Positions 1 to 64,000 of a stretch of DNA of 64,000 nt are shown one piece after another (within the stretch, counting starts at the first letter, position 1; each line of letters starts with the position of its first letter). The stretch comes from Chryseomicrobium sp. FSL W7-1435 (GTDB taxonomy: Bacteria > Bacillota > Bacilli > Bacillales_A > Planococcaceae). Both the position numbers and the translations under genes were made by a program. Below the pieces are notes generated by a model, which did not search any database, was not told the origin of the DNA, and saw only the letters and a list, made by a program, of their open reading frames with translations. The stretch is taken from positions 1,798,001 through 1,862,000 of the forward strand of contig NZ_CP151997.1 of assembly GCF_038595005.1 (NCBI RefSeq). Direction: 5' to 3'.

Positions 1-361
1 TTGTTTGATTGGCTTGTTCCTGCTGTTCAAGATGATCAATTAATCTTTCCCACAGCTGAAACAGAGTATAGGTTTCTTCCACCATATTGTCTTTTTTGGA
101 TTGATCAATAAATAGGAAACCTCTTTGCATCAAACGTTGGAGAATAGACGACACTTGTTGGTCAGATATCTCCATACGGTTAGAAATTTCATTTGGAGTG
201 GGAAATCCAATCCCATCTTGTTGAAAGGCCACAATATGCAAAACTACCATGGCTTCTTGATCTGTTATCTGTAAAGCCCGATAATGAGTAAAAAAAAGCT
301 GGGAAATGGTTACATTTCCCTGCTTCATCCACTGTTCCAGGCGACTCGACGTGTTATGCAC
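1..361 (-). CDS. dnaD: DnaD-family primosome protein, N-terminal part (runs off window)
   Basis: The frame is open from a GTG at 361 to the window edge, giving about 120 residues of the N-terminal half. The GTG follows an AAGGAGG ribosome site with 7-nt spacing. The start reads MHNTSSRLEQWMKQG, and the following helices resemble the winged-helix DnaD N-terminal domain (a conserved QEAMVVLHIVAF stretch, then an EISNRMEIS segment and a VSSILQRLMQRG recognition helix). DnaD loads the replicative helicase together with DnaB and DnaI at oriC and at restart sites. It lies 12 bp downstream of asnS on the same strand, as in B. subtilis. The C-terminal DNA-binding domain lies outside the window. Confidence 0.85.
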   Translation of the reverse strand, partial: MHNTSSRLEQWMKQGNVTISQLFFTHYRALQITDQEAMVVLHIVAFQQDGIGFPTPNEISNRMEISDQQVSSILQRLMQRGFLFIDQSKKDNMVEETYTLFQLWERLIDHLEQQEQANQT

Positions 362-373
362 ACTGCGTCCTCC

Positions 374-1669
374 TTAAGGGTATAAACGATTTAATAGACG
401 TGGGAATGGTATAGACTCCCTTACATGCTCAGCGCCACTAATCCAGGCAACTGTGCGCTCAAGGCCTAATCCAAAGCCTGAGTGCGGCACTGTTCCATAT
501 TTACGAAGCTCTAAGTACCAAGCATAAGCTGCTTCATCTAATCCGTGCTCTTGAATACGTTGTTTCAGTAATTGATAATCATAAATCCGTTCTGAGCCAC
601 CAATAATTTCTCCGTACCCTTCAGGAGCTATTAGATCCGCACAGAGAACTACATCGTCACGTTCAGGGTGAGGTTGCATATAGAACGGTTTAATACCAAC
701 AGGGTAGTGCGTGATGAAAACTGGCTTATCATAAGCTTCAGCGATTGCCGTCTCATGAGGTGCTCCGAAATCATCTCCCCATTTAATATCATCAAAGCCT
801 TTTTCTAGCAAGAATTCAATGGCCTCATCATAAGAGATGCGTGGGAATGGTGCTTGAATAGCTTCAAGTTTACTAGTGTCGCGTCCTAAACGTTCAAGTT
901 CTAACTGGCAATTTTTCAAAACGGATTGAACGATATAAGAGACATAGTTTTCTTGTACTTCAAGACTTTCATTAAACTCAACAAACGCCATTTCTGGTTC
1001 AATCATCCAGAACTCAATTAAGTGACGGCGAGTTTTAGATTTTTCAGCACGGAATGTTGGACCGAACGAGAATACTTTGCCCATTGCCATTGCAGCCGCC
1101 TCCATGTAAAGCTGACCTGATTGAGATAAAAACGCATCTTCGTCAAAATACTTAGTAGCAAATAGCTCTGATGTGCCTTCAGGTGCAGATCCTGTCAAAA
1201 TTGGTGGATCCATTTTAACGAAGCCTTGATCATTAAAGAATTCATAAGTAGCTCGAATGATTTCATTTCGAATTTTCATGATTGCATGCTGTTTACGTGA
1301 GCGTAACCAAACATGACGATTGTCCATTAAGAACTCTGTGCCATGTTCTTTTGGTGTGATCGGAAAATCTTCTGCTAATGACAATACTTCAATTCCTGAT
1401 ACCTGAATTTCACAACCAAAACTGTTGCGTGTATCTTCCGTAACTGTTCCTGTCACATAGACAGATGATTCTTGTGTTAACGATTTAGCTTGTTGGAAAA
1501 GTTCTTCCCCTACATCTGCTTTTACAACGACACCTTGAACAAAACCTGTTCCATCACGTAATTGTAAAAAGGCAATTTTACCGCTTGAACGTTTGTTGGC
1601 AATCCAAGCGCCTAACTTTACTTCTTCTCCAATGAGAGAAGGCATTTGATTAATTGTAATTTTCTTCAT
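374..1669 (-). CDS. asnS: Asparaginyl-tRNA synthetase
   Basis: 431-residue class II aminoacyl-tRNA synthetase that charges tRNA-Asn in the cytoplasm. An N-terminal OB-fold anticodon-binding domain (about residues 1-110, with [21 protein letters not shown]) precedes the catalytic core. Motif 2 is at 206-216 ([11 protein letters not shown]) and motif 3 is near the C-terminus ([13 protein letters not shown]). The length matches B. subtilis AsnS. The ATG at 1669 is chosen because a GGAGG site lies just upstream; a longer frame to 1729 would overlap ypmB and lacks family similarity. In B. subtilis aspB lies between ypmB and asnS; here it is absent and asnS follows ypmB directly. Confidence 0.96.
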
Positions 1670-1682
1670 AACATCCTCCATC

Positions 1683-2165
1683 TTATAAATTCGAGATACG
1701 TTTCCACCAATCACCTGTTTTGAAATCAAGGTATGTATAGCTCAGTGCGTCATTTGAATTCAAATATGTCACTTCCCATACAGGACCAATCTCTTCTTGA
1801 CCAAGTTTGATCGAAAGTATTTCATTTACATCTGCTTCATCGCGCGTTAACTGCTCTGCTTGCTCTTTGGAAATTCCATCTGCTAGCTTCACTTCAAATG
1901 CTGTTTGATTGTCTTCTTTATCAAGAATATAAGCAACCTCTTCAGCTTCAGAAGTTAGTCCAATAACCGTGACATAACTTTTCACGCTATTGTAGGCATA
2001 CATATCGGTGATTTCTGTAAGAAGTCCTTGGTCCATCACAAGAGTTTGAACACGCAAAAATTCTGCTTCCTCCGGTTTTTTAGCCAAAGTATAAAGAATC
2101 CCTAAGCTAGAAGTGACCGTAACCAGTAGTAGCACTACAATTGCCAGTATCCACTTTTTCTTCAT
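1683..2165 (-). CDS. ypmB: YpmB-like secreted or membrane-anchored protein (DUF5590 type)
   Basis: 160-residue protein with one N-terminal hydrophobic segment (about residues 4-27) that acts as a signal anchor. The extracytoplasmic part ends in a PepSY-like pattern ([28 protein letters not shown]). The order ypmA-ypmB next to dinG and asnS matches B. subtilis, which supports the name. Its start overlaps the ypmA stop codon by 4 bp, so translation is probably coupled. The biochemical role is not established for the family. Confidence 0.8.
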
Positions 2166-2332
2166 GTGCGGTAAATTGTGAAAACCGCTTTTTCAGAATC
2201 TTGTTTATCTAATGCTAAACCAAACATGAGGTCATCATGTTTTAGTGAACGGTTAAGGGCATCGACAAGTTTGTATAAATCCTGCTGATAAGTAACGGTC
2301 ACGGATTGGATGATTTCAATTTTAGATTCCAC
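2162..2332 (-). CDS. ypmA: Small conserved protein YpmA (DUF4264 type)
   Basis: The protein has 56 residues if started at the GTG at 2332, giving MESKIEIIQ at the N-terminus and MFGLALDKQ plus a VFTIYRT C-terminus. Both features are characteristic of B. subtilis YpmA, also about 56 residues. The start has AGGG 7 nt upstream. A TTG seven codons earlier is possible but leaves no room for a ribosome site after the dinG stop. The function is unknown; the conserved position between dinG and ypmB is the main evidence. Confidence 0.75.
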   Translation of the reverse strand: MESKIEIIQSVTVTYQQDLYKLVDALNRSLKHDDLMFGLALDKQDSEKAVFTIYRT

Positions 2333-2358
2333 TGCAATCCCTGCTTTCTTCAAGATAC

Positions 2359-5037
2359 TTAGTCATTATACCAAGTTTCCAAGTTGTCGACCATTGTTTC
2401 AACGGAAACTTGGCGCTTTGGAACTTGTGGAATGGCGTCTAAAAACTCTTTACCATACGACTTCGTTTCAATGCGACGATCTAAAATGATAAATGCGCCT
2501 TTTTCTTCTGGATTCCGCACCAATCGACCAAACCCTTGACGGAATCGAATGATTGCCTCTGGTAATGCATACTTCGTAAAGGCATTATGACCTTCCTTCG
2601 TAAGAATATCTGCCTTCCTTCTGAAGTAAGGATCATCAGGATTTGTAAAAGGCAAGCGCACAAGTAAAATGGTTGATAGCGCATCTCCAGGAACATCGAC
2701 ACCTTCCCAAAATGTAGTTGTGCCAAACAATATAGCTTTCGGGAAGCGCTGGAATGTTCGTAACATACGCATCTTACTACCTGCATTCATTCCTTGTGCA
2801 ATTAATAAGTAATCCTCTAACAATTTAGTATCCTCAATCAACTCAACTGTTTTTCGTAACATGTCTTGCGATGTAAAAAGAACAAACATCCGACCTTTTG
2901 CGACTTGGGCTGTTTGGATAATAACATCAGCGATTGATTCTATAAATGTGAATTGGTCGACTTGAGTGACATCGGGTACATCATTGACGACAAAAACTTG
3001 CGCACCTTTATAATAATCTGGCTCTGCAAAGAAACGTTGAATCGACATATCACGAGGTAAATACAACTGGTCTAAAATAAACCAGGGTTGTTTTGGAACT
3101 GTCAGAGTACCTGACGTCCAAATTAAACTTTTGTTCGTGCGATAAGGTTGCAGCAATTCTTCAGTAAACTTTTGATGATGAAGCTTTTTTTGATGAAAAA
3201 TAAAGGAACTTGGCAAACTTCGTTTGTCTGCTTCTAACCAACTCGGTTCATTAGATAGTTGAGAAACATACTCTTCCCAGTCGTAGGCAGCAATACGAAG
3301 TTCTCGGATCCAAAACAGCAGATCCTCATGTAAAGTCGCAGAAGGAAGTGAAGTGCCATACATAAATTCATCATAAGCTGTTACTAGACGATTGACTTCT
3401 TGAACAAAATCACTAAACAGAAGTTCACTTGCCTGTAGATCAATTGTGATTTTGGAGTTCCCGCGCACGGTTCGTTCTAGCAATGCACTTTCGGTCAATT
3501 GCTTGGTAATTGTATCAAATAAGTCATTAACAGTTTCCGTGCGCATTTTGATTTTATTAAGCTGATGAGAATGAATACCAAGTTTCTCTAGCTTCCACCC
3601 GACCTGCGATTTTTCAATAAAACCAAATTGACTCAATAAATATTTCCATTCTGTAAATGAAATCACTTTTTCATTCGTCTTATGAACTGCCGTTAAAAAA
3701 TGATGGGCTTCATCAATTATGACAGCACCGATATCTTTCTCTAAAGAACGCAGTATCTCAGGTTGACCTGCAAGCATCGCATGATTCGTGACGATGAGAT
3801 GAGCCTGTTGGGCACGACGATACTCCTTCTCATAAAAATCTTGATGAATTTGAGGAGTACGCTTATGCTTACGGACTTTATCAATGGTCAATTGACCACC
3901 ACCAGTGCTGTTTAATTCACTTAAATCTCCCGTTGTTGTTTCTTCCAACCAGACGACTAATTGCATGAGAGCGAATGTCTCATCGTATGATTCATCTTCA
4001 GTGGCTAATCTCAATTCAAAGAGCTCTCTATCCAAGTAATGTGTATACGACTTTAATTTGGCAATCTTAAAACTACCCGGAAAAGCGGCTTGAATTTTAG
4101 CGCCTTCATTTTCAAGCACCTGATCCATCAAAGTGTTCGTATACGTGGATATGACCACCTTCTTTTGAGACTCTAATGAGAAATAGATCGAAGGTAGTAA
4201 ATACCCCATCGTTTTACCGATTCCTGTCTCCGCCTCAAGTGCTACCTCACTTCTGTTATGAAGAGCCACATGCACTGAATCCATATAACGAAGTTGAGAG
4301 TCTCTTTGTTGAGCACCCGGATAGATTTGTTTTAGCAACTCTATCTTTTCTTGATCCTCAACTGGATAAGGTGGCAGCTCTTTTATAATGTCGACCGGTT
4401 GAATTTGCGCGACCGGCTGTAAGATTGTTTGTTGTTTTTTTAGTGCCTCAAAAAATAGTGGGGCTACATGCGATTTCAATCGAAAACAGCGTTTGTGCAA
4501 CTTCTCAATAGCACCGAGTGGCAGGCTGTATAACTTTTTTACACACAATAAAAAAAGCTCGGCTGTAGCGTACGCATCTGCATCTGCTCTATGTGCGTCT
4601 TCTAATGGGATTCCGAGCTCCATTGTAATTTCACTTAATTTATAACTTAAAGCAGACGGGAAAAGTAAGCGGGCAAACTCTACAGTATCCACTTTTTTAT
4701 TTTTGAGCAGTGGACGTTCTAATCGCTTCAGTTCTCCTTGCACAAACGGAAAATCAAAATTCACATTGTGGGCCACAAACACTGCCCCTTCTAATTGGCT
4801 GAGTATTTCATCCGCTATCTCTGAAAAGAGTGGTGCATTTTTCACATCATCATTTGTAATGTGTGTCAATGCTTGAATAAACGGAGGGATTGATTTTTCG
4901 GGATTCACAAACGATGAATACGTAGACGTGATGACGCCATTTTCAATTCGAACAATCCCTATTTGTATTATGCGTTCTCCATTTTTAGGTGAACTACCCG
5001 TTGTTTCAATGTCCACTACAGCGTATACATCATTCAT
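2359..5037 (-). CDS. dinG: DinG-type helicase with N-terminal DEDDh 3'-5' exonuclease
   Basis: 892 residues. The first about 165 residues are a DEDDh exonuclease domain (VVDIETTG with D9 and E11, an HNVNFD segment near 90, and H149/D153 in the last motif). The rest is an XPD/DinG-type superfamily 2 helicase: Walker A ETGIGKT near 270-276, a DEAH box (IIDEAHHF) in the middle, and motif VI (RQGFGRLVR) close to the C-terminus. As in other Gram-positive DinG proteins, no four-cysteine iron-sulfur cluster is visible. In S. aureus the enzyme has been shown to act mainly as a nuclease. The start is the ATG at 5037 (MNDVYAV), with a weak GTGAG site; a GTG at 5046 is the alternative. Confidence 0.93.
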   Translation of the reverse strand: MNDVYAVVDIETTGSSPKNGERIIQIGIVRIENGVITSTYSSFVNPEKSIPPFIQALTHITNDDVKNAPLFSEIADEILSQLEGAVFVAHNVNFDFPFVQGELKRLERPLLKNKKVDTVEFARLLFPSALSYKLSEITMELGIPLEDAHRADADAYATAELFLLCVKKLYSLPLGAIEKLHKRCFRLKSHVAPLFFEALKKQQTILQPVAQIQPVDIIKELPPYPVEDQEKIELLKQIYPGAQQRDSQLRYMDSVHVALHNRSEVALEAETGIGKTMGYLLPSIYFSLESQKKVVISTYTNTLMDQVLENEGAKIQAAFPGSFKIAKLKSYTHYLDRELFELRLATEDESYDETFALMQLVVWLEETTTGDLSELNSTGGGQLTIDKVRKHKRTPQIHQDFYEKEYRRAQQAHLIVTNHAMLAGQPEILRSLEKDIGAVIIDEAHHFLTAVHKTNEKVISFTEWKYLLSQFGFIEKSQVGWKLEKLGIHSHQLNKIKMRTETVNDLFDTITKQLTESALLERTVRGNSKITIDLQASELLFSDFVQEVNRLVTAYDEFMYGTSLPSATLHEDLLFWIRELRIAAYDWEEYVSQLSNEPSWLEADKRSLPSSFIFHQKKLHHQKFTEELLQPYRTNKSLIWTSGTLTVPKQPWFILDQLYLPRDMSIQRFFAEPDYYKGAQVFVVNDVPDVTQVDQFTFIESIADVIIQTAQVAKGRMFVLFTSQDMLRKTVELIEDTKLLEDYLLIAQGMNAGSKMRMLRTFQRFPKAILFGTTTFWEGVDVPGDALSTILLVRLPFTNPDDPYFRRKADILTKEGHNAFTKYALPEAIIRFRQGFGRLVRNPEEKGAFIILDRRIETKSYGKEFLDAIPQVPKRQVSVETMVDNLETWYND

Positions 5038-5080
5038 GTTGTTCACTCACAGTACTGTTAGATTCTATAAAATTGTAACA

Positions 5081-5112
5081 TAAAAACGCCGATCATCGAC
5101 TGATACGGCGTT
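5081..5112 (-). terminator. Rho-independent terminator after panD
   Basis: Read on the minus strand, AACGCCG and CGGCGTT form a stem directly followed by a T-run. It lies 10 bp past the panD stop codon and separates panBCD from dinG. Confidence 0.8.
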
Positions 5113-5122
5113 GTTTCTCAAA

Positions 5123-5506
5123 TTATAGAATAGTTGCTTCTGGCTCGTAAGACAAAAGGTCTCTAATTGTGTTGTCCTCATTCATGATTGCTACGGTTGG
5201 TTTATGCGTTTTTGCTTCTTCATTCATCATATAAACGTAGGATAGGATGATCACGATATCTCCACGTTGGACTAAGCGCGCTGCAGCTCCATTGACGCAA
5301 ATGACACCACTGCCTCTTTTTCCAGAGATGATATATGTTTCAAAGCGAGCCCCATTGTTATTATTAACAATATGCACTTTTTCATTCGGTAACATGCCTA
5401 CAGAATCTAAAATGTCTTGATCAATTGTAATGCTTCCCACATAATTCAAGTCTGCTTCAGTTACAGTCGCTCGGTGGATTTTACTATTCAACATCATACG
5501 TAGCAT
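5123..5506 (-). CDS. panD: Aspartate 1-decarboxylase precursor
   Basis: 127 residues. It makes beta-alanine from L-aspartate for pantothenate synthesis. The self-processing site is intact: Gly24-Ser25 within NYVGSIT, where cleavage yields the N-terminal pyruvoyl group on the alpha chain. Conserved K9 ([10 protein letters not shown]) and the NGAAARL segment are also present. It is the last gene of panB-panC-panD. Its start lies inside the panC 3' end (23-bp overlap) with a GAGTG site, so translation is probably coupled. Confidence 0.96.
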
Positions 5507-6344
5507 TGTTCTTCACTCTTTCTATTAGTAGATTATCAATCAAACGTGCTTTAGAAAAATAGACCGCGCAGGCTAGCACAAATTGCGACCCTGTATCTAG
5601 TGGTTCCAAGTTAGGGTAAGTTAAAAGGTCTACGTAATCAATTAAACCTGTTGTCTTGGAGGAAATATGCTGTTTTACAAGTGCAATGGTTTGCTCGCGA
5701 CTATCCCCTTCTTCGAATGCCGTCTTGCCAAGTTGTAGAGCTTTATAAAGTTCACTAGCTTGTGATCTTTCGTCAGTCGTTAAATAGACGTTTCGTGAAC
5801 TTTTAGCAAGTCCGTCTGACTCTCTAATTGTTGCAACTCGCTCAATGGTGAGTGGAAAATCAAATGCACTAACAAGTGAGTCAATTAGTGCAAGTTGCTG
5901 CGCATCTTTTTGACCAAAATAAGCGGTTGAAGGTTGGACAATGTTGAAAAGCTTTGTGACCACTTGGAGAACCCCATCGAAATGACCGGGACGACTTGCT
6001 CCACACAAGCGGTTTGCCATCTCTCCAGCTGAAAGAGAGATCGTTGTTTGCGCATCGTACATGTCATCAGTTGTTGGATAGAAGATGCAATCCACCCCTA
6101 GTTCTTCAGCCAATTTCTGATCGCGCTCAAAATCTCTCGGATAGCGGTCAAGATCTTCATTAGGACCAAATTGAGTAGGATTCACGAAGATACTTAGCAC
6201 AGTGACACTGTTTGCTGCTATAGAACGCTTTAGCAGTTCTGCGTGTCCCTCATGCAAAAAACCCATTGTTGGTACAAAGCCTACTGGACCTATCTGGCTA
6301 GCGCGCCATTTACGAAAACTTGATTTTGAATTACAAACTATCAT
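5484..6344 (-). CDS. panC: Pantothenate synthetase (pantoate-beta-alanine ligase)
   Basis: 286 residues. It joins pantoate and beta-alanine with ATP through a pantoyl-adenylate. It belongs to the cytidylyltransferase-like superfamily, with [10 protein letters not shown] at 25-34 (the HIGH motif) and a KSSRN segment around 180-186 (the KMSKS counterpart). FGQKDAQQ is the pantoate-binding region. The ATG overlaps the panB stop codon as ATGA, and the 3' end overlaps panD. Confidence 0.96.
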
Positions 6345-7177
6345 TGTTTGCCTCCATAAAGCGAGATTTGTTCGCTTTGTTGCATCTCAAATTGGTGTTC
6401 TTCACCTGGAAATTGCTTTTCTTTGACTTCATGAACGTACGATTTTAAAGCCGCTTCCATTGATGGAAAAACAGTAGCAAATTGTTTTACAAATTTCGGA
6501 ATATGATGGTTTCCATACCCAACGAGATCATGAAAAACGAGAACTTGCCCATCAACTTCCACTCCTGCACCGATCCCAATCGTCGGAATTGTGAGTGCCT
6601 CAGTAACTTGTTTGGCTAATTGATGAGGGACGCACTCAAGCACTAACATGAATGCCCCAGCTTGTTGAGTCTTTTTCGCATCTTCAATGATTTTCAAAGC
6701 CTCTTGAGAGGTTTTCCCCTGTACTTTAAAGCCACCAAGTACTCCCGCACTTTGTGGTGTTAAGCCAAGGTGGGCCACAACTGGTATTCCAGCAGCAGTT
6801 AATTTTTCGATTAACGGCAGCATTGTTCCTGCCCCTTCAATTTTTATAGCCTGCGCCCCTGTTTGCTGCATGATGTCAATTGCATGAGTCAGGGCAAAAT
6901 CTAAAGATAAATGGCAAACACCAAATGGCATGTCTACAATCAAAAATGTATCGGGTGCTCCTCTTCTTGCGGCTTTGCCGTGATGAATCATATCGGCAAC
7001 GGTGACCGCAACGGTCGAATCATACCCTAACACGACCATCCCCAGTGAATCACCCACTAGAATCAAATCTACACCTGCTTGCTCGGCAACTTTCGCAGAT
7101 GGATAATCATAGGCGGTGACCATGGTGATTTTGTCTGCCTTCTTTTTCATAGTAGTAAATTGAGTAGTTGTCTTCAT
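6341..7177 (-). CDS. panB: 3-methyl-2-oxobutanoate hydroxymethyltransferase
   Basis: 278 residues from the ATG at 7177 ([13 protein letters not shown]). It transfers a hydroxymethyl group from methylene-tetrahydrofolate to 2-oxoisovalerate, the first committed step to pantothenate. TIM-barrel motifs are present: [23 protein letters not shown] (metal-binding Asp), KIEGA and HLGLTPQ. A longer open frame reaches 7297 but runs through a terminator hairpin and is unlike the family. AAAGGAG precedes the chosen ATG. First gene of panBCD. Confidence 0.95.
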
Positions 7178-7214
7178 GTTTGTTATCCTCTCCTTTATAA
7201 GAGGAAAAAACCAT

Positions 7215-7245
7215 AATAAAAACCTCTGCAAAAAAGACGCAGAGG
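7215..7245 (-). terminator. Terminator or attenuator between birA and panB
   Basis: On the minus strand CCTCTGC pairs with GCAGAGG (7 bp) around a loop, followed by TTTTTATT. It sits only 38 bp before the panB ATG, and I see no convincing promoter between it and panB. It may therefore be a birA terminator with readthrough, or an attenuator in the pan leader. Confidence 0.7.
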
Positions 7246-7376
7246 CAGAAAAATAGCCATAGTTGGTTTTTTCCGTCCCTGTCAAATTATTGATCAAGGC
7301 GATAAGTTGTCATGTGGTACTGGATGGAGCAAGGTACAGTTCTATTGAAGATACTGTCCATTTTTAGTGTAGCATA

Positions 7377-8369
7377 TTATGATAAACTGTCCAGTTTTCC
7401 ACTCAAAGTGACATCCCCGGAAAATAATGTTCTCACGCCATCGTCTGTAGACACTAGTAAGGCGCCGAATTCATTCAACCCCACCGCCGTCCCTGTAATT
7501 GTTTCGCGCACGGTAGTGGCAGTGATTTCTTGACCTATCATCTTGGAGTGCTGCTCCCACTGATGCTGAAATGGTTGAAAACCGCTAGTTTCAAATTGTT
7601 CTACAGCACTTTCTAGTTCTGAGGCAACTGCAGCAAGAAGCTGAAGTCGATTGACCGGTTGCTCACAGTGGAGTTGTAAAGAGGTGGCAATGGAAGAGAG
7701 GTCAACACCAAAATCATTGGATTCATGCAATACATTAAGACCTATACCAACTAAAATCGCTTCAATTTTATCGGGTGTCGCTTGAAGTTCCGTTAAAATC
7801 CCACCTGTCTTCTTCCCATCTATCAGCAAGTCATTTGGCCATTTGATGTCGACCTGTATACCCGTAGTAGTGGCAATCGCTTTTGCTACAGCAAGAGCAA
7901 CGACAAGAGTAATGGGTGGTGCTTCATGAGGCAGAAGATTTGGTTTAAGCACCCAAGTCATCCATAGACCCTTTCCTTTTGAAGAAGACCACGGGCGGTT
8001 TAGTCTACCTTTCCCTGCCGTTTGCTCCTCACTGACAAAAACGGCTCCATGAGCTACATCTCGTTGCAACAACTGTTCATTTGCAACAATTTGTGTGGAA
8101 TTACATGTTTCAAAACTTGTAAACTCCCGAGCAAAGTGACGCGTCGTCAGATAGTAATCGAGATTCTCTTTCGTTAGTTGATTGGATAGACCATGTAAGA
8201 CATATCCTTTTTTCTTGATAGCTTGAATAGAGTACCCTTCTTCATTTAAAAGTTGGATATATTTCCACACCATAGTGCGCGAAACTCCTAATTGCTGCGA
8301 CAATTGTTCCCCTGACAATGGTGTGGAAGCCTGTGCTAAGTATTCGATGATTTTTGCCTTATTTGACAT
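7377..8369 (-). CDS. birA: Biotin-[acetyl-CoA-carboxylase] ligase / biotin operon repressor
   Basis: 330 residues. An N-terminal winged helix-turn-helix (about 1-60; LSQQLGVSRTMVWKYIQLL) shows that this is the bifunctional ligase/repressor type. The central ligase domain carries GKGRLNRPWSS (biotinyl-AMP loop), KWPNDLL (catalytic Lys) and GGILTE. The C-terminal SH3-like domain follows. It biotinylates carboxylases and, when loaded with biotinyl-AMP, represses biotin genes. It overlaps cca by 11 bp. Confidence 0.95.
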   Translation of the reverse strand: MSNKAKIIEYLAQASTPLSGEQLSQQLGVSRTMVWKYIQLLNEEGYSIQAIKKKGYVLHGLSNQLTKENLDYYLTTRHFAREFTSFETCNSTQIVANEQLLQRDVAHGAVFVSEEQTAGKGRLNRPWSSSKGKGLWMTWVLKPNLLPHEAPPITLVVALAVAKAIATTTGIQVDIKWPNDLLIDGKKTGGILTELQATPDKIEAILVGIGLNVLHESNDFGVDLSSIATSLQLHCEQPVNRLQLLAAVASELESAVEQFETSGFQPFQHQWEQHSKMIGQEITATTVRETITGTAVGLNEFGALLVSTDDGVRTLFSGDVTLSGKLDSLS

Positions 8370-9501
8370 GCTCGTTCACCCACTTTTCTAGAGCTGATTG
8401 AGAATTTTCAAGTCGCTCGCCAAGAATTTCGTCTGCAAGTTGATGTTTGACTTGCTTAATCCAAGGCCCCGCTTTAAGCCCAGTAAGCTTCATAAGTTCT
8501 GTGCCTGATAGCGCTAATTCTTCGAGATGACGAATCGGAGCTTGTTCTAACCAAACGTCTAAATCACTTAACGAAACAAACTTGGATTCGTCCATCATAA
8601 TTTCGTGTGCAACAACTAGTGCGTCCTTTGAGAAATTAAAGACAGAGTGATACGACCAGCCATTTGCAGCTAATAAGGGGATCAATCTTTTCACTTCAGC
8701 GTTTAATCTTTTTTCATTATTTGAATACGGAAACGTGTAAGGATCCTTTTGAAAAAAATGAAACCACGCCCAGCCATGTGCAGACATTTGAAACGGTTTA
8801 TGACGCACAGGCAAAACGCTATAGCTACCTGGTAATGATGCATCCATATACGTTTTTTTCAATTCACTAAGAGCAATCTCTGGATTTTGAAAAAGCCAAA
8901 TTTGAGAAACTTCTTGTTTCACTCTTTCTTTTGCGATGAATGTAAGAAGGTGGCTTTTTGACTTCATAGCTTCTAAAGTAGTAGCCTCGATGGTAAAAGA
9001 AAGTTGTGCAGCAAAACGAATCCCTCTTAAAATACGCAAGGCGTCTTCCTCAAAGCGTTCTTCTGCAATCCCAACAGCTCGAATTTGTTTTTTTTGAAGA
9101 TCAAGCTGGCCATCAAAGTAATCGACCAGTTCCTCCTCTTTTGACAAAGCCATAGCATTAATTGTAAAATCTCGGCGAGCAAGATCTTGCCTTAACTCTC
9201 GGACAAACTGAACTTCTGAAGGACGTCGCTTGTCCACATATTCTGATTCTACGCGAAAAGTCGTTACCTCAATCGGTTCTTCATGGACCACCGTAACGGT
9301 TCCATGAGCAATACCCGTAGCAAATGTTTTATGAAAAAGATCCATGACTTGTTCTGGGAGTGCGTCTGTAGCCACATCTAAGTCTTTACAAGGGAGACCT
9401 AAGAGGTGATCTCTTACTGCACCTCCCACTACATAGGCTTTGTAACCCGCTTGGTGTAAAGTGTTCAAGACATAATAAGCACTAGGCCATCTATCTCTCA
9501 T
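8359..9501 (-). CDS. cca: CCA-adding tRNA nucleotidyltransferase
   Basis: 380-residue class II nucleotidyltransferase that builds or repairs the tRNA 3' CCA end. The catalytic GG/DxD signature is intact (VGGAVRDHLLG followed by DLDVATD), as is the RRDFTINAMA motif that couples metal and ribose recognition. The segment after about residue 160 is the neck/body of the family. It overlaps birA downstream and bshA upstream by 11 bp each, so it lies inside the dapB-birA transcription unit. Confidence 0.95.
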   Translation of the reverse strand: MRDRWPSAYYVLNTLHQAGYKAYVVGGAVRDHLLGLPCKDLDVATDALPEQVMDLFHKTFATGIAHGTVTVVHEEPIEVTTFRVESEYVDKRRPSEVQFVRELRQDLARRDFTINAMALSKEEELVDYFDGQLDLQKKQIRAVGIAEERFEEDALRILRGIRFAAQLSFTIEATTLEAMKSKSHLLTFIAKERVKQEVSQIWLFQNPEIALSELKKTYMDASLPGSYSVLPVRHKPFQMSAHGWAWFHFFQKDPYTFPYSNNEKRLNAEVKRLIPLLAANGWSYHSVFNFSKDALVVAHEIMMDESKFVSLSDLDVWLEQAPIRHLEELALSGTELMKLTGLKAGPWIKQVKHQLADEILGERLENSQSALEKWVNEHVK

Positions 9502-10639
9502 CTGGTGCTACCTGATAATAGAGAGCTTCATATTGTGAAATGATTTGGTCATTATTAAATGTGTTGGCAACAGTTTTCAAAGCGTTTTGTTGGAATTCTT
9601 TATATTTTTTCTCATTGGTTAGTAATTCAACAATTAACAGTGCAGCACGTTCTACTGCACCTTTAGGAACAACGTACCCATTCGAACCGTGTGAAATGAC
9701 TTCGGGAATTCCGCCAATGTCAGTTCCGATACAAGGAACACCACAAGCCATCGCTTCTAATAAAACCAATCCAAACGATTCCTTTTCAGACATCAGCAAG
9801 AATAAATCGGCTAAAGCATAAAGTTCGGCTACATTTTCTTGTTTGCCTAAAAACAGGATGTCCTGTTCGTAATCTGTCCCCTTTGCCTGTTCCAAGATAG
9901 GATGTCTTTCAGGGCCATCCCCAACAAGTACTAGTTTGCATGGCATTTGCTTGCGAACGTATGAAAATGTTTTGACGATATCCTGCACACGTTTCACTTT
10001 TCGAAAGTTCGAGACATGTAATAGCACTTTCTCATCAGGTCCTATGCCAAGGATTTTTCGTAAATGACTCACGTCCTGAGGGAAATAGTCAGTGGTATCA
10101 ATAAAATTGTAAACCGTCTGAATCTCTCTATCAGGAGCAAGTAAATCATTGGTTTGATTGGCTAAAGAATTAGAAACTGCCGTCACCACGTCCGATTTTT
10201 CAATACCATAGCGAATGGCTCCTTTTAGAGAGGAGTCTACACCCAATACTGTAATATCTGTTCCATGAAGTGTCGTCACAATTCCTACGTCTCTTTTAGC
10301 CATGTCTCGTGCCAAAATTGCACAAACTGCATGAGGAATCGCGTAATGCATGTGCAGGACATCTAGTTGCTCTTCATCAATGACTTCGGCTATTTTGTTG
10401 GCAAGTGCAATATCGTAAGGTGCATATTGAAATACAGAGTAATTATTTACTTCTACTTCATGATAAGTTATCGATTGATAAAAACCTTTTAAGCGAAAAG
10501 GCATACTTGATGTGATAAAGTGAATTTCATGTCCTTTTTGGGCCAGCTGTTTTCCTAGCTCAGTAGCAATAATTCCTGAACCCCCGACCGTGGGATAACA
10601 GGTAATACCGATTTTTAATTTCTTTTGATTATCGGTCAC
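9491..10639 (-). CDS. bshA: N-acetyl-alpha-D-glucosaminyl L-malate synthase (bacillithiol step 1)
   Basis: 382-residue GT4 glycosyltransferase that joins UDP-GlcNAc and L-malate. The N-terminal domain has the characteristic [19 protein letters not shown], and the C-terminal nucleotide-binding domain has [16 protein letters not shown]. The start is a GTG at 10639 preceded by GGAGG. In B. subtilis the deacetylase gene bshB1 lies between mgsA and bshA; here bshA and mgsA overlap by 11 bp, with no room for bshB1. ypdA at 42820-43785 is a functional partner. Confidence 0.93.
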
Positions 10640-11036
10640 GACGGTCCTCCAAAAGACGCCAGTCTAAAAAGCCTTCTTCTATACCTTTTAATAAAACTTC
10701 AGCAGTTCCCATGTTAGTAGCCAGTGGAATTTGATAAACATCACAAAGTCGAATTAGCGCTGTGACATCAGGCTCATGAGGCTGTGCAGTTAACGGATCA
10801 CGGAAGAAGATGACCATGTCCATCAAATTATCGGCTATTGCTGAACCAATCTGTTGGTCCCCCCCAAGAGGGCCAGACTTAAATTTATGAATGGAGACTC
10901 CCACTTCGTTCTCGATACGGCTCCCTGTCGTCCCTGTTGCATATAAATCATGTTTCAATAACGTATCTCGGTAAGCTGTGACAAATTGAATCAAATCATC
11001 TTTTTTCTTATCATGTGCAATTAGTGCAATACGCAT
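10629..11036 (-). CDS. mgsA: Methylglyoxal synthase
   Basis: 135 residues. It converts dihydroxyacetone phosphate to methylglyoxal and phosphate, a bypass that relieves sugar-phosphate stress. All family landmarks are visible: [28 protein letters not shown] (phosphate binding and catalytic Asp) and [13 protein letters not shown]. Length and position after dapB match B. subtilis. Confidence 0.95.
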
Positions 11037-11047
11037 AGTCCCATCTC

Positions 11048-11815
11048 CTAATCAATGATGTTCTCTAGTCCATAAATCAGTTCATTTCGTTTCATAACTT
11101 CTTTAACGCACAGTGCAACCCCTGGCATGAATGAGCCTCGAGTAAAGGAGTCATGACGTAAAGTTAAAAGTTGTCCCTCGCCCCCAAACAAGACTTGTTG
11201 GTGCGCCACTAAACCTGGTAGCCGAACACTGTGTAATTTAATCCCTTCAATATCTGCGCCTCGTGCCCCCTGCAGTGCCTCTTCTTCATTTTCATGGCCT
11301 TGTCGGTGCGACACACGGTTGGTCTGAATAAGTTCTGCAGTTTTAATAGCGGTCCCTGAAGGTGCATCTAGCTTTTGATTATGGTGCATCTCAATAATTT
11401 CCACGTCCTGCATGTAACGCGCAGCTTGTTCCGCAAATCTCATCATTAAAACGGCACCTATCGAGAAATTAGGCGCAATAATGCACCCAACCTTATACTC
11501 TTCACAAAGTTGGTTCAGCTGTTCTAAATCGTCTGGAGTGAATCCAGTTGTTCCTACTACAGGTCTTACGCCGTGACGAATTGCCTCGGTAGTGTGACTC
11601 ATACCTAGCTCTGGAGTAGTTAAATCAATCAACACTTGTGGGTTTGTCTCTTTCAATAAATCAAGAATACTAATGAATACAGGATAGTCACTTAATTCAT
11701 CGGTAACTTTTGAATCTAATAAACCGACCAATTCAAATCCGTCCTGTTGTTCAATCATTTCTAGTGCCTCTGCTCCCATTTTACCACGAGGGCCTGCTAG
11801 TGCGACGCGAATCAT
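11048..11815 (-). CDS. dapB: 4-hydroxy-tetrahydrodipicolinate reductase
   Basis: 255 residues. It makes tetrahydrodipicolinate for lysine, diaminopimelate and, in spore formers, dipicolinate. The Rossmann start is [26 protein letters not shown] carries the catalytic His and Lys pair and the substrate-binding PSGTA. GTTGF and [10 protein letters not shown] are also conserved. Its start directly abuts the ypjD stop codon. Confidence 0.96.
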
Positions 11816-12148
11816 TTACTCCATCTCCTTTTTTGTCCAGCGGTCTTGATCACGTGTTTCAAATTTGTGCATCACTTGATCTAAGGCTCTCTGCATATCA
11901 ATTTTCTCTGAATTGGCAAAACAAATGAGAACAAATAAAAAATCACCTAATTCCTCTTCCAATGCCTTTTCTGCTTCCGTGCTTTTCTTTTTTTTCATTC
12001 CATAGAGATGTTGAACTTCTCTCGAAAGCTCTCCAAGCTCTTCCGTAAGTCTCGCTAATAACTCCATTGGGGGAAAATAGCCTTCTTTAAATTGACCAAT
12101 ATATGTATCTACCTGTTGTTGCATTTCTTGCATTGTTTTTTGATTCAT
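11816..12148 (-). CDS. ypjD: MazG-like nucleotide pyrophosphohydrolase YpjD
   Basis: 110-residue single-domain MazG/all-alpha NTP pyrophosphohydrolase. The metal-binding EExxE (EELGELSREV) near residue 30-40 and the second acidic motif EELGDFLFVLI near 63-73 are both present. The family hydrolyses (d)NTPs and may act as a house-cleaning enzyme; the true substrate is unknown. First gene of the unit that continues with dapB, mgsA, bshA, cca and birA. Confidence 0.88.
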   Translation of the reverse strand: MNQKTMQEMQQQVDTYIGQFKEGYFPPMELLARLTEELGELSREVQHLYGMKKKKSTEAEKALEEELGDFLFVLICFANSEKIDMQRALDQVMHKFETRDQDRWTKKEME

Positions 12149-12168
12149 ATTACCACTCCCTGTAGTTA

Positions 12169-12197
12169 ATCCTAGCCATTGAAACTGTTGTTGTCAA
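12169..12197 (-). promoter_or_regulatory. SigmaA-type promoter of ypjD-dapB-mgsA-bshA-cca-birA
   Basis: On the minus strand there is a perfect -35 TTGACA (12192-12197), a 17-bp spacer and -10 TAGGAT (12169-12174). The -10 lies about 20 bp before the ypjD ATG. Confidence 0.65.
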
Positions 12198-12219
12198 AGC
12201 GAATTAAATAACAGATAAT
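12191..12219 (+). promoter_or_regulatory. Possible divergent promoter of the YitT-family gene
   Basis: On the plus strand there is -35 TTGTCA (12191-12196), a 17-bp spacer and -10 GATAAT (12214-12219). The -35 overlaps the -35 of the divergent ypjD promoter almost completely. The resulting leader before the ATG at 12239 would be only about 13 nt, so this is tentative. Confidence 0.45.
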
Positions 12220-12238
12220 GATTGATGAGGTGGATGGA

Positions 12239-13108
12239 ATGAAAGTAGGACTGAAACTTAAAAATATCTTTTTTATCATACTTGGCGCTGCTATATTTAG
12301 CTTTGGCTTTGTTCATTTTAATATTCAAAATGAACTTGGTGAAGGTGGCTTCTCAGGTATCACATTAATTCTTTATTTTGTATTGGGATGGGACGTAGCT
12401 TTAATGAACTTATTATTAAATATTCCCATGTTTTTTATCGGTTGGAAACTGCTTGGTCGAAAAGTATTTTTATACACGTTGATTGGGACACTGAGCGTCT
12501 CTGTATTTTTAAAACTATTCCAAGTTTATGAGGTGCAAATTGGATTACAAGATGATTTGTTCCTTGCTTCTTTATTTGCTGGAGTATTTGTAGGTGTAGG
12601 CTTAGGTATTATCTTTAGATATGGTGGTACAACAGGTGGCGTAGATATTTTAGCACGACTTGTCCATAAATATGTGGGCTGGAGCATGGGAAAAACCATG
12701 TTCTTGTTTGATGCATTTGTTATTTTGTTATCTTGGCTTACATTTTTAGATGAGCGCTCAATGATGTATACATTAGTAGCCGTCTTTGTGGGGGCACGTG
12801 TGATTGATTTTGTGCAAGAAGGTGCCTATTCTGCTCGTGGCGCTTTCATAATCTCAGATCATCAACAATCCATTGCGGAACGAATTGGCACAGAAATGGA
12901 CCGTGGAGTTACGATTTTAGATGGTCACGGATTCTATTCGAAAGCAAAACGTGAAATGTTGTATTGTGTCATAGGACGCAACGAGATTGTGCGTTTAAAG
13001 AATATTATTACTTCTGTCGACCCGCACGCATTTGTTTCGATTGTCGATGTAAAAGATGTCATGGGTGAGGGCTTCACGCTGGATGAAAATAAGAAACCAT
13101 TTGATTAA
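12239..13108 (+). CDS. YitT-family membrane protein with DUF2179 C-terminal domain
   Basis: 289 residues. About five hydrophobic segments occupy the first about 195 residues (FFIILGAAIFSFGFVHF, LMNLLLNIPMFFIGW and others), with the family signature GGTTGGVDILARL. The cytoplasmic C-terminal DUF2179 domain follows (RGVTILDGHGFYSK, VDPHAFVSIVDVKDVMGEGF). Of unknown molecular function. The start ATG at 12239 is preferred over 12218 because GAGGTGG precedes it and 12218 would fall in the proposed -10 box. It occupies the position of ypjC in B. subtilis but in divergent orientation. Confidence 0.88.
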   Translation: MKVGLKLKNIFFIILGAAIFSFGFVHFNIQNELGEGGFSGITLILYFVLGWDVALMNLLLNIPMFFIGWKLLGRKVFLYTLIGTLSVSVFLKLFQVYEVQIGLQDDLFLASLFAGVFVGVGLGIIFRYGGTTGGVDILARLVHKYVGWSMGKTMFLFDAFVILLSWLTFLDERSMMYTLVAVFVGARVIDFVQEGAYSARGAFIISDHQQSIAERIGTEMDRGVTILDGHGFYSKAKREMLYCVIGRNEIVRLKNIITSVDPHAFVSIVDVKDVMGEGFTLDENKKPFD

Positions 13109-13394
13109 CTAGAAAAGTGGAACAGGCTTGAACAGAAATGCCGAGTGAATCTGGCGTGCCCGTAGAGACTCTCTTCGTCTCTGCGGGTGCGACAGATTTG
13201 GGAGTGTATTTCTAGCCTGTGGAACTAGACAACTAGAAAAGTGGAACAGGCTTGAACAGAAATGCCGAGTGAATCTGGCGTGCCCGTAGAGACTCTCTTC
13301 GTCTCTGCGGGTGCGACAGATTTGGGAGTGTATTTCTAGCCTGTGAAACTAGACAACTAGAAAAGTGGAACAGGCTTGCCCAGAAATGCCGAGT
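13107..13394 (+). repeat. Tandem 124-bp palindromic intergenic repeat (2.3 copies)
   Basis: Copies begin with AACTAGAAAAGTGG at 13107, 13231 and 13355, an exact 124-bp period. The first two are full and nearly identical; the third stops after about 40 bp. Each unit is itself a nested palindrome: outer ACAGGCT/AGCCTGT, then AGAAAT/ATTTCT, AATCTG/CAGATT, CCCG/CGGG and GAGAC/GTCTC around a short loop. The array fills the space between the YitT-family stop codon and the shared terminator. It has no coding potential. Confidence 0.9.
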
Positions 13395-13399
13395 AATCA

Positions 13400-13441
13400 C
13401 AGAAAAACTGCTTAGAGCATTTTGCTCTAAGCAGTTTTTCT
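13400..13441. terminator. Bidirectional terminator between convergent genes
   Basis: A perfect 18-bp inverted repeat runs from GAAAAACTGCTTAGAGCA to its complement with a 3-4 nt loop. It has A-runs on one side and T-runs on the other, so it can end both the plus-strand YitT-family transcript and the minus-strand YugP-type transcript. Confidence 0.85.
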
Positions 13442-13443
13442 AT

Positions 13444-14121
13444 TTATTCGCTACGTGACATACCTGTGTAGATTAAAATCAAACGCACTAGCTCAAGAAC
13501 AGCTACTGCTGCTGCTGCCACATAAGTCATAGCCGCTGCATTCAATACTTTTTTAGCATGACGCTCTTCTTCATTACGTATCAAGTTTAAGCTGACCATT
13601 TCATTCATAGCACGACTTGAAGCATTAAACTCAACTGGCAATGTAACAAGTTGGAATACAACCCCAGCTGCTAATAGACCAATACCTACTAATAACATTT
13701 CAGGAATGGTAGAGAAAATACCAATCATAATGAAAATCCATGAAGCGTTAGAAGAAATGTTAGCAACCGGCACAAGCTTGTGTCGGAAAGTCAAGAACGA
13801 ATAAGCTTCTTTATGTTGAATCGCGTGTCCAACTTCATGGGCAGCAATCGCAGCTCCTGCAACAGAAGCCTCATGGAAGTTATGTGAAGATAACGCTACA
13901 ATACGAGTCATTGGATTGTAATGATCACTCAAAAACCCGCGACTTTCAACTACTTGTACATCCTGTAAGTCATGAGCATCTAGAATTTTACGAGCCACTT
14001 GAGCTCCTGTCATCCCAGATGTCGAGCGTACTTTAGAATAACGTTTATACGTACTCTTTACTTTAAATTGAGCATAAATCGGTAAAATCAATAGAACAGC
14101 AAAGTAAATTAGAAAACCCAC
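13444..14121 (-). CDS. YugP-type neutral zinc metallopeptidase (membrane)
   Basis: 225 residues. It has an N-terminal transmembrane segment, then a soluble domain with the zinc-binding AAHEVGHAIQH motif (about residues 93-103), and two or three further hydrophobic segments in the C-terminal half. This is the layout of the YugP/DUF2268-like zinc membrane peptidase family. The substrate is unknown. It lies between the YitT-family gene and ypjA and may be transcribed alone. Confidence 0.85.
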   Translation of the reverse strand: MGFLIYFAVLLILPIYAQFKVKSTYKRYSKVRSTSGMTGAQVARKILDAHDLQDVQVVESRGFLSDHYNPMTRIVALSSHNFHEASVAGAAIAAHEVGHAIQHKEAYSFLTFRHKLVPVANISSNASWIFIMIGIFSTIPEMLLVGIGLLAAGVVFQLVTLPVEFNASSRAMNEMVSLNLIRNEEERHAKKVLNAAAMTYVAAAAVAVLELVRLILIYTGMSRSE

Positions 14122-14154
14122 TGTTTTCCCCCTCTTTTCTGATATAACTTTATT

Positions 14155-14763
14155 TTAAAGCGTTTGATCCGAATTATCAAATGACATGTATCGCTTTGTG
14201 CTTATATTTGACCCAGCGATGGCTAAACAAGCAACGGATAGCCAAAATGTAAAGTAACCAATTTGTGGTGCAAACTCAAGTAAAGAGCGATAGATAGGCA
14301 TTTGACCAAATACATAATCAATCACATCATTGTGAAGCGTCCAGATGGCTGCGAGACTCAGGGCTACCCAACCAAATCGATACCATGGAAAATAGAGGAT
14401 TGCTTGAACGGCCATACCGAAATGAGAAATAACAAGCATCCAACCTACAGGCCCAATTGGACCGTCTACACCAATTGTAAGTAGATTCATGACTACCGCC
14501 CATAAGCCATATTTGACCAAAGTTACAAGAGCTAGGGCTTCAATTAGTCGCCAGTTTTTCCCCAGCAGCCAGCCTAATAAAGCAAGCGTAAAAAATAGAC
14601 TAGCTGTCGGGCTGTCAGGAACAAATAAGTAGTAGATAGGATCTGTTATGGAAAGTTGACCTTTGTACCAGTAGTAACCATAAACGGTTCCTACTAAATT
14701 GACAACAAATAATAGCCACATAAATGATTTATTATATAAGATTGCACGAATCCATGTCATCAT
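14155..14763 (-). CDS. ypjA: YpjA-like membrane protein (DUF1405)
   Basis: 202 residues with about six hydrophobic segments, starting at MMTWIRAILYN after a GGAGGAG site at 7-nt spacing. Two Met codons earlier lack a ribosome site. B. subtilis ypjA lies right after qcrC, as here, though a terminator separates them in this window. Conserved patterns include YYWYKGQL and NDVIDYVFG. Of unknown function; the link to the bc complex rests on position only. Confidence 0.8.
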   Translation of the reverse strand: MMTWIRAILYNKSFMWLLFVVNLVGTVYGYYWYKGQLSITDPIYYLFVPDSPTASLFFTLALLGWLLGKNWRLIEALALVTLVKYGLWAVVMNLLTIGVDGPIGPVGWMLVISHFGMAVQAILYFPWYRFGWVALSLAAIWTLHNDVIDYVFGQMPIYRSLLEFAPQIGYFTFWLSVACLAIAGSNISTKRYMSFDNSDQTL

Positions 14764-14790
14764 ATGTAATCTCCTCCACATTTAGTGCTA

Positions 14791-14820
14791 AAAAAAAGAG
14801 AGTCATCACTGACTCTCTTT
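14791..14820 (-). terminator. Terminator after qcrC
   Basis: AAGAGAGTCA pairs with TGACTCTCTT (10 bp, 4-nt loop) and is followed on the minus strand by a run of T residues. It lies just past the qcrC stop codon. Confidence 0.85.
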
Positions 14821-14826
14821 TACTCT

Positions 14827-15606
14827 TTATTCTGCTGGTTCTAAAGTAGAGATGAATTCTGAAAGCTGTTGAAGCTCTTCATCTGTTCCTTGGTAAGTAC
14901 CAGCTGGCATTGTACCAATACCATTAACAGCGATTTCATAAATTTCTTCAGCTGATAGCTCTGTGCCTACTAATGTAGGTCCAAGTCCACCTTCAAATGC
15001 ATTCCCGTGACATCCTATACAGGATGAAGTGGAGTACAATTGATAACCTTCAGAATTTTCATCGAATTCAACTGCAACTTCTTCACGAATTTCACCAGCT
15101 GCACGTTTTGCATCCCAGTCTACGTTTACTACTGATTCCCAAGTTAAGAAAATCATAGAAGCGATAGCTAAGAGCATAAAGCCTGTTGGTAAAGGACGCT
15201 TGAACGGACGACGTTCTTTTGAAGTATCTAAGAATGGTACAAGAAGTAGTGCCATAAATGCGATACCTGGAATAACGATAGCACCAATAATGTTCCATGG
15301 TCCTGATGCAAATTCATACTTTAAAAGTTGGTATAAGAATAAGAAATACCAGTCTGGTAATGCAGTATATGCAGTGTCAGTCGGATCTGCTTGACGCTCC
15401 AGTGGTGCTGGATGCGATACCGTTAAAATTAGATAACCTACTAAGAATACTGAACCAATCAACCATTCTTTTAGTAGAAAGTCTGGCCAGAATGCTTCTG
15501 TTTTCCCTGGATACTCAGAGTAATCTTTAGGTCCCTTTTTCTTACGGCTAGATGGATGCAGAACTCGAGAGTCACCCACGAATTTTAAACCTTTTCCGCG
15601 ATGCAT
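14827..15606 (-). CDS. qcrC: Menaquinol:cytochrome c reductase, cytochrome b/c subunit
   Basis: 259 residues. The N-terminal part (to about 165) has three hydrophobic segments that form the C-terminal half of cytochrome b (TALPDWYFLFLYQLLKY motif). It is fused to a C-terminal cytochrome c domain with one CxxCH haem site (C196-H200) and a distal Met (MPAGTYQG) as sixth ligand. This fused architecture is typical of Bacillales. The haem is attached by the ResBC system at 53400-56236. Third gene of qcrABC. Confidence 0.96.
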   Translation of the reverse strand: MHRGKGLKFVGDSRVLHPSSRKKKGPKDYSEYPGKTEAFWPDFLLKEWLIGSVFLVGYLILTVSHPAPLERQADPTDTAYTALPDWYFLFLYQLLKYEFASGPWNIIGAIVIPGIAFMALLLVPFLDTSKERRPFKRPLPTGFMLLAIASMIFLTWESVVNVDWDAKRAAGEIREEVAVEFDENSEGYQLYSTSSCIGCHGNAFEGGLGPTLVGTELSAEEIYEIAVNGIGTMPAGTYQGTDEELQQLSEFISTLEPAE

Positions 15607-15644
15607 GAAGTCCCCTCCTTGTTATCCTTTTTTCCACTAACCTA

Positions 15645-16319
15645 TTATAGTGGACCTGAAATACCTTGACGACGAATTAAGATAAAGTGAGCTGCTAGTA
15701 ATCCGAACAATGCTGCTGGTAAGAAGAATACGTGGATGGCGAAGAAACGTGTTAATGTCTGCGCTCCAAGAATTACTTCGTCCCCTGCAAGTAATGTTTT
15801 GATTGCTCCACCGATAAACGGTACAGATGCAGCGATTTCAATACCTACTTTTGTTGCAAATAAAGCTTTCATATCCCATGGTAGTAAGTAACCCGTAAAT
15901 CCAAGACCAAGCATGATCCCAAAGATTCCTACTCCTACCATCCAGTTTAATTCACGAGGTTTCTTGTAAGATCCTGTGAAGAAAACTCGCAAGGTATGAA
16001 GGAACATCATCACGATTACAAGTGAGGCTCCCCAGTGGTGCATTCCGCGAACGATTTCACCGAATGCTACTTCATTTTGAAGATAGTAAACGGAATTCCA
16101 TGCATTTTCAATATCCGGCACATAGTACATTGTTAAGAACATACCTGAAAGAATTTGAATAACTGTAACAAAGAACGTTAATCCTCCGAAACAATACACA
16201 AACGCCGAAAAGTGGTGTGCAGGGTTTACGTGTTCTGGAACTTCATGGTCTGCGATGTCACGCCAAATTGGTGTAATATCGAGACGCTCATCTACCCAAT
16301 CATAAATCTTGTTCAGCAC
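15645..16319 (-). CDS. qcrB: Menaquinol:cytochrome c reductase, cytochrome b6-type subunit
   Basis: 224 residues, four transmembrane helices. His pairs for two haem b groups lie in the second helix (GMHHWGASLVIVMMFLHTLRVF) and the fourth (FAIHVFFLPAALFGLLAAHF). Bacillus-type b6 subunits also carry a third, covalently bound haem at a Cys near residue 43. The sequence has one such Cys in the first helix (AFVYCFGGLTFF), which fits. Confidence 0.96.
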   Translation of the reverse strand: MLNKIYDWVDERLDITPIWRDIADHEVPEHVNPAHHFSAFVYCFGGLTFFVTVIQILSGMFLTMYYVPDIENAWNSVYYLQNEVAFGEIVRGMHHWGASLVIVMMFLHTLRVFFTGSYKKPRELNWMVGVGIFGIMLGLGFTGYLLPWDMKALFATKVGIEIAASVPFIGGAIKTLLAGDEVILGAQTLTRFFAIHVFFLPAALFGLLAAHFILIRRQGISGPL

Positions 16320-16337
16320 GATGTCGTACCCCCTTTA

Positions 16338-16844
16338 TTACCCTAATGTATTTGGAACGGCATTCCCAATTTCTAGTAGACCATCAGCACTTTCACGTAC
16401 TTCAAACATATCTAGCGGTCCGCGAGGTGGTGTACCTGGAATGTTTTTACCGCTCTTCTCATAACGGCCTGCGTGACAAGCACAGAAGAACTCATCTGGG
16501 TAAGCGCTATCTCCAGCCCAGCTTACTGTACAGCCTAAATGCTTACAGATTGGCGACAATGCTACGATTGTATCTCCACTCTTGTAAACCCATGCAGTAC
16601 TAGTTACTTCAGATGAATACCATGCATCAATTTGTTCGAAATTGAAATCGACACGAGTTGGTTCTTCAGTAATATCTGCGACAGCAAGATCCGTAAGTAC
16701 GTAATCTCCGCCTTCACTTTTCTGAAGTACAGGGTCAATTGCAAAACGAACCATTGGCATCATCATACCTGCCGCCATAAATCCGCCAAGACCAGTAAGC
16801 GTGTAGCTTAAAAATTGACGTCTTGTTACTTTGTTGTTGCTCAT
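16338..16844 (-). CDS. qcrA: Menaquinol:cytochrome c reductase, Rieske iron-sulfur subunit
   Basis: 168 residues. A twin-arginine type N-terminus (VTRRQFLSYTLTG) leads into one transmembrane anchor. The 2Fe-2S ligands are in CKHLGCTVSW and CACHAGRYE, the standard CxHxGC and CxCHxG boxes. It passes electrons from menaquinol to QcrC on the outer face. First gene of qcrABC, with its own promoter upstream. Confidence 0.96.
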   Translation of the reverse strand: MSNNKVTRRQFLSYTLTGLGGFMAAGMMMPMVRFAIDPVLQKSEGGDYVLTDLAVADITEEPTRVDFNFEQIDAWYSSEVTSTAWVYKSGDTIVALSPICKHLGCTVSWAGDSAYPDEFFCACHAGRYEKSGKNIPGTPPRGPLDMFEVRESADGLLEIGNAVPNTLG

Positions 16845-16919
16845 CGGTTTCCCCCCTCTAACGTAAAGGTCAGTCCAAAGGACATACTTGCGTGAATAAA
16901 ATAATACTAGGACAGTTCA

Positions 16920-16948
16920 ATGATACTTTAACCAAGCGATAAAATCAA
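16920..16948 (-). promoter_or_regulatory. Probable sigmaA promoter of qcrABC
   Basis: On the minus strand there is -35 TTGATT (16943-16948), a 17-bp spacer and -10 TATCAT (16920-16925), about 75 bp before the qcrA ATG. The 174-bp gap between ypiF and qcrA holds nothing else I recognise. Confidence 0.55.
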
Positions 16949-17018
16949 TAATGGCTGAGGGTGAATTCGACAGTTTGTGAACATTTGTTGAATCCTTGCC
17001 ACAAAACGATTTTCTTAA

Positions 17019-17459
17019 TTATGTATTCCAAATTTCCGCTATACGAGGAATGATTTGACGAGCCTGGTCATCTAGTATTTTAGTTTTCATTTTAGAGTCC
17101 ATAGAATCTAATGGAATCGTTGGTGTCCATAAAATCGAGCTGTCGACTTGTGTCCAAGCAGCATCTCCTGTCAGAAAAATAACATGACGAAATGGTGAGG
17201 CAGCGAATGCACTTTTCCACTCGTTAAATAACTGCTCTTTCGGTTGTCCTTCGACATAACTAAAAGAAGGGAAAGAAACTATTCTCCCTTTAAATTGATT
17301 TTCTAGTACGTTAGTTAGTGATAATACATAATCAGATTGAGACGCGGCATTTTGCAGCGTCTCTTTTGTTAAGTCAATGGACAGCAAAGGGACAAGGGCA
17401 GTATCGATGTACTCGGTTTGTTGCAAAAACTGAGCGCTGTCTTTTCCAGTAAAGTACAT
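17019..17459 (-). CDS. ypiF: YpiF-like protein (DUF2487)
   Basis: 146 residues from ATG 17459 (MYFTGKDSAQFL), preceded by GGAGGT at 8-nt spacing inside the ypiB 3' end. Recognised from its fixed position ypiA-ypiB-ypiF-qcrA and its YFTGKD start and SFSYVEGQ segment. It looks cytoplasmic, with no hydrophobic segment. Function unknown. Confidence 0.78.
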   Translation of the reverse strand: MYFTGKDSAQFLQQTEYIDTALVPLLSIDLTKETLQNAASQSDYVLSLTNVLENQFKGRIVSFPSFSYVEGQPKEQLFNEWKSAFAASPFRHVIFLTGDAAWTQVDSSILWTPTIPLDSMDSKMKTKILDDQARQIIPRIAEIWNT

Positions 17460-17460
17460 A

Positions 17461-18012
17461 TTAATCGACCTCCGATTGAAGTTGTTGGTATTTTCGTGAA
17501 AGTTCTTCGAACAAGTCACGGTCTTGTGAATCTAGTGCTTGATCGATGGCCTTTTCCAGCTGGGCAAGCTGGTAATGTTTTAAAGAACTATCGACCACCT
17601 GATCGGCAGTGACTCGGTCCATATGTTTGAGTTCTTCATTCATTGGTAAAAATGGATTGTCTTCTAACACCGCTATAAATTCTGGAACCCGTCTTTTTTC
17701 AGGAAACTTCAGTTCAATATACATCGGTTGGTCAGGATGTAGACGCATATCATGAAAGGACTTTTCTGCATCGGCAGAGACGATGGTTCCTTTATAGAAG
17801 CGAAACGGTGCACCGGTAGAGGAGGTGGTTGAAATCATCATACCACGTGGACAATGTTCCACTCCCTCAACAAAATGGACATTTTCTAGCAATTCATCAT
17901 GACTCATTAAATAATTCAAAATCCAAACACTCTCTCGACGCTTCATTTGAAAATTAGTCAGCAACCATTTCACAAAATCACGTTTTTCATTTGCCGTTAC
18001 CGAAGCAGTCAT
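17461..18012 (-). CDS. ypiB: YpiB: UPF0302 domain plus C-terminal IDEAL domain
   Basis: 183 residues. The first about 130 residues match the UPF0302 family (FVKWLLTNFQMKRRE, WILNYLMSHDELLENVHFVE). The last about 40 form an IDEAL domain (IDQALDSQDRDLFEELSRKY), a short helical motif also found in ComK-interacting and other Bacillales proteins. No enzymatic motif is visible. Situated between ypiA and ypiF, probably co-transcribed. Confidence 0.85.
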   Translation of the reverse strand: MTASVTANEKRDFVKWLLTNFQMKRRESVWILNYLMSHDELLENVHFVEGVEHCPRGMMISTTSSTGAPFRFYKGTIVSADAEKSFHDMRLHPDQPMYIELKFPEKRRVPEFIAVLEDNPFLPMNEELKHMDRVTADQVVDSSLKHYQLAQLEKAIDQALDSQDRDLFEELSRKYQQLQSEVD

Positions 18013-18025
18013 AGGTTGGTCCCTC

Positions 18026-19270
18026 CTATAGTTGGTCTAACATCGTGCTCCACTCGGTTGCTTGGGGATCTAAAGAAAGTAACTGTTGAATCACAGTTTT
18101 GGCTTCATCGCGCTTTCCTTCTTCTAGTAAGAAGTATGCATATTTTTCAAGAAAATAGACATCTTCTTTTTGTTCAGTGTATGCGAGCTGATAGAACTCG
18201 TATGCTTGTGTGTAATTTTCAAGTTGATTATGACTTTCTGCTAAGTAAGGATAGAGTGATGACAGAATCGCACCATCAGTTTGCACGTCCTGGGCTAACT
18301 GAATAACTGCTTCATAATCTTCTTGATGCATGTGCACTTGTACCAAATGTAAAATTCCATCAATATATTCATGATCTAAAGCAATGGCCTGGCTAAAATA
18401 ATCTTGCGCTTTTTGTTGTAAACCCAGTTTTAAAGCTATTTTCCCCGCAAACAGATAATATTCTTTTTCAAACGAGTCTTTAGCGATTCCCTGTTCGATA
18501 CGCTCAAGTGCTTGTTCATTCTGCTCGAGCATGGCATAAGCTTGGGCCGAAAGCAAATAGGCTGAATAATAATCTGGATCTGCACCTAATACTTCATCCA
18601 GTTGGTTAATAGCTTCTTGGTACATTTGGGACTGGAATAATGCATAGCCATATTGGAACATCACATCAGGAGCTTCTCCTGCCTGTAGTGCTTCTTTAAA
18701 GTAAGGAATAGCCTCTTCATAAGCCGCTCCAGCTGAGTAAGTCTCTGCAAGCTTAAGAGCTAAATTGACATGCTGTAAGTCGTCCCGCAACGTCCACAAG
18801 TCTTCATATAGACGAGCCGCTTCTAAATAACGTCCTGTTTCCCTTTTCAATTCTGCTTTTGCTAGCTGGAGAATCGGTTCATTGGGAACTAGACGGGTTG
18901 CTTCATCAAGTTTTTGTTCAGCTACTTCGTATAAACCTGTCATTTGGTAATAGTCTGCCATAGCTAACAGCACTTGAGGGTAAGTATCAGAGTGAGAGGG
19001 CACTTGTTGAAGTAGCTCTAATGCGGAGTCTTCTTTGCCGACTTCAAACATCCAAAGCGCTTGATCAACCTTTAGTTGATCTTCTTCGGGAAATAAATAA
19101 GCAAGGTGTTCCAACATGCGAATAGCTTCTTCAACGAATCCATAAGCTGCAACATGTTCTGAAGTTTGATAAATTTCCTCTGGTTCAGCTGAGAGCAAGA
19201 ACGCTTCAAGCTGCGCTTGCCACTCTTCATTTCCCGTCTCAATTTGACGGAGAATTTCATTCATTTTCAT
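18026..19270 (-). CDS. ypiA: TPR-repeat protein YpiA
   Basis: 414 residues made of tandem tetratricopeptide-like helical pairs across the whole length (for example YQMTGLYEVAEQKLDEAT, DYYSAYLLSAQAYAMLEQNE). No signal peptide or membrane segment. ATG 19270 is chosen; a GTG three codons earlier and an ATG two codons later are alternatives. Probably a protein-interaction scaffold. The location between the aro genes and qcr is conserved in B. subtilis. Confidence 0.85.
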   Translation of the reverse strand: MKMNEILRQIETGNEEWQAQLEAFLLSAEPEEIYQTSEHVAAYGFVEEAIRMLEHLAYLFPEEDQLKVDQALWMFEVGKEDSALELLQQVPSHSDTYPQVLLAMADYYQMTGLYEVAEQKLDEATRLVPNEPILQLAKAELKRETGRYLEAARLYEDLWTLRDDLQHVNLALKLAETYSAGAAYEEAIPYFKEALQAGEAPDVMFQYGYALFQSQMYQEAINQLDEVLGADPDYYSAYLLSAQAYAMLEQNEQALERIEQGIAKDSFEKEYYLFAGKIALKLGLQQKAQDYFSQAIALDHEYIDGILHLVQVHMHQEDYEAVIQLAQDVQTDGAILSSLYPYLAESHNQLENYTQAYEFYQLAYTEQKEDVYFLEKYAYFLLEEGKRDEAKTVIQQLLSLDPQATEWSTMLDQL

Positions 19271-19317
19271 ATCAATCACTTCTTTCTTGTCCTTAGTTTA
19301 CACGAAATCGTTGAAAA

Positions 19318-19350
19318 CAAAAAGAAGACAGACTCTAGAGAGAGCCTGTC
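19318..19350 (-). terminator. Probable terminator at the aroA 3' end
   Basis: GACAG-G-CTCT pairs with AGAG-T-CTGTC on the minus strand, one mismatch in the stem, followed by TTCTTTTTG. The 5' arm overlaps the last aroA codons. Confidence 0.6.
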
Positions 19351-20624
19351 GTCAGTTCAGTTAGATGGTCAAAAAAAGTAGGGTAGCTAACAGCAATACA
19401 TTCAGGATTGTCTAACACAATAGCTTCAGAAGAAATAAGCGAAGCAATGGCCCCCATCATTCCAATACGGTGATCTCCGTATGTAGTAATGGTCCCGCCA
19501 TTTAGAGGTGTAGGTCCTGTTATGACCATTCCATCGTCAGTAGATTCAATCGAAGCACCTAACTTTTTAAGTTCAGTTACAACTGCATCGATTCGATTCG
19601 TCTCTTTTACTTTCAATTCTTCCGCATCTCGAATAATGGTCACCCCAGTTGCTTGAGTAGCTAAAAGAGCAATAATTGGAATCTCGTCAATCAAGCGTGG
19701 AATCATGTCACCACTGATTTCAGTGGACTTTAAAGTGCTTGAGCGAATTTCTAGAGTACCTAGTTCTTCGTGAGAACTAGAACTTGCCGCCATAATTTGA
19801 AGGTCGGCACCCATTTCTTTTAACACTTCAACAATGCCATCTCGAGTTGGATTCAAGCCAACATTATTCAAAATCACATGAGAGCCATTTGTGATTGCAC
19901 TTGCTACCAACCAAAATGCTGCAGAGGAGATATCCCCTGGTACTACAATGTGAGCAGGGGTCAACTTCTGACCGCCCTCTAATGATATACGATTTGCAGT
20001 TTGTTCTACTTTAACCCCAAAGTGTTGGAGCATCTTTTCAGTATGATTACGGGACTGTTCTTGTTCAGTAACATGTGTAGTCCCTTGTGCTCGAAGTGCA
20101 GCCAGTAAAATGGCAGACTTCACTTGAGCAGATGCGACAGGCATTAGATAATCAATTGCTTGTAATGTTTGCCCTTGAATGGCAAGTGGTGTGAAATTGC
20201 CATCTTGACGTCCAATTATTGATGCACCCATTAGTTTAAGAGGTGCCGTCACCCGCTTCATAGGACGCTTTTGAATCGACTCATCCCCAATCATAACGGT
20301 AGCAATTTCTGAAGAAGCTAAAACCCCCGCTAATAATCGAGTAGTGGTTCCAGAATTTCCTGTATACAAAATTGAATCCGGTTCATTCCACTCTTCAATT
20401 CCTTGACTGTTTACTGTGACCTGGTCGTCATCAACCGTGACCTCTACCCCAAACTTTCGGACACAGTCAATCGTGCTGAGACAATCGTCACTTTGCAAAA
20501 AGCCTTCAACGGTCGTCACGCCGTTAGCCATCGCACCAAATAAAATAGACCGGTGAGAAATAGACTTATCTCCTGGGATAGAAAGAGTTCCTTGTAAACT
20601 CCCCGTATAATGTAAACTCTTCAC
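19335..20624 (-). CDS. aroA: 3-phosphoshikimate 1-carboxyvinyltransferase (EPSP synthase)
   Basis: 429 residues. It adds enolpyruvyl from PEP to shikimate-3-phosphate. Motifs in order: GDKSISHR near the N-terminus, GNSGTTTRL near 92-100 (PEP site), DEIPIIALLA near 310-320 (catalytic Asp) and GDHRIGM near the C-terminus. The start is GTG 20624. The same gene is called aroE in older B. subtilis nomenclature. Last gene of the aromatic cluster. Confidence 0.96.
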   Translation of the reverse strand: MKSLHYTGSLQGTLSIPGDKSISHRSILFGAMANGVTTVEGFLQSDDCLSTIDCVRKFGVEVTVDDDQVTVNSQGIEEWNEPDSILYTGNSGTTTRLLAGVLASSEIATVMIGDESIQKRPMKRVTAPLKLMGASIIGRQDGNFTPLAIQGQTLQAIDYLMPVASAQVKSAILLAALRAQGTTHVTEQEQSRNHTEKMLQHFGVKVEQTANRISLEGGQKLTPAHIVVPGDISSAAFWLVASAITNGSHVILNNVGLNPTRDGIVEVLKEMGADLQIMAASSSSHEELGTLEIRSSTLKSTEISGDMIPRLIDEIPIIALLATQATGVTIIRDAEELKVKETNRIDAVVTELKKLGASIESTDDGMVITGPTPLNGGTITTYGDHRIGMMGAIASLISSEAIVLDNPECIAVSYPTFFDHLTELTTGSL

Positions 20625-20637
20625 ACAATCACTTCCC

Positions 20638-21726
20638 TTACGCTATATACGTTTCATAAGATGTTTCTTGATGAATACAGTCCATCGCTCGCTCGCGATC
20701 TTCATCTGACTGCATACTGATAACTAAAATACCAAACAAATCATCACGAGTCTCAATAATACGGATGTTTAGAATACTAATCTTGTGAGTTGCCAATAGA
20801 CCAGTCACTTCAGAAATCACACCTGGATAATCAGGGACATCTATGTAAAGGTCAAAGGTACTATACAATGCTCCTTGTGTGTGAATCGGCAACACATCAC
20901 GTTCTTGCTTCGCCACTACGTAATACTTTTCGATAGCCGTAGCATCACCTTTAGCAACCAACTCTCTCACACGTTGCATCTCTTCTAACCAACTATCTAA
21001 TTGATCCAAGAGTTGATCACGGTTTTGCAGTGTAATGTCTCTCCACATGACAGGATTTGCAGAAGCAATACGTGTTGTATCACGAAATCCTCCGGCTGCC
21101 AAACGCTTTGTCAGTGGGTTTTTTGATTTTGCTGCCAACTGGTGAACAAGAGAGGATGCCACAAGATGTGGGAAATGACTAACAGTGGCCGTCATCTCAT
21201 CATGCTCTTCAGCGGTCACTTCTACCACTTTAGCTTTAGTAGGAGCCAGGAGTTGTTTGAACGCCGCTAGTTGTTCTTTTGAACTTTTAGTAGAGGGACA
21301 TAAAACAAAATAAGCATTCTCGAACAGGTGCGCTCGCGCTGCTTCCACTCCACTTTTGTGGGAACCCGCCATTGGATGGCCACCGATAAATGGTAACTCC
21401 AATTCATTTGCCAAGTCGACAATCTCTTTTTTCGTACTTCCCGTGTCGACAATATAAGCATCTGGCTTCATCGTCCACTTATTAGCCTCTTGTAGCAATT
21501 CTTTTGTTGTATTGACCGGAGTCGCAAAAATCACGATGTCGGCTTCACGCACAGAGCGTGCAAGCGAGTAGGCCATTTCATCGATCACATCAAGTCTTCG
21601 TGCTGTTCGGACAGTATTGGCATCGACATCAAAACCAATTACATGACACTCTGGATTTCTCCGGAGAGCTAGCGATAAGCTTCCACCGATTAAACCAAGT
21701 CCGACGACAACTACTTTCGTTTTCAT
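20638..21726 (-). CDS. tyrA: Prephenate dehydrogenase with C-terminal ACT domain
   Basis: 362 residues from ATG 21726. Converts prephenate to 4-hydroxyphenylpyruvate for tyrosine. The NAD-binding start is GLGLIGGSLSLALRR, and the substrate-binding HPMAGSHKSGVEAA follows near 120. The C-terminal about 75 residues are an ACT regulatory domain (YIDVPDYPGVISEV, ISILNIRIIETRDD), suggesting amino-acid feedback. A GTG at 21735 is a possible but worse start. Confidence 0.94.
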   Translation of the reverse strand: MKTKVVVVGLGLIGGSLSLALRRNPECHVIGFDVDANTVRTARRLDVIDEMAYSLARSVREADIVIFATPVNTTKELLQEANKWTMKPDAYIVDTGSTKKEIVDLANELELPFIGGHPMAGSHKSGVEAARAHLFENAYFVLCPSTKSSKEQLAAFKQLLAPTKAKVVEVTAEEHDEMTATVSHFPHLVASSLVHQLAAKSKNPLTKRLAAGGFRDTTRIASANPVMWRDITLQNRDQLLDQLDSWLEEMQRVRELVAKGDATAIEKYYVVAKQERDVLPIHTQGALYSTFDLYIDVPDYPGVISEVTGLLATHKISILNIRIIETRDDLFGILVISMQSDEDRERAMDCIHQETSYETYIA

Positions 21727-21731
21727 TTCCC

Positions 21732-22829
21732 TCACACTTCCTGTTTTAAAACTAGGTGCTCCAACTCATTTAAGAGTCCTTCATTTTGTTCCGGTGTTCC
21801 AATTGTGATGCGCAATGTTCCAGGAAGGCCAAGTGCGTTACCACTTCGTACAATGTAGCCTTTAGACATCAAGTACTGGAATGCTTCATCACTGTCTTGT
21901 TGAATGTCAATCAATATAAAGTTTGTCTGCGTTGGGTAATAGCTTAGACCGTGTTTGTCACAGAACGCTACGTAGCGCTGTTTTTCTTGTTTATTTTGTT
22001 CAATTGTATACGTAATAAACTGCTGGTCTTGAAGTGCCACTTGTGCCACGTCTTGACTTAGTGTTGTATTGTTGAATGGTTCACGAGTCGGCTCTAACTG
22101 CGCAATCACTTGTTCTGAACCAATTCCGTATCCTATACGGAAAGCTGCTAATCCGTATGCTTTTGAGAATGTTCGTAAAATCAAGAGGTTCGGAAATTCC
22201 TCAAGCCATTGTAGTGGATTGATATAGTCTTCTGAGTCCACATATTCGAAATACGCTTCATCCAAGACGACAAGAACATCGTTTGGAGCTTTTTGAAGGA
22301 ATGAATAAATAGCGGAAGAAGGCGTCAATGAACCGGTTGGATTATTCGGATTACAGATCCACACGACTGCTGTTTGATCTGTTACTTTTTGAAGCATCGT
22401 CTCTAAATCGTGTGTGCCATCTTCTTTCAACGGAACTGCAATGAAGTCCGCTCCTTCAATCTTTGCATTGTGTGCATATTGGCTGAACGTGATATCTGCC
22501 GCAATCGTGTTCACTTCAGGTGATAATAATGCACGAGCAACAAGTAAAATCACTTCATCCGAACCGTTTCCAAAGATCAGTTGTGTAGGTTTCACAGTTA
22601 AGTGTTCGGCAACTGCATCACGAATCGTTTGCGCATACCCGTCTGGATAGAGAGCAAAATCAATAGATTGTGTGGCCAAATACTCACGTACTTTTGGAGA
22701 TGATCCAAGAGGATTTTCATTAGAGGCTAATTTAATAACTTGATTTAGACCGAATTGCTTTTTCACCTCTTCCATAGTTCTGCCTGGTTTATATGCCTGT
22801 AAACCCGCTAATTGCTTTTTAAACTTCAA
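21732..22829 (-). CDS. hisC: Histidinol-phosphate / aromatic amino acid aminotransferase
   Basis: 365-residue PLP fold-type I enzyme. Landmarks: SNENPLG, NPNNPTG, DEAYFEYVDSED, and the PLP lysine in TFSKAYGLAAFRIGYG. In B. subtilis the enzyme serves both histidine and tyrosine/phenylalanine synthesis. Its place between aroH and tyrA, away from the other his genes, supports the aromatic role here too. Confidence 0.94.
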   Translation of the reverse strand: MKFKKQLAGLQAYKPGRTMEEVKKQFGLNQVIKLASNENPLGSSPKVREYLATQSIDFALYPDGYAQTIRDAVAEHLTVKPTQLIFGNGSDEVILLVARALLSPEVNTIAADITFSQYAHNAKIEGADFIAVPLKEDGTHDLETMLQKVTDQTAVVWICNPNNPTGSLTPSSAIYSFLQKAPNDVLVVLDEAYFEYVDSEDYINPLQWLEEFPNLLILRTFSKAYGLAAFRIGYGIGSEQVIAQLEPTREPFNNTTLSQDVAQVALQDQQFITYTIEQNKQEKQRYVAFCDKHGLSYYPTQTNFILIDIQQDSDEAFQYLMSKGYIVRSGNALGLPGTLRITIGTPEQNEGLLNELEHLVLKQEV

Positions 22830-22838
22830 TGCAATTCC

Positions 22839-23204
22839 TCATTTCTTCACTAAGTCTGGGCGCAATGTCACTGCCTCATTCAAGTATATATGTTCTACTT
22901 GGTTTTGAGCTACTGTTGTATTGACATGCATCATTATTCGAATGCATCGTGGCAGACTCTCGGCAACGGACATTTCATGCATGCACATAACCGGTACATA
23001 CTCCCACCCTTTGATCGTTCGTACAGCTTTTGCTGGAAAAGCTGAAATGACATCAGGGGTTGTGGAAATAATAACAGACGCCACATCCTCGGCTTGAATA
23101 GCATTTGCGCGTGCCATTTCCATCGCAAGCTCTTGAGTAGCGATAAGAATTTGGTCGGCCTGATCAACTGGGATTGTAGTTGCTCCTCGCACTCCTCGTA
23201 TCAT
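22839..23204 (-). CDS. aroH: Chorismate mutase (AroH type)
   Basis: 121-residue monofunctional chorismate mutase of the trimeric AroH class. The N-terminal IRGVRGATTI carries the catalytic Arg; FPAKAVR, YVPVMCMHEM and CIRIMMHV follow the B. subtilis enzyme closely. It converts chorismate to prephenate for TyrA. The start overlaps the aroB stop (ATGA) after a GAGGAGG site. In B. subtilis trpEDCFBA follow; here hisC follows directly. Confidence 0.95.
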   Translation of the reverse strand: MIRGVRGATTIPVDQADQILIATQELAMEMARANAIQAEDVASVIISTTPDVISAFPAKAVRTIKGWEYVPVMCMHEMSVAESLPRCIRIMMHVNTTVAQNQVEHIYLNEAVTLRPDLVKK

Positions 23205-24268
23205 GTTCGCTCCTCCTCTACTAAGTTCACTAAACGGTCATGTGCCATTCGAATCGCTTCTTCATGTACGATAGCCACATAGGGCTCACCGATGTCATGC
23301 AAAAGTACAAACTGAATGTCACTGCCGCTATTTTTTTTGTCTTTTTTGATATACGTTAAGATTTCTTCTATAGGAAATTGGCGTACAGCATCTACTGGAT
23401 AGCCAAGCTTAGAAAGCTGCTTGAACCAGTTGGATGCAAGCTCGGGAAGTCCACTCAAGTAAAATGTCATGACAAGTCCAATGGCAACGGCTTCTCCATG
23501 CTTTAACCGGCCGAACCCGGCAAGAGCTTCTAACGCATGACCATACGTATGACCAAGGTTGAGATACTTGCGCACGGATGTTTCTTTTTCGTCTTGTTCG
23601 ACAATTTTCGCTTTTACTTGGATGCCTTTTGCGAGCTCAGACTGCCAATCTAGACTTCGCAATTTTGTGATGGAAGTAACCGACTGAAGCTCATTCGCCC
23701 ATACCGCATCTGAAAGAAACGCGTGTTTGATGACCTCTGAGAACCCAGAGCGCACTTCACTATCCGGCAGCGTTGCTAAAAACTTTGGGTCATACAGAAC
23801 ACCGAGTGGTTGATGAAACGCACCAATCATGTTCTTTCCGAGACTATGGTTAATGCCAGTCTTTCCTCCAACAGCACTGTCATGTGCAAGAATAGTCGTA
23901 GGGATTTGAATAAAAGGGATACCTCTCATATAAGTCGCCGCAACAAAACCAGCAAAGTCCCCAATAGCCCCTCCGCCGAACGCAAGAATCACGGACTTTC
24001 TTGAGACATTGTTCTCAAGCAAGAATGTCATTGATTGCTCATAGCTTACTAGCGTTTTTGTGGACTCTCCTGAACGAACAAGGTGTAGGTTGAAGTCAAC
24101 GTCAAGTTGTTCTCTAAATTCTTCGCCATGAAGCGTCCAGACATGCTGATCGGCAAATACAACCAATTGATCATAGTCAGTAGGCAATACTTTAGAAATC
24201 GATTGAAGAGCCCCTTGCATTAAAATCACGGGATAAGAAGTGTTCGTAGTGTGAATGGTTAGTTCCAT
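23201..24268 (-). CDS. aroB: 3-dehydroquinate synthase
   Basis: 355 residues. Cyclises DAHP to 3-dehydroquinate using NAD and a divalent metal. Signature regions: FGGGAIGDFAGFVAATYMRG, PTTILAHDSAVGGKTGINH, and the metal-binding GHTYGHALEALAGFG with HGEAVAIG. Second gene of the aroC-aroB-aroH-hisC-tyrA-aroA unit, 1 bp from aroC. Confidence 0.96.
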   Translation of the reverse strand: MELTIHTTNTSYPVILMQGALQSISKVLPTDYDQLVVFADQHVWTLHGEEFREQLDVDFNLHLVRSGESTKTLVSYEQSMTFLLENNVSRKSVILAFGGGAIGDFAGFVAATYMRGIPFIQIPTTILAHDSAVGGKTGINHSLGKNMIGAFHQPLGVLYDPKFLATLPDSEVRSGFSEVIKHAFLSDAVWANELQSVTSITKLRSLDWQSELAKGIQVKAKIVEQDEKETSVRKYLNLGHTYGHALEALAGFGRLKHGEAVAIGLVMTFYLSGLPELASNWFKQLSKLGYPVDAVRQFPIEEILTYIKKDKKNSGSDIQFVLLHDIGEPYVAIVHEEAIRMAHDRLVNLVEEERT

Positions 24269-24269
24269 T

Positions 24270-25442
24270 TTAAAACTCCTTTGCAGCCTTACGACGCTCG
24301 TTAACAGCAGTTCGCAATTGATCTAAGTGATCTGCAGGGAACGTATCTAGAAGTGCCTGAGCGACTTCCCAAGCAATCACATGCTCTGCTACAACAGAAG
24401 CTGCTGGTACGGCACATGCATCTGAACGTTCGATACTTGCTTTGAATACTTCTTTTGTATCAATATCCACACTTTCAAGGGGTTTGTATAAAGTCGGGAT
24501 TGGCTTCATCACGCCTCTTACGACAAGAGGCATACCTGTTGACATGCCACCTTCTGTTCCGCCAAGACGATTCGTTTCACGCGTATAGCCTTCCTGCTCG
24601 TTGTAACGAATTTGATCATGCACTTGACTACCTGGAAGGTTGGCCATTTCAAATCCAAGACCGAGCTCCACACCTTTAAATGCATTGATACTCATCATTG
24701 CAAACGCAAGACGGGCATCGAGTTTACGATCGTAATGGACGTAGCTTCCAACACCTGGAGGCATTCCCGTAACACGAACTTCAACGACCCCACCGATTGT
24801 ATCTCCTGCCTTTTTCGCAGCATCAATGGCTGAAACCATTTCTTTTGATACTTCTTCGTCTAGGCAATAGACCGGATTGGCTGCTGCACGTTCCGCAATT
24901 TCAGAAGCCTGTAGCGCTTCTGGTATCGAACGGTCTGCATGAATACCACCAATTGTTGTCACATAAGCCGTCACGTGAATATCTAATTGTTCTAGTAGTT
25001 GTTTTGCTAGTGCGCCAGCAGCTACCCGCACAGTTGTTTCACGTGCAGAAGAACGTTCAAGTACATTGCGTAAATCGCGGTGGTTGTATTTTATTCCACC
25101 AACAAGATCTGCATGCCCTGGGCGGGGGCGTGAAATTTGTCGCTTGACCTCTGCATCATCTTCCGGAGGTTCAATACCCATGATGTGTGTCCAGTGCTTC
25201 CAGTCATCGTTTGTGACTTGCAGACAGATGGGAGAACCTAAAGATTTCCCATGACGAACACCTGCAGTTATTTCGACTAAATCTTTTTCAATTTGCATGC
25301 GGCGTCCACGTCCATGACCGCCTTGGCGTCTGCGCAATGAATCATTTAGTTTTTCAATTGAAATCTCAAGTTGTGAAGGCAACCCTTCGACAATAGTTGT
25401 TAGTTGAGGTCCATGAGACTCTCCAGCAGTTAAGTAACGCAA
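24270..25442 (-). CDS. aroC: Chorismate synthase
   Basis: 390 residues. Converts EPSP to chorismate with reduced FMN. Family motifs: [10 protein letters not shown] at the N-terminus, [10 protein letters not shown] and [14 protein letters not shown] in the core, and [10 protein letters not shown] toward the C-terminus. The start is an uncommon TTG at 25442 ([11 protein letters not shown]), supported by AAGGGAG 9 nt upstream; there is no alternative start upstream. Called aroF in B. subtilis. First gene of the cluster. Confidence 0.96.
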
Positions 25443-25483
25443 AATAACTTTCTCCCTTCAACGTGCTAAAGTATATGTTTTTC

Positions 25484-25512
25484 ACTATACCACAATCATA
25501 CGTGAATCTGAA
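25484..25512 (-). promoter_or_regulatory. Probable sigmaA promoter of the aro cluster
   Basis: On the minus strand there is -35 TTCAGA (25507-25512), a 17-bp spacer and -10 TATAGT (25484-25489), about 42 bp before the aroC TTG start. Confidence 0.5.
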
Positions 25513-26004
25513 ATGGTGTACACCTAGAAAATTAGAAAGTCTAATTAAATGATAAGGACAGGACCAAGAACTTCTTCTAATCCTGATGCATCTTACGAAG
25601 CTTGACTTTAAGTTCAAATTAAGAACGAAAAGGACTGGGCCCGCTCTGTTCGAGCGGGCCCAGCGCGAATCTACTTAGTTCGAGCTTACACAAGCTTCTC
25701 CAGTTGAACCCTGCTAGTTGAAGTTCTTTTTTTCAGGAAGTGGTAGCTTGCAACGTCTTCGTGTCGGCTCTGCCTCTATTGGTGCATCTACTTTTACAGC
25801 TTGCTCGAGTTTAAAAGTTAGAAAATCGCTGCGCTAACGCGAGGCTCGATTAAGCTTGTGAACATTCACTGTTTAGGTCAGCGAGATTGCCGATCATTGC
25901 TTTTTTAAGTACAAATTCTTTATTACTTTAAGCCCTTACTAGAAAGATCTTGAGCATTTAAAGTGGTTTAGTCTCAAAGAATGTTCGTCACAATCGTTTT
26001 CTCA
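25513..26004. other. Gene-free region with a GC-rich hairpin, function unknown
   Basis: No credible coding region. A perfect 12-bp inverted repeat CTGGGCCCGCTC/GAGCGGGCCCAG (25635-25646 and 25652-25663, 5-nt loop) stands out in an AT-rich surrounding but lacks a T-run next to it. Downstream there are short inverted repeats built from TCGAG and AAGCTT words up to about 25880. I do not recognise the rest. It lies between the divergent ends of two minus-strand units (upstream of aroC, downstream of ndk). Confidence 0.5.
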
Positions 26005-26187
26005 CTCATGAATTATTTAATCAATCATCAGAATGGATTATTCACTCATCAAAATGGGTTTAGCCATCATCACTACGCAATATTCGCTCATCACGGATTT
26101 ACCCGATCATCAAAATTGGTTAATCACTCATCAGAATTACTTAATCGCTCATCAGATTCAATTTATCGCTCATCACGGATTTAACTT
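26005..26187 (+). repeat. Phased heptamer array, locus 1 (ATCATCA/CTCATCA, 21-21-21-19 bp)
   Basis: Nine heptamers of the form [AC]TCATCA (the first reads CTCATGA) begin at 26005, 26024, 26045, 26066, 26087, 26106, 26127, 26148 and 26169. The steps are 19, 21, 21, 21, 19, 21, 21, 21. The sequence between heptamers is AT-rich and variable, but the units just before each 19-bp step and at the array end share a CACGGATTTA core. The last heptamer begins 34 bp before the 152-bp hairpin element. See the matching array at 42339-42584. Confidence 0.9.
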
Positions 26188-26202
26188 CACTGCATTATCG
26201 AT

Positions 26203-26354
26203 TTGAAATCCCGGAAGCCAGGTTACCATTTCCCAGGCCAGCTGAGTTTTACCGAGACCCGGCAACGCAGCCGAAAGCGCTCTTCTTTCGGCTGACGTGG
26301 GGAGGCTCGCAGAAACTCACCTAGGAAATGGTGTTCTGGGTGGAGGGATTTCAA
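26203..26354 (+). repeat. 152-bp nested hairpin element, copy 1
   Basis: The ends are TTGAAATCCC and GGGATTTCAA, a perfect 10-bp inverted repeat. Inside, CCAG/CTGG, CCATTTCC/GGAAATGG, TGAGTTT/AAACTCA and CGAG/CTCG pair in nested order, down to an apical stem AGCCGAAAG/CTTTCGGCT with a 7-nt loop. The second copy at 42600-42751 has exactly the same length and the same orientation. It is non-coding. Confidence 0.9.
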
Positions 26355-26510
26355 ATTCCACTAAAATTGATTGTGACCTTTTTTACGCCATCTGAATTAG
26401 GCTGAGCACTATCAATTCAACTAAAGTGTCATTATTCAGGTTAATGAGTATAGACCTGCAGAAAACCTCTTATGAAAAAGCGACTATAATTGAGGGATTT
26501 CAAATCATAC

Positions 26511-26540
26511 GAAAAAAAGACACCCAAAAGGATGTCTTTT
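26511..26540 (-). terminator. Terminator after ndk
   Basis: On the minus strand AAAAGACA-TCC pairs with GGG-TGTCTTTT around TTTT, followed by a T-run. It starts 8 bp past the ndk stop codon. Confidence 0.8.
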
Positions 26541-26547
26541 AATTGGA

Positions 26548-26994
26548 TTAGTTAATCCAGTCGTTTGATGATTTTGTGTAAGTAACTAATTCTTCTTGTT
26601 TGAAGAATAAACCAATTTCACGCTCAGCAGACTCAGCAGAATCTGAACCATGAATGATGTTTTTCCCAACAGTTACAGCGAAATCTCCGCGTACAGTACC
26701 AGGAGCAGAATCTTTAGGGTTTGTAGCACCCATCATAAGACGTGCAGTTGAGATAGCGTTTTCGCCTTCCCATACCATAGCAAATACTGGACCTGAAGTG
26801 ATGAACTCAACAAGCTCTCCGAAGAATGGGCGCTCTTTATGCTCGCCGTAATGCTCTTTTGCAAGTTCAGTTGGGATTTGCATTAATTTTGCTCCAACAA
26901 GTTGGAATCCTTTTTTCTCAAAACGGCCAACGATTTCACCAATTAGGTTACGTTGAACGCCATCAGGTTTTACCATTAAAAATGTTTTTTCCAT
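26548..26994 (-). CDS. ndk: Nucleoside diphosphate kinase
   Basis: 148 residues. Transfers the gamma phosphate between nucleoside di- and triphosphates through phospho-His. The active-site His is H115 in NIIHGSDS; the N-terminal [18 protein letters not shown] and the RGDFAV segment are typical. Next to hepT as in B. subtilis, but cheR, which follows ndk there, is absent here. Confidence 0.96.
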
Positions 26995-27063
26995 TTTAGT
27001 CGCTCCTTAGAATATCAAGTTTCACACGTTTAAAATCGTACCACTGCCCACTCAAAAGTTCAA

Positions 27064-28038
27064 TCAAAATTTCCGTTTGCTCATAAACAAAGCAATATTT
27101 TGCAAGGAACGTTTTGCTGTACAATTGGGGAGATTCTTTAATTCTGCCATTGCTTTTTCTAAATAAAGATTGCTTATCCGTTTTGCTTTTTCAAGTCCAT
27201 CGGATTTTCTGAGGATTGCTAGCAATTCGTGTCGCGTTTCTTCAGAAGTATCTCCTGATTGAATGCGCTCGAGCAACTTAGCAACAGAAGCCTCATTTCT
27301 AGCGTATACCACGGGCAGTGTGATATTCCCTAAAAGCAAATCACTACCTGCTGGCTTACCAAGTTTTTCGTCAGTGGAGACAATATCCAAAATGTCGTCA
27401 ACGATTTGAAACGACATCCCGACATAGTAACCAAAATTCCGCAAATGTACCCGTGTCTTCTCGTCGACACCAGAAGCCAAAGCTCCAAGCTCACAAGACA
27501 CACTAATAAGCAAAGCCGTTTTACGACGTATACGTCTCAAGTAATCTCTACTAGTGAGATTATATAAACGTTTGTCTTCCACCTGTTCAATTTCTCCGAT
27601 GCACAATTCTACCATAGTATCTGCCAATAGCTTATGGGCATAACTACTTTGTATTTGCGACAAAGAGGCAATTGCTTTAGAAAATAAGAAATCACCCGTA
27701 TACATTGCCATACGGTTATTCCATTCTGCTTTAACTGTAGCACGACCTCTGCGTGTATCGGCATCATCTATGACATCATCATGTACGAGTGAAGCCATGT
27801 GAATCAATTCAACAGGGACAGCTACATGTTTTAAACGATCGATTGAAAAATCCCCAAACTTTGCAGATAACAACACAAATACGGGACGTATTCTTTTGCC
27901 ACCTGCTTCTAGTAAATGGAGTGATGCTTCTGTTAAAGGAGGAGCATCTGAGCTCACACAGTTGCTGAGCTCCATTTCAACTTGATCCAGATCAGGTCGT
28001 AAATCGGCATATAAGGCTTTTAATTTCAACTTGTCCAC
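27064..28038 (-). CDS. hepT: Heptaprenyl diphosphate synthase, component II (catalytic)
   Basis: 324-residue trans-prenyltransferase. First Asp-rich motif DDVID (in VHDDVIDDADTRRGR) near residues 84-88 and second motif VDDILD near 210; GGKRIRP binds the substrate pyrophosphate. Works with HepS to make the C35 chain for menaquinone-7. Gene order hepS-menG-hepT is the standard Bacillales arrangement. Confidence 0.95.
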   Translation of the reverse strand: MDKLKLKALYADLRPDLDQVEMELSNCVSSDAPPLTEASLHLLEAGGKRIRPVFVLLSAKFGDFSIDRLKHVAVPVELIHMASLVHDDVIDDADTRRGRATVKAEWNNRMAMYTGDFLFSKAIASLSQIQSSYAHKLLADTMVELCIGEIEQVEDKRLYNLTSRDYLRRIRRKTALLISVSCELGALASGVDEKTRVHLRNFGYYVGMSFQIVDDILDIVSTDEKLGKPAGSDLLLGNITLPVVYARNEASVAKLLERIQSGDTSEETRHELLAILRKSDGLEKAKRISNLYLEKAMAELKNLPNCTAKRSLQNIALFMSKRKF

Positions 28039-28054
28039 TAAATACCATTCCTAA

Positions 28055-28753
28055 CTACATCTTATAGCCGATATGCCGAGCAGCTGCTCCTCCACTATAA
28101 GGCTTACTTGTCACATTTTTTAATCCTACTTGTTCAAATAGCTCGGTAAGTTGTTGTCGATCGGGAAAGTCCTTCTGCGATTCTTGTAGCCACGAATATT
28201 CGTTGTAGCTCTTGGCAAATAGTTTACCAAAGATCGGCATAACAAAACGGAAGTAAGCGCGAAACAAACCGTTAAACAGTTTTGACTCTGGCTGAGAGGT
28301 TTCTAAACAAACAACCATTCCACCAGGTTTCACAACTCGAGACATTTCACTTAAAACTTTTTTATAGTCAGGTACATTGCGCAGACCAAAACCAATCGTC
28401 ACGTAATCAAATGAATTTTCCTCGAATGGAAGCTCCATTGCATTCCCGTGAATAAGCTCAATCTGATCGTATTTAGCTGTTTTTTCATGCCCAACTGAAA
28501 GCATATTTTTACTAAAGTCCAAACCTACTACACGTCCGGTACTGCCTACATCTTGGCCTAGGGCGATTGTCCAATCAGCCGTACCACAACAAACATCTAA
28601 AGCGTGTGAACCTTTTTTTACCGCCATGGCTTTCATTGTATCCTCGCGCCACTTCTTATGTTGCTGAAAACTGATGACACTATTCATGGAATCATAATTA
28701 GAAGAAATTTTTTCAAATACTTCATGTACGCGTTGCTCTTTTTCTTTAGCCAT
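28055..28753 (-). CDS. menG: Demethylmenaquinone methyltransferase
   Basis: 232 residues from ATG 28753 ([15 protein letters not shown]) with an AAGGTG site at 8-nt spacing. SAM-dependent Ubi/MenG family: motif I is [10 protein letters not shown], followed by GLDFSKNML, and [15 protein letters not shown] with PGG near 150. Performs the last step of menaquinone synthesis, feeding the Qcr complex. Lies between hepS and hepT. Also named ubiE or menH. Confidence 0.95.
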
Positions 28754-28772
28754 AGTTATTACACCTTCGTTC

Positions 28773-29447
28773 TTACAGTTTAGTCTTGTGAGGCAATACC
28801 GCTTCAATTAGAGACTTCATATAATCTTTTAAATCTTCTTCTAACGTTTTATCCGCTTCAATTAATTGTAAGACATTCTCTTGTTGAATGAGCAGTGAAT
28901 CAGGCTGAGCGAATTCAAGTTGTGGATCTATAATTGCTAAGCTAGCAGCTAGCTTACCATACTGCAAAAGTTCTAGCTCTTCATACAAAGCAAGAGTCGG
29001 TGCCGTTACAATAATTTGATAGGCTTGTTGCTGCTCTTCTTTAGATAGTGTGTTCTCCTGCATCAAGGCAGTACGAGCCTCTGTCATTAAACGAATAGAC
29101 TCTGTTAAACGCTTGATCAATTGAATATGTCCTGCCTCAGATAATAGTTGATAGTACTTCCCACTATAATAATCACCTGCGAGAACTTGAAGTTGTTGCG
29201 CTTTATTTAAAGTTCCTTTTTGGAGTACATGATCGTGGCTAGACAAAGCAATGTAAATGATTGCCGTTGCATAATAGCAGTCTATCTTGTCCGTCTTTTT
29301 GGAGACAAGTAATGGCAAAAATAACGATGCCATTCGAAGATCAGATAAAGCAGGTACGCCCGTATACTGGACAAGCGTCGGATGGTACAGTATATCTGCA
29401 ATTTCCTGCTTCCACGTATCAATTTGTATTTGATAATGTTTTGTCAT
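28773..29447 (-). CDS. hepS: Heptaprenyl diphosphate synthase, component I
   Basis: 224 residues from ATG 29447; a TTG five codons earlier is an alternative. All-helical non-catalytic partner of HepT that sets product chain length. Recognised by position between mtrB and menG and by DIYLALSS-like segments (here [16 protein letters not shown]) and [15 protein letters not shown], which are typical of the family. Sequence is less conserved than hepT. Confidence 0.87.
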
Positions 29448-29462
29448 CTCTTCTACCACCAA

Positions 29463-29687
29463 CTATTTTGATTTGGACTCACTCGTAGAAACACCATGAG
29501 CAGTTTGAATTTCTGCTTTTCCACGGATCTTCATAGCCGAAGTATGATCTGTAAATTGAGCAATCATCACTTCACCACTATCTAGTTTCTCTGAATGATG
29601 AAACTTAGTGTCTGTACCTCTTGTTAAGCCGATGACATGAACACCATCTTCAAGGGCTTTAATCACGATAAATTCGTTTGCTGCCAT
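29463..29687 (-). CDS. mtrB: Tryptophan RNA-binding attenuation protein (TRAP)
   Basis: 74 residues. Forms an 11-subunit ring that, with bound tryptophan, wraps RNA carrying (G/U)AG repeats. Near-identical to B. subtilis over [32 protein letters not shown] and [15 protein letters not shown]. Start ATG 29687 after GGAG. It lies 53 bp downstream of folE, as in B. subtilis mtrAB. The trp operon it would regulate is not in this window, although its usual place (between aroH and hisC) is. Confidence 0.96.
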
Positions 29688-29740
29688 TTCAACGACTCCA
29701 ATCCTTATTTCTCTAGTTTACCATATTAAAGATCAGTCAA

Positions 29741-30310
29741 TTAGGACATTTGTATGAATGAATGAATTTCTGAACGCTTTACATCGTCCGTTTCATAAAC
29801 CCCTCGAGCAACAGCAGTAATAGTCTTAGCTCCAGGTTTACGAATACCACGCATTGTCATACACATATGTTCGGCTTCAATAACAACATACGCACCATAA
29901 GGATTTAACATTTCCATAATGCTATCTGCTATCGTAGAAGTGATTCTCTCTTGTAATTGAGGTCTACGTGCAGTAGTCTCAACAGCTCTAGCAAGCTTGC
30001 TAAGTCCTGTAACAACACCATCACGAGGTATATAGGCTACATGAGCTTTCCCATAAAACGGGACAAGATGATGCTCGCACATGGAGTAGAAAGGAATATC
30101 TTTCACAAGAACAAGTTCTTCGTGGTCTTCATGAAATACTGTTTTAAAATACTCTTTCGGATCTTGGTGGAGACCTTCAAACATTTCAGCATACATTTTA
30201 GCTACACGCTTAGGTGTATCCTGTAATCCTTCTCTCGTAGGGTCTTCACCTACAGCTTCAAGGATCATTTTTACAGCATTCTCTATTTTATGTAAATCGA
30301 CAGTTGTCAC
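29741..30310 (-). CDS. folE: GTP cyclohydrolase I
   Basis: 189 residues from a GTG at 30310, preceded by AGGGGG at 7-nt spacing; this makes the N-terminus align exactly with B. subtilis FolE (MtrA). An ATG 28 codons upstream is open but not family-like. Zinc and active-site residues are present in [10 protein letters not shown] and [17 protein letters not shown] is conserved. Makes dihydroneopterin triphosphate for folate. Confidence 0.95.
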
Positions 30311-30395
30311 TCTGTTTCCCCCTAGAACGTTCATCATATGAATCTTAACACAAGGGCTTGTTTTGGGGAAATTGTATATCTCGATGTCGAACAAA

Positions 30396-30425
30396 TAAAA
30401 AAGGACAGCCCCGGAAGGCTATCCT
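30396..30425 (-). terminator. Terminator after hbs
   Basis: AGGAtAGCC pairs with GGCTgTCCT on the minus strand, followed by TTTTTTAT. Ends 10 bp past the HU gene. Confidence 0.8.
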
Positions 30426-30435
30426 ATGTAGATCA

Positions 30436-30708
30436 TTATTTCACTGCATCTTTAAGAGCTTTACCTGGTTTGAACGCAGGAACTTTAGAAGCAGCAATTT
30501 CGATTTCTTTACCAGTTTGTGGGTTACGACCTTTACGAGCCGCGCGCTCACGCACTTCAAAGTTACCAAAACCAATTAATTGAACTTTGTTTCCTTCTGC
30601 AAGAGCAGATTGGATGGATTCAAATACAGCATCAACCGCTTTAGAAGCATCTTTCTTAGAAAGAGAAGCTGATTCTGCTACAGCATTTACTAATTCTGTT
30701 TTATTCAC
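30436..30708 (-). CDS. hbs: DNA-binding protein HU
   Basis: 90 residues when started at GTG 30708, the usual HU length ([12 protein letters not shown]). An AGGAGGTG site sits 6 nt upstream; a GTG three codons earlier lies inside that site. The DNA-binding arm ([21 protein letters not shown]) is complete. Non-specific histone-like dimer that bends and compacts DNA. Confidence 0.96.
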
Positions 30709-30751
30709 ATCATTCACCTCCTCTCAAGGAAGATACAATCAATCTGTAAAA

Positions 30752-30780
30752 AGAGTATCACAACAAAATTGTCGTTGCAA
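30752..30780 (-). promoter_or_regulatory. Possible promoter of hbs
   Basis: On the minus strand there is -35 TTGCAA (30775-30780), a 17-bp spacer and a weak -10 TACTCT (30752-30757), about 45 bp before the start. The 230-bp gap between hbs and spoIVA holds nothing else apart from the spoIVA terminator. Confidence 0.35.
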
Positions 30781-30908
30781 CTGAATTTGCTATACAAATC
30801 GTTGTTATATAAGGATTTTGAGCAAATATGAGAGATACTATTCATGAACTTAAGAAATGCACAACATTTGGAAATAAGCAAATGGTTACCATAATATATT
30901 TATTGAAC

Positions 30909-30936
30909 CAAAAAAAGAAGCCTATTTGGCCTCTTT
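30909..30936 (-). terminator. Terminator after spoIVA
   Basis: AGAgGCC pairs with GGCtTCT on the minus strand followed by a T7 run; begins 8 bp past the spoIVA stop. Confidence 0.75.
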
Positions 30937-30943
30937 TTGATTT

Positions 30944-32401
30944 TTAAATTATAAACGTAACTAAACCTTGTTGTTCTTGTTTCACAATTTTTTCAATCGT
31001 TTTAACTAACCGATGTTTAACTGGCAGATCTAATTGTGCTGTTTTGGAACGAATGCCCTCTTGTAATACATGAATTAAGGTAGTTCCAAAAAGCTGCGTC
31101 TGCCACAACTCATTCAAGTCATGATCGAAATGTTCTTGTAGTTCATTCTTAAGTTGTTGACTGTGGAATTCCGACCCTAACAATGGTGCAAATTCTGACA
31201 TCATATCTACACGAATGATATGGAGAACTGGTGCTTTGGCACGCAACCGGACACCATGAAAATTATTTTCTCTAATAAGTTCAGGCTCGAACGGGACAAA
31301 ATCAGCTGCAGTTGGCAATGCGATACCGTATCCAGTCTCAATCGCTTCTTCCAACGCCTGAGAAAACTTCTCCGTAGCTTTTTTAGCTGCATCGTATTGT
31401 TGAATGAGGTGCAAAAATTCAGAACGGCTTTGAATCGGAGTAGCAAGCCATTTAGAACAAGTCTCTTCATACAAACTATCGCTTACATGAACCTGCATAA
31501 TTGCCTGTCCGCTAGAAGGATCCACCTCAATGAGTTGAGCGGCTGTGATGTGGGGAATCTCCTGCAGCGTATTAACTAAAACATCTACATCTTTCAGTTT
31601 ATGAATATCATGAGTAGCACTTTGTAATGTAGCTTGGATAGCTTGCATGACCTCATTTTGAGGATCAAGCTCTAGCCATTCTGGGGCTTCTAATTCAATT
31701 GATTCAATCGGGAATTCAAAAAGTAAGCGACGAAGCAGCCGGTCTAAATGATTTTTATCCAAATCACGAATGGATGCAGCTTCAACGGGTACTTCATATT
31801 TTGTCTCTAAATAAGACACAAGAGCAGCAGTTTCATCGTTGAAAGGTGACTGAGAATTGATAACAAGCACAAACGGTTTGCCCAAAGATTTCATTTGATC
31901 AATAATCTCTTGTTCAGCCGGCTCAATCAATGAGCGCTCTAAACCATTGACAGTGCCATCTGTAGAGACGACAAACCCAACGGTGGAATGATCTTTCATC
32001 ACCTTGTCCGTTCCTAATTTTGCAGCTTGTTGGAAGGGAATCGGTTCTTGATGCCACGGCGTTTGAATTAATTTTTCATGATTTCCAATTGAATCTACCA
32101 TGTACCCGACACAATCTACAAAGCGAAGTTTCATGTGGAGATTTGAGCCTTGAATGGGAACAGACACTGCTTGAGCAGGTATGAATTTAGGCTCTGTCGT
32201 CATAATTTCTTGTCCCGCTGAACTTTGTGGCATCTCATCAATGATTCGGTTACGCTCTTCCCCATCCTCGATTGATGGTAATACTAAGTGCTCCAATAAT
32301 TTTGAAATGAATGTTGACTTGCCAACACGCACTGGCCCTACTACACCTATATAAACATCGCCATTAGTTCGTTTTGCGAGTTCGTTTAATGCACTTTGCA
32401 T
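30944..32401 (-). CDS. spoIVA: Stage IV sporulation protein A (spore coat basement ATPase)
   Basis: 485 residues. Polymerising ATPase that forms the basement layer of the coat on the mother-cell side of the forespore. A TRAFAC-class P-loop is at GPVRVGKST (about residues 22-30); TTEPKFIPAQ is the sensor-threonine segment; VDCVGYMVDS is the Walker B region. The C-terminal amphipathic end (GLVTFII) resembles the membrane-targeting tail. Start ATG 32401 has AAGGGAG at 6 nt. Clearly diverged from B. subtilis in the middle domain, but full length. Confidence 0.94.
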   Translation of the reverse strand: MQSALNELAKRTNGDVYIGVVGPVRVGKSTFISKLLEHLVLPSIEDGEERNRIIDEMPQSSAGQEIMTTEPKFIPAQAVSVPIQGSNLHMKLRFVDCVGYMVDSIGNHEKLIQTPWHQEPIPFQQAAKLGTDKVMKDHSTVGFVVSTDGTVNGLERSLIEPAEQEIIDQMKSLGKPFVLVINSQSPFNDETAALVSYLETKYEVPVEAASIRDLDKNHLDRLLRRLLFEFPIESIELEAPEWLELDPQNEVMQAIQATLQSATHDIHKLKDVDVLVNTLQEIPHITAAQLIEVDPSSGQAIMQVHVSDSLYEETCSKWLATPIQSRSEFLHLIQQYDAAKKATEKFSQALEEAIETGYGIALPTAADFVPFEPELIRENNFHGVRLRAKAPVLHIIRVDMMSEFAPLLGSEFHSQQLKNELQEHFDHDLNELWQTQLFGTTLIHVLQEGIRSKTAQLDLPVKHRLVKTIEKIVKQEQQGLVTFII

Positions 32402-32430
32402 ACTCATCTCCCTTCATACTGTAAACTATG

Positions 32431-32460
32431 AAAAAAAGACCCACAGTAGACCTGTGGATC
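32431..32460 (-). terminator. Terminator at the yphF 3' end
   Basis: CCACAG pairs with CTGTGG (5-nt loop, GA/TC extension with one mismatch), followed on the minus strand by T7. Overlaps the yphF stop codon. Confidence 0.75.
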
Positions 32461-33169
32461 ATTCCGGTAACATATATACGGGTTCATTTTCATCATTTAC
32501 CGTGTAGGGTAAAGAATAAGCAGGAACAATAGGTGAATCATCAATTAATAAATACCGGATGTCCGTTCCTGGTTCGATTTGTTCATCAAGTTCTTGAAGC
32601 TTCGTGTAAAGCTCAATTGAATAATCGATAAAGATTTCTCCAGTCCCAATGGCCACTAAAGGTAATTGTGTGTTGGAATATGGACTTGGTACCGTTATTT
32701 CTGATTTATATCCCATTTTTTCGTAATCTAGGCTGTAAACACCCTCACCTAAAGTTTCAGCAATTGGTGCAAAACCATTGACTGACCTACGAAAATTAAG
32801 ATCACGAAGAATATCTGTAGCTCGCAAATCCACAAGTTTAACAGTTGGATTTTCTTCAACGTCCCACATGATATATTGATAAATGCCCCCTGCTTCAAAT
32901 GAATTAGACGGAACTTCACCCATGTAAGCAGGAACAATTTTCATAAAATCAATCGGATATTTGATGAATTGATCCACATCTTGATCTCTATTCTTAATGG
33001 GTAACAATCCACCCGATTGTTCTTCAAATTGGTCCACGGCTCGTTGCACTTGTTCCAATTGTTCAGGATATGGATTTACATTGTCGGGCTGATAGCCACT
33101 TTGAAAGCCACAACCTGAAAGCACTACTAGGAGAACACTACTAATAATGAAGACCTTTACCTTTTTCAT
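32459..33169 (-). CDS. yphF: YphF-like lipoprotein
   Basis: 236 residues. Signal peptide with lipobox LVVLSGC (Cys20 lipidated), then a soluble extracellular domain with no motif I recognise. The position between yphE and spoIVA matches B. subtilis yphF, where it is a predicted lipoprotein of unknown function. Starts inside the yphE stop codon (TAATG). Confidence 0.82.
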   Translation of the reverse strand: MKKVKVFIISSVLLVVLSGCGFQSGYQPDNVNPYPEQLEQVQRAVDQFEEQSGGLLPIKNRDQDVDQFIKYPIDFMKIVPAYMGEVPSNSFEAGGIYQYIMWDVEENPTVKLVDLRATDILRDLNFRRSVNGFAPIAETLGEGVYSLDYEKMGYKSEITVPSPYSNTQLPLVAIGTGEIFIDYSIELYTKLQELDEQIEPGTDIRYLLIDDSPIVPAYSLPYTVNDENEPVYMLPE

Positions 33170-33372
33170 TATGCAGTACCTCGAGTCGGGTTAAAAATAA
33201 TATAGAGCATGGATACAAAACCTAGAATCAGGCATACCCAAGCAACGATTCGGATCGGCCAAGCCACCCATTTATTTTGAATTTTTGTGTTTACAAACAA
33301 CATGAGTAGCATTGCGATAAACATAAATCCCATAGAACCAAATGAGACCCACATTTTGTCTAATGACGACAT
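33169..33372 (-). CDS. yphE: Small membrane protein YphE (DUF2768)
   Basis: 67 residues with two hydrophobic helices (MGFMFIAMLLMLFV and VAWVCLILGFVSMLYIIF). Recognised by size, topology and place between gpsA and yphF. Function unknown. Confidence 0.78.
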   Translation of the reverse strand: MSSLDKMWVSFGSMGFMFIAMLLMLFVNTKIQNKWVAWPIRIVAWVCLILGFVSMLYIIFNPTRGTA

Positions 33373-33387
33373 GACTATCCCACTTTC

Positions 33388-34407
33388 TTAAAACGATTTA
33401 AAATCTTCTAATTCATGCTTCTTCGTACGAAGCATTAGTTGTCCTACGCCTTCTTTTGGGGTTAACCCTTCAAACAAGACTTGATACAAAGCTGATGTAA
33501 TCGGCATTTCTATTTCATACTTTTGTGATAATTGGTACGCCGCTTTTGTCGTTCGAACACCCTCAACCACCATACCCATGTTGTCTAATACTTGCTCAAG
33601 GGAATTCCCTTGGCCTAGAAGGTTTCCGGCACGCCAGTTACGTGAATGAACAGATGTACAAGTCACAATCAAATCGCCCATTCCGGTTAGACCGATGAAT
33701 GTATACGGTTGAGCACCCATCTGTATACCTAGACGACTGATTTCTGCAAGTCCCCGAGTAATCAGAGCTGCTTTTGCGTTGTCACCATAGCCCAAACCAT
33801 CAACAATACCTGCTGCTAGGGCTATTACGTTTTTCAATGCACCACCAAGCTCTACCCCAATTACATCTTCATTCGTATAGACACGGAAGTAATGATTCAT
33901 AAAAATGTCTTGAATCTTTTGCGCTGCTTCAATATTTTCACTTGCTGCAGTAACAGTTGTTGGATGTTTTAAAACGACCTCTTCTGCGTGACTAGGACCC
34001 GATAAAACTACTATACTGTCTCGCAATTGCTCAGGAATTTCTTCTTCAATGATCTCAGAAATTCTCTTCAAAGAGTCAGGTTCAATCCCTTTAGAGACAT
34101 GAACAAACATTTTAGGAGATGACAAGTGAGGTAAGAAATCACCAATCACTTCACGAAATGCTTTTGTAGGAACTGCAAGCACAATGATATTCGAATGGGT
34201 AATAGCGGCCTGCAGATCAGCAGTTGCCACTAGATTAGTTGGCAACGTTTGACCTGGAAGATATTTTTCATTCGTGTAATGAGTATTGATTTCATCGGCT
34301 TGATCTTGTCTATGTGACCAAATAAGTGTTTGGTGTTTATTTTCTGCTAGAACGTAAGCGAGCGCTGTTCCCCAGCTACCTGCTCCAAGAACGGTGATTG
34401 TTTGCAC
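33388..34407 (-). CDS. gpsA: Glycerol-3-phosphate dehydrogenase (NAD(P)+)
   Basis: 339 residues. Makes sn-glycerol-3-phosphate for phospholipid synthesis. The nucleotide-binding motif is LGAGSWGTALA; SGPSHAEEV and the catalytic-lysine segment ELGGALKNVIALAAG follow. The start is GTG 34407 with AAGGAGTG upstream. Directly after der, as in B. subtilis. Confidence 0.96.
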   Translation of the reverse strand: MQTITVLGAGSWGTALAYVLAENKHQTLIWSHRQDQADEINTHYTNEKYLPGQTLPTNLVATADLQAAITHSNIIVLAVPTKAFREVIGDFLPHLSSPKMFVHVSKGIEPDSLKRISEIIEEEIPEQLRDSIVVLSGPSHAEEVVLKHPTTVTAASENIEAAQKIQDIFMNHYFRVYTNEDVIGVELGGALKNVIALAAGIVDGLGYGDNAKAALITRGLAEISRLGIQMGAQPYTFIGLTGMGDLIVTCTSVHSRNWRAGNLLGQGNSLEQVLDNMGMVVEGVRTTKAAYQLSQKYEIEMPITSALYQVLFEGLTPKEGVGQLMLRTKKHELEDFKSF

Positions 34408-34422
34408 TAAACTTCACTCCTT

Positions 34423-35733
34423 TTACGTACGTGCGCGAGCGATAATCTTAATAGGTGTTCCTTCAAAATCGAAAGCTTCCCGGATACGATTTTCTAAGAA
34501 GCGTACATAGGAGAAGTGCATAAGTTCAGGTTCGTTTACAAACACGACAAATGTAGGTGGACGTGAAGCCACTTGAGTCGCGTAGTAAATACGCAAACGT
34601 TTCCCTTTGTCTGATGGTGCTGGATTACGAGCAACTGCATCTTCCACGACCTCATTCAAGATCGACGATTGAATTCGCATAGAGTGATTTTCACTTACAC
34701 GTTGGATAATTGGGAAGATGTTGTGAACACGTTGTTTTGTTTTAGCAGATACAAAGACGATAGGTGCATAATCTAAGAACAAGAAATGCTCTCTGATTTG
34801 AGTTGTAAACACGTTCATAGTCTTTTCATCTTTTTCAAGCGCATCCCACTTGTTCACGACGATAATGACACCACGTCCCGCTTCATGCGCGTATCCTGCA
34901 ATTTTTTTGTCTTGTTCTTGAATACCTTCTTCGGCATTTAGCACCACAAGTACTACGTCTGAACGGTCAATTGCCTTTAAAGCACGTAAAACACTATATT
35001 TTTCAGTGTTTTCATAAACTTTCCCTTTTTTACGCATACCAGCTGTATCAATCATGACGTACTCTTGCTCGTCATGAGTGTAGCGACTATCAATTGCGTC
35101 TCGAGTAGTACCAGCTACTTCACTAACGATGACTCGGTCTTGCCCAAGAACAGCGTTAATTAGTGAAGATTTCCCTACATTTGGACGACCAATTAATGAG
35201 AATTTGATGACTTCATCGCCGTAATCCTCTGAATCATCCTCTGGGAAGTGCTTTGCAGCCTCATCTAGTAAATCACCTAGCCCAAGTCCATGAGAACCAG
35301 AGATTGGGAAAGGCTCTCCCATTCCTAGTGCATAGAAATCATAAATCATATCGCGCATGTCAGGATTGTCAATTTTATTGACAGCTAGCACGATTGGTTT
35401 TTTTGTTTTGTATAGAATTTTCGCTACATATTCATCAGCAGACGTAACACCTTCACGTCCATTTGTTAAGAAAATAATAACGTCCGCTTCTTCCATAGCT
35501 ACTTCTGCTTGTTGCTTAATTTGTTCTAAAAATGGCTCATCGCTTAACTCGATACCACCTGTGTCAATTATGCTGAAATCGTGCGTCAACCACTCGGCTG
35601 AGCTATATATACGATCTCGAGTAACACCCGGTGTATCCTCCACGATAGAGACACGTTCTCCTACAATACGATTAAAAATAGTCGATTTGCCAACGTTCGG
35701 CCGACCGACAATTGCTACTACCGGTTTTGTCAT
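34423..35733 (-). CDS. der: Ribosome biogenesis GTPase Der
   Basis: 436 residues, exactly the B. subtilis length when started at ATG 35733 ([13 protein letters not shown]). Two tandem GTPase domains: [16 protein letters not shown] near residue 10 and [16 protein letters not shown] near 183, each with DTxG ([15 protein letters not shown]) and NKxD. The C-terminal KH-like domain follows after about 350. Essential for 50S subunit assembly. Also engA/yphC. Confidence 0.97.
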
Positions 35734-35790
35734 TTCGTTCATCCTTCCAACTTCATCTATAGGGTATTATACACGAATTATCTACAAAAA

Positions 35791-35819
35791 GAAAAAACAG
35801 AGGCACAATGGCCCCTGTC
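35791..35819 (-). terminator. Terminator after the S1-domain gene
   Basis: ACAGGGGC pairs with GCCTCTGT (one mismatch) on the minus strand and runs into TTTTTTC. Confidence 0.75.
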
Positions 35820-35823
35820 ATGC

Positions 35824-36966
35824 TCAATCTTTATTAAAATCTTTGAAACGATCGCCTAACACATCAGAAATTGAGAAGCCTTTTGACTCTTCTGGCATTT
35901 CATAATCAGAAAAATCATCTGAAGTATTTTCTTGAAGTTCTTTGATGCTAAGAGACAAGCGACGTTCTTCTGGCTTGACGTCTAACACTTTCACTTCCAC
36001 TTCTTGGCCTTCACTTAATACTTCATGCGGTGACCCGATATGTTGATGAGAAATTTGTGAAATATGCACAAGGCCTTCAACACCTGTAAATACTTCGACA
36101 AAAGCACCATAGCTTACTAAACGTTTTACTGTTCCTTTGTGGACTGAACCGATTTCAGCTTTGTCCGCAAGTGATTCCCATGGTCCAGGAAGCGTATCTT
36201 TGATGGATAATGAAATGCGTTCTGCATCACGGTCCACCGATAAAATCTTAACATTTACTTTTTGACCCTCTTGAAGTGCACTTGCTACGTTATCCAAATG
36301 GTCATGTGAAATTTGAGAGATGTGAACCAGACCATCTACGCCTCCAATATCAACAAATGCACCAAATGAAGCTAATCTCTGAACAGTACCCTCCACTACA
36401 CTTCCAACCTCTAGTTGATCTAAAGTTTGTTGTTTTAGAGAAGATTTTTGTTCTTCGACTACAGCTCTGTGTGAGAGAATCACGCGATTCTTTTCTTTGT
36501 CCAACTCTACAATTTTAAACTCTAAATGCTTACCTTTGTAATCATCAAAGTTTTCAACAAAGTGATCTTCAATCAATGACGCAGGTATAAAACCACGTAC
36601 ACCAATGTCTACTACTAGACCACCTTTAACGACTTCTTTGACCTCTGTTTCAATGATAGTGCCATTATTAAATTTCTCTTCTAAACCTTCCCAAGCTTCT
36701 TCAGCTGTTGCTTTTCGTTTGGAAAGAACATAATTTTCTTCTTCAACTTTCGTCACCATTAACTTCAATTCATCTCCAACTGAGACGACGTCTGAAGCTT
36801 TCTCCACGTGCAGACTTGATAACTCGCTGATTGGCACAATGCCATTGTACGGAGCGTTCTCGATTGTAACGGTAATCGATTTTTCATCGACTTGTTCTAC
36901 TTTCGCTTGAACGATATCTCCTTCTTTGAGTACTGGGATATCGTTTACATTCATTTCTTCTGTCAT
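35824..36966 (-). CDS. ypfD: S1 RNA-binding domain protein (ribosomal protein S1 homologue YpfD)
   Basis: 380 residues with four S1 OB-fold domains (about 10-80, 98-168, 184-255, 269-340). The last two are most canonical (GTVQRLASFGAFVDIGGVDGLVHISQISH). Start ATG 36966 after GGAGGAGG. Gram-positive S1 homologues are shorter than the six-domain E. coli protein. Likely mRNA binding during translation. Confidence 0.93.
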   Translation of the reverse strand: MTEEMNVNDIPVLKEGDIVQAKVEQVDEKSITVTIENAPYNGIVPISELSSLHVEKASDVVSVGDELKLMVTKVEEENYVLSKRKATAEEAWEGLEEKFNNGTIIETEVKEVVKGGLVVDIGVRGFIPASLIEDHFVENFDDYKGKHLEFKIVELDKEKNRVILSHRAVVEEQKSSLKQQTLDQLEVGSVVEGTVQRLASFGAFVDIGGVDGLVHISQISHDHLDNVASALQEGQKVNVKILSVDRDAERISLSIKDTLPGPWESLADKAEIGSVHKGTVKRLVSYGAFVEVFTGVEGLVHISQISHQHIGSPHEVLSEGQEVEVKVLDVKPEERRLSLSIKELQENTSDDFSDYEMPEESKGFSISDVLGDRFKDFNKD

Positions 36967-37081
36967 AAGATTATCCTCCTCCACTACGTCTATACCTTAT
37001 TTTAGTCGAAATTGGCTGATAATACAAAAGCTAGCCATTACCTACTATATGGTATATGGGCCGAAAGTATTCTAAAGATCT

Positions 37082-37663
37082 TTACTTATTTGCATCCAAA
37101 AGCTTTTGAATTTCAAACATAATAGCCGCAGTCACTACATCTGCCGATGCTTTCGATTCTCTATAAGAAGACATGTCCATTGGTTTACCATAAACTACTT
37201 TTAAGCGTTTAAAAGGTTTATAAGGCCCGACCACTGCAGTTGGGACTACTACAGCGTCTCCACGGAGCGCAAAAAATCCTGCTCCTGCCAGTCCCTCTTT
37301 GAGCACACCGTCTTTAGAGCGCGTTCCTTCTGGAAACAGACCGACCACATTGCCATCTTTTAATAATTGAATCGCCTTCCGCATTGCTTCTCGATCACTC
37401 ATACCTCGCTTAACTGGGAAAGCATTCAATTTAGGAATTAGGTTTTTCAGAATCGGTGCGTTGAATAATTCTTCTTTTGCCATGAAATGGACAGGTCTTG
37501 GAGCCAGAATACCCACGACAGGTGGATCTAATGCGTGAATATGGTTTGAACAGATTAAGACGCCGCCTTCTTTTGGAAAATCTTCAAGACCGCGGACATC
37601 AAAACGATAAATTGGCGCCAGTGCAGCATAAACGGCCGTTTTAGCAAATTGATATAGGTTCAT
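37082..37663 (-). CDS. plsC: 1-acyl-sn-glycerol-3-phosphate acyltransferase (PlsC family)
   Basis: 193 residues. Catalytic NHxxxxD motif is SNHIHALDP (about residues 40-48), and the substrate motif is FPEGTRS near 115-121. It makes phosphatidic acid from lysophosphatidic acid at the membrane. Four-bp overlap with cmk upstream suggests co-transcription. Whether it is the main PlsC of the cell cannot be told from the window. Confidence 0.9.
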   Translation of the reverse strand: MNLYQFAKTAVYAALAPIYRFDVRGLEDFPKEGGVLICSNHIHALDPPVVGILAPRPVHFMAKEELFNAPILKNLIPKLNAFPVKRGMSDREAMRKAIQLLKDGNVVGLFPEGTRSKDGVLKEGLAGAGFFALRGDAVVVPTAVVGPYKPFKRLKVVYGKPMDMSSYRESKASADVVTAAIMFEIQKLLDANK

Positions 37664-38337
37664 TGCTGTAACTCCCTTTCTTTTGCCAGTTCAACTATTT
37701 GGTCTACTACTTGTTGGATTGTAAGATTAGTTGTATCCAGATAAATAGCATCTTGCGCTTGAACGAGTGGAGATGCCTTGCGTTCACTGTCAAACTTGTC
37801 TCGACGAATAATATCCGCTTTTAACTCTTCAAACTCTATGCTAATTCCACGTTCTTTATTATCCACAAAGCGTCGTCTTGCTCGCTCTTCAGCAGTAGCT
37901 GACATAAATATCTTTAATTCAGCATCTGGAATGACGTGTGTACCGATATCTCGGCCATCCATAATCACCCCACCTGATTGCGCTAACACCATTTGTCTAC
38001 GCACAAGTTCTTCTCTGACGCGTGCATGAGCCGACACCTCTGAAACATGAGCCGTTACTTGCTGACTACGTATGGCGTCCGATACATTTTGATCATCCAT
38101 CAGTACTTGTTGGCCAAGATCAGATGGTTGTAATTCAATTTTCGTAGAGGCAAGCAAGGATACTATCGCCTCTTCATTTGATAGTTCCAAGTTGTTTTCA
38201 ATAGATTTGTATGTAATTGCTCTATACATAGCACCTGTATCCACGTATGTATAATTTAATTTTTCTGCTGCTAGCTTTGCAATCGTTGATTTGCCGGCAC
38301 CCGCAGGTCCATCAATGGCAATACGAATAGTTTTCAT
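37660..38337 (-). CDS. cmk: Cytidylate kinase
   Basis: 225 residues from ATG 38337 (MKTIRIAIDGPAGAGKST); the neighbouring ATG at 38340 is equally possible. Phosphorylates CMP and dCMP. P-loop GPAGAGKST, YVDTGAMYRA and GRDIGTHVIPDA are intact. GGAGG lies 8 nt upstream. Confidence 0.96.
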   Translation of the reverse strand: MKTIRIAIDGPAGAGKSTIAKLAAEKLNYTYVDTGAMYRAITYKSIENNLELSNEEAIVSLLASTKIELQPSDLGQQVLMDDQNVSDAIRSQQVTAHVSEVSAHARVREELVRRQMVLAQSGGVIMDGRDIGTHVIPDAELKIFMSATAEERARRRFVDNKERGISIEFEELKADIIRRDKFDSERKASPLVQAQDAIYLDTTNLTIQQVVDQIVELAKERELQQ

Positions 38338-38373
38338 CATTGTTTCCTCCAATTCATCAGAAACAGTTTACCA

Positions 38374-38407
38374 TAAAAACTCCTCTAATCGGAATAATTA
38401 GAGGAGT
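38374..38407 (-). terminator. Terminator after ypeB
   Basis: ACTCCTCTAAT pairs perfectly with ATTAGAGGAGT (11 bp) and is followed by TTTTTATG on the minus strand. Confidence 0.85.
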
Positions 38408-38412
38408 ACAGG

Positions 38413-39696
38413 TTAGCCATTTAATTTTTCTTTTTTGAGCAGTTCATGCGTGACCGCATCTACAAATAAAGTGTACACTTGACCTTGTTTTGTCTGGACG
38501 ACCACTTCATAACTTAACTGCTGTTCAAATGAAGAACCCTCAATATAAGCTAAATTGGTAGATAACACTTGCGTACCTTCATTGACGAGTGTCTTCGGGT
38601 CCAACTCCACTGGCTCAGTATCGGGTAAAGCTTCTTGTTGAATGTATTCCATTGGTTGAATCCCTAATACTTCTCCAGTATCTTTGGCAAGCTTAAGCTG
38701 CACACTATCACTGTAAACAAAAGCTTGATTCGGCATTTTACGCGTAAACGTGAAGTGCCATGCTGAGTGATTTTCACGGCTTGACGTTATTTCCGTATCG
38801 GTAAAACCTAGTTGTTTAATTTTCTCACCGGCAAGTTTTCTTAGTTTTTCCGGTTCTTGTGATTTTTCACTATAAGGCTTCTCAATTAATGTGGTTAATA
38901 ATTTTCCGCCTTTAACAGAGTAATCAGCAAATCCTTTTTGCTTATTGCCGCTAAATTCAATATGGTAGAACGGGTAAGGTGCAGACTCTTTACTTCGTGT
39001 TACACGAATCGTTGAGTTAGCTAACTCAGGAAATTGCTTTTTCCAAAGGGCAACGACTTCGTTCTCCTCCATTTCATCTCCTTTTAAGTGAGCTAACTCG
39101 ATTTTTTTGGCGCGATCGGATTCACTTGTCGTTTCTGGAAAATCTGTTTCTGTATAAGTTTTAACGAGCTTATCTAAGCTTTCAATACTTTTCTTTGAGC
39201 CCTCATCTAACTGTTGATGATAAAAACGCGTTAATAAATCCTCTTTCTTCTGAATGGAACCATTTGTCCGTTCCCAATCAGCAATGACGACATCTAAATT
39301 ATCTTGAGTCGGTTCGATAATTTCCCGCCATTTTGCAAACTCAATTTTGCCTTGATCCGCAAGTTTTGCTGAATCCCCAATTCTTGCAAGGTAATTCAAC
39401 CATAACGTACTTGAGTCTTCTTCAAAGGGTAGTGTACTCATTTCATATCGAATTTTATCGGTCATGCGCCAGATACCATTTAAATCATCTGAAGCGAGCT
39501 CTGATGATGACACAAGTGTAGCGCCGTCTATGTGAGTCGAAAGTTGATCCATGCTTTCTCCGATATTGTAGATTCTGCTGGCGTAGTTTGTAGAGACCGT
39601 GTTGGCCATAGCAGTCATTTTTGACTGCTGCCAAAATAATAGTCCACCAAGTACTAGGACTGTTGCAACCAAAGTAACCATCCATTTTGTTTTCAT
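38413..39696 (-). CDS. ypeB: Germination protein YpeB
   Basis: 427 residues. One N-terminal transmembrane segment (about 7-22), a mainly helical N-terminal half, then PepSY-type repeats in the C-terminal half (KGFADYSVKGGKLLTTLIEKPYS, LKLAKDTGEVLGIQPMEY, YTLFVDAVTHELLKKEK). YpeB is required for stable incorporation of the cortex-lytic enzyme SleB in the spore. Lies 9 bp after sleB, the usual bicistronic order. Confidence 0.94.
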   Translation of the reverse strand: MKTKWMVTLVATVLVLGGLLFWQQSKMTAMANTVSTNYASRIYNIGESMDQLSTHIDGATLVSSSELASDDLNGIWRMTDKIRYEMSTLPFEEDSSTLWLNYLARIGDSAKLADQGKIEFAKWREIIEPTQDNLDVVIADWERTNGSIQKKEDLLTRFYHQQLDEGSKKSIESLDKLVKTYTETDFPETTSESDRAKKIELAHLKGDEMEENEVVALWKKQFPELANSTIRVTRSKESAPYPFYHIEFSGNKQKGFADYSVKGGKLLTTLIEKPYSEKSQEPEKLRKLAGEKIKQLGFTDTEITSSRENHSAWHFTFTRKMPNQAFVYSDSVQLKLAKDTGEVLGIQPMEYIQQEALPDTEPVELDPKTLVNEGTQVLSTNLAYIEGSSFEQQLSYEVVVQTKQGQVYTLFVDAVTHELLKKEKLNG

Positions 39697-39705
39697 AAGG
39701 GCCTC

Positions 39706-40485
39706 CTATTCACAGAAGATATGTTTTCCAATTGTTTTTATTTGCGGTCGTGTCCAAATCCATTCACTTGTGGCTGTTACAGGGTTGAAGTAATACAAGG
39801 CGTTTTCAGTTGGATCCCACCCATTAATCGCATCTATGACGGCCTCTTTTGCCCTTTCATTTGGCGTCAACCAAATTTGTCCGTCGTCTACTGCTGTAAA
39901 CGCACGTGGCTGGAAAATGACCTCAGAAACTGTATTCGGAAATTGAGGAGATTCAATGCGGTTCAGTATGACAGCCGCCACTGCCACTTGCCCTTCATAA
40001 GGTTCCCCACGTGCCTCACCATAGACAGCATTTGCTAATAATTGCAGTTCTTTATCCGTATAGCCAGGTGGCAGCTGAGCAGTAGAAGGCTTTCTGGTCT
40101 TCCCTTTTACTTGTTGATCGAGAGGTTGGTTTCCGTAATAGGTGAATTGAACACCTTTCTTGATTTGGCTATGGACATAGTCATAATCAAAGTCACTAAA
40201 TCCTTCGAGTTTTTTTCTGGTTGCTGCACCAGCAACTCCATCCACAGGTAACCCATATTGTTTTTGGAATTGTTGCAAGGCTTGAGATGTACCTTTCCCA
40301 AAATGCCCATCAATCTCACCATGATAAAATCCGAGATACTGAAGACGAGCTTGTAGTTCAATGACATTGTCACCATAGTTGCCTTCAACGATATTTTGAT
40401 TGGTAAACGCCGTACTCTGTCCAGCTCCTATAGAGAGTATGAATAAACAGACAATAGTAGCAAGCCACCATTTCATTTTTTTCAT
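39706..40485 (-). CDS. sleB: Spore cortex-lytic enzyme SleB
   Basis: 259 residues from ATG 40485, with AAGGAGG 11 nt upstream. Signal peptide (about 1-27), peptidoglycan-binding domain (about 33-95; GDNVIELQARLQYLGFYHGEIDG) and a C-terminal hydrolase_2 catalytic domain (LLANAVYGEARGEPYEGQ with the catalytic Glu). A lytic transglycosylase that degrades cortex during germination; acts with YpeB. A sigmaG-type promoter is expected; I did not find a convincing one. Confidence 0.95.
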   Translation of the reverse strand: MKKMKWWLATIVCLFILSIGAGQSTAFTNQNIVEGNYGDNVIELQARLQYLGFYHGEIDGHFGKGTSQALQQFQKQYGLPVDGVAGAATRKKLEGFSDFDYDYVHSQIKKGVQFTYYGNQPLDQQVKGKTRKPSTAQLPPGYTDKELQLLANAVYGEARGEPYEGQVAVAAVILNRIESPQFPNTVSEVIFQPRAFTAVDDGQIWLTPNERAKEAVIDAINGWDPTENALYYFNPVTATSEWIWTRPQIKTIGKHIFCE

Positions 40486-40539
40486 GAGTTGACTCTCCTC
40501 CTTTTGATTTAAAGGTGTGGAGAAAGTAGCCAATTATAC

Positions 40540-40566
40540 AAAAAAACTTCCGACTATACGGAAGTT
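40540..40566 (-). terminator. Terminator after prsW
   Basis: AACTTCCG pairs with CGGAAGTT (8 bp, 6-nt loop) on the minus strand followed by T6. Lies 5 bp past the prsW stop codon. Confidence 0.85.
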
Positions 40567-40570
40567 TTAG

Positions 40571-41260
40571 TTATAAATCTTTCGATTCGTATAATGGATG
40601 TTTTGTTAAACGATACTTTCGGGACAACGCATGAGCTTGTTTCACACGAGATAATGCAAACATCCATAAGATGAGCATAAATCCTGACCAAATCATAATT
40701 TTGTCTTCTGCACTATATAATAACGAATTATAAATAAAATGGAGACCAAGGGGAGCAAATAAAGCTAAACTAAGTAACAGTTTCTCTCTGCCTTTTACGA
40801 ATTGAGCTCGTCCTAAATAATAGCCCATAACAACTCCAAACAATGCATGACTAGAGACAGGCAATATGGCGCGAATAAATGCTGTATCAATACCAAAGCT
40901 AACCAAATACAAAATATTTTCGACGGTCGCAAACCCCAGAGAAACACTCGCACCGTATAAAATACCATCATAAGGATCCGGAAATTTTGTTTGCTTATAG
41001 ATGGCTATAAGTAAGATTAACCATTTAAAAAATTCTTCTAATACGGCTGATAGTGAGCCGCTCCAAAAGGAAGTGTCTGTCAGAACTGTCTCCGCTTGAA
41101 CAATATATTGAATGAAGAGAATAGGGAATGTAAGGATTGCTCCATAAAGGAAAGCATAGAAAAGTAGGCGACTTGGTTCGGACTCAATCTCACGTCGGAG
41201 ATAGAAATAACTTAATAAAGCCAGAGAGGGAGCAATAGCCACTGAAAATAGTATGAACAG
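40571..41260 (-). CDS. prsW: Site-1 membrane protease PrsW (probable CTG start)
   Basis: 229 residues if translation starts at a CTG at 41260, where GGAGG lies 8 nt upstream and the residue aligns with Met1 of B. subtilis PrsW (MFAIISAGIAPG versus LFILFSVAIAPS). An ATG at 41293 in the same frame has no ribosome site. Multi-pass glutamic-type intramembrane protease: VLEEFFKWLIL (EExxK), FATVENILY and the SHALFGVVMGYYLG segment are all present. In B. subtilis it starts degradation of the anti-sigma factor RsiW. Confidence 0.9.
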   Translation of the reverse strand: MFILFSVAIAPSLALLSYFYLRREIESEPSRLLFYAFLYGAILTFPILFIQYIVQAETVLTDTSFWSGSLSAVLEEFFKWLILLIAIYKQTKFPDPYDGILYGASVSLGFATVENILYLVSFGIDTAFIRAILPVSSHALFGVVMGYYLGRAQFVKGREKLLLSLALFAPLGLHFIYNSLLYSAEDKIMIWSGFMLILWMFALSRVKQAHALSRKYRLTKHPLYESKDL

Positions 41261-41323
41261 TTTTTTTTCCTCCTCTCGTGGTACTATATTCATATCGTAC
41301 CATTTTATTAAAGGGGTGTGAAA

Positions 41324-42310
41324 ATGAAAAAATTATTACTCTTACATACAGGTGGAACTATTTCCATGCATGCAGTTGAAAAGTCAGCGGCAGTCATGAC
41401 TTCAGCGATAAATCCGCTGTCGGCTGAATTAGATAAATTATCTTCATTAGCAAATATTGACGAAGTTGAAGTGTTTAACCTACCTTCTCCTCACGTGACT
41501 CCAAGTCATATGATGCAGTTGAAAGAGGTTATTGAATTAAAACTTTCGACTACTAGCTATGATGGCATTGTCATCACTCATGGAACTGATACGCTTGAAG
41601 AGACTGCTTATTTTTTGGATTTAACACTCAACCTGTCTATTCCAATTGTCCTTACGGGGGCTATGCGATCTTCCAATGAACTTGGCGCTGATGGTGTTTA
41701 TAATCTATTGACTGCTGCCCGTGTAGCCTTGAATAAGAAGGCGCGAGACAAAGGTGTGTTAGTTGTGTTAAACGATGAAATTCACACTGCTGAAGGGGTT
41801 ACTAAGACGCACACTAGCAATGTCTCAACATTCCAATCGCCTTCTTACGGCCAGATTGGGCATGTCACGAAATCCATTATACATTTTCACAATCAGCCAC
41901 TTCGAACTCCATATTTACCTATTAACAAGCTGACGAAACGAGTCGCGCTGTTAAAAGTATACGCCGGAATGGAACCTGAACTCATCCAAGCAATTTCTCA
42001 AGCCGGTTACGATGGGTTGGTGCTTGAGGGATTAGGCCAAGGTAATATCCCACCCGCTTTAGTACCCGAAATTGATCAATTAGCAAGTCGGCATCTGCCC
42101 ATCGTTTTGGTATCCCGTTGCTTTAATGGTATTGCATTGGATGTTTATGGCTACTCAGGAGGCGGGCGCGATCTAAAAAATCGTGGCGTTCATTTTGCAC
42201 ATGGATTAAACGGGCAAAAAGCACGATTGGCATTACTGGCTGCTCTGCATCAACCAGAGCCTGCTGCTGCGCTGGTTCGTTTTTTCCAATCGGCGTATTT
42301 AGAAGAGTAA
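41324..42310 (+). CDS. ansA: Type I L-asparaginase
   Basis: 328 residues from ATG 41324 after AAAGGGG. Hydrolyses asparagine to aspartate and ammonia. First catalytic Thr in LLHTGGTISM, second in THGTDTLEETAYFLDL with the Asp and Lys network; no signal peptide, so cytoplasmic. It is divergent from prsW. B. subtilis carries ansA elsewhere with ansB; here it stands alone next to a repeat locus. Confidence 0.93.
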   Translation: MKKLLLLHTGGTISMHAVEKSAAVMTSAINPLSAELDKLSSLANIDEVEVFNLPSPHVTPSHMMQLKEVIELKLSTTSYDGIVITHGTDTLEETAYFLDLTLNLSIPIVLTGAMRSSNELGADGVYNLLTAARVALNKKARDKGVLVVLNDEIHTAEGVTKTHTSNVSTFQSPSYGQIGHVTKSIIHFHNQPLRTPYLPINKLTKRVALLKVYAGMEPELIQAISQAGYDGLVLEGLGQGNIPPALVPEIDQLASRHLPIVLVSRCFNGIALDVYGYSGGGRDLKNRGVHFAHGLNGQKARLALLAALHQPEPAAALVRFFQSAYLEE

Positions 42311-42338
42311 TTCGAGGTTCCAGTACACGAGTTATGCA

Positions 42339-42584
42339 CTCATCGTAACGAGTTATTCAATCATCAGAAACGTTTTAGCGATTACCACAGAGCAAGTTTC
42401 GATCATCACGTATTTACGCGATCATCATAACGAGTTATTCAATCATCAGAAACGTTTTAGCGATCATCACAGAGCAAGTTTCGATCATCACGTATTTACG
42501 CGATCATCATAACGAGTTATTCAATCATCAGAAACGTTTTAGCGATCATCACAGAGCATGTTTCGATCATCACGAATTTACGCC
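42339..42584 (+). repeat. Phased heptamer array, locus 2 (82-bp super-repeat)
   Basis: Twelve heptamers (mostly ATCATCA; the first is CTCATCG and the third ATTACCA) begin at 42339, 42360, 42381, 42402, 42421, 42442, 42463, 42484, 42503, 42524, 42545 and 42566. The steps are 21, 21, 21, 19 repeated. The array is three near-identical 82-bp super-units (42346, 42428, 42510). The four units in each super-unit differ from each other but are conserved between super-units. The unit before the 19-bp step has a CACGTATTTA core, corresponding to CACGGATTTA at locus 1. Confidence 0.92.
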
Positions 42585-42599
42585 ACTAACTTAACCAAT

Positions 42600-42751
42600 T
42601 TGAAATTTTGGAAGCCAGGTTGCCATTTCCCAGGCCCTCTGATTTTCACCGAGACCCGGCAACGCAGCTGAAAGCGTTCTTCTTTCGGCTGACGTGGGGA
42701 GGCTCGCAGAAACTCACCTAGGAAATGGTGTTCTGGCTGAAGGGATTTCAA
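42600..42751 (+). repeat. 152-bp nested hairpin element, copy 2
   Basis: Same length, orientation and architecture as 26203-26354, beginning 34 bp after the start of the last heptamer, exactly as at locus 1. The 5' terminus reads TTGAAATTTT against GGGATTTCAA, so three C-to-T changes turn G-C pairs into G-U pairs if read as plus-strand RNA; the apical stem AGCTGAAAG/CTTTCGGCT shows the same type of change. Located 290 bp downstream of ansA. The remaining 68 bp to the ypdA terminator show nothing. Confidence 0.9.
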
Positions 42752-42804
42752 GTTTCACACAGCTTAATTATTAATTTCCCTCTTGACACCCGCAAAAATT
42801 GCAT

Positions 42805-42838
42805 CAAAAAAAGCACACTCTACTCAGTGTGCTTTTTT
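42805..42838 (-). terminator. Terminator at the ypdA 3' end
   Basis: AGCACAC pairs with GTGTGCT, extended by A6/T6 tracts. The 5' arm covers the last codons of ypdA. Confidence 0.85.
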
Positions 42839-43785
42839 GCAATATGCTGCGCAATCAATTCTCCATGAAAGCGACCATTTTCTATGAATATTTCATTTGC
42901 ATTGTTCCCAGCAGCAATAACACCTGCAATATAAACACCTGGAACGTTGGTTTCCATCGTAGATTCGTCTAGGAAAGGTTTGCCGGTTTCTTGATCAAAA
43001 TCAATTCCTAAGTCAATCAAGAATTGACGGTTTGGTTGATAACCCGTCATCGCAAAAACAAAATCAGCAGATACCTCTTTTTGTTCGCCAGCACTTTGCA
43101 CAATAACCGAACGGTCTGTAATCTCTACCACCTCAGTTGAAAAATGCATCGTGATTTCACCATTTTTAACTGCCCCTTCAAACTCAGGAAGCACCCATGG
43201 CTTGATACTTGGTGAATAGCTCCCGCCTCTGTAAACAACATGCACATTTGCCCCTGCTTTATTTAATTCAAGAGCAGCATCTATGGCAGAGTTTTTTCCG
43301 CCAATTACAATGACATCCTGTTGAAAGTAGGGATGCCCTTCTTTAAAGTAATGGTAAACATGAGGCAGTTGTTCTCCCGGAATGTTCATTAGGTTTGGTT
43401 GGTCATAATATCCCGTTGCAATAACAATAGAACTTGCCGTATAGCTACCTTTTGATGTTGTCACATGAAAGTGATCTTCAACCTTAGCTACACTCGCTAC
43501 AGTCTCAAATGTGTTAATGCGCAGGTTTTTTCGTTTTACAACTTCGCGGTAATAAACAAGCGCTTGATTACGCTTAGGCTTTCTCTGTTCGACAATGAAG
43601 GGAACATCTCCAATACCTAATTTTTCACTAGTGCTAAAAAAAGTTTGATGGGTAGGATAGTTGTAGATAGCATTGACAATGTTTCCTTTTTCGAGGCACA
43701 AGTAGTTTAGTCCTTTTTCTTGAACGGCAATCGCTGCAGCAAGACCACAAGGGCCTCCTCCAATAATAATGACATCGTAGTTCAT
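42820..43785 (-). CDS. ypdA: Bacillithiol disulfide reductase YpdA (Bdr)
   Basis: 321-residue FAD/NADPH oxidoreductase. FAD-binding GGGPCGLAAAIA at the N-terminus, NADPH-binding IGGKNSAIDAALEL near 165, and a C-terminal FAD contact (VYIAGVIAAGN). It lacks a thioredoxin-reductase CxxC pair; YpdA proteins use the Cys of GGGPCG. Reduces bacillithiol disulfide. In B. subtilis gudB precedes it; here a phosphoesterase gene does. Confidence 0.93.
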   Translation of the reverse strand: MNYDVIIIGGGPCGLAAAIAVQEKGLNYLCLEKGNIVNAIYNYPTHQTFFSTSEKLGIGDVPFIVEQRKPKRNQALVYYREVVKRKNLRINTFETVASVAKVEDHFHVTTSKGSYTASSIVIATGYYDQPNLMNIPGEQLPHVYHYFKEGHPYFQQDVIVIGGKNSAIDAALELNKAGANVHVVYRGGSYSPSIKPWVLPEFEGAVKNGEITMHFSTEVVEITDRSVIVQSAGEQKEVSADFVFAMTGYQPNRQFLIDLGIDFDQETGKPFLDESTMETNVPGVYIAGVIAAGNNANEIFIENGRFHGELIAQHIAKKHTE

Positions 43786-43791
43786 TTCACT

Positions 43792-44535
43792 TCACTTCTT
43801 TCCTACAATCTTAATGCTGTGTAATTCACTTTGGGCACCTAACCGCAAAGGCAATGTGGTCGTTCCGAAACCGTTTGAAATAAGCTCGTAACGATCTTGG
43901 TTTTTCACTAATTTCCCCAGTGGTTGAAGTCCCCAATTTAAGAATCGAATTTGACCGCCGTGGTGGTGACCAGCGACGACTAGATCCACAGGTTTGTCAG
44001 TAGCCAATTTAGTAAAATATGCGGGAGAATGTGTCATAAAAACTGTATACATAGAGGCATCTGTCGTTTCGAAAGCTTTATCAATATCTACTTTACCAGT
44101 ATGCACATCATCAATCCCAATTATTTGTACGGGAACTGTCGAAAGTCGAACAGAGTCGTTACAAAGAATAGTTACTCCATTAGTTTCTAAAAGGTTTAAA
44201 AGCTTATTTTCCCCGACTTCTCTATCATTATTACCAAACACATAATAAAGAGGTCCTAGTGTAGAAAGGCGTTTAATGTTACGTTCTGTTCGTTCAAGTG
44301 GCACACCATCTTCTGTGAAATCTCCACCTACTAAGACAGCGTCATAATTAGTTGCTAACTTTCGCAACAATTTCAGTGGAACAGTTCTTCTATGGATGTC
44401 TGAGATAAATAACAGTTTAGCTGTTCCTTCGAATTTAGATGAATGAATTTGGTGATGTTCTATGTGAACCTCTTGAGCCATTGTCGCCATATAACGTAAG
44501 AGGCTAAATGCTGCTTGGCTGACGATTGATACCAT
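43792..44535 (-). CDS. Calcineurin-type metallophosphoesterase (YpbG-like)
   Basis: 247 residues from ATG 44535 after AAGAAGGT. All metal-binding boxes are visible in order: FISDIHR, GGDFTEDG, FGNNDRE, and HSPAYF with GHHHGGQ. One weak hydrophobic N-terminal stretch. Substrate unknown; B. subtilis ypbG, located in the same neighbourhood, is the likely counterpart. Confidence 0.83.
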   Translation of the reverse strand: MVSIVSQAAFSLLRYMATMAQEVHIEHHQIHSSKFEGTAKLLFISDIHRRTVPLKLLRKLATNYDAVLVGGDFTEDGVPLERTERNIKRLSTLGPLYYVFGNNDREVGENKLLNLLETNGVTILCNDSVRLSTVPVQIIGIDDVHTGKVDIDKAFETTDASMYTVFMTHSPAYFTKLATDKPVDLVVAGHHHGGQIRFLNWGLQPLGKLVKNQDRYELISNGFGTTTLPLRLGAQSELHSIKIVGKK

Positions 44536-44593
44536 ATGTGACCTTCTTTCTTTATCAGTAAACGAACAACTCGCCCCATCAAGGAGCGAGCTG

Positions 44594-45190
44594 CTAAGGT
44601 AGTACGAGTTGTTGACCCACACTAATTTCATTGGATCCTAGGTTGTTAGCCTGTTTAATTCGGTCCACTGCACTTGGGTCATTATAATAATTCATGGCTA
44701 TACGATATAATGTCTCGCCAGTTTGGACTGTATGTGTACGTGTTGATGGCTCTGGAGTTGGTTCTGGTTCTTGCTCCTCAGGTTGTTGCGTTTCCGGCTG
44801 TTGTTCAACTGGTTCTGGATCTTCTACAGGTTCTTCTTCTACTACTTCTGGCTCTTCAGGTTCGGTTGCCGGTTGTTCTTCTGGTTCTTGTTGCTCTTCT
44901 TCCTCTTCACTCTCTGGAGTTGTAACAGGTTGAATGTCCAATTGGACTACTTGTTGATTGGTTGGTAGGTCATTGGCTAAAGGATCATAAAAGAAATAGG
45001 CATAGACAAATAGAAGAATCGGTAAAATGATTCCTATAGTGAATAATGTTGGCAAAAACCAATTTCTAGGCCTACCAGTAGGTTTCTTTTTAATTTTCTT
45101 CTGGTGGCGCGCTCGTCGTGTAGCAGTACCTGAGTCTTCAATTGGCTTGCGATGTTCATCTAAACGCTTCTGATAGTCATTGTTTGCCAT
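44594..45190 (-). CDS. ypbE: YpbE-like membrane-anchored LysM protein
   Basis: 198 residues. A basic cytoplasmic N-terminus (about 1-45, KKIKKKPTGRPRN), one transmembrane helix (about 46-67), a long Glu/Pro/Gln-rich linker (about 85-145) and a C-terminal LysM peptidoglycan-binding domain (THTVQTGETLYRIAMNYY). Start ATG 45190 with GGGGG upstream. Lies between recQ and the phosphoesterase; ypbD, found next to it in B. subtilis, is absent. Confidence 0.87.
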   Translation of the reverse strand: MANNDYQKRLDEHRKPIEDSGTATRRARHQKKIKKKPTGRPRNWFLPTLFTIGIILPILLFVYAYFFYDPLANDLPTNQQVVQLDIQPVTTPESEEEEEQQEPEEQPATEPEEPEVVEEEPVEDPEPVEQQPETQQPEEQEPEPTPEPSTRTHTVQTGETLYRIAMNYYNDPSAVDRIKQANNLGSNEISVGQQLVLP

Positions 45191-45257
45191 GATGTTTGCC
45201 CCCACTTGCACTCTTTTGTCTAATTATGCCGAAAATTAGAAGGAAAGTAAATGAATC

Positions 45258-46670
45258 TTACGGGAATAGTTGTTTGATCCGATCAACAACAGTTAGTTGC
45301 TCTGCATTTTCTTTGGTGAAGTCATTCACTAAATGAGTTTGCATGTGCTGAACTATATTTGTACAGCGATTGCAACAAATTTCCGGTTTTGTTTCTAGGT
45401 TCTCTCCAAAAGCTTCAGTAAGAGAAGATCTGATACAAGCTTCACTTCGCAAGATCTCAAATAACTGGTTGATTTCTTGAGTTTTGTGCATCCGTAAATT
45501 TTGAAAAAGTTGTTGTTGCTCCTCTAGGGACATTCTAGACTGCCAATACGTTAAGATTCGTCTTTTTTGGTCATCAAGAATGGTGTCCTGATTTTCCATA
45601 AATAGACTTATATCCGTATTATCTGGAATATCTGAGGTTGCTATGAACTGGCTTTTTCTAGCGTCATCCTGTAAATAAACTAATGTCGCGAAGGATTGCT
45701 TGCCATCTCGAGAAGCTCTTCCTATCTCTTGTAAGTAATTTGATAGAGAAGTTGGAACATGATCATGGATGATTTGTCGGATGTTCTCTTTATGTATACC
45801 CATTCCGAAGGCATTTGTAGCACAAATCCAATCTAATTGTCCGTGAGAATATTGTTGTTGAATAAGTGAACGCTCAAGAGGTGGCATGCCACCGTGATAA
45901 GCAGCAGCTCTGATCCCCTGACCCGTTAACTTTTCTGCATAATATTCTGCTCTTTTTCGAGATTGAGTATACAAAATCCCCGGTCCTTTAAACCGACTTA
46001 TTTGCGAAAGAATAATTTCTTCTTTCTCATGCTCATTGTCGGCTTCAGTAGTTTGAAGGGCTATGCTAGGTCGATCAATGGAACGAACTACCTCCTTCAT
46101 AGCCGGTCGATTAAATAGATTTTTCAAAGATTGACGTGTTTGATCTGTGGCCGTTGCCGTTAGAGCAAGTATTTGCTTAGTAAACTGTTGATTAATCCAT
46201 TCTGTTGCTCGTAAATAATCCGGACGAAAATCAAGTCCCCATAATGTTAGACAATGTGCTTCATCAAATACAAAATAGCTTACGTGCAATTGTGAGATTG
46301 CGTTCTTGACTCGATCATTTTGCAAGACTTCTGGAGAGAGAAAAATATAGTCATAAGTACTAAGGTTATTTAATGCATAATTTCTTTCAGGCGGCGATTG
46401 AAAAGAATTTAGAGCCACTACTTTCTTAACGCCTCGTGCTTTTAATTGGTCCACTTGATCCATCATTAATGACACCAGTGGCGAGAGTATAATTACGGTA
46501 CCGCTATAATAAGGTGTAGGAAATTGATAGAGGATTGACTTACCAGTACCCGTTGGCAAGATGGCAAGAACGTCCTCTCCCGCTAAAAAGTACTCCAATA
46601 CCTCTTGTTGACCGGGACGAAATGTATCAAAACCAAATCTTTGATGCAACTCAAGCTTTAAATTGTTCAT
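45258..46670 (-). CDS. recS: RecQ-family ATP-dependent DNA helicase (RecS type)
   Basis: 470 residues, a short RecQ-like 3'-5' helicase without an HRDC domain. Walker A LPTGTGKSILYQ near 38-49, DEAH box FVFDEAHC near 133, motif VI QEIGRASRDG near 310, and a shortened Cys segment EICCNRCTNI near 420 for zinc. Four-bp overlap with ypbB upstream, the ypbB-recS pairing of B. subtilis (also annotated recQ). Confidence 0.9.
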   Translation of the reverse strand: MNNLKLELHQRFGFDTFRPGQQEVLEYFLAGEDVLAILPTGTGKSILYQFPTPYYSGTVIILSPLVSLMMDQVDQLKARGVKKVVALNSFQSPPERNYALNNLSTYDYIFLSPEVLQNDRVKNAISQLHVSYFVFDEAHCLTLWGLDFRPDYLRATEWINQQFTKQILALTATATDQTRQSLKNLFNRPAMKEVVRSIDRPSIALQTTEADNEHEKEEIILSQISRFKGPGILYTQSRKRAEYYAEKLTGQGIRAAAYHGGMPPLERSLIQQQYSHGQLDWICATNAFGMGIHKENIRQIIHDHVPTSLSNYLQEIGRASRDGKQSFATLVYLQDDARKSQFIATSDIPDNTDISLFMENQDTILDDQKRRILTYWQSRMSLEEQQQLFQNLRMHKTQEINQLFEILRSEACIRSSLTEAFGENLETKPEICCNRCTNIVQHMQTHLVNDFTKENAEQLTVVDRIKQLFP

Positions 46671-47677
46671 GAGTGTCTCTCCCCTAACGCAAGTGCTAAG
46701 CGAATTTGAAAATAGCTGAATTCAGGTAATTGATCACGGAGTAGTTTAAGTTTATACGTGTTTAATGAGTGACGAGTCCTCATAATGGTTTGTACATTTT
46801 CCCCGGATAGAATTTTATGAAATTCGAAATCAGGATCAAGAGTGGCTATTTCAATATAATGATCTTCAATTGTACTCTGTTTTAAATTGCGGACAGCTAC
46901 TATCTGATCAAGAGAGTAGCCTTTTTCTAAGTAATTTTTTGTCAGACTGGCTGTTTCAGTTAGTGGAGAAGGAACCTTTACAAGTCGATGAAGTGGATGT
47001 TTTGTTCGTTTTAAGTAGTCGATGAATTTCGCAATTACTTCTCTATGTTCGAACAGGCAATCAATTGGTCTACTGTTCAACGTAAAAGCTAGCTGTGTCC
47101 ATGTTAATCCAGCAAGATGATAACCCGTTAGTCGGAAGATGAATAAAGTTTTTTGGGATTCTGTCAGTTGTTCTTCCTGGATAAAATTCTGAATGGATTC
47201 TTTAACTAAATTAGCTGCATCAGATAGTGAGCTACATTCATTGATCCATCGTTTCACGTTTGTTTGAATTTCTATATCCGTTACTACCGGTACATACGAT
47301 TTTTCATGATAGAGTGCATTTGATGCAAATTGGCTAAGCAGCAATATTTTTTTCTCAAAAGGAAGCAACGCAGGTTGCATAGTATTAGTAGCAAAGAGTG
47401 TGTTAAACTGCGTTACAAACCTCCGTCCTTCATCTGTGACAGTTGGTGATTCAAATGAATGCAACCACCCTTGACTCACTAAAGAGTTCACTTCAGCTTG
47501 AAAATCTTCTTTCGAAAGATCCGGGGCAATTGCAAAATATCCTGTCAATTTGTAATAATGAATATCTTGGAGAGTTTGTCCCGATTTTTTACCTTTTAAT
47601 ACGTAATAAGGAGCCATTGCACTGCGTTCTCCGTTTAATTGCTGATAAAGTGTGACTAAAAGTTTTTGAAAAAACAT
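46667..47677 (-). CDS. ypbB: YpbB-like helix-rich protein
   Basis: 336 residues from ATG 47677 (MFFQKLLVTLYQQL) after GAGGTG. An upstream open frame to 47815 overlaps the divergent fer promoter and is not family-like. The C-terminal third (about 250-310) resembles a helix-turn-helix that follows RecQ-type helicases (RTKHPLHRLVKVPS, GYSLDQIVAVRNLKQSTIEDHYIE). Probably works with the downstream helicase; molecular role unknown. Confidence 0.85.
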   Translation of the reverse strand: MFFQKLLVTLYQQLNGERSAMAPYYVLKGKKSGQTLQDIHYYKLTGYFAIAPDLSKEDFQAEVNSLVSQGWLHSFESPTVTDEGRRFVTQFNTLFATNTMQPALLPFEKKILLLSQFASNALYHEKSYVPVVTDIEIQTNVKRWINECSSLSDAANLVKESIQNFIQEEQLTESQKTLFIFRLTGYHLAGLTWTQLAFTLNSRPIDCLFEHREVIAKFIDYLKRTKHPLHRLVKVPSPLTETASLTKNYLEKGYSLDQIVAVRNLKQSTIEDHYIEIATLDPDFEFHKILSGENVQTIMRTRHSLNTYKLKLLRDQLPEFSYFQIRLALALGERHS

Positions 47678-47707
47678 GGAACACCTCGTATTCTGAGCGT
47701 TTAATGG

Positions 47708-47736
47708 TTGAAAAGAGCCACTACAATCTATAAAAT
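47708..47736 (+). promoter_or_regulatory. SigmaA promoter of fer
   Basis: -35 TTGAAA (47708-47713), 17-bp spacer, -10 TAAAAT (47731-47736), about 42 bp before the fer ATG. Overlaps the ypbB divergent region. Confidence 0.65.
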
Positions 47737-47738
47737 GA

Positions 47739-48026
<288 letters not shown>

Positions 48027-48034
48027 ATTATGTA

Positions 48035-48073
48035 AAAACTCGTCTAGCTCAATGAACTAGACGAGTTTTTTTA
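48035..48073. terminator. Bidirectional terminator between fer and ribU
   Basis: AACTCGTCTAG pairs with CTAGACGAGTT with A-tract and T-tract flanks, placed between convergent fer and ribU; it overlaps the ribU stop by a few bases. Confidence 0.85.
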
Positions 48074-48655
48074 TGCCAATTGATAGGATTTACTAACTTT
48101 ATCCAAATAAGGTTTTAACTTTTTAAACAGCAGAATCATGACTACCGTTATCAAAGCTCCTTTGATTAGATTAAATGGCAGAATCCCATAAATTAAAGTA
48201 TTCATAAGAGCTGAGCCAGATTCCATAGGGAAATTCAAAAAGTAGGCGTACATTGGTAGGAAGATAAGATAGTTTAGTAAAGTCATCCCTACTGCCATAG
48301 ATAGTGTTCCTGCGATTAAGCCTACATACATGCCTTTAGTAGACGTTACTTTTTTGTAGATCAAGTAAACAGGTGCAATGAATAAAATGGATGTCACAAA
48401 ATTGGCCATATGTCCTACTGGAACTCCTGTCGGGCTTCCCGAGATAAACCAATCAAGTACATTTTTTAAAAATGCGACTGCTATTCCTGCTACAGGTCCC
48501 ATAGTAATAGCAGCAATCAATGCTGGTACATCACTGAAGTCAACCTTTAAATAGGCTGGTAGTGCCGGCAATGGAAATGCTAACAGCATCAAAATAAATG
48601 ATAGACTGCTCAGCATAGCCACAGCAATTAGCTTGCGTGTGTTGCTTTTGAACAT
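48071..48655 (-). CDS. ribU: Riboflavin ECF transporter S component (RibU)
   Basis: 194 residues with about six transmembrane helices. Typical ECF S-component pattern: YLKVDFSDVPALIAAITMGPVAGIAVAFLKN, then GSPTGVPVGHMANF. It imports riboflavin together with the shared EcfAA'T module, which is not in this window. An FMN riboswitch sits in its leader, confirming the substrate. Same gene as B. subtilis ypaA/fmnP, which also adjoins rsiX. Confidence 0.95.
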   Translation of the reverse strand: MFKSNTRKLIAVAMLSSLSFILMLLAFPLPALPAYLKVDFSDVPALIAAITMGPVAGIAVAFLKNVLDWFISGSPTGVPVGHMANFVTSILFIAPVYLIYKKVTSTKGMYVGLIAGTLSMAVGMTLLNYLIFLPMYAYFLNFPMESGSALMNTLIYGILPFNLIKGALITVVMILLFKKLKPYLDKVSKSYQLA

Positions 48656-48732
48656 GACTTTCCGCTCCTTTTGCGATTCTCTTCACAAGAGGAAAGGCTC
48701 ACGATTCATGTGCACTTATTTGCATGTAAATG

Positions 48733-48762
48733 AAAACCCTCAAGTCAACTAAGACTTAAGGG
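48733..48762 (-). terminator. Riboswitch-controlled attenuator of ribU
   Basis: On the minus strand CCCTTAAGTC pairs with GACTTGAGGG (one G-U/T-G position) followed by TTTT. It lies between the FMN aptamer and the ribU start and is the likely off-state terminator. Confidence 0.8.
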
Positions 48763-48810
48763 AGAAAGGTACACTTAAATAAGCGTTTGAGATCACATAA
48801 ACGCTGCACC

Positions 48811-48930
48811 TTCACCTTCTCCCATCCAGACTATACTGTCGGCTTTGGAATCTCACCAAATCCTGCCTTACGGCTCGCGGGCTAAACTTTCGTTATTACC
48901 GCCGATCGGGAATTGCACCCTGCCCCGAAG
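48811..48930 (-). ncRNA. FMN riboswitch (RFN element)
   Basis: On the minus strand the conserved blocks appear in order: GGGGCAGGGTG, AATTCCCGATCGGCGGTA, AGCCCGCGAGCC, GGATTTGGTGAGATTCC, AAAGCCGACAGTATAGTC and GGATGGGAGAAGGTGAA. These are the signatures of the RFN aptamer. The 5' TCTTC and 3' GGGAGAAG ends close the P1 stem. Followed by the terminator at 48733-48762, so FMN should lower ribU expression. Confidence 0.95.
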
Positions 48931-48947
48931 ATGAATCATATGATTAA

Positions 48948-48976
48948 ATTATACATACTAGTGTATGCACTACTAA
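48948..48976 (-). promoter_or_regulatory. SigmaA promoter of the ribU leader
   Basis: On the minus strand there is a perfect -10 TATAAT (48948-48953), a 17-bp spacer and a weak -35 TTAGTA (48971-48976), just upstream of the FMN aptamer and within 40 bp of the rsiX stop codon. Confidence 0.6.
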
Positions 48977-49013
48977 TCATATCAGACAGCGTATTACCAT
49001 GCAATACGTATGC

Positions 49014-50240
49014 TTATTCTACTGGTAAGACAATTTTGTTTATTCCCACTAACGATCTTGTATCTTCAGGCAGTGGATATAATGACTCGTCCCAATTTTC
49101 AATAACAAGAGACTTTCCAAATGATGCTGCAGTCACAACCAAAGATTCCACCATAATCGCTAAATCTCTTCTTGGCATAGAATCTGCAGTCAACCATTCC
49201 GTAAAGATAACCGTCACTTGTTGTTCTGTCTCTTCGATTGAAAAGTTTATTCCGCTCGGTAGGATTGGTTCTACTAATGAATTGCCTGGGTTTCTCAGAC
49301 GTTCTAAAGCTTCTTCAAAGGTAGAACTCTCTTCACGTGGATAAGGAACTAAGTAAGAATCTCCAGTAGCATTTTGCATCGGGCTATACGCAAGCATTGA
49401 AGAACTCAAATCGATCGGCTCTTCTAAAGGCCCCACCTGATCCCAGTCAAGTAGTTCACCTGCTTCATTCACCAGAAAAGCTTCACTAAAACTCCCCCCA
49501 AATAAATCTTTGAGTGAATTAAAATACACTTCCATTGAAGCAGAAGCCATGTCATAAGGATGATCATCAGGTAATGTAATTTCAAGTGATCCATCAACAT
49601 CTTGATAATTTCCTACTAAAGGATAATACTCATCAAAACCTGGTGTAAGCTCCTGTATTTCTAAGCTATATTTTTCAATTAACTCAAGTTGACTTGGAAC
49701 TACTTCTCCAAAATCAGTAGCAATTCGCTCATTTGGAATGAGGACAGTTATAGGAAAAGCAACTGCTTGATAGTTTAGTGAGAAAGGCATAATTGTGTAG
49801 TCGATTAGCAAAGGGTCTTCTGCAAAGACAACTGTAGCATCCTCTGCTGGCAGCATTGAAATGCTTGATTCTGCTGACTCCTCTGCACTCTCTTCTCCAC
49901 TATCTGCTGTTTCAGAATCCATTGAGGCAGCTTCTTGCTCCTCTGCCCCAGAGTCTTCTGTTCCGGTACTCATGGACATTTCTTCTACTGAACCTTCAGA
50001 AGCGGAGTCGCTTGTAGGTAATTGCAAAGTATTCATCATAGATTGAACAAATAAAACGAGTACAAACAGTGCGGCTACAGTAATAAAGGCCGGTAACCAT
50101 GGTTTACTCTTTTTAACTTTGTTAACTTTTGCTTTAGAAAGCGCCTGTAAAACATCCTCTTTGCTTCGGTTATCCTGTTGTTTTGGCATAGAGGAGAGAA
50201 GATTTTCAAGTTGTTTATCTGAATAATTACCGTTTGTCAT
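49014..50240 (-). CDS. rsiX: Anti-sigma-X factor RsiX
   Basis: 408 residues. Cytoplasmic N-terminus (about 1-45), one transmembrane helix (about 48-68, LPAFITVAALFVLVLFVQ), a Ser/Glu-rich acidic linker (about 78-130) and a long extracytoplasmic domain. Position directly after an ECF sigma gene next to resE identifies it as RsiX, which holds SigX at the membrane. The acidic linker is longer than I would expect from B. subtilis RsiX (about 370 residues). Overlaps sigX by 14 bp. Confidence 0.88.
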   Translation of the reverse strand: MTNGNYSDKQLENLLSSMPKQQDNRSKEDVLQALSKAKVNKVKKSKPWLPAFITVAALFVLVLFVQSMMNTLQLPTSDSASEGSVEEMSMSTGTEDSGAEEQEAASMDSETADSGEESAEESAESSISMLPAEDATVVFAEDPLLIDYTIMPFSLNYQAVAFPITVLIPNERIATDFGEVVPSQLELIEKYSLEIQELTPGFDEYYPLVGNYQDVDGSLEITLPDDHPYDMASASMEVYFNSLKDLFGGSFSEAFLVNEAGELLDWDQVGPLEEPIDLSSSMLAYSPMQNATGDSYLVPYPREESSTFEEALERLRNPGNSLVEPILPSGINFSIEETEQQVTVIFTEWLTADSMPRRDLAIMVESLVVTAASFGKSLVIENWDESLYPLPEDTRSLVGINKIVLPVE

Positions 50241-50766
50241 GTTGCAAATCCTCCTCTCGCTCCTGTGACATACGCTTTTTCAGATGTTGAATTGCACGAT
50301 GTTGCGTTGTTTTGACTTTAGACTCTGTCCATCCAAGCGCATCTGCCGTTTCTTGAATAGACAATTGTTGAAAGAAGCGCAAGACAATGACCATTTTCTG
50401 ATCTCCTGTGCATCCATTTAACTGTTCGAGTAATTGCTTTTTCTCATAATCGACAATCAGAAGCTCATCAGGTCTCATATCGTCTGATGTCAGCTGAATC
50501 GACTCCCAATCAAATGAATCAAATGACCTTTTCTTTCGGACACTTTGTTTGCGGAAGTGATCGATTGCCACATTTTTAGCAATGGAGAAAAGCCATGTTT
50601 TTTCAGAACTTTTTCCTTGAAACGAATCATACGAGCGCAACACTCTAATATAGACTTCTTGCGTCAAGTCTTCTGCCACTTGCCTGTTTTGCACCAAAAA
50701 GATCAGGAACTGAAACAAGTCCTGATGATACGAATCATAGATTCGGTGAAAAACGGAGTCTTTCAT
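50227..50766 (-). CDS. sigX: ECF sigma factor SigX
   Basis: 179 residues. Region 2 (FQFLIFLVQNRQVAEDLTQEVYIRVLRSY, TWLFSIAKNVAIDHFRKQ) and region 4 (MVIVLRFFQQLSIQETADALGWTESKVKTTQHRAIQHLKKRM) are complete; no region 3. In B. subtilis SigX controls envelope modification genes and responds to cationic peptides. Preceded by a SigX-type promoter that lies at the resE 3' end. Confidence 0.93.
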   Translation of the reverse strand: MKDSVFHRIYDSYHQDLFQFLIFLVQNRQVAEDLTQEVYIRVLRSYDSFQGKSSEKTWLFSIAKNVAIDHFRKQSVRKKRSFDSFDWESIQLTSDDMRPDELLIVDYEKKQLLEQLNGCTGDQKMVIVLRFFQQLSIQETADALGWTESKVKTTQHRAIQHLKKRMSQEREEDLQHDKR

Positions 50767-50791
50767 GGTGTTCCCCCCGTTCCCTACATTA

Positions 50792-50817
50792 GTCGTTTGA
50801 ATTCAAAATAAGTTACA
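50792..50817 (-). promoter_or_regulatory. Putative autoregulatory SigX promoter
   Basis: On the minus strand there is -35 TGTAAC (50812-50817), a 16-bp spacer and -10 CGAC (50792-50795). This matches the B. subtilis SigX consensus (TGTAAC, 16-17 bp, CGAC). The -35 overlaps the resE stop codon; the sigX ATG is 26 bp downstream of the -10. Confidence 0.7.
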
Positions 50818-52579
50818 TCTTTTTTAATTCAATGATAAAAGCCGTTCCTTTTCCTACTTCACTTTCAACTCGAATATTTCCTTCGTGACGATCGATGATA
50901 TTTTTCGCAATGGCCAGTCCAAGACCTGTGCCCGCTTTACCTCGTGTTCTGGCTTTGTCTGCTTTGTAAAATCGCTCAAATATATATGGCAAATCTTCTG
51001 GAGGAATTCCAAAGCCGGAATCTCGGATCTCGACACGAATGAACTCGTTCATCTGATTGACACTCACATTTACTTGATCACCCTGTTCAGTATGGCGGAA
51101 AGCATTATCGAGAAGATTTGTAATCACTTGTTCAATACGATCTTCATCGGCATGAATTTCTGTGCTACTGTCTATCGTTGATGAGAAGTTCAATTCAATA
51201 TCTCGTTCTTTTGCTCGCTGACCAAATTTTGCAGTCATACGTTCAACACTAGTTGAGATTGAAAAAGGAGCTTGATAAATACGTAAATAACCTGATTCAA
51301 GACGTGCAAGATCAAGGAGCTCTGTCACAAGTCTGCCCATTCGATTCGATTCATCCGAGATAATACGGATCATCTCTTTTTTCTCTTCTTCTGTTTCAAC
51401 TACATCGTCTAAAATCGCTTCACTATATCCCTGTAACATAGCAATAGGAGTTCTTAGCTCATGACTAACATTAGCGATGAAGTCACTGCGCATTTTATCG
51501 AGGCGATGTTGTTCTGTCATGTCCCGAATAACGGCTATTGCTCCACGCACGGTATCTTTTGAGTACAGCAAAGATAAACTGATGTTGTAATAATGCGAGT
51601 CTAATTCAAATTCTTCTTCCAGTTCTTCCTCGTTTTCAACAGTATGTTCCAACATATGAGTGAGTGCAGCAGGTAAAGGTGAATTTTCATCTATCGCATG
51701 CGCTGACCATCTTCTTAACAATTCATCTGCTGGTGGATTGTTGAGCAGGATAGAAGCATCTTTATTAAACGTAATAACTGCGTCTGTCATAGAAGATAGA
51801 ATATTAGACAACTGTTCTTTTTCTTGATTGATTACTTCAACATTATGTTTAATTTGCATGCCCATCCGGTTAAACGCTGCTCCAAGTTCCCCAATTTCAT
51901 CACGCTGAGAAGAAGGAACTCTTGTATGAAAATTCCCTTTAGCCAGTTCATGTGCACCCTCTCGCATTTTACGTAGAGGAGAAGTGATTTGAGTAGACAA
52001 GAAAAATGATAAAAGCGTAGTTAAAATCATAGCTAAAAATCCTGATAAAAATACAATTTTCGTCGTTTGATTGGACGTGTTATTTACTTCCTTCAAACTC
52101 TGGTATATAAAAACCACACCATGCGGTGAAGTTGATTCTTCAAGAGGATACGCGAGCACCAAATAATTTTCCATTCGAGCAGAGTCTGATAAGGACGGGA
52201 GGAGCATTGTCTTTAATGAAGATTGATCACTATTAAACGCTCGATTAAACAGCTCATTATCTTGAAGTTTTTGTTGTGTCTCCTGTTGACCAAGTCCTTC
52301 ATGAATCGCTTCTTGCAACTCTTGTTCTTCCGAATAAATCATCAAATTTGTCTCATCAGCCAAGATTTCTTGGATTAGAGGCGTATCAATAGAGGAATTC
52401 TCTTTAAAGATATTCGAAATCAATTGCGCTTCCTGACGTAATTTAATCTCAGCTTGTTGGGTATGAAAGTCTTCTAAGAACTCGAGCATTAATACTGTGA
52501 CAATAAATAATACAAAGAGGACGAGAAGCATTATGGTTCCCCACAGCTTCCCGACCACACTATTCCATATTCTATTCAT
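50813..52579 (-). CDS. resE: Sensor histidine kinase ResE
   Basis: 588 residues. Two transmembrane helices (about 13-33 and 175-195) flank an extracellular loop; then a HAMP domain, a PAS-like segment (LSSMTDAVITFNKDASILLNN), the HisKA phospho-acceptor NVSHELRTPIAML and the HATPase domain (LLDNAFRHTEQ, DSGFGIPPED, GTGLGLAI). With ResD it controls aerobic and anaerobic respiration genes. Eight-bp overlap with resD. Confidence 0.94.
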   Translation of the reverse strand: MNRIWNSVVGKLWGTIMLLVLFVLFIVTVLMLEFLEDFHTQQAEIKLRQEAQLISNIFKENSSIDTPLIQEILADETNLMIYSEEQELQEAIHEGLGQQETQQKLQDNELFNRAFNSDQSSLKTMLLPSLSDSARMENYLVLAYPLEESTSPHGVVFIYQSLKEVNNTSNQTTKIVFLSGFLAMILTTLLSFFLSTQITSPLRKMREGAHELAKGNFHTRVPSSQRDEIGELGAAFNRMGMQIKHNVEVINQEKEQLSNILSSMTDAVITFNKDASILLNNPPADELLRRWSAHAIDENSPLPAALTHMLEHTVENEEELEEEFELDSHYYNISLSLLYSKDTVRGAIAVIRDMTEQHRLDKMRSDFIANVSHELRTPIAMLQGYSEAILDDVVETEEEKKEMIRIISDESNRMGRLVTELLDLARLESGYLRIYQAPFSISTSVERMTAKFGQRAKERDIELNFSSTIDSSTEIHADEDRIEQVITNLLDNAFRHTEQGDQVNVSVNQMNEFIRVEIRDSGFGIPPEDLPYIFERFYKADKARTRGKAGTGLGLAIAKNIIDRHEGNIRVESEVGKGTAFIIELKKM

Positions 52580-53288
52580 TGATTACCTCAAATTTATAGC
52601 CGACGCCCCAGACCGTGACAATCATTTTTGCAGCACTTTCTGATACCCGGTTAAGCTTTTCACGTAATCGTTTCACATGTGTATCTACTGTTCGCAGATC
52701 TCCAAAGAAATCATAATGCCAGACCTCTTTCAAAAGTTGTTCACGATCAAACACTTTATCTGGAGATTTCGCTAAGAAATAAAGAAGTTCATACTCTTTA
52801 GGTGTCAGACTGACTTCAGTTCCATCTGCTGTCACTCGATGCGCATCATGGTCAATTGTCAGATGAGGGAAAACCACTACATCTTTACTAACTGATGACG
52901 AGGATTGAGATACGACAGTAGTTGACCGGCGTAGCACAGCTTTAATTCTCAAAACAACTTCTCTTGGACTAAATGGTTTCACAATATAATCATCAGCACC
53001 TAATTCAAAGCCTTCCACTCGGTTAGCTTCTTCGCCTTTAGCTGTCAGCAACAAGATGGGTGTTGTGCTGACTTCACGAATTTCTCGCATCGCTTCAAGA
53101 CCATCTTTTACTGGCATCATAATATCGAGTAGGATTGCATGAAAATCTTCTTGTGCAGCTAGCTCAATGGCTTGTTGGCCATTTTCAGCTTCAGTAATTT
53201 CATACCCCTCTCTTTCGAGGTACATTTTTAATAATCGGCGAATACGTTCTTCATCATCCACCACAAGTAATTTAACAGATTCAGACAT
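52572..53288 (-). CDS. resD: Response regulator ResD
   Basis: 238 residues from ATG 53288 after AAAAGGAG. Receiver domain with acidic pocket VVDDEE and phospho-acceptor Asp in LLDIMMPVKDG, conserved Lys in IVKPFSPREV; C-terminal OmpR-type winged helix (about 140-232, LTPKEYELLYFLAKSPDKV, DVHVKRLR-like TVDTHVKRLREKL). Targets in related species include resABC and respiratory oxidase genes. It has its own promoter separated from resC by a terminator. Confidence 0.95.
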   Translation of the reverse strand: MSESVKLLVVDDEERIRRLLKMYLEREGYEITEAENGQQAIELAAQEDFHAILLDIMMPVKDGLEAMREIREVSTTPILLLTAKGEEANRVEGFELGADDYIVKPFSPREVVLRIKAVLRRSTTVVSQSSSSVSKDVVVFPHLTIDHDAHRVTADGTEVSLTPKEYELLYFLAKSPDKVFDREQLLKEVWHYDFFGDLRTVDTHVKRLREKLNRVSESAAKMIVTVWGVGYKFEVINE

Positions 53289-53328
53289 CTCGACACTCCT
53301 TTTCTGCAATCAGCTGTCTTCTCTTCAT

Positions 53329-53356
53329 ATTGTACAGTACCCGGCATTGAAATCAA
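53329..53356 (-). promoter_or_regulatory. Probable sigmaA promoter of resDE
   Basis: On the minus strand there is -35 TTGATT (53351-53356), a 16-bp spacer and -10 TACAAT (53329-53334), about 40 bp before the resD ATG. Confidence 0.5.
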
Positions 53357-53361
53357 CCTTA

Positions 53362-53393
53362 TGAAAACAGCTGCCACATAATTGTGACAGCTC
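53362..53393 (-). terminator. Terminator after resABC
   Basis: AGCTGTCAC pairs with GTGGCAGCT (one mismatch, 6-nt loop) followed by GTTTTC on the minus strand, 7 bp past the resC stop codon. Confidence 0.7.
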
Positions 53394-53399
53394 TATCTT

Positions 53400-54584
53400 T
53401 TACGCGTAACTGTGAAGTCCCGCAATAATTAAATTTACAACGATTAAATTGAACATGATAATGATAAAGCCAATTAAAGCAAGCCATGCACTTTTCTCAC
53501 CCTGCCAGCCTACTGCTAAACGTAGGTGTAAGTAAACGGCATAGAATAAGAAAGTGATTAACGCCCACACTTCTTTAGGGTCCCAACCCCAGAAACGGCC
53601 CCATGCTTCATGAGCCCAGATCATTGCAAAAATAAGTGCACCTAAGCTAAATATCGGGAAACCAATTAACACAGAACGGTACCCAATCTCATCTAGTAGT
53701 TGCGAATTTGTACGTTTTGTAAAAGGTTGTACCACTTCTGCAAGTCTACGACGGAAGACAAGACGTAGCAGTCCATATAGCAACGAACCGATAAGAACTG
53801 ACCACACAACTGTAGTCAATTTGTTAGCATTGACTAAAGCTGGCATTTCGATAAGAGGTTGCATAGCGCCTTCCGTGATAGCCTCTGACTCATTCATTCC
53901 AAATAATGCAGGTTTCTTGTATTCAATCTGCGTTTGTTCACCTTCAACATTCACATAAGAATATTCTACTGGCTGGTACGCGACTGAAAATACTGTCGTG
54001 GATACAATAAATCCGATTACTAAAACTAACAAATACATAACCGCTTCAATCCAGAAACGTTGTTTTGATTTTTTGCTCATATCAATATTTTTTAACAGCC
54101 AAATAAGTCCGGCTACTGCACTAATTGCTAATATTGCTTCTCCTAGCGCAGCTGTAATAACATGAATTGTTAACCAGTGGCTTTGTAAAGCTGGAATCAA
54201 TGGCGATACATCTGTAGGGAACATGCTTGCGTAGCCAATAATGATGACCGCAATTGGAAGTGCAAACAGTCCTAAAGTCGCAATTCGATACATAGAGTAA
54301 ATCAAAATGAAGGCCCCAACAATCATCATTCCAAATGCTGCTGTAAATTCAAACAAGTTACTCACTGGCGCATGACCAGCCGCAATCCATCGCGTAATAA
54401 AGTAAGTTAGATTAGCAATAAATCCAAACACTGTAAGAGAGAAACCGTAAGTGCCCCACCGCTTGTTATAAGCAGTTTTTTCTTTGGTAGTGGCTTTTAC
54501 TGCCCCACCAAAAAATACCGTTGCTATTAGATAAGCAACGAAAGCCACATAAAGTGACGCGCTGCTAATTTCGACTAAGTTCAT
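53400..54584 (-). CDS. resC: Cytochrome c maturation protein ResC (CcsA family)
   Basis: 394 residues, about eight to nine transmembrane helices. The tryptophan-rich haem-binding motif WGRFWGWDPKEVW lies near residue 315, with flanking conserved His. Together with ResB it exports haem and ligates it to apocytochromes c such as QcrC. Starts inside the resB stop codon region (4-bp overlap). Confidence 0.95.
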   Translation of the reverse strand: MNLVEISSASLYVAFVAYLIATVFFGGAVKATTKEKTAYNKRWGTYGFSLTVFGFIANLTYFITRWIAAGHAPVSNLFEFTAAFGMMIVGAFILIYSMYRIATLGLFALPIAVIIIGYASMFPTDVSPLIPALQSHWLTIHVITAALGEAILAISAVAGLIWLLKNIDMSKKSKQRFWIEAVMYLLVLVIGFIVSTTVFSVAYQPVEYSYVNVEGEQTQIEYKKPALFGMNESEAITEGAMQPLIEMPALVNANKLTTVVWSVLIGSLLYGLLRLVFRRRLAEVVQPFTKRTNSQLLDEIGYRSVLIGFPIFSLGALIFAMIWAHEAWGRFWGWDPKEVWALITFLFYAVYLHLRLAVGWQGEKSAWLALIGFIIIMFNLIVVNLIIAGLHSYA

Positions 54585-56236
54585 GTCGTTTCGTCTCCTT
54601 CGTCAAAGTTCATGTCCGCTTCAGGATCTTGCTGATCAAGTGGACGAGGAACTCGAGTATCCTTTGTTACAAAATGCAGGTCTTTCTTGACGGAGTTCCA
54701 GTTTTTATTAGTGTGTCCCGCTACAAGGACATCACCTGTTGGAGTTTGCTGCAGCCAAATACGTCGATGATTCCAATAGGAACCTTGGGCAACACCAATC
54801 ATAAAGATTAAACCACCTATCATTAAAATCGGCAACGTCAAATCTTTTCGAATGGTCAATCCAGAAATGTCTCGTGTTTCAGCAGATTGGAAGGCTAATT
54901 TAAAGTCATTTTCTCCAAATGGCTCAATTGTTTCACGAATTAAAACAAAACTAGTTTCCGGTTCTGGTTTTTCAGGTGTATACATACGAATCAAAAATGC
55001 TGGGTTGTTTGGAATTGGAGATTTCGATTGAGGTTCTCCATCTTCAAAACCTGTAAAGTCAGCATAATAGTTCACTAATTCCACTCTGTAACCATTTCCT
55101 AAATCATACTCTGACTCGGGATTGATTAAATCAATGGTGAACTCACCGAATTGTTCTTCGGAAGCTTTATTTTGTAATTGGAACGTCATCGCCTTTAATT
55201 CATCTAAACGGAAATCCACTTGATAAACGTTATAAGAATCGAATTTAAATGGTTTATTGACTATCGTCGGACCACTATCGATTTCTGTAAGTTCACCCGG
55301 ATCTCCAATGATGTCTTCATTTTCCCCTTTAAAAAGAGTTAAATTTGTTTGGTAATTCGATGCGATGGTACCTACGCGCTCAATTGCATCTGAAAAGACC
55401 TCATTAGCGCCTTCTTGATCGTAGACGTCAAACTCGAAGCCATTGTTTTCAAGGTAATAGCCTGCAGCACCTGGTACAGCAAGTGTTTCACCTTCACGAA
55501 GCCACATAGTTTCATCTACGTAAACACCTGGAATCGCACGTAGCATCACACCGCCTAAAAAGATGATCAAGCCAATATGATTGATATACGGACCCCAGCG
55601 AGAAAAACGGCCTTTTTCAGCAAGTATTGCCCCATCTTCTCTTCTCACATTGTACTTTAATTCTTTTAATTTTTTTTCAGCAGGCGTCAATACATCTTCT
55701 TGAATTCCTTCAGCTTTAGAAAATAGTCTCTGACGTTGTAGGAATGATTGATGACGTTTTACTTTTTGTTTCTTTAAAGATTTATAAAGTGGGATTACAC
55801 GGTCAAGACTCGCAATGATGAGTGAGATACCAAGCATTCCAATTAACCCTTGGAACCACCATGAACTATAAAGGTCGGATAAACCTAGATCATTATAGAT
55901 CTTGCCGAAAGTGCCATATATGCGTTCATAATAGGCAGCTGCTTCGCTTGCATTATTAGCAGGAACATAAAAAACTTGAGGTAAGATTGTTCCGATAGCT
56001 GCCGCAACTAGAATGGCAACGATGATCCACATACCAACCTTTACACTCGAAAAAAAGTTCCATACTTTATCAATAATCGTCTTGTTGTAAGTTTGAGAAC
56101 GGCGAGCAGATCCTTCGTAGCGCATATCTGCTAGTGGTTTATTTCGAGCATCATCGGTTAACGGACGACCGCAACTTTCACATAATTGTGTTCCCACTGG
56201 ATTGATGTGCCCACATTTACATTCAAGTGAATTCAT
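54581..56236 (-). CDS. resB: Cytochrome c maturation protein ResB
   Basis: 551 residues. An unusual N-terminal zinc-ribbon-like segment (CKCGHINPVGTQLCESCGRPL, four Cys in residues 5-25 arranged CxC and CxxC) is followed by transmembrane helices near 65, 135 and 210, a large extracellular domain and a last helix near 465. Part of the ResBC haem lyase. The zinc ribbon is also found in the B. subtilis protein. Confidence 0.94.
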   Translation of the reverse strand: MNSLECKCGHINPVGTQLCESCGRPLTDDARNKPLADMRYEGSARRSQTYNKTIIDKVWNFFSSVKVGMWIIVAILVAAAIGTILPQVFYVPANNASEAAAYYERIYGTFGKIYNDLGLSDLYSSWWFQGLIGMLGISLIIASLDRVIPLYKSLKKQKVKRHQSFLQRQRLFSKAEGIQEDVLTPAEKKLKELKYNVRREDGAILAEKGRFSRWGPYINHIGLIIFLGGVMLRAIPGVYVDETMWLREGETLAVPGAAGYYLENNGFEFDVYDQEGANEVFSDAIERVGTIASNYQTNLTLFKGENEDIIGDPGELTEIDSGPTIVNKPFKFDSYNVYQVDFRLDELKAMTFQLQNKASEEQFGEFTIDLINPESEYDLGNGYRVELVNYYADFTGFEDGEPQSKSPIPNNPAFLIRMYTPEKPEPETSFVLIRETIEPFGENDFKLAFQSAETRDISGLTIRKDLTLPILMIGGLIFMIGVAQGSYWNHRRIWLQQTPTGDVLVAGHTNKNWNSVKKDLHFVTKDTRVPRPLDQQDPEADMNFDEGDETT

Positions 56237-56248
56237 ATAACTAACTCC

Positions 56249-56785
56249 TTATAGTGGTTTAATTTCTTCCATGAAATTTTCCACATCTTGTTCCGTCATC
56301 TCACCTTGAATGATACGGATAATCTCTCCTTCAGGACTTACCAAAAAAGTTGTAGGAAGTGGACCAATATTGTATTGTTCCATGACATTTTTCTTGCGGT
56401 CAATCACGACAGGAAATGTCATCCCATATTGCTTCGTGTAACTGTTTACTTTAAAGTCTGATTCTGCAATATTTACCGCCATTGTTTGGACACCTTGGTC
56501 TTTGTAGACTTGGTAGTGTTTGTCGATATAAGGCATCTCTTTTGCACATGGCTTACACCATGTACCCCAGAAATTTAGAAAAACGCCTTGTCCTTCATAA
56601 TCTGAAAGGCGTTGAACATTCCCTTCCATGTCCACTAATTGAAAATCAGGTGCTTGATCGCCAACGGCCAGAACGGCATTTTTTTCCTTTGTGACGTTGA
56701 CATAGATTGTACCAATAATGGCAATCACCAATACAGTTAGAATGGCAGTCCTAATATAAAATCGCTTTTTCTTTGACTGAGCCAT
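56249..56785 (-). CDS. resA: Thiol-disulfide oxidoreductase ResA
   Basis: 178 residues. N-terminal signal anchor (about 9-31) and an extracytoplasmic thioredoxin fold with active-site C77 and C80 in WGTWCKPCAKEMP, plus a cis-Pro segment GPLPTTF. Reduces CxxCH thiols of apocytochromes before haem attachment. First gene of resABC; a possible -10 TATACT lies about 60 bp upstream but no good -35 was seen. Confidence 0.95.
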   Translation of the reverse strand: MAQSKKKRFYIRTAILTVLVIAIIGTIYVNVTKEKNAVLAVGDQAPDFQLVDMEGNVQRLSDYEGQGVFLNFWGTWCKPCAKEMPYIDKHYQVYKDQGVQTMAVNIAESDFKVNSYTKQYGMTFPVVIDRKKNVMEQYNIGPLPTTFLVSPEGEIIRIIQGEMTEQDVENFMEEIKPL

Positions 56786-56894
56786 TTGCTGATGCCTCCT
56801 TTGTAACCTTAATCTAAGTAAAGCGTGCTACAGATTAGTATAACAAATATTTGCGGTATCTCAGATTCTAAATATGAATGCTTTGTGAACGCCA

Positions 56895-56923
56895 AGAAAA
56901 GCCTATACACGTATAGACTTTTC
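56895..56923 (-). terminator. Terminator after rluB
   Basis: AAAAGTCTATAC pairs with GTATAGGCTTTT (one mismatch) on the minus strand and ends in TTTTC. Confidence 0.75.
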
Positions 56924-56926
56924 TAC

Positions 56927-57664
56927 TTAAATATGGCCAACTTTTCCTGTATCGGATAATACACGCATTTGCTTGACTTCATGTGTAGTCAACTTGCGAT
57001 ATTCTCCGGCGTTTAAACCATGTAATGACAGCAAACCAAATTTTTCTCGTTTCAACTTTTGAACAGGATGACCAATAGCCTCGAACATGCGTCGCACTTG
57101 ACGATTTTTACCTTCATGGATAATGATTTCAACAATTGCTTTGTCTAGCTTCTTGTCTTCAGACAACACTTTCACTTTAGCAGGTGCCGTTTTACCATCT
57201 TCCAAGTTAATACCACGTTGGAGTTTTTTAATCTTTTCACGGAATGGAATTCCTTTGACACGTGCTACATACGTCTTCTCCACCTTAAATTTAGGGTGGG
57301 TCAAAGCATAAGAGAAGTCACCATCATTTGTTAAAAGAATCAAACCTGATGTATCGTAATCTAATCTTCCTACTGGAAAAATTCGTTTGTCTTCGATATC
57401 AATTAAATCAACAACCGTTGTACGACCTTTGTCATCAGTAGCTGCTGAGATGACGCCACGTGGTTTATAAAGAAGATAATAAACTTTGTTTTCTTTTTCT
57501 AACAAGACACCCTCTACTTCTACATCATCTGATGAGGATACTTTCGTGCCGAGTTCTTTCACACGAACACCATTCACTTTCACTTTTCCATCGACAATTA
57601 ATTGTTCTGCTTTTCTTCTAGATGCTATTCCTGCATTTGCTATTACTTTTTGTAAACGTTCCAT
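56927..57664 (-). CDS. rluB: 23S rRNA pseudouridine synthase RluB
   Basis: 245 residues. S4 RNA-binding domain at the N-terminus (LQKVIANAGIASRRKAEQLI, about 1-60) and a RsuA-type catalytic domain with the active-site Asp in GRLDYDTSGLILLTNDG. Modifies a uridine in 23S rRNA domain V. In B. subtilis spmA and spmB lie between dacB and this gene; here dacB follows directly. Confidence 0.94.
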   Translation of the reverse strand: MERLQKVIANAGIASRRKAEQLIVDGKVKVNGVRVKELGTKVSSSDDVEVEGVLLEKENKVYYLLYKPRGVISAATDDKGRTTVVDLIDIEDKRIFPVGRLDYDTSGLILLTNDGDFSYALTHPKFKVEKTYVARVKGIPFREKIKKLQRGINLEDGKTAPAKVKVLSEDKKLDKAIVEIIIHEGKNRQVRRMFEAIGHPVQKLKREKFGLLSLHGLNAGEYRKLTTHEVKQMRVLSDTGKVGHI

Positions 57665-57674
57665 TCTTATACCC

Positions 57675-58688
57675 TCATTCCATTGTATAGGAAATAGGAA
57701 ATGCTAAAGTTGTTGAGGTAAACTTTACTTCCCATAATCCTTGTGTCTGTCCTTTTTTTAGATGGACAATATTCTGCAGCTTTTCCTCATTTTTTTTCAA
57801 AAAATGATACGGCTTTGAAACTTTGATTTGTATACCAGTTGAAGTGACGTAATCTCCTTGAATGGTCACGCGATCGACAAGTTCAAAAGTCTTACGCTGC
57901 AGCTCCGTGTGTAATTTCCAATCATTTGCTTCATTCAGTGAAACAACAATCAACTTTTTTTCGTTTTGTTCAAAATAACTGATTAGTGTTCTGCCAGCCT
58001 TTTTAGTAAATCCTGTTTTCCCTGCAATAGCTGTTTGTTCTGCAACTAAACGATGTTTATTATGCCACGTAACTGCTCTTTCATCTGGTGCATAAAGTGT
58101 TGCAGTCGCTATCTCGCGAAACGATTCATCCTCCAACGCTGTTTTAAACAATAAAGACATATCGTATGCAGTGGTCAAATGGATATCCTCATGTAGACCA
58201 GAAGCGTTCATGAACCAAGTTTGCTTAACACCCGCTTTTTTAGCGTAAAGATTCATCAATGCTGCAAAAGCCATCTCAGATCCCGCTACATGTTCAGCAA
58301 CAGCGACCGCAGCGTCATTTCCTGATTGTAACATAGTCGCGTATAGTAAGCTCTCTAAACTCCAAAGTTCTTGTCTCTTTAAGTATACGGAGGACCCTTC
58401 TTGATTACTAGCATTTCGACTGATACGAACTTGTTCGTTTTTATCTTTTTCTTGCAGCGCTACATAGACGGTCCATATTTTTGTAATGGAAGCAGGCGGT
58501 AGCTCTTGGAATGCATTTTGTTCACTGAGTAGTCTGCCCGACTCTGCGTCAATCACTGCAAAAGATGCCATTGTAACTGGAAGTTCCATTGTTAAAGAAA
58601 GTATGGCTAAACAAATGATTACTTTGCTATAAAAAAAACAGCTAACCTGTTTTCCAAGGTCAGCTGTTTTAAGAAGAAGTGCGTACAC
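57675..58688 (-). CDS. dacB: D-alanyl-D-alanine carboxypeptidase DacB-like
   Basis: 337 residues if started at GTG 58688 (AAAGGA 8 nt upstream). Penicillin-binding fold: SxxK is ASITKIW, SxN is SGNDAA, and KTG is GKTGFTKKAG. The probable signal peptide is VIICLAILSLTMELPVTMA, ending before SFAVIDAESG. The position between scpB and rluB matches sporulation gene dacB (PBP5*), which trims cortex precursor peptides. The 5' end is odd: a full terminator hairpin (58631-58670) lies inside the N-terminal codons. Confidence 0.85.
   Translation of the reverse strand: MYALLLKTADLGKQVSCFFYSKVIICLAILSLTMELPVTMASFAVIDAESGRLLSEQNAFQELPPASITKIWTVYVALQEKDKNEQVRISRNASNQEGSSVYLKRQELWSLESLLYATMLQSGNDAAVAVAEHVAGSEMAFAALMNLYAKKAGVKQTWFMNASGLHEDIHLTTAYDMSLLFKTALEDESFREIATATLYAPDERAVTWHNKHRLVAEQTAIAGKTGFTKKAGRTLISYFEQNEKKLIVVSLNEANDWKLHTELQRKTFELVDRVTIQGDYVTSTGIQIKVSKPYHFLKKNEEKLQNIVHLKKGQTQGLWEVKFTSTTLAFPISYTME
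58631..58670 (-). terminator. Terminator-like hairpin inside the dacB 5' coding region
   Basis: On the minus strand AAAACAGCTGACCT pairs with AGGTTAGCTGTTTT (one mismatch) and runs into a T8 tract. It lies 22 bp after the scpB stop and within the first about 20 codons of dacB. It is probably the real end of the scpAB transcript. Confidence 0.75.
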
Positions 58689-58692
58689 AAAT

Positions 58693-59292
58693 TCATCCTT
58701 TCTCACTTGTCTCTAACTCAAATTGCTCTTGAAACTTGCTCATAAATAAATCGGTATCGTCTTCTTCTGATTCATGTTCTGGCAGTGGAGGTAAATCTTC
58801 TAAGCTACTCAAACCAAACACTTGCATAAATTCTGGTGTCGTACCATAAAGTATGGCCCGGCCCGTCCCCTCTGCTCTACCCACTTCTTTCAGTAAGACT
58901 CTTGCCACCAACGTATGCACGGCACTGTCTGACTTTACTCCACGAATTTCATCAATTTCTACTCGGGTGATCGGTTGTTTGTATGCAACAATCGCTAACA
59001 CTTCCATTGCCGCTTGAGACAGCGCAGTAGCTTGTGTAGTCTCGATCATTCTTTCGATGACTTCTGCATTTTCACGTTTCGTAACAAACTGATAGTGATT
59101 GGCCAAAACGACTACCTCTATCCCTCTAGAGGCATCTTCTTTATACGCACGTTGCATGTGGTCAAGGTGCTCCTTCAAATCAGTCGATGAAGCTTGCGTA
59201 AAGGTACACAATTTTGAAAAACTGATTCCTTCATCACCTGCGATGAACAGAAGGCTCTCCAACTGGCTGATCAAATTCAGATTCCATTTCAT
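58693..59292 (-). CDS. scpB: Segregation and condensation protein B
   Basis: 199 residues, two winged-helix domains. SLLFIAGDEGIS at the N-terminus and the conserved ALSQAAMEVLAIVAYKQPITRVEIDEIRGVKSD, then GRAEGTGRAILYGTTPEFMQVFGL. Binds ScpA in the SMC condensin complex. Overlaps scpA by 59 bp; its ribosome site GGAAGTG is within scpA. Confidence 0.95.
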   Translation of the reverse strand: MKWNLNLISQLESLLFIAGDEGISFSKLCTFTQASSTDLKEHLDHMQRAYKEDASRGIEVVVLANHYQFVTKRENAEVIERMIETTQATALSQAAMEVLAIVAYKQPITRVEIDEIRGVKSDSAVHTLVARVLLKEVGRAEGTGRAILYGTTPEFMQVFGLSSLEDLPPLPEHESEEDDTDLFMSKFQEQFELETSEKG

Positions 59293-60037
59293 GTTCGTGC
59301 ACTTCCTTCATTAGCTCAATTTCTAGGTTCGTAAAATTTTCAGTCTGATGAATTTGGATAAATTGACGTTTCATTAGTTCTAGTACAGATAAGAAGGTCG
59401 CCACTATCACAGCTCTTTCATTTGTATCGAATAATTCATCAAATGAAAGTTTCCCTCTTCGATTTTGAAGTTTTTGCAATACGGATTCCATCTGCACTTT
59501 AATCGAGATTTCTGCCTTACTGATTCGCGTCGATAAAGGCGCTTGTAATAATTTACGTTTGAACATTTTTTGGAATGCCCCTAATAAATCATATACTTCG
59601 TAATGCTGATCAAGAACTACATTTTTATCAACTTCATGATTTTCAACTACTGTTGGAAGCTTAGAAAAATGTTGACTATGCGCTACTTCCAACTCTTTCA
59701 ACTCACCTGCTGCTTCTTTAAAACGTTTGTACTCCAGTAATCGGTTGACGAGTTCATCACGAGGATCAAATTCATCAAACTCATCCGCCTCATCAAAATC
59801 TATCGAAACTGCGGGAAGCAGCATTTTACTTTTAATGCTTAACAAAGTGGCAGCCATGACAAGGTATTCACTAGCTTCATTCAGCTCTAGCACTTGCATG
59901 GCGTGGACGTGTTCCATATACTGAGAGGTAATCTCCGTCATCTTAATGTCATAAATATCAATTTCTAAACGATTGATGAGATGAAGCAATAAATCTAGTG
60001 GTCCTTCAAAAGCTTCAACTTTCACTTCGTATGCCAT
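59234..60037 (-). CDS. scpA: Segregation and condensation protein A (kleisin)
   Basis: 267 residues from ATG 60037 after AAAGGTGAGG. Kleisin of the SMC complex: N-terminal FEGPLDLLLHLINRLEIDIYDI, middle acidic linker and C-terminal winged helix (RRGKLSFDELFD, RAVIVATFLSVLELMKRQ) that binds the SMC head. ribT, upstream in B. subtilis, is not here; the gene faces ypuF divergently. Confidence 0.95.
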   Translation of the reverse strand: MAYEVKVEAFEGPLDLLLHLINRLEIDIYDIKMTEITSQYMEHVHAMQVLELNEASEYLVMAATLLSIKSKMLLPAVSIDFDEADEFDEFDPRDELVNRLLEYKRFKEAAGELKELEVAHSQHFSKLPTVVENHEVDKNVVLDQHYEVYDLLGAFQKMFKRKLLQAPLSTRISKAEISIKVQMESVLQKLQNRRGKLSFDELFDTNERAVIVATFLSVLELMKRQFIQIHQTENFTNLEIELMKEVHEHEMESEFDQPVGEPSVHRR

Positions 60038-60090
60038 AGCCTCACCTTTATTTGCAGAATGACTACTATTATACCGGATGTGAATAAACA

Positions 60091-60588
60091 ATGCACCTAG
60101 CTAAACGCCCTGAATTTCGTGAGTTTTTGTATAATTTCTATGTAACAAAAGACTATTTTGAATGTCATGAGGTACTTGAAGATTTATGGAAAGAGATTGC
60201 TCCACGTGATAAACAACATCTTGTGGTTGGTTTTGTATTACTTTCTACAGGTCTCTATCATTGGCGCCGCGAGAATTTTGCTGGGGCTAAACGCTCTTTA
60301 GAAAAGGCCCAAACACTTTTTGTTATGAATCAACAAGAACTTGAAAAGCTCTTGAACTTCACTAAGCTTGTTGAAGACGTAGAGCTTCGCATTAGTCTTA
60401 TTGAAGAATTAAAAGCCTACCAACCCATGACCTTTCAATTCCATGAACAAGAACTTACTGATTATGTAGCCACTTTCCCACAATCTTCGGTAGTGGAAGA
60501 TAGTATTGTGAACCGACATCTTTTACGTGATCGGTCAGAAGTCGTTGAGGCGCGCCTGAAAGCATTAGCAAAACGTAATAAACATTAA
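60091..60588 (+). CDS. ypuF: DUF309-family protein YpuF
   Basis: 165 residues. The DUF309 signature is clear: YVTKDYFECHEVLEDLWKE, then a VVGFVLLSTGLYHWRRENFAGA helix pair. No known enzymatic role. The ribosome site is weak (GGATGTG 8 nt before ATG 60091). In B. subtilis ypuF is co-oriented upstream of scpA; here it is divergent. Confidence 0.82.
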   Translation: MHLAKRPEFREFLYNFYVTKDYFECHEVLEDLWKEIAPRDKQHLVVGFVLLSTGLYHWRRENFAGAKRSLEKAQTLFVMNQQELEKLLNFTKLVEDVELRISLIEELKAYQPMTFQFHEQELTDYVATFPQSSVVEDSIVNRHLLRDRSEVVEARLKALAKRNKH

Positions 60589-60650
60589 AATACTTTGTTA
60601 ATAGACAGTATAGAATAAAGAGCATTTATTAAACTATATTGAGTGTGAAT

Positions 60651-60770
60651 TCGAGTGGAGTGGAGGGGCTGACTCCAGTGGGATTAAGAGCGTTACGTGA
60701 GGCCCCGCAGGAACGTATGTGACGAGGAGACTCCCGACGCGCCCTCGGAAAGCAGCCCCAGAACGGAACT
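60651..60770. repeat. Bacillales-type GC-rich intergenic repeat
   Basis: A GGAGTGGAGGGGCTGACTCC start, a middle GGCCCCGCAGGAACG block, GACGAGGAGACTCCCG and a GCGCCCTCGGAAAGCAGCCCC end. This is the family of long imperfect palindromes repeatedly seen between genes in Bacillus and relatives. GC content is clearly higher than the flanks. Single copy in this window; no coding role. Confidence 0.75.
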
Positions 60771-60781
60771 TGATCATAAAT

Positions 60782-60827
60782 AAGCAGTAGGCTCTCTAAA
60801 ATGTAACCTAGAGAACCTACTGCTTTT
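60782..60827. terminator. Bidirectional terminator between ypuF and the lysA unit
   Basis: AAGCAGTAGG-TCTCTA pairs with TAGAGA-CCTACTGCTT (16 bp with one mismatch), with T-run after it on both strands. Confidence 0.85.
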
Positions 60828-60848
60828 GAATAATTTAATTTTACTCGC

Positions 60849-60956
60849 TTACCCTGACACTGTTGGGGCTATCACTAACCAATAGAAAACTCCCCAACCT
60901 AACCCCATCAGTAGCAAAACAACAAACAACACTAGGTTTCTTTTATTTGTACTCAT
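60849..60956 (-). CDS. Putative 35-residue single-pass membrane peptide
   Basis: The ATG at 60956 overlaps the lysA stop codon as ATGA. A strong GGAGGAG site lies 9 nt upstream. The peptide begins MSTNKRNLVLF with a charged N-terminus, followed by one hydrophobic helix (about residues 8-30, including VVLLLMGLGWGVFYW) and ends in APTVSG. The stop is followed by the terminator at 60782-60827. I do not recognise it. The coupling and ribosome site argue that it is translated. Confidence 0.6.
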   Translation of the reverse strand: MSTNKRNLVLFVVLLLMGLGWGVFYWLVIAPTVSG

Positions 60957-62275
60957 CCTTGTGACTCCTCCTTATAGAGGGACAGATCGTTGCGAATGAG
61001 ATCAGCTAAAGACTCCCTACGAATAACCACTTGTGCTTGTCCATCTTCTACAAATACCACGGCCGGGCGCGTTAATCGATTATAATTGCTAGCCATAGCG
61101 TAACCATAGGCACCGGTTGCAAAAACAGCTAATATGTCCCCAGCCTCAACGGGTGGTAGTGAAATATCCTCAATTAGTTTATCCCCAGATTCGCAGCATT
61201 TCCCGGCTACAGTTACCAGCTGGTCTGCCTCTGCATTCATGCGATTGGCAACACGCGCATCATACCGTGCTTGATAAAGGGCTGGACGAATATTGTCGGA
61301 CATGCCGCCGTCTACAGCGATATAGTGACGCGTATCCGGGATGACTTTTTGACTGCCGATTGTATAAAGTGTTGTACCCGCATCTCCTACTAGTGAACGG
61401 CCCGGTTCAATCCAGATTTCTGGCATTTGATACGCAGACTCAGAGGATAGGCGTTGAATCGCTTTGATCATTTCTTCCACATATTTCTCAGGTGGTAATG
61501 GCGAATCTTCTTCTGTGTAGCGAATCCCAAAACCTCCACCCAAATTCAGCACGGTACAAGTATAGTTTTGCAGTTCGCTCCAGTTTTGCATTTTCATTAA
61601 GAGTTTTTCTGCAGCTGCCACAAAGCCTTGCGTTTCAAATATTTGTGAACCAATGTGACAATGCAAGCCTAACAATTGCACGTAAGGATGGTGAGCGACT
61701 AGTTTGAAGGCATCATCGGCTTGGCCATTATTTAAATCAAAGCCAAATTTAGAATCCTGTTGGCCCGTCGTGATATACGTGTGCGTGTGCGCTTCTATGC
61801 CTGGTGTGACTCTTAGTAGGATAGCCATATCTTGTTTTCGCTCTTCTGCAAGTTGCTTCACAAGTTCAAGCTCATAAAAATTATCCACTACAATACAGCC
61901 GATTTTATAATCAAATGCCATGATTAATTCCTCAAGGCTTTTATTATTTCCGTGAAAGTGAATTTTCTCAACAGGAAATTGTGCCTGAATAGCTGTATAT
62001 AGTTCTCCTGCCGATACTACATCTAGCGAAAGACCCTCTTCCTTCATCACTTCGTAGATTGCGATCGAAGAAAATGCTTTAGAAGCATAAGCTACTTGTG
62101 CCTTCACATTTTGCTTCGTGAATGTATCTTTAAATTTGCGAGCTCTTTCACGAACTAAACCGATGTCGTAAACCACGACCGGTGTACCAAAATCCTTTGC
62201 TAACTGAACAGCATCGAGCCCTGCAATCGTTAAATGTCCTTGCTGATTGGTGGTGTAGTGAAGCGTGTCATTCAT
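60953..62275 (-). CDS. lysA: Diaminopimelate decarboxylase
   Basis: 440 residues from ATG 62275 (MNDTLHYTTNQQGHL), matching the B. subtilis length, with GAGGG upstream. Fold-type III PLP enzyme: the lysine is in VAYASKAFSS near 66-75, LHCHIGSQIF, NLGGGFGI, EPGRSLVGDAG and the Cys-containing GKCCESGDKL site. Last step of lysine synthesis. The spoVA operon, which lies between sigF and lysA in B. subtilis, is absent. Confidence 0.96.
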   Translation of the reverse strand: MNDTLHYTTNQQGHLTIAGLDAVQLAKDFGTPVVVYDIGLVRERARKFKDTFTKQNVKAQVAYASKAFSSIAIYEVMKEEGLSLDVVSAGELYTAIQAQFPVEKIHFHGNNKSLEELIMAFDYKIGCIVVDNFYELELVKQLAEERKQDMAILLRVTPGIEAHTHTYITTGQQDSKFGFDLNNGQADDAFKLVAHHPYVQLLGLHCHIGSQIFETQGFVAAAEKLLMKMQNWSELQNYTCTVLNLGGGFGIRYTEEDSPLPPEKYVEEMIKAIQRLSSESAYQMPEIWIEPGRSLVGDAGTTLYTIGSQKVIPDTRHYIAVDGGMSDNIRPALYQARYDARVANRMNAEADQLVTVAGKCCESGDKLIEDISLPPVEAGDILAVFATGAYGYAMASNYNRLTRPAVVFVEDGQAQVVIRRESLADLIRNDLSLYKEESQG

Positions 62276-62346
62276 GACAATCCCTCGCATTTCCTGCTAA
62301 TTTACTACCCACACTTTACCATAATGAAGTGATGGTTTCAATGCGT

Positions 62347-63090
62347 TTACACGTAACTGGCGGGAATCCAACCTCGCAACCGTTCCAGTATTCTTTTTTC
62401 CATGCGGGACACTTGCACTTGTGATACACCGAGTCGAGCAGCTACTTCTGTCTGTGTGAAATCAGAATAGAAGCGCATGCGAATCAAAAGTTGCTCTCGT
62501 GGTTCAAGACGCTCAATCAGTTCCGTTAAGAAATAGTAATGAAACGGCTTTTCAGCTCGGTCATCTCGCATTTGATCCATTAACGTGATGCCATCATCCC
62601 CATCAAGAATTTGTTCATGTAAAGATGCAGGATCTCTAAGCGCATCAAAAGCTAATACGATGTCTTCTGGTTTGGTATCTAATGCACTAGCCAGTTCATG
62701 AACAGTTGGATACCGTTCATGTTGTTTTGAAAATCGTTCCATTTCATACTTAATTTTCAAAGTGGTCTCTCGAATGGAGCGACTAACTTTCAGAGTACTA
62801 TCATCTCGCAGGTACCGCTGAATCTCACCAATGATCATGGGTACGGCATAGGTTGAAAATTTGACATCATACGATAAATCAAACTTGTCGACAGACTTAA
62901 CCAATCCTATACAGCCAATTTGAAATAAATCATCAAGGTCAGCTCCACGATTCGAAAAGCGCTGTACAATACTCCATACAAGTTTGGTGTTGTGCTCAAT
63001 CATCTCTTTTCGGGCTACAACATCACCTGATTTGGATAACGTGAGCAGCTCTCTCATTTTCTCATGTGAAAGTGGTGGCTGCTTTTTCAT
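62347..63090 (-). CDS. sigF: RNA polymerase sigma-F (early forespore)
   Basis: 247 residues. Region 2 (LVWSIVQRFSNRGADLDDLFQIGCIGLVKSVDKFDLSYDVKFSTYAVPMIIGEIQRYLRDD), region 3 and region 4 (TQTEVAARLGVSQVQVSRMEKRILERL). Start ATG 63090 overlaps the spoIIAB stop (TAATG). Activated in the forespore when SpoIIAB releases it. B. subtilis spoIIAC. Confidence 0.96.
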   Translation of the reverse strand: MKKQPPLSHEKMRELLTLSKSGDVVARKEMIEHNTKLVWSIVQRFSNRGADLDDLFQIGCIGLVKSVDKFDLSYDVKFSTYAVPMIIGEIQRYLRDDSTLKVSRSIRETTLKIKYEMERFSKQHERYPTVHELASALDTKPEDIVLAFDALRDPASLHEQILDGDDGITLMDQMRDDRAEKPFHYYFLTELIERLEPREQLLIRMRFYSDFTQTEVAARLGVSQVQVSRMEKRILERLRGWIPASYV

Positions 63091-63536
63091 TAGTGCACCT
63101 TTGAAAACGAGGCTGTTGGTGTAAATTGTTTGACCAAGCTGATAACGGTCCCAAAGCCTGCTTGTGACGTAATTTTTACTTCATCGCAAAAACTTTCCAT
63201 TATGGTAAAGCCCATTCCCGAACGTTCTTCATGAGCTTTGCTTGAATAGAGTGGCTCTTTGGCAAGTTCAACATTTTCAATTCCTAAACCTTCATCACGA
63301 ATATCCACTTGGACGTAATGACCCGTCAAAACAGCCTTCACCTCTATATAGCCTTCTTCATCTTCTTCATACCCATGAATGATGGCGTTGGTTACAGCTT
63401 CTGAAAGAGCAGTTTTAAATTCTGCCAGTTCATCCACAAGAGGGTCAATTGGCGACAAAAAAGAAGCAATGACTAGACGAGCTAGCGCTTCATTTTCACT
63501 TTTGGCAGGGAAGCGAATATCAATTCGATTGTTCAT
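63090..63536 (-). CDS. spoIIAB: Anti-sigma F factor SpoIIAB
   Basis: 148 residues. GHKL kinase: N box EAVTNAIIHGYE, G1 DIRDEGLGIEN and G2 SGMGFTIMESF. Phosphorylates SpoIIAA and binds SigF. Preceded by GGAGGTG. Starts in the spoIIAA stop (ATGA). Confidence 0.96.
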   Translation of the reverse strand: MNNRIDIRFPAKSENEALARLVIASFLSPIDPLVDELAEFKTALSEAVTNAIIHGYEEDEEGYIEVKAVLTGHYVQVDIRDEGLGIENVELAKEPLYSSKAHEERSGMGFTIMESFCDEVKITSQAGFGTVISLVKQFTPTASFSKVH

Positions 63537-63880
63537 CCTTGCACCTCCTTCCCCACAACTTGAATTTCGCGATCTTCCGTCACTATCAAAGAAGTGAGAC
63601 CCGCGTAGCTAAAGATTTTACGAATGGTCGTATTGGCATGCACAATCATTGTTTGACCACCAAACGGCTCCATCTCACGAATCCTACCCAAAATTAGACC
63701 AATCCCTGAACTATCCATAAAGCTGACGTGCTTCAAATCCCAGACAAGCATTTTTATCGGTTGTGTCACTAAACAAAAACTAATTTCTTTTCTAAGCGTT
63801 TTGATTGTATGGTGATCTAACTCGCCTTGGAGTCGGACTATAAGAGTTTGATCTCCTACTTTTTCAATCGTTGATAACAT
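63533..63880 (-). CDS. spoIIAA: Anti-anti-sigma F factor SpoIIAA
   Basis: 115 residues from ATG 63880, spaced 7 nt from GAGGAGG; the ATG two codons earlier is too close. STAS domain with the phosphorylated Ser in FMDSSGIGL, which falls at Ser58 as in B. subtilis. Its unphosphorylated form frees SigF from SpoIIAB. Confidence 0.95.
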   Translation of the reverse strand: MLSTIEKVGDQTLIVRLQGELDHHTIKTLRKEISFCLVTQPIKMLVWDLKHVSFMDSSGIGLILGRIREMEPFGGQTMIVHANTTIRKIFSYAGLTSLIVTEDREIQVVGKEVQG

Positions 63881-63905
63881 TTGCATTCCTCCTCTTTACA
63901 CAACT

Positions 63906-63933
63906 TAATTCTCACTTAACTCGGCAGACTCCT
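63906..63933 (-). promoter_or_regulatory. SigH-type promoter of the spoIIA operon
   Basis: On the minus strand there is -35 AGGAGTC (63927-63933) and -10 GAATTA near 63906-63911, spaced as for B. subtilis sigmaH promoters (AGGA-type -35, GAAT-type -10). The -10 lies about 26 bp before the spoIIAA start. Spo0A boxes were not clearly seen. Confidence 0.6.
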
Positions 63934-63965
63934 GCTCGTCGACAAAACTAGAAAAAAAGACAAAA

Positions 63966-64000
63966 AAAAAGACCTCATTCGACAAAGCGAACGAGGTCTT
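63966..64000 (-). terminator. Terminator of the gene upstream of spoIIAA
   Basis: AAGACCTCgTTCG pairs with CGAAtGAGGTCTT on the minus strand, followed by T9. It ends the transcript of a gene beyond the window, presumably dacF by analogy with B. subtilis. Confidence 0.8.

Follow-up and report, generated by a model that had tools for sequence, protein, structure and literature searches.

The array at positions 42339–42584 of the window (the whole stretch of DNA analysed here, 64 kb long) belongs to a large set of satellite-like arrays, mostly situated behind genes, with units about two B-DNA turns apart. This one spacing is common to unrelated motifs, here and in some related species, and suggests that a putative protein coats the arrays. 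We give roughly an even chance to the reading that the arrays are a double-stranded lattice of predicted sites on one face of the helix, placed behind genes and bound by a putative cooperative protein.

Structure and setting of the array

The array lies on the + strand and comprises 12 units. The initial annotation had placed motif starts at 42339, 42360, 42381, 42402, 42421, 42442, 42463, 42484, 42503, 42524, 42545 and 42566, and all of these are present in the sequence, with steps of 21, 21, 21 and 19 bp repeated to give an 82-bp higher-order repeat in three copies (TRF on 42340–42583: period 82 bp, 3.0 copies, 96% match). Among the 12 motifs, those at 42339 (CTCATCG) and 42381 (ATTACCA) are degenerate. 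Judged from the steps counted here, nine of the 11 being 21 bp, the array has units of constant size (four or more units, of which at least 60% agree in length to within 1 nt). A search of the 64-kb window for ATCATCA-N14-ATCATCA with up to two mismatches gave 19 matches, mostly inside two arrays, against a mean of 0.99 and a maximum of 4 in shuffled sequence.

The gap between the end of the asparaginase gene (41318–42310, + strand; Pfam PF00710 and PF17763) and the array is 28 bp, and on the other side a pyridine nucleotide-disulphide oxidoreductase gene (42820–43785, − strand; PF13738) stands in convergent orientation. The array, sitting between gene ends at 42310 and 42820, is non-coding, also because its 19-bp units break the reading frame. 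At positions 14–18 the units have a T/A-rich stretch.

Spacing across the genome

When steps of 10–40 bp were allowed, TCATCA triplets gave 116 matches genome-wide and the reversed pattern gave none; this free-step search superseded an earlier one limited to 20–22- and 18–22-bp steps. Among the 100 triplets listed of the 116, 98 have only 19-, 20-, 21- or 40-bp steps, a 40-bp step spanning two units whose middle motif is degenerate, and the exceptions are at 97100 (30, 21) and 1857754 (18, 18). The excess of this spacing at other copies of the motif, on which the initial annotation had made its helical reading depend, is thus present genome-wide.

In 16 TCATCA arrays, drawn from stretches chosen for arrays or hairpins, 20- or 21-bp steps make up 110 of the 132 (99 of 21 bp, 17 of 19 bp, 11 of 20 bp, three of 40 bp and two of 42 bp). 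The claim that only 19- and 21-bp steps occur therefore holds for 42339–42584 but not for the genome, where three arrays run 21, 21, 20 (a 62-bp repeat) and one more array includes a single 20-bp step. The TCATCA arrays have two correction schemes, 19-bp steps being parted by three or four 21s and 20-bp steps by one or two, and two arrays mix 19- and 20-bp steps.

A second motif keeps the same spacing. With steps of 11–40 bp allowed, all 21 GGGCAYTG triplets, in five places, lay at 20/21 bp and the reversed pattern gave none; at 543 kb the order is 21, 21, 20. The composite repeat at 1.237 Mb (L102) carries six TCATCA motifs, then eight GGGCAYT (steps 21, 21, 21, 20, 20, 21, 21), then one TCATCA, and the TCATCA motifs flanking the GGGCAYT block are 185 bp apart, which is nine units of 20.6 bp, so that the register is kept through the motif replacement. 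The GGGCAYT units are entered with a 17-bp offset at L102, identical at L099. This one genome holds several sequence families (TCATCA, GGGCAYTG and ACAAGT) of one unit length.

Arrays as modules of a dispersed composite repeat

The window contains another array, at 26024–26183 (locus 1, + strand), and the initial annotation had argued that recent duplication could explain the 82-bp identity at 42339–42584 (locus 2) but not the same phase at the diverged locus 1. The pattern claimed for locus 1 stands in its exact TCATCA steps (21, 21, 21, 19, 21, 21, 21), while the leading 19 rests on a degenerate CTCATGA at 26005. The independence of locus 1 does not survive: a single dispersed composite is present at both loci as copies, hence the phase they have in common is inherited and the argument against duplication fails. 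At locus 1 the composite spans 25537–26372 (+ strand; L095 3538–4373) and consists of 5' modules, a GC-rich hairpin (25634–25664; 13 pairs, terminator-like on the − strand), the array and a long hairpin (26201–26361, + strand; 91% identical over 161 bp). The genes flanking this array-hairpin pair encode nucleoside diphosphate kinase and chorismate synthase.

Self-comparison of selected stretches of the genome gave composites of about 300–1,700 bp in which the order of the modules, where present, is mostly constant: a repeated 5' module, the GC-rich hairpin, further modules, the array, the long hairpin and 3' repeats, which usually then meet an opposite-strand gene at its 3' end. An array (at least five TCATCA or three GGGCAYT) occurs within 400 bp before the long hairpin in 12 of its 16 places; two of the four places that have none follow another hairpin copy in tandem. 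Conversely, five TCATCA arrays, at 877, 882, 886, 1040 and 1059 kb, have no adjoining hairpin copy, and these five are found in both orientations relative to genes, as expected for a function of double-stranded DNA rather than of one transcript strand.

The long RNA-like hairpin

Directly after the array, at 42597–42757 on the + strand, lies the long hairpin, which is present at 16 places in the 2.71-Mb genome (87–100% identity, one copy truncated). It folds at −71.7 kcal/mol, compared with a mean of −48.4 for shuffled sequence (z −5.7). An alignment of 26 of the 29 copies from this genome and a second species (G001), leaving out the truncated L016 and the contig-end loci L074 and L075, showed that at 13 of the 45 consensus pairs one or more sequences have changed on both sides and still pair, and that four pair positions are mostly G-U, which suits an RNA on the array strand. 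A covariance model of the hairpin, run with stricter filters at the loss of weak matches, found matches in four of the 261 family genomes searched; these four belong to a single genus, and two of them had supplied the model. In the two other species (G002, G003) an array lies beside only one of 14 hairpin loci, with a different motif at 21 bp (L259).

Neither the array nor the hairpin has an Rfam match above the gathering score, all six matches in 42000–42900 falling below it; the weak C/D-box-like matches (sR2) in that interval were taken as chance. Across the whole window the only matches above the gathering score are an ordinary FMN riboswitch (48810–48936) and pan motif (7269–7360), both on the − strand. 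The ~160-nt hairpin probably forms an RNA structure in its own right and, being genus-specific, multicopy and without an Rfam family, is a candidate for a new structured RNA or mobile element.

The hairpin brings up the possibility that array and hairpin are transcribed together and act as RNA, the repeats serving as a sponge or structured RNA at the 3' ends of genes. The two-sided pair changes and G-U positions just described, on the array strand, would fit such a function, and the 52-nt repeats of B. coagulans are reported to be transcribed (PMC8161180, PMC8625621). Spacing by whole helical turns, however, is not expected of single-stranded RNA, the hairpin-free arrays lie in both orientations to genes, and a simple consensus scan, itself weak evidence, found no promoter-like site on the + strand in 42200–42900 or 25400–26600. 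We consider an RNA-level function of the arrays distinctly unlikely.

Most hairpin copies read in this genome end alongside the 3' terminus of an opposite-strand gene. Sampled GC skew places the origin of replication near 0.36–0.42 Mb and the terminus near 1.71 Mb; all 16 hairpin copies run against the replication fork and most flanking genes likewise run the other way, so that replication-strand and gene-orientation effects on the hairpins are not separable. The arms of the hairpin at 42597–42757 contain ATTTCCC and GGAAAT, which we take to resemble halves of the B. subtilis Noc-binding site, a likeness that may be coincidence.

Arrays in other genomes

Noncoding DNA sampled from 20 genomes (199,480 bp) held 26 array spans (chains of at least four identical hexamers; the eight spans from G001 are pieces of three arrays), and the period was 20–22 bp in 17 of them. 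The remaining spans were at 11–13 bp (two), 17–19 bp (one), 38–40 bp (one), 41–43 bp (three) and 62–64 bp (two); most spans beyond 20–22 bp fall near its multiples, which the 41–43- and 62–64-bp windows include. Three rounds of dinucleotide shuffling of the sampled DNA gave no span in any window. L144 (all N) and N-containing noncoding segments were dropped before counting, and some samples had been chosen for hairpins (10 of the 20 G001 stretches) or TCATCA matches (four of the 17 G064 stretches).

Arrays of 20–22 bp occurred in four of the 20 sampled genomes (this one, G001, G064 and G020) and in none of the other 16, for which the samples were mostly small. The units have a conserved short motif, and the motifs differ between the sampled genomes: ACAAGT in this genome; TCTACC and CGGACA in G001; TCACTTTC, AGCGCT, TTTCGTCATTCG and CTAAGTCCG in G064; and TTTATTTG and TGAGCG in G020. 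The TCATCA core is not strictly species-specific, as it recurs in other Bacillales. Outside the family, TCATCA arrays were found in Bacillus canaveralius, Bacillus V3-13, Bacillus SJS and Halalkalibacter urbisdiaboli, with a mix of 20- and 21-bp steps, one of 19 bp, and mean periods of about 20.25–20.5 bp. The scan of genome contigs fixed three successive steps (20/21, 21 and 19/20 bp), so that its 24 matches cannot prove the period and only further steps are informative. Six of the 24 were read as Bacillales arrays (L211, which lies in a predicted ORF, L215, L216, L220, L226 and L231) and four as noncoding arrays of other groups (L219, L221, L228 and L230); the other 14 were low-complexity, microsatellite-like or in predicted ORFs.

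A convergent gap of G064 (L143 18733–18892) holds two arrays of one motif that face each other inverted (TTTCGTCATTCG, then GAATGACGA).

Helical phase

The 12 arrays tested for phase, from five genomes, were picked for mixed steps (the list for the 886-kb array ended at its first 40-bp step), and their mean periods are 20.35–20.96 bp, or 10.2–10.5 bp per turn. One mean period is reached from different mixtures of steps (21/21/21/19, 21/21/20 and 20/21). Deviation from a lattice was below the mean of the array's own shuffled step orders in all 12; only two of the 12 tests fell singly below 0.02, and higher-order duplication makes the units non-independent, which inflates the result. Strict arrays of six 21-bp steps and of six 20-bp steps also exist and would drift apart over seven units, which indicates a constraint near two turns and not one exact number. 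As a gauge of indel constraint, gap openings per substitution were 0.084 in the arrays (one window per locus, picked by spacing) and 0.128 in the flanks, where the six stretches compared also vary little in length.

The helical reading of the initial annotation is therefore partly supported: the spacing is held near two B-DNA turns, as the mean periods and the second motif show, while part of the order comes from 82-, 62- and 41-bp duplication. What carries the reading is that unrelated motifs have one spacing in common, and not the likeness of locus 1.

The same duplications also argue for a passive satellite, in which slippage, unequal crossing-over and mosaic copying would spread the repeats, with a 20–21-bp unit set by the copying machinery and no cellular function. 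The higher-order 82-, 62- and 41-bp repeats, the near-identical 82-bp copies at 42339–42584 and the many arrays that are modules of a dispersed repeat family are all in keeping with this. Slippage, on the other hand, gives no reason for one unit length to be found with different motifs across several genera, nor for 19/20- and 21-bp units to mix to one mean, and we regard a purely passive origin as somewhat unlikely.

It is very improbable that intrinsic curvature explains the arrays, the phased T-tracts bending the DNA without a sequence-specific protein. The T/A-rich stretch at unit positions 14–18 would favour bending, and predicted curvature (wedge model) exceeded that of shuffles at z ≥ 2.4 in four of 17 arrays; the other 13 were below this value, several being near 0 and three below it (range −1.4 to 4.6), and curvature would not need a conserved motif. 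On this scatter, intrinsic curvature was rejected as a property common to the arrays.

Position relative to genes and a model for the arrays

The stretches used contain 432 gaps of at least 120 bp, 92 of them between divergent genes. The 26 gaps with arrays comprise one divergent, 10 convergent and 15 co-directional gaps (Fisher p = 0.024), so the arrays avoid gaps between divergent genes; as many stretches were chosen for an array or hairpin, this counts as a tendency.

In the lattice reading that we prefer, each unit would carry one binding site, the sites would face one side of the helix, and the putative protein would occupy these sites cooperatively, forming a short filament or lattice within the gap that follows a gene; such a structure may serve local chromosome packaging or insulation. 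The free-step spacing, the register at L102, the second motif, the 20–22-bp spans in sampled noncoding DNA, the differing motifs from several genomes, the closeness of the 12 mixed-step arrays to a lattice, the occurrence of hairpin-free arrays in both orientations and the avoidance of divergent gaps all argue for this model. Against it stand the fact that only two of the 12 lattice tests fall singly below 0.02, the non-independence of units that come from higher-order duplication, the strict arrays of six 20-bp or six 21-bp steps, the scatter of predicted curvature, the 16 of 20 genomes whose samples gave no 20–22-bp array and the single array beside the 14 G002/G003 hairpin loci. That the same mean period arises from different mixtures of steps, and that the motif changes without loss of spacing, suggests that selection acts on the helix face. 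If that is true, the arrays would represent DNA-organising sites of a class widespread in Gram-positive bacteria, with a putative protein that binds them.

A helix-phased coating general to the Bacillales is a broader proposal that we hold to be doubtful. Here a fast-evolving protein family would polymerise on lineage-specific lattices of whole turns (about 20.5 bp here, while the published 52-nt class would correspond to five turns) that lie behind transcription units and serve as insulators or topological barriers, and the motif would be swapped inside a standing lattice with the phase kept, as at L102.

Relation to known repeats

Constant-size Bacillus repeats of 20–21 nt were reportedly described earlier, in a J Bacteriol paper of 2020. 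The main text of Subirana and Messeguer (2021; PMC8161180) describes noncoding tandem repeats in Bacillus of constant size (20–21 or 52 nt) and variable sequence with short conserved motifs, and already points out the two turns of the helix. It also mentions a few related 40–41-nt repeats and the occurrence of constant-size repeats in many other bacterial groups, and proposes a polymerising protein or small RNAs. Bacterial repeats that agree in length but not in sequence have been reported with no known function. Our arrays resemble these repeats, as that text describes them, in being noncoding, of at least four units and 20–21 nt long, with several sequence families of one length per genome. 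By that account the 42339–42584 array is a member of the published constant-size kind, with variant features. The catalogue given there is of Bacillus ('Planococc' is absent from the main text), and we saw no mention there of compensated 19/21 units, replacement of the motif within an array, a mosaic hairpin element or a shortage of arrays in divergent gaps. The first three of these features are apparently new.

Two further systems offer partial parallels. Plasmid iterons are direct repeats spaced by about two helical turns, to which a protein binds cooperatively. The arrays share this spacing and, unlike iterons, occupy many chromosomal sites with different motifs; the four genes directly flanking the two window arrays (asparaginase, oxidoreductase, chorismate synthase and nucleoside diphosphate kinase) include no replication initiator gene. 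The BIME/REP elements of enterobacteria are intergenic mosaics of short modules with hairpins, often behind genes, and the composites are similar in all these respects. They differ in that no REP palindrome was found as the repeated unit and that the long hairpin is not a REP of 20–40 bp; to our knowledge, the two-turn direct-repeat array has no counterpart in BIME/REP.

Within or beside the composites of this genome, L098, L104 and L106 contain elements of about 110–150 bp delimited by GTGCCTGTCCC (or a closely similar sequence) and GGGACAGGCAC. The genome also has two matches to Y1_Tnp genes, and we presume that these and the bounded elements could together represent a mover of the REP/RAYT type. 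Elsewhere in the window, a 124-bp tandem repeat of 2.4 copies at 13107–13398, whose unit has 25 matches in the genome, represents a second dispersed repeat family.
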